This document shows, piece by piece, positions 1 through 64,000 of a stretch of DNA of 64,000 nt. The notes under the pieces are model-generated. The model was not told the origin of the DNA, ran no database searches, and saw only the letters and a program-made list of their open reading frames with translations. Numbering within the stretch: the first letter of the stretch is position 1; each line of letters starts with the position of its first letter. The position numbers and the translations under genes were made by a program. The stretch comes from Epinephelus fuscoguttatus (Eukaryota > Chordata > Actinopteri > Perciformes > Serranidae): the NCBI RefSeq assembly GCF_011397635.1, contig NC_064755.1:20939282-21003281 (forward strand), read 5' to 3'.

Positions 1-250
1 TTAGTTAACATGACAAAGAGTGATTTAATTTTAATGACAACAACCTGGGTGTTGCATGCAAATAAGTTTATAATTATAAATGTTATTGCCTGAAGCCTAT
101 CTTCATGTTTGGCATATAAGAAATGATTCATACAGTGGAGGAAAAGCTGATGTTTTTTCCCTGTTCATGTCACACCGCACTCCTCCTGTTTTGCTTTGAC
201 AACCTCTGCAGGGCTGTTATATTGTACTCACAGTGCTGTTTCTTTTTCAG

Positions 251-3200
251 GTCAGGAACCGTGTGTTTAGATGTTATTAACCAGACATGGACAGCTCTCT
301 ACGGTAGGTCACAGCCACAGCTCTCACTGTGACGGCTTTGTTGAACTGATCAACCGTGATAGCCAATAAAAAAAACCCCACACAAAGCGAGCAGCCTCTA
401 CAGCAGCTTCAGGCAGAGCATCTCGGTTTAATCAGCTTACACTTTAGTGATAACTGCTGCTTGTATTGAGGTCACGCACTGATAGATAAGAAGGTCCTGA
501 GGCTGAGAGGACTCTGAAGAGAACGTGGTGGACACACTCACCTGGAGGGGACTTTTCTCACTTTGTATCTGTTTGTTCAAGTGAAAGTGAATGTGTTGGT
601 GAACCTAACACTCTTCCAAACCTCTGTCGATCAGTGTCCAGATTCAGTCTTTGGGCCTTTCAGTTATAGCTCATTTGATCAAGCTGTGAAGCTTAAAACA
701 CACCGGCGCTGCTGTGGTGCGGCGTGTCATGTAAAGCGCATCAAGTGCTGCCCCTAGCTTTGCACTGCAACTCGTTAACAGACGTCCACACAAAGTTAAT
801 ACTACATTTACTGAAAGATCTGTACCTCTTCCACCTCTGCATTAGCTTAAAATCCTGTGCGGAGAGCCCCTAATTAAACTTGATTTCTCACCTGAAGAGC
901 TGAACTCCAGAGCTATGACTTGCCAGGCAATATCTTCTGGACCATGGTCTTTATAATGATGGGATCGTGGGTCATTTAGCTCAGGATATTTCTTGACCTC
1001 AACAATGAGTCTCTTGTCATCTAGTCTTTGTCACACACGAGACAGCAGCAGCTACAGTTTACTTTATGCATCCGTGGTGAGGAGAGGAGTCAAGCTGCCA
1101 CAGGAGCAGAGAAGAAGAGCTGCTACGTGAGCTGGTATGTACAAGTAGAGTGGGGGAGAAATGCGTTTAATTCTGGGGGCGGCGAGGCTGGAAATAGGAC
1201 AGTGGCTTAAAGTGCTGTGCGTCTAGTTGCCGCCAGTGTGGGATTGTACATTGACAATGATAGGGGCGCCATTGGTGTGTTTTGGCCTATCATATGATAG
1301 TTATTGCAACAGTGTCACTGTTTCAAAAAGTGTAATGGGAAAGGATGCGCTGTTTTAAAATTTAAAACCATCTGTGTTTTAAAGAAAAAGAGAGTGAAAG
1401 GTCTGAGATTTACATCAGCTGACGAGGGACAGCTATGTTTTATTTGTTTCTCTCAGGTAGACATTTGTTGTGTATGTGAAAACACCCTGATAGGTATTTG
1501 CGTATTTTGTGGGGGTGGTGTATCACCGCAGTAACGAGCAGTAAACACAGATAATAATCTTTAGCTGTGATGACTAACAGACTGAGCAGCTGACAAATAT
1601 AAGAATGCAGTCAGTAATCTCATCTAAATCTTGAAAAAAAATTGAAATAGCGTCACGATTTTGTAATGATGTTGTTAAAACATCCTAATATTCAATATAG
1701 TTGGTTTCAACATGATATTTGATTGATGTTTATCCCTGGAGAAAATCCGGTACTTGTTTAATTCTAACACATAATGGTCCTCCTCAGCTGCAGAAGAGAC
1801 AAGACACAACAACATTCTCTGTATTTGCACAAATGTTACCTAAAGGGTATTTTTATGCTTCAGCTTTACTTTCTTATATTTTTTAATGTGTAACTAAAGC
1901 CATTGTGTGTTGCATTCTGAGAACTGCCAAAGCACTGGTGACCTACACTCATCAGTGTGCTTGAACGCATCCTGTGTAGGCACAGACAGCACACTGAAGC
2001 TGCTGCTGTTAATGTGCTGCTCATGCTACAGCTCCTGTCTAGACACAGTGTTAGATATTGATCTGTTTGTCGTTTTAGCTACAGTACATAGTATATGTAC
2101 ATTCACAGCAAGGTTGAAGTTACTATAAATTTGAATAAAATTCTTTACTCACGCTTTCAGTGCTGAGACTGATCATGCCTGACCAGAAAACAATACAGCT
2201 GTGCAGCTATACAGCTGTTTGCATTGGACATTTCAATACAACAGAGACCTCTAGTGGATCATGATGAAATGACTCAGTGTTGGAGTAATGACAGCTCATC
2301 CAGCCTACTGATGTTTCTCAGCAGCTATGTTGTTCTCTGTGTAGGAAATACTCATTGTTTTGTAAGATTAAATAATCTGATATTTTTTGATTTATGTTGT
2401 TGAGTTTTGGTTCAAACTGTTTGGACGCACCAGGTGAGTTTACATATATGTGTAGGCAGGTATAGGCCAGGCGGGCACTGGGAAGAGCTTGTGGTTTTTT
2501 TTACCAGTGCAGGAGAGGCTGCAGACGCCATTGTTCTTTGTTTGTTTTCGTTGAAATGGTAAAATAAACCGTATGCAGCGTCTTGCTGTCCTGGACAATG
2601 AACGTATTTTCCCTGTGTAAGATGCCTTCTGTTAGTTCCCCCGTGGCTGTTTGATTTTGAGCCATTACACTCTGTTCTGACTGATCTTTCTCTCCATGTC
2701 CACCAGACCTGACCAACATCTTTGAGTCGTTCCTCCCTCAGCTGCTCGCCTACCCCAACCCCATCGACCCTCTGAACGGAGACGCAGCCGCCATGTACCT
2801 GCACCGGCCGGAGGATTATAAACACAAGATCAAAGGTAGCACAGCGGTGACTCACACCGAAAATCTGAAGTGGTGGATGAAAGGTTTAGATACAAAAAAT
2901 ATGTTTATGGTTGGCGTAGAGTACTCTGGTTTTTCTTCTCGATCTTGCTCAGTCCCAGAATGCAATGTGTGATTTTGCAAGGAGCAACTGTAGCTACTTA
3001 AGCTAAAAGGATTCAACACACATCGTTGAAGCCTAAATATTATCATAAGCCATGTCAGACATGTTTGCAACCTGCAATTAAAATACAGTCTGTAATTCAG
3101 TTGTTAAGTTGTTTATATCATATCAGAGACATGCAGAAGGTATGTGTGCATATGAATATTAATGTAAACAGATTATGTTTTAAAAACACTGGGACTTTTA

Positions 3201-4301
3201 CTTGTTTGTAATGAGTAGATAATTTAATGAGGACCAGACTTGATCAGCTGACAAAATGGTCTCAACTCAAGGTTCACACACTCGCAGCTCAAAATCCAGA
3301 TGTTTCCAGAAAATCTGCCAAAGAAAATGTGTACCCATTCACAACTGATATGTAAATATTATGTATGTAGGAGCTGGTTCATTGAGATAAACTATTTTTG
3401 TTGCTGGTTCTTTACACGGATGCCATTTATTCTAGAGGAGGAGGGCGCAACAAGATGATGTAATAAAAAGAGCGCCAGTCAAACCTCATTGTGCAAAGCG
3501 ATGTGGAAATTGTGAAGTAAAATATGGTCTTAATGTTTCACATATTCATTTGAGGAAAGTTACAGTCTCCTTATCACTCCATGATGATCTGATGTTTTCA
3601 TATGCCACCATCAAATGTGTCATGTATGCATTTTATTTTTTATGGATACACCAACTTTTTCACCTCAGCCAAGGATAAAATGTATTTCTGGTGTTTTGTT
3701 TATTTATTTTGCACAAATTTGAAATGTGCATAAAAACAGGTTATGAAAACACATTTTTAATGACACTTTTTTGGCAGATTAAATTTGCTCATTTGACCTG
3801 GAAATGGAAATGTACAAACTTTCCATTAGTATCTGCAGGACTTCTCATTCTTGTTGAATTAAAAGTTAAAGGTCCAGTATATGGGATTTAGTGAAATCTA
3901 GCAGTGAGGTTGCAGAATTGAAACTTCATAGGAGACCTAGATGCCTCTAAATCCTACACACTGGACGTTTAAGCTTAATACATTAATTTCTGAAATATAA
4001 TCATGGCAACTCAGTCTGCTGATGAAGAGTGTGTGATTTGAAAGCGGCCGAACATGTGAGTAAGTGGACTTTGAGTTGAGATCATTTTGTCCACTGGTAA
4101 AACTATGACTGCAGTTTATCCATAGCACAGTTACGACACCTTTCTCGCCCATGACCTCCTTGTTTGTCTTTTTTAGAGTACATCCAGAAGTACGCCACAG
4201 AGGAGGCTCTAAAGGAGCAGGAGGAGGGAGGGGGCGACTCCTCTTCTGAGAGCTCCATGTCAGACTTTTCGGAGGACGAGGCTCAAGACATGGAGTTGTA
4301 G
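251..4301 (+). CDS. ube2h: Ubiquitin-conjugating enzyme E2 H, 3' part (three coding exons)
   Basis: UBE2H is an E2 enzyme that takes activated ubiquitin from E1 onto a Cys and passes it on with E3 ligases such as the GID/CTLH complex. Three exons are readable: 251-303, 2707-2835 and 4177-4301 (stop TAG at 4299-4301). Each has AG/GT borders, and the phases join without a break. The first exon carries the catalytic Cys in [12 protein letters not shown]; the second carries [20 protein letters not shown] and [17 protein letters not shown]; the third carries the acidic Ser-rich tail [20 protein letters not shown], diagnostic for UBE2H. About 102 of roughly 183 residues are in the window; the N-terminal exons lie before position 1. 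The protein is nearly identical to the mammalian one, with small changes such as HRPEDYKHK and a GGG before the Ser run. The miR-183 cluster follows on the same strand, as in human. Confidence 0.97.
304..4176 (+). other. ube2h: Two ube2h introns (304-2706 and 2836-4176)
   Basis: These are the introns between the three recognised ube2h exons. They begin with gtaggt and gtagca and end with ccaccag and ttttag. I see no second gene, hairpin RNA or intact transposon in them. Short open frames here lack homology and splice context. Positions 1-250 are the end of a further upstream intron, ending ttcag at 250. Confidence 0.85.
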
Positions 4302-4942
4302 TGAACGGGAAGATCCCGTCCCCTTCGCCTCACAACAGACTGTCATTTCCTAAAGAGCAGAAACTCAGTACTATATTCATATTTAAACAAGACAATTTTT
4401 TACAGCAACACAAGGATTTTTATTGCTACACGAGGATTTGCAGTATGATATTGCAGAATATTAACCCTTACTTAGGAATTCATGACCACCTGCCCTGTCG
4501 CCCTCCTCTTCACCCCCAAGAGCCTTTTAAAATCAGAAAGGAGATCATCAGTCATTTCCACAATTTTCCGTGGCATCGATCGAGGCTTTCACACTGCTTG
4601 AAGTCCAGACTGAGCATTGAGCCCGACGCAGGAGGAAGGAGGGCTCAAGTTTTTTTTTTTCTTCTCTTTATTGGACACTTTACTCAACATCGGACATCTG
4701 ACAGAGTACTGCAGCATGACAATCCACGATTCCTGAGCGGTCCCAAATTTAAAAGAGCGTGGATTCCCATTTTGTTTAACGTCACCTTTATTTTTTTTGA
4801 CACTGCTGCCCCGAGGAGTCGCCATTACAATCATCACTTCAGAGGAGCTGAAGGCCACAGTGCGGTCATGTGTTCATCGTGTACAGACTGGCGTGGCTGC
4901 AGACGGCCTCTCTGACTGGACAAACCTGCTGACACGTCACAC

Positions 4943-4987
<45 letters not shown>

Positions 4988-6720
4988 CAAACTACCAATG
5001 CATCAACCATGACAACGCCACAGCATGTGTGTGTGTGTCTCTAGGTGTGTGTGCGTGTGTGTGCATGCATGAATGTAATCCAGGGAGAATCATGGTGTGT
5101 TACAAACCTGTGTTGAACTGACCCCTGAGCAGAAACCATCAGAGAAGTCTCACAGTCCTGATGCTTCTCCTCTTCAACACCCATCTCCTCCTCTTCCTCC
5201 TCTCCGTTTTAGGAAAGTGTTTGTCATTCTCTGAGTATCTTTGTATATTGTGGCATGACACAGACGTAAAGTTGTGTAGGGCTTTGTGGAGCTGTAGAAA
5301 TGGGGAGGACGCCTGTGCGCCGGGCAGGTTCGGTGGAGATTATCCAGGTCCTTGTTGAATTATTGAACTTATTAACTTTGCCTATTGCTTGTGTTGAACT
5401 ATAATAGGTGTTTGACTTGCGTAGGGATAGTTAGTTTTTTTTGTTTTTTTGTTTTTTTTTGCGGGTGGTGAATCCTATCATAACGTATTGTTTGATACTT
5501 ATATAATACACTAGTTTTAAGACTAACTGTCCTGTAAAGATGAGGAGAATTAATACATCTCTGTCTGTGGGATGACTCTTTGTTGAATCAAATCCTTCAC
5601 AGACATGTTGCACCCCTGCTCCACCTGCACCCCCTTCTTATGCAAATGTGTCCATCAAAGATGATTTACGTCGTCAGACAGAAGTGCTCTTTGTTTCAGC
5701 CATTCGACACAGTCGCATTTACTTTGTCACGCTGTTGAAGGCCTGTTGCTTTCAAAAATAGTGGGACCAAATCTAAGGGATCTACGAGCTTAGTTTCAGA
5801 ACAAATCCTCCTCAGACTGGATTTGGGGATAAAGAGTTTTCACCGACGTGAGAAGATAAATGTTCCTCGAAGTGTCAAACACTAGAGTGGACGTCTCAGT
5901 TTAGACCAAATTTAAATTCAGACACAAGAGTTTAAAGCTTCAGTCCTGGTTTACCCCCGGAGAGAAGTTCAAGTTGTGTTAGCGCCTGTGCAGAGGAGGT
6001 GTTCACCAGAGCAGTGACAGTTTACTGTTAAATTTCATGATGGTACACTGGTATGTGTTTCAGCGCAGGCTTGAATCTTGATGCATGTTTGTAACGTGCA
6101 CTCATTGCAGATCAGGTTGTGTCCTGCATTATTTCTGGAAGGAAACAAAAATGTAAATCTTAGTTTATCACCATTAAAATGGGCTATTTCTTCTTTGGAG
6201 AGAAATTGATTATAATCAAACATTTAACTGGTAGCCTACTCCCTTTATACGTTTTTAAAAGTGATATCAGGATCTCTTTGAAAAGGCTTAACCTTCATTT
6301 GAGAATTAATACAAGTTGGTAAAACTAGCATGTTGCAGTTTTTTTGGACAAGATGAAAAAATGTATTTGTTAAGCAGCCTCGTTAAAACGGCTCTAATTA
6401 GCCTCGGTAACCAAATATATGCTGTTGTAGGTCCAAGGACTACATGATGTCACAGTCATTTGTCATTTGCAACGAAAAACAAACCACTGTCCAGGCTGGA
6501 TCATCTGGATTCATCAGTGTATTCTGTATTTTTTATTAATGAGACACATATATTTGATGCCTATAATTTTTTTTGTTTGAATGTTTTTATTTTTGTCTTT
6601 TAAGCCCTGTTGTCCAGGATACAAGTCGAGATATCCCTGATTTTTAAAAAAGCAAAAAATGAATAAATGTGCTTCCCTTGTAACTTGAAGAAAGAAATAA
6701 ACAAAACAAAAAATATATGA
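4302..6720 (+). other. ube2h: ube2h 3' untranslated region
   Basis: A stretch of about 2.4 kb without a credible coding frame follows the ube2h stop. It contains a (CA)n array and ends in an A-rich segment with two AATAAA signals, at 6662-6667 and 6696-6701. The two signals next to each other suggest cleavage near 6715-6725. The 3' end is inferred; no transcript data are available. Confidence 0.65.
4938..4985. repeat. (CA)n microsatellite in the ube2h 3' UTR
   Basis: This is an almost pure CA dinucleotide run of about 48 bp, interrupted only near its start (acacgcac). A related GT-rich patch follows at 5026-5065, so the two could pair in the RNA. Confidence 0.95.
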
Positions 6721-8201
6721 ACTGTGTCAATATGTTGCTACTGTGTCAGACATTGTGTCAGATCTTTCAGGTACTGAGGTATGAAACCAATTTTGACAAT
6801 TAATTCTTCGGATTTCCTTTTAAAACCCCCTGAAATCGGAGCTAACTGGCTTGATTTCTTTAAAAAACATGGGAAGAAAGCAATGAGCCACTAAAGAAGA
6901 AATGACCCGAAAAATTAGCAAGAAATTAATAAAAAGAGAAAATTAATCCTTTAAAACCTGGAGCGACATCATTTTTCTTGTGCTGCTTTTTTAGGATCTA
7001 AACCTTTGAACCTCCCTTTGGAAATTGGTGTGATTTTTCTCAAAACATGGGAAAAGGGACAATCTTACATCTTACCAATTTTGGTAAGAAATGTCCCACA
7101 AATTGAAAAAAATTATATAAATATTATGACATTGAAATAAGTTAAATTAAAGACATTTTAGAATTATAGAAATTATTGAGAAAAATAGGGAAAAAGAAAA
7201 AAAATCATAATTATTACTATTACCACATTTTAAAATTATGTTACAGAACAATTATAATTTTTATGCACTCTTTCCAGGTAATTTCCTTTTTTTTTTTTTT
7301 TTTTTTCTTTTTTTCTTACAAATTTTCTAATTTTTAAATTAGTTATTCAATATGATTGTAAGAATCTTTATTGAAATAATGACTTACTGTCTCAAAACAA
7401 AGAAACTTTCAATATTTTGACACACCATATGGTAGGCTAAAGTCTTTCTTAAAAATATTAAGAAACATTCTCATTATTTTGAGATATTATGCACAGACTT
7501 TAAAAGATGGAGTCAATATTTTAAGGAAGTTTCTCATCATAACGACTCACTTATTTCCCCCCTCACGTGGCATTAAGGGGCTTCAGGGGACATCCACACT
7601 CACTGAACAATTCTAACATCTGTCTCTCCTCCGTCCACCAGATGGCAGTCTCACCTGTGTGTCGTAAAGACTGTTAAAGTGACGTATTTGACCTGTGTAA
7701 AGAAGGGGGTCCACTAACAGTGGACTACTAACCATTCATGTTTTATTATTCATTATTTAAGGACCCCCAGACCTATTCTTTTAACATGTGTTTAGAAAAG
7801 ATCCCTGATAAATCACATTGCTGATGTTTGACATCCATATGTGTAGGAAAATTTACATTATTATATTGACTTTTCATGCTTTGTTAGTGTTTATTCATTT
7901 AAATATTTATTATAGTCTCCATTGTTTAGACTGTCTTGGATATCAGAGAGGGTGTTTTATGTCTTTAGTTTAGGCCGTTTGCATGGGGGCATTTGTCCCA
8001 CCCATTACAACATTAAATTAGCAGAGCAACAAAATAAAAGACATTTACACCATAAATTGCTGCAGAAAAAGGCACAAATTGGTGCATAAAAATTTCTCCT
8101 GGTGCTTAGGATTTTCTGGAAGAAGACCCTCAGACTCCTTTTTAGCACTTTTTACTTTTCCTGAAGGTGAAGTGTTTTTATTATTATTTATAATAAAAAC
8201 A

Positions 8202-8237
<36 letters not shown>

Positions 8238-9243
8238 GTCTTTAAAAAGCGCCATTTCCGGTGAAACTTGGGAGTTTTCCCTGTTAAACTGTTTCTGGTT
8301 TCAGATCAGTTTCAGACATGACTCATGTTAAATAAGTAAATGAATGAAGGTGGTGCTCCTGCATGTTGAGATGCTGCTGGGTGACGCTCCTCAGCAGACA
8401 CAGGCCGACAGTAGTTTATAATGATCTTATGAAATATTCATTGTTGTGTGGCCGTGCAGCCTCTCTGAGCATATTCAGGTTTCTTATTTCAACATCAGTT
8501 TAATTTGGCTGTTGGAGGGTCGGAGCGGAACGATTAGCAGGCTTTTTGACCATTCTGTTCATTTTCTCCGGAAACCTTAGAGGTTTAAAAAGTATTTTAA
8601 ATGCGATAGTTGAGATAAGTGTGTTGGATGAGCAGCAGCGCCTGTGTGAGTGATACTAAATTATAGTTTTCCTCATGGACCCATTTTCCTCTGTTCTGGA
8701 ACTTAGATTAGAAGAGAAAAAACACAGAAAATTGATTTTTTAAAGACAGATTTTAACGATGTTGTTAATGCAGCCTTTTATTTATGGTGAAGATATTTTC
8801 AATGTATTTTGGGGGGATTATAACTGGGGTGTGGAGCTATTTCTTATAATCGAAAAAGCGCGCAATGAGTTTCAGTTTCATGAAAACAGAGATGCAGTAT
8901 TTTATACCATATTGTTTTGTTATAGAGTGGAGCTGGTGATGAGTAAAGTTATTTAAGAGTAACGCGAGCAGCAGCAGCAGCAGTGGTGGTGGTGGTGGAG
9001 CTGTGCAGAGGGCGATGAGACGCTGCTGGCCGGCTGCGCCTCCTTCATAATGTATGGAGAGGACAAAGGCTGCGCGGGTGGATTTCAGCGTCAACTTTGA
9101 AAGAGCCGTAACCCAAACCTGCCCTATCCCTCTCTGACGGATTCACATCAGCTGAAAGGATGATGCCTCTTTTTCCACCTGCAATCTGTCTAATAATGAC
9201 CGACAGCAGGTAAATGAGCCCTGCAGGGACATTTGGGTGCCCG
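6721..9243. other. Intergenic A+T-rich DNA between ube2h and the miR-183 promoter region
   Basis: No coding gene is seen. The stretch holds poly(T) runs at about 7288-7306 and 8203-8230, and a copy at 8030-8110 of a dispersed repeat that recurs near 11036-11130, 23800-23945 and 54860-54965. At 8968-9000 there is a short CAG run followed by a GGT run. G+C content and CpG frequency rise from about 8950 toward the TATA box. Confidence 0.6.
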
Positions 9244-9250
9244 TATATAA
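9244..9250 (+). promoter_or_regulatory. TATA box of the presumed pri-miR-183/96/182 transcript
   Basis: TATATAA lies in a G+C-rich context (ccgTATATAAcgaggagg), which suits a core promoter and predicts transcription starting near 9274. It is 2 kb upstream of miR-183 on the same strand and 170 bp upstream of a strong splice donor. The assignment to the microRNA transcript is inferred from position. Confidence 0.5.
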
Positions 9251-9273
9251 CGAGGAGGAGCAGAGGAGGCCTG

Positions 9274-9420
9274 GACAAACTTCTGGAGAGACAGAGCGGA
9301 GCTTCGGGCCTGGCTGCAGCAGGGTGCCACACCCGGTGGATGCTGGTAGGTCTGCTGTCTGGTGGCAAACATCAGAGTTTCATTATGTAACGTGTGGCCT
9401 GTGATAAGAAACTGAGGACG
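9274..9420 (+). ncRNA. Candidate first exon of the miR-183 cluster host transcript
   Basis: The segment begins about 25 nt after the TATA box and ends in gaggacg followed by gtaagtgtt at 9421, a near-consensus splice donor. It has no long open frame starting at an ATG on the plus strand. The next recognisable functional elements on this strand are the miR-183, miR-96 and miR-182 hairpins, and mammalian pri-miR-183 transcripts also begin a few kb upstream of the hairpins. The acceptor was not identified. Confidence 0.45.
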
Positions 9421-11255
9421 GTAAGTGTTCAAATGTTTGCGTCTTACGTTTCCTAATTTTATTTATGTTAAGATTAAAGTAGTGTAGGTCGTTATTATGG
9501 GCTTCAATCTGCGTTATTTCAGACTTATGTGGCTAGTGTTGCCACTTTAGTGCTTTATTATAGCAAGACTGTAATCCTAATTTAGTTTGAAGAGTACTAA
9601 ACTACTTCTGGCAACACTGAATTACCAACCGGTTTTCCAGCGTCCGCCACTGCAGTGCGCGTCCTGTGCGTAAAGGCGCAGAGGAAATGCGCTGCAGGCC
9701 TGCGTATAGGAGCAGAAGGAGAGGGAGGAGGGCGGCGTGGATTACTATACTGCCACTGGGTTAAGATGCTTAGCAACTAATTACCTGTCTACTAAAATCC
9801 CCTACCATACCGCCCAAACAAGCAGTGAGAGATGGGGACACGGAGAGTTAACTGGCACAGTGTGGAGCAACGGACTGAAGAAGTAACAACAACAACAACA
9901 ACAACAGCAACAACAACAACAACAAAAGTTAGTCTCCTCCACCAAGCCCAGTTCATCCAGCCGAGGACCACCAGGCTGTTTTCTCCTGTGAAAATATTCT
10001 GCTGCTTGTACTTTAGGAATCTTGGCTCAACAGAGATGTTTCTTCATGTCTTTTTATAACTGAAATGTTGATGTGAGAATATTGGATTATCTTTTAAAGG
10101 TAAGGTAAGACTCAGACCAACACCGGATGTCTAGAAAAATCTGCAGGCCTCCTCATTTTTTTTGGTAAATGCATGCAATTCCTTCCAAAGTGAGAATAAT
10201 TAGACTGCTACTTGTGTGTAGATTAAGAAGTAGGTGTTTGTGACCTTTAGCTGGTCTGATGATCATCACAATGAAAACAAATACACAAAAAGAACGGTTT
10301 GAAATCAGGAATTAATGCCATTGTTTTGTTTTCTGAAAAGGATAGTTAATCTTTTTCACTGCATCCTTGATTATAATGAGGAAGGACTTTACTGAAGGAG
10401 GTGAGTAATATTGTCTTTGTGACTATCAGTAGTAAGAATAACCAAGATATGAGGAGCAACTAAACACAGCAACTCCAGGAGATTTCTGTTTATGCTCCCT
10501 CCCTCCCTGTCTCTCCCTCTTTCTCTCTCTCTGAAGCTTTTTACTCTATTGATCTCTCCCGGAAACGGGAAGATGAGCCCTGCTTTGGGACCCATTTGGA
10601 GCATCTCAAAAATCACTTAGCGCATCATTCCCTACAGCCAGAATCAATCTGAGCTCCTCCACCAGCAGCAGGAGGGATCTCACGGAGGCCAGAGATGTCC
10701 CGAAAGCTAACAATAATCTTATGATAACTTTTTCAGAAGGAATGCATTCTCGGTTATGTGAAGATTTTCTTTAAGAAACTGGGTGAATCAGCACCACTAT
10801 ATGACCTGTCTGCCCTCAGTAGCAGATGGCACGGCTGGATTTACTCTCCATCCTGTGTGGTGGACAAAACGGAGATGAAGGAAGGACGCTGTTTGAAAGA
10901 CAAGGCTCCCCAAACTTTAAAGAAGTCAGGAGAGGGTGGCATGAGGCAGCATGCAGGATGTCAGGATTCACAGTTGGAGGAGAGATGGTCACGTTTTTGC
11001 CCCGTGTACACAGGTGTAGATTTTTTTGTGTTTTGTTGAGAACATGCATTTATCGCCCCAATAGAAACATTTACATTACAGACATTAACACCATACATTG
11101 ATGCAGAAAAGGCACAAACTGGTGCATATAAAGTCCCCAGAATGCAGGAAAGTAAGTGTTTGCAGCTTTAATTTTAAGGCTGAGGACCCCCCACACAGGC
11201 AATGATCTACATCCTGTCCTATGTAGCACATGTAATGTGGGACTGCACTTGTATC
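9421..11255 (+). other. Presumed pri-miRNA intron or leader upstream of miR-183
   Basis: No protein-coding gene is supported. The stretch contains a CAA/CAG simple run near 9888-9925, a pyrimidine-rich block at 10497-10535, and at 11036-11130 a copy of a dispersed repeat that ends about 130 bp before the miR-183 hairpin. Scattered short frames look random. Confidence 0.5.
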
Positions 11256-11256
11256 T

Positions 11257-11345
11257 CCTCCTGTTCTGTGTATGGCACTGGTAGAATTCACTGTCACAGC
11301 ACACTATCAGTGAATTACCATAGGGCCATAAACAGAGTAGAGACA
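11257..11345 (+). ncRNA. mir183: microRNA miR-183 precursor
   Basis: The 5p arm at 11271-11293 starts TATGGCACTGGTAGAATTCA, identical to vertebrate miR-183-5p over that length. The 3p arm at 11310-11331 starts GTGAATTACCATAGGGCCAT, the known 3p sequence. The arms pair around a loop of about 16 nt, and the lower stem continues with ctgttctgt against acagagtag. miR-183 acts in hair cells, photoreceptors and sensory ganglia with miR-96 and miR-182. It is the first hairpin of the polycistron here, as in mammals. Confidence 0.98.
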
Positions 11346-11408
11346 GAACCACGCTGCCTGCGTCCATGTGTGTGTCCCCGTCTGCTTCACATGTCCACTC
11401 TGAACTCT

Positions 11409-11495
11409 TCTTTGCCCGTTTTGGCACTAGCACATTTTTGCTTTGTGTCTCTTTGTTTGAGCAATCATGTGTAGTGCCAATATGGGACAAGACAG
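11409..11495 (+). ncRNA. mir96: microRNA miR-96 precursor
   Basis: The 5p arm at 11420-11442 starts TTTGGCACTAGCACATTTTT, the canonical miR-96-5p; seed mutations in this microRNA cause deafness in human and mouse. The 3p arm at 11462-11483 starts CAATCATGTGTAGTGCCAAT. The stem closes below with gcccg against gggac. It lies 149 nt after miR-183 (5p start to 5p start) on the same strand. Confidence 0.98.
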
Positions 11496-11684
11496 ACACT
11501 CAGCTGTTCGTAAATATTCTGTCATCTGTGTGAGAGGGAAACAGAGAGAGGAGAGGATGAACTATGGATCTCATCGATTGCTCTCAGATATCACTGGTTG
11601 CCATGGAGGCTCCATCTCTGAGACGCTGTCCCGTGTAACCTGAACCCTACTTGTCACTCGGATCTGGTGGCAGTGACGGTTGCA

Positions 11685-11775
11685 CTCTCCCACAGTGTTT
11701 GGCAATGGTAGAACTCACTCTGGTGGGCTGGAAGGATCCGGTGGTTCTAGACTTGCCAACAACTGACCGAGAGCT
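11685..11775 (+). ncRNA. mir182: microRNA miR-182 precursor
   Basis: The 5p arm starts at 11698 with TTTGGCAATGGTAGAACTCA, the canonical miR-182-5p with the same UUGGCA seed core as miR-96. The 3p arm at 11742-11762 begins TGGTTCTAGACTTGCCAAC. The loop is short and G-rich. At mature nucleotide 22 the genome has T where human and zebrafish miR-182 have A; this is outside the seed. It lies 278 nt after miR-96, so the whole cluster is compact, unlike human, where miR-182 is about 4 kb away. Confidence 0.97.
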
Positions 11776-13289
11776 TTAATCTCCATCATCCCAGGACTCA
11801 TCACAGGAGGCGGGTTATTTAATGTTCAGGAGCATGTGCATTTTAGTTGCAAAAGGTCAAAGGGTGGCAGGTTTAAGGTGAGGGTTGTTGGGTGTGTGAG
11901 TGACTGCAGGCGGCGCAGTGAGGGGTTCAGATGGACCATCCCCCCCTGAGTGTTCTTGCAGTCTCAGAACACCATAGAAACTCTTCAAAGAAGCAAGCTC
12001 ACAGTTTCTGTGAAGGACAACCGCAGAAGAAGCCAGAAGTCCAGTAAGTCTCCTGGTTTGGAAAACACCCCCAGAGATTATTAATTCCCTTTGTCCTGCC
12101 TTTCTCCTGTCCTCCCTCAGATCTATGATGTCCCCCCAGGGTTGTCTTGGCACACTTAGCTGATCATGACATCAAAGTGTAATCTTCGACCTCAAACACT
12201 GAAGGTATGAACCGAACAATTCCTTTAACTATTGAGCCGTAACCCATAAATCCATACACAGGCCATTAAGCACCGGGTTGACTATCATCTGCCTCGGTCG
12301 ATAAATCAATGGTGTTCATGCGTTTGGCTGTGAAACCAGCAGCTGAAGGCCTGTAGTAGTAAATCCTCAGTGTTGGTGTTCGCAGCAGCAGCAGCAGCTA
12401 GCTCAGCTTACAGTGCAACCTGATCCTGCTCTGTCACGAAAGGTCTGAGATGAGGGGCTGTGGACATTCATCATCATAAGTGATGTTAGTGCTGCGTCAA
12501 ACCATTAAAGCCCACAGACAGTATGGAAAATGCATCACAATGAACTCCTGATGTTTGTGTAACAGCAGCATTTATCATACAGTCCTTTACAGAGAGGTGA
12601 AGGAGGAGTTTTAATGACCTGAGAAGGACTTTATATTCTCCAGCTTAGTGTTGCCAAAAATATTCATTTATGGATATACATTCATTCTGAATATTTGAAA
12701 TGGTTTCAATACACTTTTTCCTAATATCAATACCAGAAGAAATACCAAGAAAAGAAAAGTCATCATGTTACAGTCTTGATATGTTTATCTTTTAATGAAA
12801 GTGATAAAAATCGTGACAATTTTCCTCGTGGCATTGAAGATGGTATTGAATATTGATATTTTTCAAGGTATTGAAGTTAGAAATTCAAATATCGTGACAG
12901 CACTACTACGGTTACACACAAACTGCACATGCTGAGTTTTCTGACCCTGATTCTGATCATTTATAGAGTCAAAACTCTTAAACTCAGACTGTTTTAAGCC
13001 TTAAACATATTAAAATAAAGGGAATTTGTGTTTCTCAACATGATTAAATCCTTGGCATTGTAGAGAAGATGTTGAACCTGAATTCAGATAATCTAGTATG
13101 GAGATAAAATGTGTGGAAAATATACTTTTAAACAGTTAAATTAATACAGAAAAATATTTTAAAAAATGAAAGAAAATATTAAAAAAAAAAATGGAAAAAT
13201 GCTTCAGTATTTCTAAAATCCTGGCTACAGCACTGGAATTTTGTTTTACATTTTATTCTATTTTACATTTACGTCATTAAAGAAGCCAA
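11776..13289. other. Intergenic DNA downstream of the miR-183 cluster
   Basis: No gene is supported. The first few hundred bases may be the 3' part of the primary microRNA transcript. The rest is A+T-rich single-copy-looking sequence. Open frames such as the minus-strand one at 11857-12153 show no family resemblance. Confidence 0.5.
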
Positions 13290-13519
13290 GGTTTCCAAAG
13301 ATGTTTTTTTTTTTTAAAGATTATTTTTATGGGCTTTTTGCCTTTATTGACAGGACAGAGAGTGAAATGGGGAGACAGAGAGAGAGTGGGGACTGACATG
13401 CCGCAAAGGGCCGCAAGCCGAATTCGAGCCCGTGGCCGCTGCAGCGAAGCGATGCCTCTGTACATGGGGCGCCGTCACTATCCACTATGCTACCAATGCC
13501 CTGGGTTTCCAAAGATGTT
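13290..13519 (-). mobile_element. tRNA-derived SINE with perfect 16-bp target-site duplication
   Basis: On the minus strand the element reads from a tRNA-like head (box A region tggtagcatagtggatag, box B region ggctcgaattc) into a body shared with the copies at 50482-50693 and 57655-57812, and ends in a poly(A) tail (poly(T) at about 13303-13315 on the plus strand). It is flanked by GGTTTCCAAAGATGTT at 13290-13305 and again, identically, at 13504-13519. This duplication is the signature of LINE-mediated retroposition and suggests a fairly recent insertion. Confidence 0.9.
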
Positions 13520-14230
13520 AAATGTTCTGGCAGAACTACAGTAAAAAAGTGCATAAAATAATGGACTAAAACATGAAATTTTTTGACATAGGTGTAGAAT
13601 TTGGAGCTGAATTTTGAAGGGACACATGCAAAGTAGCAGAGGACTAAACTCTAAACCCATCGTTTCATATGTGCCCTCTTAATGAAAAACTAAACCTACG
13701 CCCTGGGCTGTTAATGTAATGCGGCCTTTAAAGTTATATCTCTATTTTACATATTTCTATTATAAGTAGCTGGTATAGAATACTGTGCGTGATTTAAATG
13801 TTACAACATGGAAAAATTTACCAAATTTTGGGGAATTTTAAGGTTTTCATTAAGAGCTTTAAGTCTTAAAGTATGACAATGGAAAGAGAAGTGGAAAACA
13901 GAAAGGAGGGATAACAGAGGATAGATGGAGAAAAAGACATTCAAACAAAGACAAAACACATCAGTGGGAGCGTCTTTATTCGTTTGTTGGGACTGAGCAG
14001 TCAGAGCGATCAACGGCTGATACGCGTTCATCATGTTTCAGAGAAACGCTGTGAGAGTCCATTATGGCCGACTGCTGCAGAGGATGTGAGGTTAAGTGGT
14101 GCCAGTGGACACACGAAGAGGAAGGAGGGAGGCAGACACGCTGACAGCTGGTACGACTGATTAGTACCATGTAGTGATGCAGGGAAGGCATCAAAGCTCT
14201 TTAGGGAGAATCCCTAACAGGGAGGAGGCA
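13520..14230. other. Intergenic DNA, no gene seen
   Basis: The sequence has no coding frame with homology or splice context. Positions 13600-13700 resemble parts of a dispersed repeat also seen near 23860-23945, with its cctacgccctgggc and gtgccctctt phrases. Confidence 0.4.
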
Positions 14231-14232
14231 AG

Positions 14233-14240
14233 GACACACA

Positions 14241-14281
<41 letters not shown>
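14233..14281. repeat. (CA)n microsatellite
   Basis: This is a CA dinucleotide run of about 49 bp with one ATA interruption near 14248. Confidence 0.95.
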
Positions 14282-14285
<4 letters not shown>

Positions 14286-14414
14286 TCCTGATACACAACA
14301 TCCTGGTTGCTCCTTTAAACTGAGCACACAGGTTTGACAGTGTATAGGCTGCACAGGCCATCTGTCATTTTCAGATGCATCATCAACCAATGGATTAGCA
14401 GTAGGTCTGCCTCA

Positions 14415-14416
<2 letters not shown>

Positions 14417-14454
<38 letters not shown>
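14417..14454. repeat. (CA)n microsatellite
   Basis: This is a perfect CA dinucleotide run of about 37 bp, 135 bp after the preceding array. Confidence 0.95.
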
Positions 14455-14456
<2 letters not shown>

Positions 14457-14988
14457 GGATACTGGTAATACAGGAGATTGAGTGGTGTCATTAGATTAGA
14501 TTGGGTGTGGAAGTCAATGGAGCTCCTCAATAATCTCTCACACTAATGGCTGTTTAATTGCTATTGTCTCCGCTGCTCTTTTGTGTTGTATATTATCTCC
14601 CTCTTAAATTAAAAGTGTTTTGAACAACCTGATGGTGAATGTCATTTTATTCAGCATTTAGAAGAGTACAGAGAACATGTGAAGAGCTTCAGAAGGGTGA
14701 TGAAAGACTGTCGTCACCTCCTCTGGACAAAATTAGGTTCAAGCACTGATGATTTACTGGTGGACTGATTGATTTACTCTGACTGCAGTGAGACTAGAGT
14801 GAGGGAATAAGATGTCTGGGGTAAGTTAAGAAAATAATATGCTTCAATTATCAGATAGAGGAAGCATGAGGCGGAGTAGATACACCAGTGTTGCCCTCCT
14901 GCAGCATTAGTGACCGACCTTTGGTCTGCTGCCCTAAAGAAACACAGTGTACAGTTCAATAAGGCTCTTCAGCCAGACCATGCCCTGG

Positions 14989-14992
<4 letters not shown>

Positions 14993-15056
<64 letters not shown>
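14993..15056. repeat. (CA)n microsatellite
   Basis: This is a perfect CA dinucleotide run of about 62 bp. It is the third CA array within 850 bp. Open frames on both strands here only translate the repeat. Confidence 0.95.
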
Positions 15057-15058
<2 letters not shown>

Positions 15059-17640
15059 GAGACTCTGGATTACAGTAATCCAGGGACAGGGGGGGTATTT
15101 ATAGGACTTCATGATCAGAGGCAGACAGGATGCAACTATCGAGGAAAACAGATAATGATCGTCATATGACCGGCTGGATTTATTTGGAACAGAGTTAATT
15201 ACGTAGCGTCTAGCAGGCAAAACTAATTCAGACAGCTAATTCAGCAGTAAAGCTACTGTAAGTATCAGAGGATCTGAAAATAAAACTTCAGCCCCAGCGC
15301 TAACTTAAGAAAATAAAAGGGAATCTGATATTTTTAGTTAATTTGTAACTGCATTAAAACAAATCCTGTTGTGTAGTGGCCTTTAAATATAACCATGACT
15401 GTTTGTGCCTGAAATAAAACATGATATTTATCATACAAATTAAACTAATAATTGTAACTCACAGTTATAGCAAAGACAGATGACACCACACATGACAAAA
15501 TGAGGCAGGAAGAGACAAACTATACAGATATAGTTTTTTAAAAAGGCATCATCTGTCAAGGAAATCAAATTATAGGGGATTGACACAGCAGTGATGTGAT
15601 GATCACTATTAATATCTATGACTAAGGCTGGGTGTCAGCCAATAGAGTACTTCATTTGATATATTTGTTTTCAACTATATTTGATACCCATCACATGAAT
15701 GGAAGTATTAAGTTGCATAAAATGCCACCACCACACTTGGCTTCACCACACACAGACTGTAGCTGAGGTAATGAGCCAAAAAGGATCAAATGCACACATT
15801 TGACTTGAGAGGTTTTGATGATAGTTGGTACGGGGTTATTGTGCTTGGTATCTTCAAGGTTTTAAGTACCCATACTAAGTCCTGCCTATGACAGGGAAGT
15901 AGAATTACAGGGCAGAGGACACACTGCAGCCTTTAATCTTGTGAAGACAATAATCATGTTTTGGTTTTTATGGTGGTTTAACTGATTCATTTATTTGTAC
16001 AAATCCTTGTCAGTATCACTCAGACATACAGTAATAGTGCTGTTACTCCCTCTAGTGGGGAAACAGTCACACATGAGGTTCTGCAGCTGACTGCTTTACC
16101 ATTTGTGTTTCTGTTTGTTATGAACAATTTGTAGTTTAATAGGAATCTATAGGGCAGGGCTGGGCAATATGTTGATACTGAATATGATATGAGACTAAAT
16201 ATGGATTTGGATTTTGGGTATCTTAATATTGTATGTGTTGTCTTTACTGGTTTTTAAGGCTGCATTACAGTAAAGTGATGTATTATGTTGTATGTTGGTT
16301 GTTAAATATTCGTTCTTTATGACAGACTCTATTTTATTATTTACTTTTTCATCTTTTTACTGTTTTTTTTTATCACTGTTTAAAATTCTTAATAGACATT
16401 GCTGCTAATTATTTCTTTTTAGGGACTTCTGACATCACTTTGGGATTACATTATATACTTGTATACTTGTATATACCCGTCTATCCCATTGAATGTGAAC
16501 TCAGAGCATTGCTGTAAAAGAGCTTTATGCTCAGTCAGTTTTCCCTGAATAAACAATGGTTTGATTGATTGAATATTCTGAGTTTACCAGACTGTTCTGG
16601 CTGTTCTGTTATTTGCATTTATGTACTTAGTCATTATATCAAGTGTTGGGGAAACTACATTAAAACCACCTAGTTTACTGAAGTACTACCTACGTCAAAA
16701 TAAAAAGTAGTTAAAGTAACCTACATCTTAACTGCGCCAAAAATTAGCTTGTCAATGTAAAACTAGTTCCAACAAGTGGTTCAACAACATCCAAACTACA
16801 AAACTATGAATATTCATAATCTGAGTCTGGAGTATTGTTACAGGGAAGTACAACTGAAGTGACACTGAGTAAAGTGAAGGTGTATTTGATTTAGGGACTA
16901 CGACAGGTCAGTCCTCACCAAGGCAGCCTGAGAGAGTTTTTTAAGGAGATGATAGGGAGCAACTGTTGGGGTGGAGTCAGAAAAATGCTAAACTTTTAGG
17001 GAAATTCATGGTACTCAATAACAGACATTTAAGTTGCAAAACAGATAATGTCATCATTCATCATCAAGTTGATGCATGTATTTCATCCGGTAGTCCTGAT
17101 TGTACAGTTATGTTATCCAAATCTTGGTCTTCCTGTATTACATGGTGCATGTCTACTGTGTGTCTTGTTTATATATGATAGTTGTATCTGCCATGCAGCT
17201 ATGTTGCACTATGTGTCCAAAACAAATTTTCCTTTTGGGAAAATAAAGTTTAACTTATCTTATCTTAGTGACTGAACTACATGTAATTAACTCAACACTG
17301 ATTATATCCACATTACTGAGGATTATTCATCAAAAATCCCATTGTGTAAATATTTTGTGAGCGTACCAATAGTCAAATCTATGATATCATTGCAATATTG
17401 ATATCAAGGTATTTGTGCAAAAATACTGTGATATTTGATTTTCCCAATATTGCCCAGCCCTACTACAGGGATACACCTGTATGTATGGAGTTGTGTGGTT
17501 GTATATATTATGAGCACTGATGTGACTGCAAAGAAAATAAAAATGCTGTTCATGCTCTTCATGTTTTTCTACAGGTGAGAGACACATTTAAACTGCCTTC
17601 CTATTTTTATGAGACAAAGATGCAGAGGAAAATTTCAAGA
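15057..17640. other. Intergenic DNA between the miR-183 cluster and ahcyl2
   Basis: No gene is supported. The stretch includes two probable LINE/SINE 3' tails. One ends ccctgaataaacaatggtt near 16555. The other ends ttttgggaaaataaagttta near 17250 and is followed by a tcttatctta repeat, typical of fish L2/Rex-type retroposon ends. The rest is A+T-rich with no recognisable content. Confidence 0.5.
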
Positions 17641-18240
17641 GTGAGCAAATCTGTTCTTTTTATTATAATATCTTAAGATTGATTGATTGACATGTACAGC
17701 TGTTCAAAATTTAAATAGATTGTTGATTTAAATAGATTGTTGATTGCTTCATTTAAGGTTAATATAAAGATCAGGTGAATGTGGTGATGTTAAATATAAA
17801 TCAGAATGATAGGCCATCATGAGGCATAAAGCAAGTTCATATGTATAAATACATTGAAGCAGATATTCAGTTTCAGCTTACAGTCCACATGTGTTTGGTT
17901 AGATATGTGTTATTGATCGCTGCTCCAGTTAATAAATACTGTTGTTATTATTATGTCAAGCAGAAGAATAAATAATCAGCATTTTGTGTTTTAGCTCTTT
18001 TAGTTTCAGATTTCACAGTGATTACATTCTGGATAATGTGAACAATTATAACCAGGAACAGTGAAACAGATAAAACAGAAACATACACAGAAAAATCAGA
18101 GAATAAAAGTAGAAGTTTGAAGTCTTCGGTCTCTCCATAGTACTGAGCCTGGTGAGATTGAGACTGTAGAGGGAGCTGGTGCTCTGTCTACAGGACTGTG
18201 ACATATGAAGAGCTTGTTTCTCAGCTTTGTGTCCAGAGGG
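17640..18240 (-). other. ahcyl2: ahcyl2 3' untranslated region
   Basis: The region follows the ahcyl2 stop codon on the minus strand and has no coding frame. A minus-strand AATAAA (tttatt on plus) lies at about 17658-17663 and would place cleavage near 17640. The 3' end is inferred. Confidence 0.5.
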
Positions 18241-27914
<9,674 letters not shown>

Positions 27915-27995
27915 GCTGACAGAGCTGCTCTCACACTGACCACAGTCACTCTGCAGAGCTGATTACAGAGTTCACAGAGCGACGCTTTATGCCAC
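27915..27995 (-). promoter_or_regulatory. ahcyl2: Candidate promoter and 5' UTR of the short ahcyl2 transcript
   Basis: Upstream of the ATG at 27914 the minus strand carries GCATAAAG at about 27985-27992, a TATA-like element, preceded by a G+C-rich stretch (cgcccgtcacctgggcc). This would start transcription near 27960 and give a 5' UTR of about 45 nt. The same stretch also contains a possible acceptor, ggtcag ending at about 27936, that could join the upstream exon in frame, so it may be internal in some transcripts. Confidence 0.4.
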
Positions 27996-28849
27996 ACCTT
28001 CACCCCCAACAGGCCCAGGTGACGGGCGGAGAGAAAGACAGAGAGAAGACATGAATGGAGTCTTTGTGAAGCTTACACAGGGGAACTCTGGGAAAATGTA
28101 GGAGGACAGGTTAGAGGTGAAGAGCAGGAACAGAGTTGCAAGGAGACAGAAGCCTGTTTAAAGTGTTACTGGAGGCCACAGATGCATGTATGTACAGTAA
28201 AGTGCACTCTGCTTTCAGGGGATACATTAAATAGACAGCAGAGAGATGTACATACATCAACATACATTCATGACAGAGTTTATTAGTGAGAGAGAGAAAG
28301 AAGAGAGCAGCTGTGGCGACAGAGGAGGCAGCAAAGTGAACAAACATGAGCCTTATATGTAGTTGCATTCAGGGACACAAAAGACAGCTTAGGTTTCTTT
28401 AAGTAAGCGAACAATAGAGCTGGACTTTACTGTACAGTTCACTGTTTCCTCTGCAGCTCTGCAGCATCACTAAAAGTCTCCTAAAGGAGCATTCAGCTGG
28501 TTTTACACATGCTTACATGTCATGGGAAGTATAACACAGCATGTAGACACAGTTGTATAAAATTGTCTGTGGCTCTATAGGGGACTTTTCTAAAGTCAGA
28601 GAAAAGAAAAAACTGGATGATGTCATAATGGTGTCATCAGGTTTATCTATGGTTGGTTGTGCAAAGTTAAATTTGTTACAGAAAATCTGTGCTGTGGAGT
28701 TTTAATGATGTGGACATTAAATGAAGGCTGGGACACGGTGTAATGCTGCATCATATAAGTGAGGTACAACCAAACGGCAACCTCCGGGACTAAAAAATGA
28801 AGCTGACACAGAAGTGCAAAAAACTGCAGTTCCTCAAATGTCCTCTTGA

Positions 28850-29250
28850 GGCTGGCTCTGGAGGCAGGTCAATCCCTATAGACACCCATATTAAAATGCA
28901 AAACTTTAAAGTGGAAATAATCACAGCAAAAAAAGGGTTTTGGTCTCTATAGATGATTTCAACATTCATGACATCTGTACTGGGTGTGTATTTTCATACA
29001 ACTCTCCCATTCACATTTTATTAAGGCTTAAGTTATGCATATTTAAGGGCGGGGACATTTGATTGACAGGCTGTCTGAAAGGTGTCACTACAGTCTGAGT
29101 CAGATCCACCCCTCACTTCTCCACAGCTTCACCCTCTCATCCAAATTTGCTCACTTCTGGCTCCAAAACAACCCAAGATGGCAACCACCAAAATGCTGAA
29201 CTTGAGACTTCAAAACAGGAGTGCACAAACCAATGGGTTTGAGGAACTGC
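28850..29250 (+). repeat. Dispersed repeat, copy 1 (second copy at 34110-34660)
   Basis: Shared phrases in the same order and orientation include ggtctctatag.tgatttcaa, acattttattaaggctta, acaggctgtct, ctacagtct, catccaaat, tctggctccaaaa and caagatggcaac. No coding capacity or clear terminal repeats are visible, so the class is unknown. Confidence 0.75.
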
Positions 29251-29628
29251 ATTTTTTGGCACTGCTGCATCGGCAGAATTTGCACGGCTCCCTCAGCGAC
29301 CACAAAAGACATCATGCAAGATTGTTTTTCCCCACAAATGCAGCAGTACAAAGACCAATGAACATACTTTGATACATAAAATTGGCACACTTCCCCTTTA
29401 AGTCTGCTCTGTCATTTCAAAGAGACAAAATAAGTGAAATATGTGCAAGTGCTGGTCAAACATTCATAGAGGCCTGCACATTGCAACTAAAATCATTAAC
29501 AGCCTGAGTATATGCAGATTCACACTTCCCTTGGTACACTTACAGATGCACATACCATACATCATGTCTTGGTCTAGACAGGCCTGACAAACAGACCAGT
29601 CAAAATCAGGGACAGCTTCCTTGCTCAC

Positions 29629-29895
29629 CATGTCAGTCTTCAGAGCCTCAGACACCAGCCCTCCTGTCCCAGACTCCTCTGCCTCGTCTTTGTCCTGACC
29701 CTGAGGTGTCTTCCTGCTCTCTGCGGCCTTTAGCATCTGCAGAAGCTTCGGGCTGCATTTTACTAGCTGTTTGGTGCTTCTCTCCTCTGCCTCTCCATCC
29801 AGCACAGCTTCGCCCTCCATGTGTGGATCAGGAAATTCATCAGGTAGCGGCAGTTCCTCCCAGGAGGCTCTTGTCTGGTCTCTTTCCTCTGCCAT
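29629..29895 (-). CDS. ahcyl2: Alternative first exon of ahcyl2 encoding an acidic N-terminus (candidate)
   Basis: An ATG at 29895 opens a frame of 89 codons that ends exactly at ATG followed by gtgagc (donor at 29628), in phase 0. The ahcyl2 exon 24621-24732 also begins in phase 0, so direct splicing would give a protein of about 577 aa, close to the 611 aa of human AHCYL2, whose first exon likewise encodes a disordered N-terminus joined just before QIQF. The peptide begins MAEERDQTRASWEELPLPDE and is rich in Glu, Asp, Lys and Gln. I recognise no domain or direct similarity to the mammalian N-terminus. The frame stays open to 29464, and two further donors in phase 1 follow (near 29560 and 29549). 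It could be a separate small gene instead. Confidence 0.45.
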
Positions 29896-30780
29896 GACTC
29901 GTCTGGCAGCCAGTAATGAAGTGAATTAGATTTCTGCTCAGGTGATCTGACAGCAGACCAGGTGACAGCTCAGCCATACCCTGCCCACATACATCTGATA
30001 TTTCCTCCTGCAAGGCGTCTGTTTACTCTAAACAGCAGCAGCTCTTGGGTTACTTTGACTAAATGTAAAGTAGATTATGAGTCCTGGATGGAGTGCGTAG
30101 CCTACAGGGTAAACACTGATGTGAGCACTGCTTTTGACAGAGGGAAATGTAACCTCTAACTCACTTATCCCAAAGAGCCATGTAGTAGATGTCAACATAT
30201 GCACTTCCAGCTTATGTTAAAAAGAAGTACTTGTACTCAAGACCTCAGGTACTTGCAGGGCTGCTCCTTGTTTTTATGTTGTCTTTGAAAACATTGGCTC
30301 AAATCGCAACGTGAACAAAGACATGCGTGCAATGCAAACGGAGCATTACAAAATAAACAAGCCAGCAGGACTTATGTGTTTACATTAAACCCCACCAGCA
30401 TCAACAGTGGCCCCGTGGTGCCAGACCACCTCCCTTAATGTGTCTACTGCCAGGCTTAAAGATGTGAAGCACACTAATGTCCCAGTGTCTCAAATAAACT
30501 GGAATAGTTTTCAGATTAAATTCATTACAGAAAGGTTTTAGGTTTGATATGATTTAGTTGATGGTCCCTCCACTGTGCCCCCAAAATATTAACTGTCCTG
30601 GTATTAGTCAATGCACAGCAGATGATTAATAACATAAATGTAAAATAAGAAACCAAAGAATGTAAGTATGCAATTGACATAGTTTTTAACTGTCTTACAT
30701 ACTTCAACAGCATAAGCAACCAACAAGGGCTTCATATTGGTATCAATCATCTCATCTACGTTTGGCAAGAAAGCTTTAAT
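29896..30780. other. Intergenic DNA between ahcyl2 and the LINE
   Basis: No gene is seen. The first 100-200 bp would be the promoter of the long ahcyl2 transcript if the upstream exon is real. The rest is A+T-rich. Confidence 0.4.
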
Positions 30781-30787
30781 CCTGATT

Positions 30788-33417
30788 AATTCTTTTCATC
30801 AGAATATGCACCAACACATGCTAACACATATGACAGGAAACAGTCTAATACTTATGATCCTTCTACATGTAGTTTTTCTGTAAACCAGTTTAACTCTTTC
30901 ATTGCATCTTGTAAAGAGTCTAACACTTTTTCTTCTCTCCATCTGAACATAAGAAGTCACCCAAAAAACTATGATAATTTTTACCATTATCTTTCATCAC
31001 TGAACCACATTTTCTCAATAACTGCATTGACCGAAACTTGGCTTAATGATGAAATACATTCACTATTTAAATTTGATGGTTACACAACCATTCACCGATG
31101 TCGAGGAAGTAGAGGTGGAGGAGTCTCTCTCTATGTTCAAAAGGAGCATGAATTCAAACAGAGATCTGACCTTGAAATGAAGTTTCATGGATGTAATACT
31201 GAATGTGTTTTTCTTGGGGTGCAATCTGAGAAAAGAAAATTGATTGTAGGATGTATATATCGTCCTCCTAATACAGATATCAACAACTTTAAAGAATGTC
31301 TTCTAGATATCTTGGAACTTGTTGATAAAGAGGGTAAACTGTGCTATTTATTAGGTGACTTCAATGTTGATCTCTTAAACAAGAACAAACAGCACATTGA
31401 TTACCTTACAAATATAGTGTCTTCAAATTATTTTTATCCCCTTATCTGCAAGCCCACAAGAATAACTAGCCAATCCTCTACACTGATAGACAATATTTCT
31501 ACTAATGCGCTGACTGATGTCATAAAATCTGGTATCCTTTAAAGAGATATTTCTGATCATCCTCCTGTTTTTCAGTTCTCTTCCATACTCAACAAACAGC
31601 ATGTAAATAAATCAAAGAGAACTTGTTTTAGAAAATTAAATGAAAATAACATTAACAACTTCTCAATTATATTAGCAAAGATGTCCTGGGAAACAGTATA
31701 TGAAGTTTCTGATGTGAATGTGGCTAATAATAATTTTTATGCAAAAAATCTACATGGGATATTTTAAAAAAACTACTCAACAAGAAAAACTCCTCTACTC
31801 CATCCCAGGCTGCATTTCAGGATGGCACAGTAATGATAACAGAGCCAACACAAATTGTTAATAAATTTAATGATTTCTTTATAAGTGTGGGACCACGTCT
31901 TGCAAAACATATTGAAAATGTTCATGATTCTCCTTATAAATGAAGGTTATCCCTCTTTAAACAATTTTGAACCAATAAAGCCTTCAGAAATACTTGATAT
32001 CATTAAGAATCTTAAAAACTCCTCTGCTGGCCATGACGAAATTACAGCCTATTTCATCAAAAAAGTTGCACCTGCAATTATTGCTCCTTTAACATTTATT
32101 TTTTCTTTGTCACTTGAATCTGGTATTATCCCACAAGATCTAAAACTTGCCAAAGTCATCCCACTGTTTAAAGCCAATAATCCATCTGTATTTTCAAATT
32201 ATTGCCCTATATCAGTTCTCCCTTGCTTTTCTAAGATACTTGAGAAGTTGGTATATGCCAGAATTTTGAAGCATCTGGATGTCAACAATATTTTGTATGA
32301 GCATCAATATGGTTTTAGAAAGAATTGTTCTACATATATGGCTCTCTTGCATCTTAGAGAAAAGATTTCAACTGCTTTTGAGAAAAATGAATATGCTTTA
32401 TGAATTTTCTTAGACTTATCAAAAGCTTTTGACACTGTGAATTATGAAATTGTATTATCAAAAATGTCTTGTTATGGTTTTAAATATAAGGTTCTACAAT
32501 GGGTTGAAAATTATTTGCACAACAGAGAGCAATATGTCATTTTTAATGGTAAACTGTCACAGCAGAAAGTTCTAAAATGTGGAGTACCACAAGGGTCCAT
32601 TTTGGGTCCATTGTTGTTTTTGATATACATTAATGATTTACCAAAAGCATCTAGTATTTTGTCACCTATCTTATTTGCTGATGACACCAATCTCTTTGCT
32701 ACTGACAATACCACTGACTCACTTATTGATAAGGTAAATTCTGGGCTCATTCAATTTGCTCAGTGGTTTAAGTTAAATAAACTATCACTTAATGTCAAAA
32801 AAATCAAATTTCATCATCTTTAAGAACAAGAATAAGAATTACAATCCAGAAAAAACTAAAATTTATATTAATAACAATTTACTTTCTAATGTTTCATCAG
32901 CAAAGTTTTTAGGTGTCAATATTGATGAGAAACTTCGTTTTAAGATTCATTGTGAATTTGTGTGCAAGAAGGTCTCAAAGTCCTTTAGTATCATAAAAAT
33001 GATTAAACCCTATTTAAAAACAAGTACTTTATTAACCTTGTACTACAGGTTAATTTATCCCCATATCTCTTATTGCAATTTAATTTGGGCTAGCACTTAT
33101 CCTTCTTACTTACAACCAATTCATAGACTCCAAAAATCCTTTGTAAGAATTGTCACTAACTCTCCATATTTAGCTCCATCCACACCTCTGTTTAAAAAAT
33201 TACAAATACTAACAATCTATGACGTGAATAAGTATCAAACAGGAATCTTGATGTACAAAGTCATATGTTTTCCGTTATCTTTACCCAAACATTTTCATAA
33301 TTATTTTGAGTTTAATTCTTATTATCATTCATACTCCACAAGAAGGAGGAATGATTTGCATATCCCCTTCTGTAGAACCGCTGTTGCAAAATTTTCATTT
33401 ATGTACTTTAAACATTG
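30788..33417 (+). mobile_element. Decayed non-LTR retrotransposon (CR1/L2/Jockey-group LINE)
   Basis: The element keeps most of a LINE ORF2. The apurinic-endonuclease region runs from about 30788 to 31560, with LHLNIRS, ETWLND, YRPPN, LLGDFN and the catalytic SDH at 31552-31560. The reverse transcriptase runs from about 31950 to 33400, with SKAFDTVN, GVPQGSILGPLLF and FADD at 32674-32685. The copy is dead: an in-frame TAA at 31540-31542, a TGA at 32401-32403, and frameshifts near 31760 and in the A-rich stretch around 32800. The 3' end is missing; sequence switches to a Harbinger-type gene at about 33418 with no tail. The clade is uncertain. Confidence 0.88.
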
Positions 33418-33418
33418 A

Positions 33419-33589
33419 TTTACAATTGTGGTGACCTCCTCCCAGGCCACCTTTGCATCATCAGCCCGTGGAGGTCTGCTCGCAGTTCCGTATATTCGGA
33501 CACTGCGAGCTTGGACCTCCCGGACCAAAACATCAGTTTCCTCCTGGGAGAAGTTTGGCCGTCTGACGCTGCTGCTCTCTTCTGCCATG
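33419..33589 (-). pseudogene. Truncated Harbinger-type Myb/SANT-like protein (NAIF1-like) fragment
   Basis: Reading from the ATG at 33589, the frame gives MAEESSSVRRPNFSQEETDV and then VREVQARSVRIYGTASRP and AWEEVTTIVN. This resembles the N-terminal Myb/SANT-like DNA-binding domain encoded by PIF/Harbinger transposons and by NAIF1 and related genes. Similarity stops at about 33419, where the LINE begins, so only about 55 residues and the first part of the helix-turn-helix remain. The G+C-rich sequence at 33600-33860 upstream, ending gaaactagagcccg, may be the rest of the transposon's 5' end. The family assignment is by resemblance only. Confidence 0.6.
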
Positions 33590-34109
33590 GCGAATTGAGT
33601 AAACTCTCATTATGCCTTCGCGCGGCGCATTTAAGGGCGAGGAGAGGGGCTCATCTGATTGGTGTGATGTGTGAAAAACCTACTCCACGCCTTCTATCCT
33701 CCCTCTTTCCGACTTGCGCCGGTAGGAGGGACGGAGGTGGGAAAGATGAGTAGCTGTGCCAAACTTGGAAAATCCGCCTGGCCACACCCAGTTGGCGAAG
33801 CGTAGGTGCGCTGCGCCCCCGCCTCGCCCAGTCTGCGAAACTAGAGCCCGAAGTGTGCTCTGCACATGAGAACATTTTTGATGATCGCCTTTGTCCAGTC
33901 CTTGGTCTTATCGCATGTAACCATAGTTGCCTTTGTTTTTGTTGACTGCCAGTGGTGGCTGACATGTAATAAAATTTAAGTTTTGAGTCATGACTCCTTC
34001 TATTCTGGCTCCCAATAATAACACAAGAGGAAGACATTTTAGACTCCTATGTAGCCCTGTGGTGGCGAGTCTGTTTTGCCTCCAGCTAACAAACTGATGT
34101 CATTGTGAT
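33590..34109. other. G+C-rich flank of the Harbinger fragment, then unremarkable sequence
   Basis: Positions 33600-33860 are clearly more G+C- and CpG-rich than their surroundings and probably belong to the transposon promoter end. Open frames here on both strands are short and overlapping, and look like by-products of composition. Confidence 0.4.
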
Positions 34110-34660
34110 GTTGACCCTAAAAGGGTCTATAGACCCCTTTGTTAACATGCCCAATTTACAGCGCATATAAACATGTTTATATGCCTGGTACAAAAGACAG
34201 TTTGGGTCTCTATAGCTGATTTCAACATCTCACACTGCCTTACTCTGCCTCTGACTGGCTGACCCTGACATTCTTAACATCCTAACCTGAACCAGTCCCA
34301 CTCATCTTGCCTAAGCCTAACCAATCCAACCAGTAAAGGCAACGAGTACTAACCAGTTATTGGGAGAGTAGGGCGGGTCATTCCTTCACCATCCTTGGCT
34401 TTGCAAATTTGCCAACTGTGCAGGGGTTTATTTTAATATGACTCACCTGCTTACATTTTATTAAGGCTTAAAGTTACACATGATGAAGTGTGTGGTCACT
34501 CTGAGTGACAGGCTGTCTGTGAGGCTTCACTACAGTCTATGACTCAAAACCACCCTTTCATCCAAATGTGGTCATTTCTGGCTCCAAAATTCAAGATGGC
34601 AACGGCCAAAATACCAAACCTGAGGCTTCAAAATGGGACTCCACAAACCTACCGTCATGG
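34110..34660 (+). repeat. Dispersed repeat, copy 2 (first copy at 28850-29250)
   Basis: It shows the same ordered phrases as copy 1 on the same strand. It contains about 100 extra bases before the attttattaaggctta segment. Together the two copies bracket the LINE/Harbinger island. Confidence 0.75.
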
Positions 34661-35019
34661 TAGCTATGTTGATTATTTTATACAGTCTGCATTTTGAACA
34701 TAAAACATAGTCTAACTGTTGCAACAGCCTGCTGCACTCTGTTGTAATTCTACATACCCACCAAATTTGAATGAAACCTATCTCTGTGTTTCATGTGAAG
34801 CAACAGCATTTAGCAGAGGTGGTCTGACAAAGCTCCACCTCATCAGGTGACTCAGCTGAGACAAATCAAGATACTCCTCCTTATTCTTCCTCACGAACAG
34901 ACTAAAAAACATATGACCATATTCATCTTCAGACCAAACTAACAACTTCCTCTGAGTGAGTTAAGCTACAGGAGAGAAAAGTGGAAACCTACAACCTGCT
35001 GACACTCCACACACTGAAT

Positions 35020-35125
35020 GTAAGTTTGATTAAAACACCACTCAAAGTGAAAGTAAATTTTAGTGAGGGTAGAGGAGGGAGGGTGAGCTATGACTGACTG
35101 TGCTTCCTGTTTGCTGTATTTTCAG
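35020..35125 (+). other. 5' UTR intron of the TRIM gene
   Basis: A donor GTAAGT at 35020 (tgaat/gtaagt) and an acceptor gtattttcag ending at 35125 frame a 106-bp intron just before the TRIM start codon. This would put a non-coding exon at about 34940-35019. A spliced 5' UTR with a single coding exon is usual for fish TRIM35-like genes. Confidence 0.5.
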
Positions 35126-35142
35126 CTTCACTCGGAGACGAA

Positions 35143-36531
35143 ATGGCTTCCAGGTCAGAGGAGAATCTCTGCTGTTCGGTCTGCCGTGATATCTTTAGGG
35201 ATCCTGTTGTTCTGACATGTAGCCACAGCTTCTGTAAAGACTGTCTGAGGGGCTGCTGGAGAGTGAAACCAACACGTGAGTGTCCACTTTGTAAGAGAAG
35301 ATCTTCAAGGGATGAACCACCTTCAAATCTAGTGTTAAAGAACCTGTGTGAGGAGTTCTTACAGCAGAGAGATCGGAGAGCTTCAGAGCCTCTCTGCAGT
35401 CTGCACTCTGAGAAACTCAAACTCTTCTGTCTGGACCATCAGGAACCAGTGTGTCACATCTGCAGGGATTCAGAAAAACACACTAACCACAGATTCAGAC
35501 CCATAGATGAGGCTGCACAACAGCACAAGAAGAAACTTAAGGAAACTTTGGAGCCCTTAAAGAAGAAGTTAAAGGTTTTTGAACAAGTTAAAGTAAAGTT
35601 TGATCAAACAGCAGATCACATTAAGGTCCAGGCCCGACACACAGAGGGACAGATTAAGGAGCAGTTTAAGAAACTTCACCAGTTTCTAGAAGAGGAAGAG
35701 GAGGCCAGGATGGCTGCACTGAGGGAGGAAGAGGAGCAGAAGTGTCAGTCAGTGAAGGAAAAGTTGGAGGCTCTGTGCAGAGAGATAGCTGCTCTTGCAG
35801 AAACAGTCAGAGCTGCAGAGGAGGAGCTGAGAGCTGAAGATGTCTCATTCCTGCAGAACTACAAGGCTGCAGTGGAACGAGTCCAGCAGCACCCCCTGCC
35901 AGATGACCCAGAGCCACTCTCGGGAGCTCTGATAAATGAGGCCAAGCACCTGGGCAACCTGACCTTCAACATCTGGAGCAAGATGAAGGAGATGGTCTCT
36001 TACATTCCTGTGATTCTGGACCCAAACACTGCACATCCAGAACTCATCCTGTCTGAAGATCTGACCAGTGCGAGACTAGGAGAGAAGCGGCAGCTTCCTG
36101 ATAATCCAGAGAGGATTGCTGAGTACTCCTCTGTCCTGGGCTCTGAGGGCTTTAACTCAGGGACTCACAGCTGGGAAGTCAAAGTTGGAGACATTACATT
36201 CTGGTCACTGGGCCTGTTTGCAGAGTCTGCCCAGAGGAAGGGAGAAATATGGTCTGGATTATGGAGAATAATGTTCTACAAAGGTATATACACGGCACGC
36301 TCACTACCAGATCCACCCACTGTTCTCAAGCTGCAGAAGAAGCTCCAGCGGATCAGTGTGAATCTGGACTGGGACAGAAGAAAGCTGTCATTCTCTGATC
36401 CTGATACAAACACACACATACACACCTTCACACACACTTTCACTGAGAGGATGTTTCCATTTATTAACAGTGTGGATGAAGTGAAGATATTACCACAGAG
36501 GGTCTGTGTGACGGTGGGACAGAGAAGTTAG
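35143..36531 (+). CDS. Single-exon TRIM E3 ligase (TRIM35-like / zinc-binding protein A33-like)
   Basis: The 462-aa protein has all parts of a class-IV TRIM. The RING is at residues 11-50 with C11, C14, C26, H28, C31, C34, C47 and C50. The B-box 2 is at about 85-116 (C85, H88, C96, H99, C104, C107, H113, H116). A Lys/Glu-rich coiled coil spans about 125-250, and PRY-SPRY about 290-455 ([10 protein letters not shown], then [17 protein letters not shown] and FWSLGLFAE). Such proteins are ubiquitin ligases whose SPRY domain selects the target; many fish members act in innate immunity. The start is supported by the acceptor 17 bp upstream and by RING beginning at residue 11. The PRY-SPRY lacks the usual WxVG phrase (it reads FWSLGLF). 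No frameshift or stop is present. I cannot assign a one-to-one mammalian orthologue. Confidence 0.93.
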
Positions 36532-36936
36532 AGATAAAGAGGATGATCATATTTATGAGGTTAATTTCTTTTAAAGGGAAAAGTCGATGAATTTAACCTG
36601 TTAATCTGCACCTGCCCTCCTGCTGTCTAGTTATTCAAAATATATGTTTGTTTGTGTTTCATTTATTTTTATTTTTTTTTGTTGTTAGTTTGACAGTTTG
36701 CTTTTTGTTTCCATTGATGACCTTTTTATTTGTAAAATTATTCCACTTTGTTTGAGATCTTTTGGTTTCTGTAGCGTTTCCTCTCTTTATCAGTGCCGTT
36801 TCATTTGAAATTGTTCATTTTTGATTATTTTGACTTGTCTGTGTCGAGCTACAAAGACCAACAACCACTTTGTAGAGGCTGATGGGATCCAAATAAGGAA
36901 AAAAAAAAAAATCAGTTTATCAATAATTTATCAAAA

Positions 36937-37225
36937 GGCAGCATGGTGGTGCAGCGGTTAGCATTGTCGCCTCACAGCAAGAGGGTTCTTGGTACGAACC
37001 CAGGCTTCTGTGCGGAGTTTGCATGTTCTCCCCATGTCAGCATGGGTACTCCAGCTTCCTTCCATAGTCCAAAGACATGCAGGTCGGTGACTCTAAATTG
37101 GCCGTGGAGGTGCATGTGAGCATGAATGATCGTCTGTCTCTATCTGGCGACCTGTCCAGGGTGTACCCAGCGTCTCACCCAATGTCAGCTGGGATAGGCT
37201 CCAGCCCCACTGGTGGATGGACATA
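36937..37225 (+). mobile_element. tRNA-derived fish SINE (V-SINE/HE1-like)
   Basis: The head ggcagcatggtggtgcagcg with gttagc gives a box A, and gttcttggtacgaaccc a box B. The body contains tgtgcggagtttgcatgttc and ccaaagacatgcagg, phrases very common in fish SINEs. It ends gctgggataggctccagccc without a clear tail. A shorter minus-strand relative lies at 43555-43715. Confidence 0.8.
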
Positions 37226-40026
37226 ATCAGGGAAATATTTATAATGGAAAAGATGACTTTTTGTATTTGATGAAGAGAAGATGATCTTGTCTGTGAAAGT
37301 GTTTCATTCAGTTTCCATCTCTTGAATCTGCTGTTTTGTTTTATTTTGTTTTGTTTTTAAAAAAACACTTTATTGTGATAGTGTGAAAAGGGCAAGATGA
37401 GGGTGAGCTGCAGCCAAGGGACCTGGGACAGACTTGGACCTAGGCCATCGCCGTGAGAATGGTACACAATCTGCCTGGTGAGTGAGTGAGGCACCTCTGC
37501 TGTCATTTAGTCAGACAACTTTTAAGGCAGTCATCTTTGCTTTCAGGTGGATGTCTCAGTTTTGGTTTAGACTTCATGTCATGTCGCTGATTTCAAATCA
37601 ATAGTTAACATTAATGCTGAATGTACATTAATTCATGTTTTTCATCAAAATAATAAAACACTGGTTTTCTTGGTTGTCACATTCTGCTTCTCATTTTAAT
37701 GCCTAAAGGCCGACTACCTTTTTTTAAGTTACGCCAGTGGCAATATACACTGTGCTTAAAAAATCAGCCTACAGTTAATCCCACAGCTCCATGCCATCTT
37801 GTTATTGACTTCTCTTTTTTTGTTTTGTTTTGATGCTGACTTGGACTCAGTGGCTTCCCCAGTTGGGGAGGGGCCATGCCACGTTGATTCAAATGCTGGC
37901 TCCTCCCCCAGGCAAAAATAAGTGGAGGTTGTGTTGCATCATTTTGAGCTAGACAACCTGAGGCATCCATTGGTACCAGGAATGTCAGCATAGCTTGTTG
38001 GGAAGGGGACTGAAGTAATAACTGGTGTGGGTGTTTACAAAGGGGGTCCTTTGCACTCTCACCTCAAGATATCTAATGAGAATGGGTTCGATTTGTATCT
38101 GTGGGTCTCCCTGAAACTAGAGGTTTGCTCCCACTACTACTTCAAATTAAAGTTGCATATTTGTCTTTTTAAGGAAGAGGACAACCAGCCTATTTTACGA
38201 ACAATGAGTCACCTTACATGAACACATTAAAACAGGATTGTTGTGAAACTGAAAATGTTAACTGTACCAGTATTAGTCTATGCACATCAGACAACAAGTA
38301 ATGTTATCTCTAGAATAAGAGACTAAAGTATATCACTATGTGATTCCTTAAGGTTCATAGTGATATATTTTAGATAGCCTACAACAGTATTCCTGAAATT
38401 CAGTCATGGATTTTGGTTTTGGTGTGTCACCCAAAGGTTTTTAGAGGTGCCATCTGGCCACACCTATGAAACATTTCAGGGACAGCACTCGTCTTAAAAC
38501 AACTGTCAGGTTCCTGTTTGAACATTGCAACATGAATAAAGAATTTCCTCTTTGTGTTTTCCTATTGAGCTGCAGTTGAAAGAAAAAGATTTTACCTTTG
38601 GATGACACCACCTCGAGTTTTCTAACTCAGTTTGCTGAAGCTTCATATTAGCTTCAGATAAACCTTTGAATAATTTGTTGCACAGAACAAAGATTGTGGT
38701 TTTTGCCACTGAAATTGCATCAGGAAGGGATCTCTTGAGCACCAGTGAAACTAGTTTTAGTTTAGGTTACGTTTGGTGAAATGGATCAGGAGATTAAAGG
38801 TTGGTGAGAGACATTCAGCAGATAGATTTGTTGTTTTACAGTCATTAAGGAATCATTACATGTTTGTGTCGTGGTTGTCTACCTACTCAACAGTTGTGCA
38901 GTTTGCAGTAATAAGAAGTGATCACACACACATCATATTTTTAAAAGTTTTTTTCACAGGGTTACATATACATCCCAAATGTTTAACAAATGTGGACATA
39001 GTTAAAGTTTTCAGGTTTCTACTGGTGAGTCTTCAGCTGCAGGAGCCTCATGTTGTTCCACTAGAGGGCGTAACAGTTTCACTGCTGTCCCCAGGAGTTT
39101 TCCCACAGCTGAGACAGACACCTTTTGTCCTTTCTTTCCTCGGTGTGAAGACTGTGGGAGGATTTCAGTTTGATTCCCTCTGCATCTGACAGGAACCAGG
39201 AGAAGTGTCTGACACTCAGTCCAGAGGGAGGAGCAGCAGGAGGGGGAGTTACTACTGTATCCACTCCTCTCGCTCTCCAAATCTTTCTCTGGTCCTTACT
39301 TCTGTTCAGCACAGGAATTTCAGACTCTGGTGTTAAATTAGCAGAGGTATAAAGTGTCCCTGTTAGTGGCCAGTGTGACGTGTTCACTATGGGACCCTTT
39401 AAAGTATTAATTATGTGTTGTGGTTAGTTTGTTAAAGAAAACTAAATCTATGCTCACTTTCCTATGTTGCATCTTTATTCTTGTTTAGGTTCAAAGTTAC
39501 CAAAGAGACAAAAGTAGCAGACAAAGTGGTAGTAGACAAAAGTAGAGTCGGTCAAAATGGAGGAAAATAGCAATTAGCTAAACTTTGTGTACTACACTTC
39601 TAACTGGGTAGATTGAAGCTATAATTTCTATCAGTCGCCTGTTTTGTTTCTGTCAAGATGACACACTTTGCAGAAAAAGATGGTTACAGAAAGGTATTAG
39701 ATTCTTTTAAAATAAATCTCTGCTGCCTATTGTAGCACCATATCTGAACCTCCCCATATGGGCATTGCAGGCAATGTGGTTGCACTGGGGCCCATGGAAA
39801 CCAGGGGGGCCCTTCTTGTGAGTGAGGTCCGAAATACATCTCAGAAATACACCTGTTTTCAAAGAAGAACTCATAGTAACATAAAAATGGTGAAAACCGC
39901 TATATGTGCCCTGAAAAAGGCAAAGCCATCTCCTCCTTTTGTTCAGTGTATGTGTGTGTGTGTGTGTGTGTACATTAACTATAAAAGCTATAAATAAACT
40001 ATTAAAATCATCTAGTAAGAAGAAGA
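37226..40026. other. Intergenic DNA downstream of the TRIM gene
   Basis: No gene is firmly supported. A minus-strand open frame at 39079-39387 (102 aa, SVRHFSWFLSDAEGIKL) has unusually protein-like composition but no recognised family. A (TG)n run lies at about 39951-39971. The rest is A+T-rich. Confidence 0.45.
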
Positions 40027-40336
40027 AAATATGATTTATTAATCCCCAAGGGGAAATTCATTTTGTTTCACTCTGTTGTCATACACTCACAGGCCTGAAA
40101 TAAACACACATACACAAACAGTACCTATACATGCATTGGGTGTGGCGGGGCTGCCTTGGACAGATGCCCCAAGCAGTTAGGGGTTGTTGCCTTGCTCCTG
40201 TTGTTGCCTCTGTTGTTGGCAAACTAGCACCTCTCCAGCTACCAGTCCAGGCTCCCTGCTTGGTCTGGCAGGGACTTAAAATGGCAGCTTTCTGGTTCCC
40301 AGCACAAGTCCCTATGGACTAAACTACTGCCGCCCC
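40027..40336 (-). mobile_element. tRNA-derived SINE with LINE-type 3' tail
   Basis: On the minus strand it begins ggcggcagtagtttagtcca and has a box-B-like tttaagtccctg. It continues through a body shared with the plus-strand copy at 58621-58820 (catagggact, gactgg.agctggagaggcg, cttggggc) and ends aatttccccttggggattaa with taaatcata, the tail type of fish L2/Rex LINEs. The tail suggests which LINE mobilised it. Confidence 0.75.
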
Positions 40337-41778
40337 CAGTCAAATTAATACTTTCTTATTTTATTTTGTACTTTTTTATCATATAGTGTCACTTCCAGGT
40401 AGACAGCAGTTGTTTTGAATGGCGGAGATATGTAAAATTGCCAAACTTGTTTATTTCTGTTGTCAGTTTCACCTGTAATTTTAATGTTTAAATACAAAAA
40501 TTAACATGATGGTCTGATATATCTGATATTTCTGCTGTGCTTATTTTATGTACTGTTTTGCTTCGCTAGCATCGTTGATGAACCAAATTTATGGGCACAG
40601 AAGCTGAGCAATATACTGCTGTGGACAGGGGCTGCGGCAAAACATATTTAACCCACCTCAAAAAAGTCCCACCTAAAATATAAGTTTAAGTGTATACTCT
40701 ATTCAGAATATTTTCTCAGCTTTACCTTACATCACTGAGGCCGTGAGGTGGGGACCCATGGAGAGAGTGGGCTCTCCAATAATGTCTTGGGTGGAGAATG
40801 GGCCCGTGCTGATTAACTGTCACCTTGAAAATCTGCCTGTGTTCAAAGAGAAACTGTCTTTGTTTTAAAAACAGTGCCATTTGCTCTATATGCCCTTATA
40901 AAAGACAAACCCATTTCCATCATGTTTATTTTTCTCTATAAAACAGGCAATAACATCTATAACTAAATTATATGCTTATTCTATACCTGTAAATCAACTA
41001 GGCTATTAAAATTGTTAGATTAAATTAAATTGATAATTTCTTATTTTCTTTGGTATTTTTTGTCATATACAGATATGCAATGATGATTCATGGGTAATAT
41101 GTGTGTCGATTTTATCAAATGTCAAGTCTCTGATTATGTAACATAATGATATGTACATGGTAGCGTACACTAGTGCCAATCATAACTACCTTATGCCACT
41201 GCATTACATGTTAACTCAGCATAGACCTGTGACTCTCATGATCTGCAAAGTAGAATTACTTTTTTTGGCAAAGGAGTCTGGTAGCTTTGAGAGAACGGCT
41301 TTAGTTCCCCATCAAAAAAGCCCGTCCTAACTTCTGTACGCTACTGAACCTCCCTGTATGCCTGCAGTCCTTACATACTGTAGGTGCTGTGCTGTTTTAG
41401 ACTGTTGGCTGTGCTCAGTCATGCATTTGTCAGCCATCTTCAGTTCAGCTGTGTTAGATTAAGATTTTGTACTGTAACTGAACTGCAGCTCCGTTTTTCA
41501 GACGTACTGCTCTGTTCTCAGGGTTTCCCTTGTTTCCTCCAGTGTGCACAACTGCACTATATGGTGCTTTTTTTTTGTTGTGGCGTGTATAATTCCTCCT
41601 GTCAGGCAGCAGTCTAGCAGAGATTGGGCAAAAGCTGTGATGCCCAGTGAAAGCCTGATGTGATGGTGGAGCCAATAAATCAGGCTCTGTGCATTTACTC
41701 TTCTAACCCATTTAATTTCTGAGCACATATGAGGTTCTGATAAAGAAAACTGACACTAAACTTTCTGTGATTATCTCT
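40337..41778. other. Intergenic DNA, no gene seen
   Basis: The sequence is A+T-rich with no coding frame that has homology or splice context. Phrases such as catcgttgatgaaccaaatttatgggcacagaagctgagcaat at 40570-40615 recur near 57820-57862, so a dispersed repeat is present. Confidence 0.45.
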
Positions 41779-42417
41779 TTTATTTGTGGAAAGCATGTAT
41801 TAATAACATGACAGAGGGGAAGATATGGACAAATGTCACATTTGGGCTCATCAGTTTACATCTGCTAATACTCCTTTATTTTATTATTTTTAGTTTCACA
41901 GCTCCATGTCTGCCTAAATATTTTTTATGTCAATGATACATTGTATATTTCTAGAGTATGTTATCTTCTTCTTTTACCAGACTTAGAAATCACTTTTTTG
42001 TCACAGAACCATCACATTAACCACAGTTTTACTGTCAGGGTAAAAAAAAACAGTCGCCTATCAAACAACATACTGCACAAGCTTGTGTAAGAGGAGCAAA
42101 GAGGAAAACATCCTGTCAAAATAAAACCCCAACTGACACTCAGTCAAATGTACATTTTCACAATTAACCACATTCCCACCAAAATGCATTGTCTTTATGA
42201 TACAATGGCATGTGTTTTAAAAACATTAAAAGTTAAGTGTGTGGTACATTTTAAATGTAAAGCAGTTTCCTTGCAGTTTGAATAAGATCTACTGAATACA
42301 CACCTAGTCTATATTTTAACAATATGTTCACTCAAGTATTTGTGGCATGTACATTAATTTACAAGATTTATCACATTATTTTGACTCCATCACAAACATG
42401 AGTCAGTGTGTTTGCCC
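41779..42417 (-). other. 3' untranslated region of the muscarinic receptor gene
   Basis: Non-coding sequence follows the stop codon at 42418-42420 on the minus strand. Minus-strand AATAAA signals (tttatt on plus) occur at 41875-41880 and 41779-41784; either could end the transcript. Confidence 0.5.
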
Positions 42418-45400
42418 TCATCGTGCTGTACGTATGTTCTTGTACTGGCACAGGAGCAGGTGCTTGAAGGTGTTTTTGAAGGTGACGTTGCAGAGGGCAT
42501 AGCAGGCCGGGTTGATGGTGCTGTTGATGTAGCAGAGCCAGTAGCCGATGGTCCAGAGGGAATTTGGGATGCAGATGGAACAAAAGGTGTTGATCAGGAC
42601 CATCACGTTGTACGGTGTCCACGTGACGACAAAAGCAACCAGGATGGCCATGATGGTGCGCGTCACCTTTTTCTCCCTGGAAGAAATGCCCTTCCTTTTC
42701 CACTTTGCCACAGCAGTCTGCTTTGTCACCTGGAAAAATCGGAGCAGAAGAGGAAAACATTTTTAAGTTTAAAGTTTTTAAAGTAAAACTAGTTGATTTT
42801 GGGGGGCAATTTGGGGGCAGTGAAACAAGCTATGAATAGAATTTTGGCAGCTCGCCCCGAAGAGCAAAACAAACTGGCCCCAAGCCAAAAAAGCTGCCAA
42901 GTGGTGATAGCCTTATGTTCAGCAGCTAACAGTGGCTAACGTTAGCACAACACACATAATAACAGCGGTGAGCAGTAGCTGCTAGCAGCAGCAGACACTG
43001 ACGAAAAAAGTCGTCCTTTAAAGCTGGCATGATACCTGGCCGGTTGCCATTATAGTTTAACAGCACTTGGCAGCGTAAGGGGGAAACGTGGCGGGACAAG
43101 AACAAAAGTTAAGGTGGCGAAAGTCCAAGTAGGGCCAGTGGGAGAGGTGGTGGATGGGTCCAACAACCACCGACTTTCACCCAGGAGAGTGGTGTTTGTG
43201 TCCCGTAAGACTATAAAGCCAAACCCTGTTCTTATCTCCTAAACCTCACCATGTGTTTTTGTTGCCTAAACCCAACCACGTGCATTAGTTGTTGGAGAAA
43301 AAAATCACCAATTCAGGTTGTTGTGCTGACGTAGTACATTTATTTTGAAAGAAGACAACGCATGTAACAGGCTGAACTTGACATGGTGTCCCAGAACGTC
43401 AACAACCAACGCACGAAGGGTGCCTTGTGTGTTGTCCATGAACAAACCTCTGAGGTCGGAGTGAGAATGTGTTGCAGGGACACAAAAATGAAAAAAAAAA
43501 AAAAACGAAAAAAAAAAAAAAACAGTTCAATGATCAAACTCAACAACAGGAACATTCATTCATTCATTCATTCTATGACAGGGCTAACACATAGAGACAG
43601 ACAACCATTCACATGGACAATTTAGAGTCACCAGTTAACCTGTGTGTCTTTGGTTTGTGGGAGGAAACCTGAGTACCCGGAGAAAACCCATGCTGACACG
43701 GGGAGAACATGCTAATAGGAACATGAATGTCTGAATCAAATATTATGGCAATCCACCCAATATTTGTCGAGACATTTCACTAAAAAGCACAAATGTAAAC
43801 CTCGTGGTGGTGCGAGAGGGTCAGGGGATCACTGAAGTCATTAGTAGAGTTGAGCCAGATACTTTGATGACATGAATGTGTGGTACGGATAATGCACTCT
43901 TTATGAGTTCGAGTATCCGAGTGTGTTCGGGTAAAATGTGTCAATATCCATACTCGTTACTCGTAATGAAGCTGTGTATCTAAAGCTCAATACTGACATT
44001 GTTGTGAATAGTTTTCTAATAAATAATATGGCAAGTCTATCGCAACTTCTGATCAACTCACATCAGTGTCTGGCTTAAATTAACAACTTTTGGTTGGCCC
44101 CCACCCATAATGATACAAATAATTTAGTTGGTTGAACAGATACAGATAGGCTTCATCCTCAAGGGACAATGGATGTCTGTACAAAACCTTACAGCAGTTC
44201 TAGCTGTAAATCTGGTCAAATCTGTGATTGCTAATTTGTGGTTTTTTTTTAGCTATCTGAACCATACAGTACGAGCTTTTCCTAAGTAATCAAATTTACC
44301 TTGAACAGCGTCCTTGTGGCCAGACTTTGTCTGTCAGCGGCTGAGTTTCCTGGAGAAGGTGGCTGTGTTTGACTTGTTTTATTCCCACCATCTGAGCCTT
44401 TCTGTGATGATGCAGGGACCGCAGCATCCTTAGATGTTGACGCCTGGATGCTGTCTGCTGTGGAGTCCACCAGCTCAGTCCTTTCTTCCTGACATGGCCC
44501 GTTTCCGTTCTGCTGCTGCAACATTTCCTTCTCCTTCCCATCTCCAGCCTCCACCTTGGCCTCTTTTGCTGTGGTGCAGTTGTTCTGGCTCTCACATCCA
44601 TCGTCCTGGCTGTGAGAGGGGCCTTCTCCCAGACTGGTACCTGAGGTCTTCCTGCTGTCCTTTCTCATGCGGCTGCGGCTGGCCTTGGAGATGCGCCAGT
44701 AGAGGTGGATCATGATGGCCACTGGCAGGTAAAAAGCTGCTATGGCTGTCCCAAATGTCACCGCGGGGTTTGAGAAGAACTGGATGTAGCACTCACCTGG
44801 CGGCACGGTTCTCCCACCAACAATGAACTGCCAGAACAAAATGGCTGGAGCCCACAGGATGAAGGACAACACCCAGGCTGCAGCGATCATCAGACCCGCC
44901 ATCTTGGTGCTGCGGCGTGCTGGGTAGCTGAGAGGTTTGGTGACACAGAAGTAACGGTCAAAACTAATGATGAGCAGGTTCATGACTGAGGCGTTGCTGA
45001 CAACATAATCGACAGCCAACCACAGGTCACAGACCACCGCTCCCAGGGGCCAGTAGCCAATCACAATGTAGACAGTGTAGAGGTTCATGGAGCAGACGCC
45101 AATAATGAGGTCTGCACAGGCCAGGCTGAACAGGAAGTAGTTGTTGACAGTCTGCAGGTTCCTGTTTACCTTTAGAGACACAACACGGAGCAGGCTGTCA
45201 GATGCTAATCTTTTTTGGTGCGAGGTGATATGTGTTGTCTCATTTCAATTAGATTACCACTCTACACACAGGTGCACATGCTGTTTTCTTATCTCTACGT
45301 TTGAGTGTATTTTCCAATGTGTCCCTCTATCTGAAATGATCAAAATAAGAAAACCCAAACCTTTATAGAGAGCATGACCAGGATGTTTCCGATGACGGTG

Positions 45401-45531
45401 ATCAGACTCAGAGATCCAGCCACCAGGATGATGAGTACAATCTCCACTGTCGAGTACGGGCTCCCAGAGAAGAGGCTGGTGTTATCGCCACTGCTGATGT
45501 TGGTGGCGTGGGAGAAATTCAGAGTCTCCAT
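42418..45531 (-). CDS. chrm2: Muscarinic acetylcholine receptor, M2/M4 class (3 coding exons)
   Basis: This is a class A GPCR for acetylcholine that couples to Gi/o and lowers cAMP. The coding exons 45361-45531, 44300-45169 and 42418-42729 join in phase 0 to 450 aa. The N-terminus has three glycosylation sites (N5, N11, N17). TM1 is in exon 1. Exon 2 holds TM2-TM5, with D111 (orthosteric Asp, [14 protein letters not shown]), DRY at 128-130 and ECYIQFF in ECL2, plus most of the third intracellular loop. Exon 3 holds TM6 (WTPYN, 384-388) and TM7 (NPACY, 420-424). The loop is Ser/Gln-rich and poorly conserved. Residues are mixed: ECYIQFF and INTFC fit M2, while PLGAVVC, YPARR and LLLCQY fit M4. 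Linkage with ahcyl2 and ube2h, as on human 7q, favours chrm2. Mammalian muscarinic coding regions have no introns, so the two introns are unusual. Confidence 0.9.
43055..43470. repeat. Dispersed repeat in the receptor's second intron
   Basis: The segment contains cctaaacctcaccatgtg, ttgcctaaacccaaccacgt and a following ttgtgctgacgtagtaca, phrases I associate with a family very common in percomorph genomes. No coding capacity is seen. A further common fish repeat phrase (catttcactaaaaagcacaa, ctcgtggtggtgcgag) lies at about 43770-43835. Confidence 0.5.
43555..43715 (-). mobile_element. Truncated V-SINE/HE1-like fragment
   Basis: On the minus strand it reads catgttctccccgtgtcagc, then gggtactcaggtttcctccc, ccaaagacacacagg and ggtgactctaaattgtcca, matching the body of the plus-strand SINE at 36937-37225. 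The tRNA head is absent. It ends in a (CATT)n run at 43555-43573. Confidence 0.75.
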
Positions 45532-45964
45532 TCTGTCTGGTTTTGGATATCCTGCTCACAGATGCTTCAGGCTCCAATCATGTCTGTACAACACCTGATA
45601 AACACAAACATTGTGGAGTGATCAGCCTCTTTGCTACTATTTCGGCCTTTTTTGTGATGCCAGCTTGTTCCTGTTGTGTTTGCTTTTTTCTGTCTGCACT
45701 GCTACAGATGCAAAATCATGCCTAACTTTCAGTCAACAGTTTGCAGGTGTTTGAGTGTTTTTGAGCTCCTGGCTTGGTGCAGGTGTGGACGATGGACAGG
45801 TGAGCAAATAAATGCTGTAGCAGCTGTGTTTAGAAAATACAGCAGGTCCCACTTACTCCTATCAGGAACAACACATTAGAAGGATTGGAGTCTGGACAGT
45901 GGGTGTTATCCTACAATGTTAAATCAGCTGCTGTGGTACTTGTAGATGTGTTTTGACCTATATT

Positions 45965-46330
45965 AGGGGTGTCCAATCTTTCTGAATGAGGGCCAAATTA
46001 TGGGTTATTAAAAAGTCCCATACAAATGAGACAAATGCAAGTCATCTTTCATCAAAAAGTACTCATATTTCCACCGATCCTGGAAGCAGCAATGCTTCTT
46101 TGCTGTGGCCATGTCTGCTACCTAACAGAAAATGTCTGCTATTAGCTAATCGTCCGTTTTCCTTATTTATCGTCTGTTTAAAACAACACATCAGCTCTGT
46201 CTGCGTAGTTTCTTCTTGGTGCAAGTCTACAAACTGTATCATAGTCCTGCCAGTGTGAGGCGAACACAAAAAAATGGCAAGTGATCTTGCTTGATTAGCC
46301 AATATTGTGTAGTGGGCCATACTCTGTTTA
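45965..46330. mobile_element. hAT-like repeat, second copy (partial)
   Basis: It begins ggggtgtccaatctttctga and follows the same order as the element at 26015-26640 (ggccatgtctgctacctaac, acaacacatcagctctgtct, tgtgtagtgggcca). The far inverted end is missing. Confidence 0.55.
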
Positions 46331-49300
46331 TTTTGAACAGTATGCCAGCGGCCCTACATGGTATTAAATGACACTTAGATAAGGGGATTTTTTAAACCAT
46401 TTTTGTTTCTGATATCTGGTTTGAGGTATTTCTATATTCATATGAATGGTTTCTTTGCCAGCCCAGTTGCCAGAGGAAATGTTGGCATTGAACCATGAAT
46501 ATGCTACATTTTTATTTTTAATATGTATCATACCAATGTTTCTAGAGTGAGATAATATATAAGCTGGCTTTGTCATTTGGAGGTAGAGGGCATGGTGGAT
46601 GGCGTGACAGCAAGGCGAGGTGCCTGACGAGCTGCAGACCACTGCTCACGACCAGCATACAACTAACCTGGCTGTAACTCAGTGAGTCACTGCTGCGTTT
46701 CCAGGGGCTCTTTAAGCTGGATGTTTTGTGGTGACCCATTGCTGTTTTTTTCAGCAGTTTATTGGGCATGAAAAGAGTCTGTTTTTAACATAGACATTGC
46801 GCTTCAGCTGCCGGGATAGTGGCCTGAAAAATGGTTGGGTTTTTTTTAACGAGACATGGCTGCATTTCCCAACTTTTCCTCACCATAGCCAAGTGGTATT
46901 TCTTCCTAAACCTACCCACACATTAGCCACGGCGTTGTTGAAGCATACAATTTTAACATATCTACCACATAATAATGTGCATATTTGACATATGCACAGT
47001 TTTCAGACACGTGTTGCATATCCATGGTTTGTATTTTTCTGGCGATGGGGTTGTTCTTTGCTAATCTTGAGTGACCTGGAAGTCTTAACTCTGATCAAAT
47101 CTGACCTGACAGGTTGAACAGGATCATGTAACAAGGCCACCTACACCTCGAGAGAGTTAATTTGAATTTCCTGTTTGGCCTTGAAAATCACACATTGCCC
47201 TTTGAGAGTATCTAATCTGCACGTGAGAGCCCATTCAAAAATGTCAAGCTGTGATCTTGATCCTGCAGGCTTAGAGGAGTAATCTCCTAACAGCATCTCT
47301 GCTCCTTGTTATGCCATAGGTACTGCCTGGTCTAAAAATTGGATTTTCATTTGAGAAGTGTCTACGTGTGCTTACAAGTTTGCTCTTTGAGACAGATGTC
47401 CAAATAAACCCCATTCACAGTCAGGGTTTTAAGGTCAAGATGGGGCAGAGTCTGTGAGTTACAAGAGACTGTTTCAGTGAGACACATTTCCACTGCCTAC
47501 ACTAAAAACCCAGGCACTTATCGTGCTTTGGATAAAAACATCTACTAAACAATATATGATGTGCATATGGGGATACTTGCTCTCTTGTATTTAAAGTAGG
47601 CTATGTATTCAAAATGGCCCTAAGCAAGCAAACAGACAGCAATATACCACAATTAAGACAAAGTATCATCATGGTTACTAGAAAACAAAAACATCAGGAA
47701 TAGACCTACAACATACACAGCATAGCAATGTGATTAACTGATGTATTCTGATCAGAAAATCAATGTAAAGACACTTAGGTGAGACTGTGAAGGTTGTTGC
47801 ATACTGCTAAAACCCTGTAAGTGACTCCATTAGGCCACACGATAACATCATACTGTACCTGAGAGATGTTTCCTTCCTGCTCTTACAGCCAGATGAAACT
47901 TCATTACAGCATCTCTAACTCTATCACTTACTCATCAAAGACCCATTCTGGGCCTTTTCTGTCACAGATGAGAAAGAGCTGGTGTCTGTGTGTATAAGTG
48001 TATCTGTGTGTGTCTGTGTGTGTGTCTGTGTCTGTCTGTGTGTGTGTTTAGTTTAGCTGCAATTCTCAGGACCTTGTTTTGACAGCCTGTGACTATTAGG
48101 TTTGAGCTGTGAGGATGTTTTGGTCTCATAGTGAGTTAAGTGAGTTAATGAGTTAAATATGTGTTTATATAAGAAGTGGAGTTAGGTTAAAATTAGTATT
48201 AGGGTTAGGGTATGTGTTTGGACTTTGATTAAAGGAGCTCTGTGTGATATTAAGGGCACTAACATAGCAGCAAACCACTATTTGCTATGTGAAAACATCG
48301 TGGAGTAATGGCGTCCTGAGCAGAGAATAAAGTCATGCTATGTTTGTGTGTGATGTAAGGGGCTGTACACATGCCGTAATTTCTGTGCCCTTTGATTCAT
48401 TGAATTCAATATAGAACCTTCCCGAGCGCCTGTTTTTCAGGGTGTAATGGCTGCACCCTGAGATAAACTGAGTTCAACTTTTGGAACGCAGCAGCGTGCA
48501 CCACCTGTCATGTGAAAAGGAACAACCAGTCACAGCTGACATACATCTTTGTTGTCTTCCATAAATGTCAGAATGATATATATATGAATAAATATGAAGG
48601 GGAAGTTGATCATTTTAGTGCAGGGCTACCAGAGCTTTACATCTGTCCTTCTGACAACAGGCCTACACACAAACAGCGCCTGGAAAAAAATCAGCTCTAA
48701 AATATGGATTTCAGGTAGACAGGCTATGATATGGTGCTTGTTTAGATTGCTTAGCAACCTCAGATGCAACCTGAAGCCGTGCTCTTGAAAGCTGGCACAG
48801 AAAAAGCACAAGAGATGCACTCAGCGCCTGACCTTGGGTTTTCCAAGCGGTTAAAAACATGACATGTGTACGGCACCCAAACCCAGTTTCTCTGTGGTTT
48901 GGTGTGGTAGACGGTCCAGCCACAATTGCATGTTAGTGCACTATTCAGCTGACTAGCTAATGTCGGTTACTGCTGATATCGGGATGGCATCATTGCGGAC
49001 ACATAGCATACACCCTCTGGTTATGCCCCAGGTTAACACCATTAGTTGTCTAGGCACTGTTGCCGTTATTAGCACTATTAGCTGCTAGCTGCTGGCTCAG
49101 CCACCTCCATGTTGAGAGCCATGTACAGACAACCTCTGAATCATAGATACAATCTGAATATTGTATAGAGCTCCTTTAATCATGCTGTGGGGTCAAACCA
49201 TATTTGGTTCACATGGTCGCATTAAAAGGACTCGCCTATCATTATGGGATAAAACACAGGTCCCCATAAGGTAAAGTATCAGGTAAAGCTGCTCAGAGTG

Positions 49301-50481
49301 ATCACAGTCCACAGCACTTCTGCCTTCAGCACAGGGTACCTCCCCTTCTCTCCTCTTGTGTCGTGCAGTAGGTGTGGGACAGGCGGGAGGAGAGGACATA
49401 CCATTTTTGACACTCTTGCTCTCTGGATTTAAAGTGTGAGAAAGTGGTGCACTATAGTATTAAGGCTATAGCTTTCAGGTTTAATGCTTCTATCAATATG
49501 TGATGACATCGACAATGTGAAAATGAGTAAACGATATCACCTGGCAACTTTAGTGACTTTTGGAGCTGGTGCCAGCTACTTTCATTGTAAAAGAGTTGGC
49601 AACACTTTTTTAGGGTTAGGATTTGGTTTCTGCCTCAGGTTAGGTTTAGGGTTGCAGGAAGGCATGTAGCTGACGTAAGGTAGGTTACAAGGGAACTGAT
49701 GTGAGTCAATGCAGTGTCCTCCTAAGCAGTGGGAAAGACGTGTCTATGTCTTGTCAAAGGTCCTATCAAAATCGGATTTATTGAAGTGAGGTTTTATGAA
49801 GTGCTTATCCTTGCCATCATACAGCCATTTCTGAAGGGAAATTGAAGCCATTGTATCTATCTATGTTTTGATCAAAATCACCAGACTCCTTTGACAAAAA
49901 CAATTTTAGCTTGCTGAACAATAGAGTTGCTGGTCTGCTGCCAGCAACTCCCTGGCAGCAGACCAGCAGTGCTTGTGTTCTGTGAGGTAAAATCATTGAG
50001 TTTGTCAAAGTAGTCTTGTAGCTTTAAAGAAAGCACTTAACATGGCTTCAGTTCTCTGCCTGTAAGGGCTTACTGACGGCAAGGTTACAAAGGTAAAGGG
50101 ACAAATATTCTAAAGATAGTGTAGGCTTAAACTGATGTTGATTATTTAAGTGGCTGAAATATGTTTTGCTGCTTAACCCCCTCCACAGCAGTACATTGCT
50201 TAGCTTTTGTGGCATTCTGACTGACATTTTTGGCCACTTTGGGACAGGGGAAATAAGCTGACATATCATCACCAACTGCTGCTTATTTATACAGCGAGCA
50301 GATATTGAGCATTTGGAGTCGTGCTCTGGCTACCTGGTGAATAAAAGTCAAATAATCACACTCACTTAGCTCTGTTTTTGTCTCAAGCACCATCTGAAGA
50401 AAAAAATATATATGTATATATGTCTATTAGCTGCTAAACATTCCACTATGTTCACCCTAACTGTGCCCATGCAGTGGGTTT
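46331..50481. other. Intergenic or 5' intronic DNA upstream of the muscarinic receptor
   Basis: No coding gene is seen. The stretch contains a GT-rich run at about 47985-48050 and scattered telomere-like tagggttaggg phrases (about 48192-48206, 49610-49655) that look incidental. Mammalian CHRM2 has large 5' introns, so part of this may be transcribed. Confidence 0.45.
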
Positions 50482-50693
50482 TTAGAGGTTTCTTTTTTTT
50501 TTTAGATATTTTTGGGCATTTTTTGCCTTTAAGGGACAGGACAGTTAAGTGTGAAAGGGGGAGAGAGAGAGGGAGAGACATGCAACAAAGGGCCACAGGT
50601 TGGACTCGAATCCGGGCCGCTGCGTCAATAGCCTTGTACATGAGGCACCTGCTCTACCACTAAGCCACTGACGCCCCTTAGAGGCTTCTTTTT
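50482..50693 (-). mobile_element. tRNA-derived SINE, same family as 13290-13519
   Basis: The minus-strand head gtcagtggcttagtggtaga is a clear box A and ggattcgagtcc a clear box B. The body and poly(A) tail (poly(T) at about 50492-50503 on plus) match the copy near 13400. Target-site duplications are TTAGAGGTTTCTTTTT at 50482-50497 and TTAGAGGCTTCTTTTT at 50678-50693, with one mismatch. That suggests an older insertion than the copy near 13400. Confidence 0.88.
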
Positions 50694-53575
50694 CGCTGAA
50701 AAACAGTTGCCTGCTGTGGCTGAAATCGGCATTATAAGAGTAGTGAGAACGAACCTACACAGTGAAGTTGCAGTCACAGCTAATTATGAGGTAACCCTCA
50801 CTACATTTTCCTACTTGTCTCAAACTACTAACCTTTAAGGAGGTTTTCTGTGACAGCTGAGCATCACACTTTGATTCTACTGTTTAATCCGTTTCATTCT
50901 ATTTTAGCTTATTATAATCTATAGTACTTTGTTTTAATCCTTTTGAATCATATTTATGTGTTTTTTTAATATATGACATTTTATTTTATGCAGCTTTGTG
51001 TTTGTTTTACATCTGCCTTTATGTCTTATGAAGAGCACTCTGAATCAGCCATAAAGTCCCCATGAAACAGAAGTTAGAAAATTTTTAGTATGGATATATT
51101 AAGAGAACTGGATACAGTGTTCGAGGCAGGGCTCTGTTTATTCTCATGAAAGTTGCTCATTGGTGCATGGAGCCAAAAAAGTTCAGCCCTTCCCCAGATC
51201 CTTGGCATTTTGGGGCCCATAAAGCAAGCGTGTTACAGACTTTAGTGAGCTGAGTGGCTAATTTCCACTGAAGCCATTCACTCACTAAAATAGGGATGAA
51301 ATTAATTGATCTTGCAGTTCTTCTAGACATTTAAAATGTTATTGAACCAAGTGGATCAAACCCTAATAGTGAAATGAATCATTTTGCTGGGTTGTGATGT
51401 TCAAAAAAGGAAGTATCCACTGAATTACAGACGTTTCACAATGTAAGTCTATGAAAAGGGGTATTTTAGGGCCCAATGGCATCATGTGACAAACCCTGGC
51501 ATTGTAATTCCACCGTTTGGCCACCACGAAAATTAGCTTAAAATCCTGCACACTTCCTTGGGGCTTGGTCTTTTGCTACTGTGCTGCGATGTTTTTCCCA
51601 GTGAAACTGAATATTAATAATAGTCTGATACTGATTTGGGGTCTTTAAATGTGCCTTGCCTCACCAGTTTGCTGAGTAAATTTACACCACCTATAGTAAC
51701 AAGCTATCTAATAAGCTTGTGTGAAGATGTTTCTATGTGATGTGGAATTGGTTAGTAACAGAGCTGGAGATGACTACCTGCTCACAAGCCTGTCCTCACT
51801 TCTTCCCTTCATTCACACTAATAAGACCTACATTACTGGACCTCCTTAATTGTGATCCAGGGCTACTGGAGAGAGTCACAGAGGCAAACAGTATTTCTCT
51901 GACAGGCACAGAAACAGAGTAATTAGATCCAGCAGATGCTGCCTGCAACAGCTGTACCGGTAATATGCTCCTAGGATATACTCATCTGGCAGGGTGGGCT
52001 CGGCTTTAAAAAGTCTGTACTGTCTTTGATATCATGAACGACACGACAGTGTGCTGCAGAGTGGGTAGTTACGTGCAGATGAGATGGTGAATCAAGGGGC
52101 TTGTTTGCAGAGACAAGTTGACGTTGCACAGAGCACACAGTTTCATCACAAGCAGCATTTAACGACTGCAGGGATCAAAGTCTTGTGTTTTATTATTTCA
52201 GCGTAAAAGGGATTTCTATCTCATAAATGTATTTTATATGTTTTCAGGACAAATATGCTTCTGACGGGAAATATGTGACATCATTCTGGATGTTTGTACA
52301 GATGGGATTTCAACTCAACCAGCATTTGCAAAGCATAGAAATACACAATATGCATGCATATGAGATGAAATGACCTAGAAAAGTGCAGCACATACACTTA
52401 GTTTCAGGCATTGTTTGAGGTTTAAACACTGTTTAATTTGTAAAAGCAACATCTGACAGATTTGAAGTTGTTTTTTATTTTTAAAGCAAAGGTTCCTGGT
52501 GTTATTGCACTCATTACTGTAAGCAGGTTTGTTGTTCTTTCAGAGAAGTGTGTCCTGAATCTGAAGAGTGGGAAATTTCACATCAAGCTGAGCTTTGGCC
52601 TCGCACAGCAGTGTAACAGAGAGAAGAGAAAACCACTTAATGTTCAAGGCAGTGCTGCAACTGAGCCAGAATGAAAAAAAAGTGTAGAGGGGAGAAAAAA
52701 ACAGAGTGACCAGGGTGGCAAGGACTAGAAAATAAATCTGAAATGATAACGTGCAGAGGAGACAACACACAAAGGACGGAGTAGATGAAAATCATTTTTA
52801 AAAACTGTATTTAAAAAAAAGAGAGAGGTGACTGAGGGAGTCCCTCTCAGGGGACAGGAGTAGGAGAGTTAATGATTTAATAAAAGACTTTTTAAAAAAT
52901 GATTTCATCTTGCAGGCTTACAGTTTTGGGGAGGAGCGCTCCGAAATCTAATTTCCCTCTTAAACACAAACATATTGTAGTGAAACCAGGGGGATTCCTC
53001 AGGAGCAGGGAGACCGGGGAATCCAGAGTCTGGATCTGATGCTGGCGGCTGATTAAAACCTTTTAGCTCAGCACAGAAATGAAGATAAACATTTCTAAAA
53101 CAGCCGCAGGGGAACAATAAAACCCAGTCCTACTCTACATTATTATCAGAAGCCTCCTCAGGAAGCTGAAACTGCATGTGGAGGGTAAAATTTCAGTCAA
53201 TATATAGGCTAACGTATCAGATTATATTCCTGGAATTTTCCTTTTGTCTGTCAGTTCGTAATGACATTTTAATCAATATTGCAATTTAATGTGCCAATAA
53301 TGTTGCTTCATATCTCTAAAAAGCATCATTTTGTAATATTTGTCTTATTTGATTTAGGATTGTTTAAATCAAGCTTTTACCACTTTACAGCATCAGGAAG
53401 CAGATAAAAGAAAAAGATTTTTTGGCTTCATAGGTGCTGAAATTTGCTTCATATATCTCTGTTTAAAGATATTGTAATCTGTTCAAGTATCTGCTCCATA
53501 AATTAGGGTATTTTCTAAGTTAGTGTTCTTGCCTGCAGCAGTTTGGTACAAACCCACAGAGAAAGGTTATCTTAC
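50694..53575. other. Non-coding DNA, no gene seen
   Basis: The sequence is A+T-rich, with no frame showing homology and no recognised transposon. It may be intronic to the receptor gene if the exon at 53576-53646 belongs to it. Confidence 0.4.
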
Positions 53576-53646
53576 CTTGTCTGCTGGAAATGACACGGAT
53601 GAGCTGTTTTAGTTTGGTCCATGTTACCTTCACCTCTGTCGACTCA
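53576..53646 (-). other. Candidate 5' exon of the muscarinic receptor transcript
   Basis: On the minus strand a strong acceptor (ctctctctgctccag) is followed by 71 bp ending in gacaag and a consensus donor, gtaagat. The exon lies 8 kb upstream of the receptor start codon on the same strand, and mammalian CHRM2 has several non-coding 5' exons. One frame through it is open on both sides of the exon borders, so it could instead be a coding exon of an unknown gene. Confidence 0.4.
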
Positions 53647-55057
53647 CTGGAGCAGAGAGAGAAGCAGAAGGTAATCCAACATTGATGCTGCCCCTCCTCT
53701 GACAAGAACCAGTGTGTGTGTGTGTGTATATGTGCATGTGTGTGCATGTGTATGTGTGTTAGGGACAGAAAGACAGACTGACAGCAGGGAGGGGTTATGA
53801 GGGCTATTAGTTGCGTTGTATCCCTTGAGCTAGGGTTGCAAATTTGAATAAACAAGGACAGACGGAGACAGAGACATATGCTTGTTTCAGGACCATGGAA
53901 AGCGCTGCCACACAAACGCAACATATTCTCCTGCATTATAAAAGCTGTAGGCAATGATGTGGAGAGAAGTTTGAGTGGCTGTGGCATGACATAAAATGGT
54001 AAAGCACGATTAAAAAGAGGACAAAGGGAAAAGGGGTTGCACTGTTATTCTGTTGCTGCAGGACGTTAACCTTTAAGACTCTGTTGTTTTGACCTTTTAA
54101 CCAAACCTGTGACGCAGTCTGCCCCAGTTGGTGGATGACCTTACTTTGATGGAATTACCACAAAGAATAATGGACCCTCTTCCACGAAATATTATTGCAA
54201 ATGAAACGAGGAGCATGTCATCAAACAGGCCCGATGGTTTGATATGAGGAAATATTAGATAATTCATTGTGCTTGTCCTGGTGCAGACTTAAGGCACGTT
54301 GATCACATCAACACTGGTCTGTCAGTTGATTTGCTTGGTTGTAACATAGTAGACATGTGACGTGTGTGCAAGTTATATTATGTGCAATTACAGTAATTAA
54401 ATATTACGTCAATATTATTTGATGTGGCTGCAGTTATGTCGTAGGAAACTGCGCTGGTGCATCTGTGAGGTTCTCTTCTGCAGGTTCATCATTTGTCATG
54501 AACACAAATCAATGTGAGGCTCGGGCTGTGTGTCTCCACATATGTGTTTCCTGCATCTTTGGTTTCCTATCCCTCAGGAGCTCTTTTTTACAATTACTAA
54601 GACACTTTGGCATGTGTTATTATTTGTAGTTGTTGTTGTATAGTAATCATAAATATCTATAAAACAAATAGTTATTAGCAGTATAGTAGTAGCTTGATAA
54701 TGAATGATGACACAGACCTTACAATAGAGATTAAATTAGGATCTGGTAATAACGATAAGCAATATGAGTGGTAGGGAATAGTTGGACAATTTGGGAAATG
54801 CACATATTTGCTGACATGAGATAGCCAGCCACTTTCACGCATGGTGTAGAACATGTGTGTTTGTCTCCCCAATAAAAACATGCAAGTCAGAGAAGACTTT
54901 TATTTTGACAGACATTTCCACCTTAAATTAATGCAGAAAAGGCACAAACAAAAAAATCACAGCCAGCAGGTTAGTGGAGCTTTAAGGGATATTTCAGATG
55001 TTTTAAAATGGGTTTGTATAAGATATTCATCCATAGACAGCATATTGCATACAGCAG
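53647..55057. other. Non-coding DNA with a short GT array and a dispersed repeat
   Basis: A GT-rich run lies at 53711-53760. Positions 54860-54965 carry another copy of the repeat seen at 11036-11130 (acattt.cacc, aatgcagaaaaggcacaaac). No gene is seen. Confidence 0.5.
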
Positions 55058-55265
55058 GGTGGCTGTGACTCAGAGGCAGAGCAGTGTGTCCACCAATCAG
55101 AAGATCGGCAGTTCAATCCCTAGCTCCTCCAGTCCACATGTTGAAGCATCCTTAGACAAGATACCGAACCCCCAATTGCTCCCGGTGGCTGCTCCATCAG
55201 TGTGTGAGTGCAAGTGAATGGTTACTGAGTAGCAGGTGGCACCTTGTAAGGTCACTAAAGTCACA
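55058..55265 (+). mobile_element. tRNA-derived SINE, different family
   Basis: The head ggtggctgtgactcagaggc leads into agagc (box A) and cggcagttcaatccc is a box B. A body with agcatccttagacaagatac and ggtggctgctccatcagtgt follows, and the element ends at about caccttgtaaggtc. These phrases are typical of fish SINEs; this family differs from the one near 13400. Confidence 0.8.
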
Positions 55266-57654
55266 CAATAACACCAACTAACCAACAGATCAAGGCAGCA
55301 GTAGACCAGCAGCTCCTGTGTTCAATGAGCTAAAATGACTGTTTTTCTCAATGAGTCTGGTGGCTTTGATGAGAGCATAGATGGGAACTGAAGCTGTTAA
55401 TGGCTTCCCCTTCAGAATAGGTTGTCTGGGGTGGAGGTGGATAATTTTATTTAGACAGGGCTAGGCTGGGTTTTACCTCTGTTCCTAGTCTTTGAGCCAA
55501 GCTAAGCTAATGTCTGCTGGCTATAGCTCCATATTTACTGTGCAGACAGTGAATAAGCAAACTCTGTCTGCTAAAAGAGTCCATGTTTTTGTAACCTGGT
55601 TAGCATTGACAGGAGAAAGAGATACTCTAGATAGACTACATGTGTACGGTGGCATACTTAATGGTTCTTCCGATTCCAAGTGACATTAAAAACATAAGAG
55701 GTTGTTTTTAATATAAAGCTTCCACTGGGTGATGAATGATCTGTGTGGATTTAAAGCTTGACATTTCAAATATAATGTCGAGTCCTTGCTGGCCACTGGG
55801 GATTGCTTTGCATGGTAACATCACACTAGGGCTTCCTTGCACAAGCACTGACTGTCTGCATGTGAATGGGCTGGTTATAAGTCATCAAATCCTTTGTTTT
55901 ATTGTGTCACATTGAATATGTTTTTCACAGGCTGACCTGCGTTCAAAAGCCAAACACAGACAGTCTTACAGGCTACAGTGAACATTCACTGGCTGAAATG
56001 AAAGAGTTCAGGGTTAAAAGGAGGACAAGCAGAAACCATAAAGGATGCACTGCTGCAGGGCATGCAGTGTATATTATTGCAAAGCACCATAAGTGATAAA
56101 AGCCATCACCCCTTACACACACATACACCCTCCCTTCACCTCTCTCATCAGTCTTTTTCTTCTTATTCACACACATTTCTAACCTCCTTTGTTTTTTGGC
56201 CATGTTTCACACCATAGGTCCTGAAAAATATCTAAAAGTGTCTTCACAGAGAGAAGAACACCATCATTCAAAAGTTGTCACCCATCACTCTATGAGCATG
56301 AGGAATAAATATATAATAAAAAAACAGACGCAGCTAACAATGAAGCTCTTTCCTCTTCACTATATGTAGCAAAGCCCCAAGGCTGCAAGGAAATGAGGTC
56401 ATCTTGTTGGAGCCCGAGCAGCTGTTTGAATGGAGAGGGGCCACACACAATATAATAGCCGCCCTCTTAACACGTCTGACAAAACAGCCTTACTTTTCTG
56501 AAACCCACTGGTGCATCCAGTCGCAACAACGATGTGGGATTCAGAGAATGTGCAACGGAAGGAGAGAGAAAACATCAAAGCCACAATGCACATTTTTCTT
56601 TGCTCACATACATAATTATATAGTACATCATGTGCTAATAGGATCATGTTGACGACACAGACATTTACTGTAACTCTTCTCAGGCGCCCGCAGCAAATCA
56701 TGACATTTTAATCTCTTCTGAAGATTCATCAGAGATTGTAATTCATCACTGTGTTCAGGACCAGTTGGGATTTGGGTCGTCTGGATACTGGTCAACTACT
56801 GGCACTGATATAAGCTCCAGGTTGTGTATCAAGTGCAGAACCATTATATCTGAATCACGTCTGTATTAAAAAATAAACAACCTCTGTTCTTTAAAAAACC
56901 CAAAAGGTCATGAATTTATCTCTAGAATCCTCCAAGACTCCTCCAACCATATGGATGAAAAAAATATCCCCTCTGCTGCATGATAAAAATACTTTTACTC
57001 CAAAACTTGTACTTGCTTCTTTCGTGTCATGTTATTTTAAATGAAAATGTAAGATAATACAAAGTACAAGCACTCCACAAGTGCATAGCACAACACAGGA
57101 GACTCGGCTGTCCATTACATCTGAAGGAAAAAGGACACTCTTTCACATCTTAGCCAGAGAAGACAGATGGTTTGAAAGAGGGCATGAAAGAGGACATCTA
57201 CGTCAAACTGGAACGACCATCGTGAAACAGAGGAGGTGGCCTACGACACTACTTATCACCCACCTACAATGCAGTCTTGGTATCCCTCCCAAGATGACTT
57301 AACACACGTTCTCACCTGGACCCACCTAACCCTAATGACACACATGATGCCCAGGTGGGTCAACGACTCACATGTGACCTCAACGACTCTGTAAGGGTTC
57401 ACACCCACACAGAGTTTAAGGCCTGTGACTCTGCACCGGTCTATTAAAACTGAAGTCCAGTTGCCTACGATATAGCACTTAGGATAATACAAAATAATAT
57501 TAATACAGGCAATACAGAGTAAAAAGTCATTTTTAAGTCTTTATTATTTTCTGTGTCGATGCACTCCCCTACAAATTCACACCAATAATTCTAGAATGAT
57601 TCATTATTTAAAAATACAACAATTCAAGTCATCACGTTCATCATCACAGATCTG
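55266..57654. other. Non-coding DNA, no gene seen
   Basis: No homology-bearing frame, RNA gene or clear transposon is visible. Base composition is close to that of the surrounding intergenic DNA. Confidence 0.4.
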
Positions 57655-57812
57655 TATTTGATAGGACAGTGGGAGCGTGAAAGAGGAGAGAGAGGGGATA
57701 ACATGCAGCAAAGGGTTGCAGGTTAAAATCAAACCTGCGGCCACTGCAGCCAGGATGTAGCCTTTGTACATGGGGCGCCTGCTCTACCAGGTGAGCCACT
57801 CAGCGCCCCATT
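57655..57812 (-). mobile_element. tRNA-derived SINE, truncated third copy of the 13.4-kb family
   Basis: The minus strand starts ggggcgctgagtggctcacc with tggtagagc (box A). It continues gcgccccatgtacaaaggct and a degraded box B (ggtttgatttta). The end nearest 57655 lacks the poly(T) and target duplication of the other two copies, so it is 3'-truncated on its own strand. Confidence 0.8.
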
Positions 57813-57989
57813 GCTAGCGTCTTTGACAAACCAAATTTACTGGCACAGAAGCTAAACAATGTACTACTGCTTACCGCAACCTGTGTATCATGTCAAACAA
57901 TGTTTCTGTGTCTCTCTTTCTCACTCTCCATCTGTACTCTTTCTCTGTTTCTCTCAGTTTTTTCTCTGCAGGAATATATTGTACTTTAT

Positions 57990-58172
57990 ATTACCATGCA
58001 TTGCTTTTTCTAAGTTGATATTTGAGTCCTTGTACATCACATGCTTTGTATCCTCACTCTTTTACTGTAACTTCATATTGCAGTTCCCCCCTTGGGATGA
58101 ATAAAGTTATATTGTCGTGTTATGTTATGTTATGTTATGTTATGTTATGTTATGTTATGTTATGTTATGTTA
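57990..58172 (+). mobile_element. LINE 3' tail followed by a (TTATG)n microsatellite
   Basis: The segment ttttactgtaacttcatatt and gcagttccccccttgggatg leads to aataaagttatatt, the characteristic 3' end of fish L2/Rex-type LINEs. It passes directly into about ten TTATG units (58119-58172). Such LINEs end in short tandem repeats rather than poly(A), so the array probably grew from the element's own tail. Confidence 0.65.
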
Positions 58173-58353
58173 CAGGTATTTTTGTTTTTGGGTGAACTGT
58201 CCCTTTAAGACTGGTATATGTCAAGCTGCAAAACACTGGGTCCTACATTTCCTATAATAAAACTTGACAGAATATTTCATTTAACCCTCCCTGCCTCCAA
58301 TATGTTCACTTCTTTTAAAGCACCCAAACACACACACACTCAGGTTTTTTTTT

Positions 58354-58576
58354 ACCTCCGCCAATGAGGTTATGTTTTCGCCGGCGTTGGTCTGTTTGTC
58401 TGTCTGTTTGTTTGTCTGCAAAATAACTCAAAAAGTTCGGAACGGATTTTGATGAAATTTCCAGGAAAGGTTGATAATGGGACAAGGAATAGATGATAAA
58501 ATTTTGGCGGTGATCGGTTGAAGCGAAGTGGATAAAATAATAAAATGGCGGGAAATCCGAGCTGCTTGGCGGAGGT
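58354..58576. mobile_element. Short element with perfect 11-bp terminal inverted repeats
   Basis: ACCTCCGCCAA at 58354-58364 is the exact inverse of TTGGCGGAGGT at 58566-58576. Between them are gttatgttttcgccggcgtt, repeated gtctgtttgt and aactcaaaaagttcgga, phrases I recognise as widely dispersed in animal genomes. No coding capacity is present. I cannot name the family. Confidence 0.6.
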
Positions 58577-58620
58577 CTGCGCGCTCTCAGTGCTTCTAGT
58601 TTAATGAATAAAATACACAT

Positions 58621-58820
58621 AGGGTGGCAGTAGCTCAGTCCATAGGGACTTGGGTTAGGAACTGGAGGGTCGCCTGTTCAAGTCCCCGTCCGGTCCAAGC
58701 ATGGACCGTGGACTGGCGGCTGGAGAGGCGCCAGCTCACCCAGTTCACCTCCTGGTGCCACTGCCAAGGTGCCCTTGGGCAAGGCACCGACCCCCCCCCC
58801 AAACCGCTCGGGGCGCCTGA
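58621..58820 (+). mobile_element. tRNA-derived SINE, related to the copy at 40027-40336
   Basis: The head gggtggcagtagctcagtcc (box A) and cgcctgttcaagtccccgtc (box B) are clear. The body shares ggactggcggctggagaggc and the cggggcgcc end with the minus-strand copy near 40.2 kb. It includes a C10 run near 58791-58800 and lacks the LINE-type tail. Confidence 0.8.
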
Positions 58821-60462
58821 CCAATAATTTCATATTAATGAATTATTTAAAAGAAATATACAAAGTACATATATATAAAAAAAAAATATATGCAACGGTT
58901 TTCCCAGTCTGAGATGTAACGAATAAACTAAAAACACTTTGTCTGCCTTTGTAAATTAATGTCTGTAAATGAGGTAAACATGCAGTTAAAACCATCCCTC
59001 TCACATGAAAACACAGATGAAAGCTGCTGTCTTTGACTTTGAGGTCCAATTATAGGCTAAGTCTCTTCATCAGCCAAAAGCTCTCATGTTTCTGTCTCCT
59101 ACTGATGGTTGCCTCATGACTCTGCTGCCATCTGGAGGATCTGCCCCCTCTTCTGCTCTGCCTCACAGACATGCAGACAGCTGCCACTTTGTTAAAATGA
59201 AGGCCCCCCAATTTCTCTCAAATCTATTCTGTGTACTGGATTTGTGCAGATGCAGTCTTTCCATTTGTATAATAGAGTGCATTGACATGAATAACCTTTT
59301 TATGGTCAGGTTTTTTGAGTATCCTATGAGCATACACGCTGTATTCAGTTTAGGAGAAAGCCGAATAAGATAGCTTAAGTACTCTGAAAGACACCAAGAC
59401 ATATACAGGCAATATGAATAACCTGTTTTCTCTCTGCTCATGCAAACACCATTTCCAGAACATGATAAGCCTTGTAAACTGGATGTTCATGTCCATGTAA
59501 TCGCACTCAGTGACAACATGTCCTTGAGTTAATGCACAAAACAGGGTGGAGTGGGAGACTTCCAGGTGAGGAGAATATGTTTCTTAGCAATCACATTCCT
59601 GAGAGCAGCTCAAAAGTCTCTGCAGAGCGACCAAAGGTGGCCAGGTTGTGGCTGAAACGAATGTCTCTGAAATTGGCTTTTGAGAACCACACAAGATTGC
59701 AGTCCAAAAGTTATATCATGTTTGGCAAAATTAACAAAGACGTATAAGTGGTCTTTTAGCAGAGCAGCACAGTCACATGTGGAAGACACTGATGGGAGGA
59801 TGTGGCTCAGTTTTGTTTCTGAGTAATGTAATGTGTCACCTTGTACTGGATTTAAGTGTAGTGTGAGTTAATTTAAACTAATCTTAACCAACAGGTAAAC
59901 CTGGAGCCTGTATCACACGAGGCCAGCTTCAGTGCAATAAAACATAGTATCAGACTCTATCTAATCTCTATATTTCCCATTAACGTTTTCAACTGCATCT
60001 CGCCTGATAAGCTGATGGAGTTGTCTCAGTTGTCATGGAGATGGCTGCATTGTCATCATGTGACTTGTGAATGGGGCTTGATTAATATAAGGGCAAAGTG
60101 AGAGGAGGAAGTGTCTTTATTAATGGCGCAGCTTCATATTTAACATAGATAAGAGTGGTATCAATCTTCTCATTCAACATCCAGCAAAAACAGATGGATG
60201 TTATCAGCACCCAGGTGTCTGTAGCCAACAATGCTATTTGCACCCAGATAAATAAGGTAAATATCCTCCTTGATCTTTCTCCAGTAGTCCCCCAATGAAT
60301 GTTAATGACTTTACCTTGTCCCAGTCAATGCTATGACTAGTTTCAGCCTTGTGTTCACTGACAGCTGATGTTGTTGGAGTCAGAACTGTGGTTAAATGCT
60401 GTGTTACCTTGAATTGGTGAAGAAAATTTTGTCAGATATGCGTCCATGGGAAACACTTAATA
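58821..60462. other. Non-coding DNA, no gene seen
   Basis: No coding exon or RNA gene is supported; open frames are short and without splice context. Confidence 0.4.
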
Positions 60463-60832
60463 TTGATTTACTGATCCACTGAGGACTGCCATAAACAGCA
60501 AAACTATATCATACATACATTTACAAACTCGTGCAGTATAATCCAAGTCTCATTTATCCAGTCGCCTGCTCAGTACTTCCCAAACACATGCATTTCTGCT
60601 AGAACCTTTCTATTTAAAACTGAACTGAAAGTGAAACTTATCCATGCCCTCTTCAAAACTAGACTCCAATACAAAGGTTTTATTGAAAATACATGTGTTT
60701 GGGAAGAACTGAGCAGCTGACTGGATAAATAAGACTTGGATTATACTGCATGCTTTGTGTGAGAGTTTGTAAACAGTTGTTTTGATATAGTTTTGCTGTT
60801 GTTAAATGTGGTCCCCAGTCGGTCAATAAATT
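60463..60832. repeat. Long imperfect inverted repeat (hairpin-forming)
   Basis: Left arm 60463-60595 and right arm 60687-60832 are reverse complements with scattered mismatches, separated by about 90 bp. For example, agtataatccaagtct at 60535-60550 pairs perfectly with agacttggattatact at 60732-60747, and cagcaaaactatatc pairs with gatatagttttgctg. No coding capacity is present. It could be a foldback/MITE-type DNA transposon or two opposed copies of a repeat. Confidence 0.85.
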
Positions 60833-63599
60833 AGTGCGAGACATTGCGAGAAAAACATGTTTTTGTCACAAATTCAAGCCAACACAGCATCACCGATTTA
60901 TTTAGAAATGGTCATTTTGCGGGTGACGTATTCCTTAAAAGAAATTAATTGTTTTGCAGCTGTGTGTGCAGCGGTGTAAAGGCCTACAGTACGCGCACAC
61001 ACACGCTAATAGGTCCCACTTGGAGGCCCTGATGTCTGTGGGACATAATGAGCATCAGAGTGCTGACAAGCCATTCTTTCGTCTCACACTCATGAGGCTT
61101 CGTCACTTGAAAAAGTCAAAACATTTCCTGTTGCTTGGGGGTGCTATGGCGTAGTTGTGTCAACCACAATACACACCCCTCTCCCCTCAGAAAAACAAGA
61201 AAAAACAACCAACACATCGTCCTTTAAAAACCTGCTGGTCTGCTCTATAGTTGGATTATTAGAGGTTTGGTACTGTTGACCTGATGGCCTCTCCTCTCCT
61301 CTCCTCTCCTCTCCTCTCCTCTCCTCTCCTCTCACATGCACAGGTACATCTTTCCATGTTCACTTAGAGTGGATTAGGAAAAAAATATGGTGCTACTTTG
61401 CATGATGCACAGCCATCTGCAATGGAAATCACATGTAAAGTGAGGAGATGAATTCTGACCACATCTCAACCCATACTCATCCCGTTTATACATCTCACCA
61501 TTGAGAATATGATGGTTCACTTGAGGTCAAACCAGTTCTGATCATTACAAGAGAACATGAGGGGAAATTGATTCTGATTGAATATTCCCACATATTTGCA
61601 TGTCTTTGAATAATCATACAGTCAGTTCAGATAAAAGGCGTCATGCTTGTCAGTTTTCACCCATTTAAGTCTCTCACACACAATCACATAATTTAGAAAT
61701 GACGCATTCATGTATGCGTCTCAGATTTCAGGTAGATTGGCCACAGAGCTCTTAAGACTGAATCACACAATCATCCGCCAGTCATTTAAATTCCTGGATG
61801 TGGTGATGGAGAAAGCTTAACCACAGGGTGTAGCCCTCGTCTGTGTCCTGTCATTACCTGACAGGGATGCCAAACACCAAAGGACAGCCAACTTTCACCA
61901 GTAATTTATCTTTGGAACCAGTGTTGTTAAAATGTTTTGTCCATTTTGTATGTTGTCTGTATGTTCTTATCTCTGAAAATGAAAAATAAGCATTAACATG
62001 TTGATTTAGAATTTATTAAACAAACCCATAAATCACATAGGTGATACATTTCATTGTGCAGCTTTGTGTTGTATAATACAATGAATAAACCCTGTAACCT
62101 TGTTATTCTTTTTGAAGACACCAAACTCTAGCTCAGCCTGTCAACACTTACAGTGTCTCTGTCTGGGCAGTGCGTGTCCGACCTGCACATGCAAACATGT
62201 TACTGAGCATTCGTATCTTATGACAGAGGCTTACAATGCAAATCAGCACAGACAGCATGGATGATGTATGCACTAAACTGATCTCTCACACCCCTACTCA
62301 TGTGCTGTATAGTCATAAGAAAAACATATTGCAGCTTATTTGCCTGTTTTGTCATCTGATAGTCTGCGCTTTAAAAATGTTTTACCTTATGGCAAGAAAA
62401 TGCTGTGTGACTGTAATGTGTAAAAACCTGACATGAAATTAAGAACTGGTGTATAAATGACAGAAATCCATTGAAGCTCCATGGAAAAAGAAAACAACAG
62501 ATAAAAAGTTAGGCAAGGTATGAATAACAATAATCAGGGTGACTCAAAATGATGGGATTATACAAAAAATATTGCCTCATAAAGTCAAAATTATGACATA
62601 TTGTGTCAGTATTTTATGATTTAAAGCAAAATTACGAAATAAATACGTAACTATGAAATAGCGATACGAGGTTATTAGATAGTCAAAATTTTGACTTGTT
62701 TATCAAAAATAATTTTGACTTGTTATATCAAAATTATGGTCAACTTCTGTCTTGCTAATTACAAAAAAAAAAATCGAATCAAAATTGATGTTGTGAGATA
62801 CTAAATATAAACTTTAATTTTGAAATGTAACAGCTTACTGATTACTACTTATCCTGTTAAAAATGTAATGAGTAAAGTAACTATTTTAATTACTTTGTCA
62901 AAGTAATGTAGCTCATTACATTTGATTGATGAACAAATGTTTTAAATTGGTCAAAAAAGGTGAAAAATGTCCGGAAATTGACTTTATCAAAAGCAGGGGT
63001 GAGGCAAAGTAACAGAATGAAATTTATATCGTAACTTTTTTTTTTAAATGAAAACAATATATTGGGATGCAACCCCTTAGTAATCACCAAAATTTTGATT
63101 GGTGATTTAACCTTATATTTTTTCTCAGAAACTGTAACTGATTACAATAACATTTATTTAGTAATTTAATTACATGTTTCCATATAGCCTCCAAGCAACT
63201 AGTTACTCCCAACATTGTTGGAAAGCAAAAAAAAAAAAATGAGATAGGCTTTCTAAATCAATATTTTGACCCCTTAGATTAAATCAGAATTAGGCTATAA
63301 GATCTGAGGTCAAGTACTATTTTGGAATTGTAAGTCAGACCTACTAAACCAACAAACTACTAAACTGATAGTGAATTAGTCGTATATTTGACTAATTAAG
63401 TCAAAATGATGTGATGCAAAGTCAAATTTTCCACTATTGTATAATTTTGACCGAGCATCTAACATGTTTGACTGTCTGTAGGTATTTTGTTTACTTTGAT
63501 CATGCCTAACTTTCACGTGTTTCCTTTGTCTTTTCTTGGAGTAACTTCATTGTTTACACAAGTAAATCCGGACTAAAATAAGCAAAAGCTTAAAATTTT
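60833..63599. other. Non-coding DNA before the terminal promoter-like region
   Basis: It contains a (CTCCT)n array at about 61289-61333. At 62545-62800 there is an A+T-rich stretch built of recurring caaaattatga and aattttgact words. A related a/t-rich repeat with tgtaactgattac phrases lies at 62820-63215. No gene is seen. Confidence 0.5.
61289..61333. repeat. (CTCCT)n microsatellite
   Basis: Nine near-perfect pentamer units read ctcctctcct on the plus strand. The minus-strand open frame here translates only the repeat. Confidence 0.95.
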
Positions 63600-63990
63600 G
63601 AATGAAGCTTGTTGCTCCGTCACGCATGCGCAGTTCGCAGGTATTTGCGAAGAACAGGAAGCGAACATTTTGAGACTCCGACGCTTGTGTTGGTGTCCAC
63701 TCCCTTCCTCCTGTGAATGAAGCTGGCCGTACTCGACACGTTTGTGTTGCTGAAACTCAGGCAGGAGAGTCAGCTAACCTGAAAGCAGCGTGTCGTATTT
63801 ATCTAATAATTTAGTCTTGGTCGTGAAATCAGGAGATTGCGAGGCAAGGGCGTGTTTGAATCTCAAGTGTTGGAGAGACACTCTGCCTCCTCCTCCTCCT
63901 CCTCGTCCTCCGCCTTACTGGATGCTAGCTCGGTAGCCTTTGCATGTCGTTACACTCCTAGTTGAAGTTGTGTTTTAGTCGGGATTTTTT
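63600..63990 (+). promoter_or_regulatory. Promoter-like region of a gene probably continuing past the window
   Basis: CpG frequency and G+C content rise sharply after 63610. The palindromic CGCATGCGCA at 63623-63632 matches the core of the NRF1 site (GCGCATGCGC), a mark of housekeeping promoters, and CGTCA just before it is a CRE half-site. A pyrimidine-rich CCT run at 63887-63906 suits a 5' UTR. No start codon in a credible frame and no donor are identified, so the direction and the gene are inferred. Confidence 0.4.
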
Positions 63991-64000
63991 TTTTATTTAT

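Follow-up and report, generated by a model that had tools for sequence, protein, structure and literature searches.

A compact miR-183/96/182 cluster downstream of ube2h, orthologous to the vertebrate sensory microRNA cluster

Three closely spaced hairpins downstream of ube2h raise the question of whether they form the vertebrate miR-183/96/182 cluster, and whether their compactness is out of the ordinary. The window, i.e., the whole 64 kb stretch of DNA that was analysed, was scanned against all 4227 Rfam families, with the curated gathering scores as cut-off. Exactly three matches reached this level, i.e., the covariance models of the mir-183, mir-96, and mir-182 precursors, all on the + strand (Table 1). 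Each match covered the full model length with an E-value below 1e-17, and chance is excluded by E-values of this size. An earlier note made from the letters alone had described a complete miR-183/96/182 set in the order and strand seen in mammals. The Rfam search proposed there recovered all three families, and the hairpin positions confirmed that order, with all three on a single strand and no more than a few kb apart. Almost certainly, 11264-11767 is orthologous to the miR-183/96/182 cluster of vertebrates, and this is the best explanation of the locus as a whole. The surrounding genome is probably that of a teleost, as judged by its composition, gene content, and simple repeats. The cluster is real, conserved, and already known, i.e., an ordinary object.

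Table 1. Positions of the microRNA cluster and of the neighbouring genes in the window
Feature	Position	Strand	Evidence
mir-183 precursor	11264-11337	+	Rfam RF00663, 94.9 bits vs gathering 53, E 1.2e-21
mir-96 precursor	11412-11489	+	Rfam RF00669, 85.9 bits vs gathering 65, E 8.4e-18
mir-182 precursor	11691-11767	+	Rfam RF00702, 82.7 bits vs gathering 71, E 4.8e-18
mir-183 arms	5p 11271-11292; 3p 11310-11331	+	Differences from Rfam consensus: 0/22 and 1/22
mir-96 arms	5p 11420-11442; 3p 11463-11484	+	Differences from Rfam consensus: 0/23 and 3/22
mir-182 arms	5p 11698-11721; 3p 11742-11762	+	Differences from Rfam consensus: 1/24 and 1/21
ube2h 3' coding exons	252-302, 2706-2834, 4176-4298; stop 4299-4301	+	tblastn, human UBE2H query
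AHCYL-like (S-adenosylhomocysteine hydrolase-like) 3' exons	18326 to at least 22019	-	Pfam AdoHcyase E 5.6e-14; exon pieces by tblastn

The mature 5p arms and their seeds were conserved: compared with the Rfam consensus, those of miR-183 and miR-96 had no difference and that of miR-182 had one. The sole difference in miR-182-5p was placed at position 22, outside the seed. The 5p and 3p arms had been described as intact in all three hairpins, and this holds with 0-3 consensus differences per arm. The 5p starts read earlier, i.e., 11271, 11420, and 11698, were recovered at the same positions.

Folded alone, the mir-183 hairpin reached -28.2 kcal/mol (z -4.56) and the mir-96 hairpin -34.7 kcal/mol (z -6.03), and for both, 0/200 dinucleotide shuffles were as stable. 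The mir-182 hairpin reached -28.0 kcal/mol (z -2.44), with 3/200 dinucleotide shuffles as stable. By fold energy alone mir-182 is modest, and therefore it is the covariance score and the arm sequence that identify it. An inverted-repeat search of 11100-11900 returned two pairs, i.e., the arms of mir-183 and those of mir-96; the mir-182 arms were not returned in this range. A sliding fold scan was made with 150 windows of 80 nt over 10800-12379 on both strands, using mononucleotide shuffles. Among the best 24 of the 150 windows, six had z below -3, all on the mir-183 and mir-96 hairpins, and none lay on the + strand hairpin of mir-182. The next window after these six was 10800-10879 on the - strand (z -2.8). 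Folding of the segment 11240-11790 (551 nt) had been proposed as a check; the hairpins do fold singly, but the segment as a whole is only mildly more stable than its shuffles (z -2.07, 2/100 shuffles as stable).

The CNNC motif at its usual location is a processing signal of microRNA hairpins. In all three hairpins (3/3), a CNNC begins past the 3p arm end, at 18 nt in mir-183, 17 nt in mir-96, and 19 nt in mir-182, with the 3p ends assumed. The range of +15..+22 was chosen within this analysis, and 28% of positions in the surrounding 5 kb have a CNNC starting in it. The UG motif 14 nt before the 5p arm was absent from the hairpins (0/3).

Besides the three hairpins, a permissive Rfam scan of 9000-14000 returned two reverse-strand matches below threshold and three weak matches. 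On the opposite strand, mir-183 and mir-96 matched their own models below the gathering score, i.e., 43.9 vs 53 bits and 46.5 vs 65 bits, which is expected because these hairpins are near-palindromic. The weak matches, i.e., mir-2013 (overlying mir-96), CrcZ, and SMAD5-AS1_2, were all far under the gathering score and were rejected. No sign of a fourth cluster member was detected in the fold scan of 10800-12379 or in the permissive scan of 9000-14000. The fold scan missed the true mir-182 hairpin, and therefore a weak extra hairpin could also escape it. A tRNA search with the bacterial-code setting found no tRNA genes.

From the first to the last hairpin the cluster measures 504 nt, in line with the earlier estimate of about 500 nt. 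The gap between the mir-183 and mir-96 hairpins is 74 nt, and that between mir-96 and mir-182 is 201 nt. A gap of 278 nt had been reported for the latter pair; this value is correct as the distance between the miR-96 and miR-182 5p starts, but not as the gap between hairpins. In a passage of a 2015 review (PMC4551935), the human miR-96/miR-182 spacer measures 4.2 kb and the mouse one 3.6 kb; the distance of about 4 kb quoted earlier for human agrees with the former. The human cluster (7q32.2) thus differs from the present one in this spacer, i.e., 4.2 kb vs 201 nt. The same part of the review describes the 183-96-182 order as conserved in deuterostomes and the spacing as variable, with shorter spacing in lower organisms, sea urchin excepted. 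A passage of PMC3145563 describes joint transcription of the family in vertebrates, from a segment of 1 to 4 kb, and linkage in other deuterostomes. Compared with this vertebrate range, which is not a fish figure, the cluster here is shorter. The surprise that the earlier note implied finds no support, because shorter non-mammalian spacing is already described in that part of PMC4551935 and a standard Rfam scan reveals the locus immediately.

A regulatory role of the long spacer is also put forward as a possibility in the relevant passage of PMC4551935. The 201 nt found here leave no room for the long spacer which was proposed to hold regulatory elements or a secondary miR-182 start in mammals, and it is possible, although on balance doubtful, that the three miRNAs are expressed solely as one unit. 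If this is true, such a compact genome would be a natural test of the role of the mammalian spacer. The compact cluster is a convenient contrast with the mammalian one for asking what purpose the long spacer has. As a discovery, the locus carries little weight: what it demonstrates is that this genome retains an intact sequence of a sensory microRNA cluster that is deeply conserved.

The nearest recognised gene upstream of the cluster is ube2h, on the same strand. Its pieces were 95-100% identical to residues 83-183 of the human UBE2H query, with E-values of 4e-7 or lower. The Pfam UQ_con domain was matched in the frame 2685-2969 with 23.3 bits, under the curated cut-off of 27. The human cluster shares the three hairpins and their order, and also has UBE2H as its immediate upstream neighbour in the same orientation, as given in passages of PMC4551935 and PMC5580467 (2017). 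The cluster had been placed directly downstream of ube2h. The upstream gene and its strand are as described, but "directly" is loose because the ube2h stop codon lies 7.0 kb before mir-183, i.e., 6962 nt from the hairpin.

On the other side, the next gene recognised is the AHCYL-like gene, which is convergent with the cluster. Its best PDB matches were 3mtg, "Putative adenosylhomocysteinase 2", and 3gvp, "Adenosylhomocysteinase 3". Pfam was applied to ten of the 186 long frames in the window, and further genes may have been missed. A figure legend in PMC5580467 shows the human cluster flanked by NRF1 and UBE2H, whereas the AHCYL-like gene was recognised downstream here in place of NRF1; this flank is a feature of the human locus and not of the cluster itself. 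With one human protein query, no significant NRF1 match was obtained in the 64 kb, including 11768-18325 (best E 0.15). Human AHCYL2 lies beyond NRF1. By comparison with the human arrangement, the gene block looks conserved, with nrf1 apparently absent from the interval between the cluster and the AHCYL-like gene.

The same three miRNAs are clustered in zebrafish, where larval expression and a requirement for hair-cell maintenance are described in passages of PMC6635406 and PMC12563060. The available part of PMC12563060 locates the zebrafish family on chromosome 4, and that of PMC6635406 reports all three miRNAs as detectable from 1 day after fertilisation. In a passage of PMC6356880, miR-182, miR-183, and miR-96 are enriched in salmon brain. 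From such published biology we infer a polycistron, i.e., a single shared transcript, as well as how the miRNAs are processed, their expression in sensory cells, and their targets. One RNA polymerase II transcript of the + strand would most likely carry all three hairpins, and Drosha and Dicer would cut each of them. In sensory cells, among them photoreceptors, hair cells, and those of the lateral line, the mature 5p arms would then repress mRNAs, as in zebrafish and mammals.

Other readings of the locus were weighed against a cluster with a transcript of its own. The hairpins could belong to the 3'UTR or the read-through of ube2h and be expressed with this gene rather than from their own promoter, as they follow its stop codon by 7.0 kb on the same strand. 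The cluster is preceded by five + strand AATAAA motifs (6662-8192), which suggest that the ube2h transcript probably ends before reaching it. In a passage of PMC5580467 on HSV-1-infected human fibroblasts, a stretch with very low reads lies between the UBE2H read-on transcripts and the induced cluster, which also speaks against shared expression. This origin of the hairpins is considered highly improbable.

It is also conceivable that a genome duplication left the locus behind as a silent or decaying copy while the functional one lies elsewhere, and a teleost review (PMC4159003) gives miR-183a,b for Asian seabass in one of its passages. However, three full precursors above the gathering score, with 0, 0, and 1 differences in the 5p arms, are unlike decay. 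In zebrafish mutants, miRNA depletion was taken as reasonable assurance against further paralogues, according to a passage of PMC6635406. The chance that the locus is such a relic is considered very small, and an intact orthologous cluster is preferred.

Other genes were recognised further along the window. Putative pieces of a non-LTR retrotransposon were found on the + strand at 30790-32400, i.e., an endonuclease-like piece (30790-31539) and a reverse-transcriptase-like piece (31885-32400), both below the Pfam curated cut-offs. The frame 32777-33415 near these pieces had no Pfam match. A TRIM-family protein is encoded at 35098-36528 on the + strand, in a frame of 477 aa with RING, B-box, TRIM coiled-coil, PRY, and SPRY domains (Pfam).

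In mammals, muscarinic receptors are encoded in one coding exon. A gene for a muscarinic acetylcholine receptor was found at 42421-45244 on the - strand, with M2 as its best PDB match (E 7.5e-104). It has two 7tm pieces, in the frames 44285-45244 and 42421-42762, and a putative intron of about 1.6 kb lies between them in the third intracellular loop. The edges of this putative intron are donor-like, GTAAAT (44299), and acceptor-like, TTTTTCCAG (42730).
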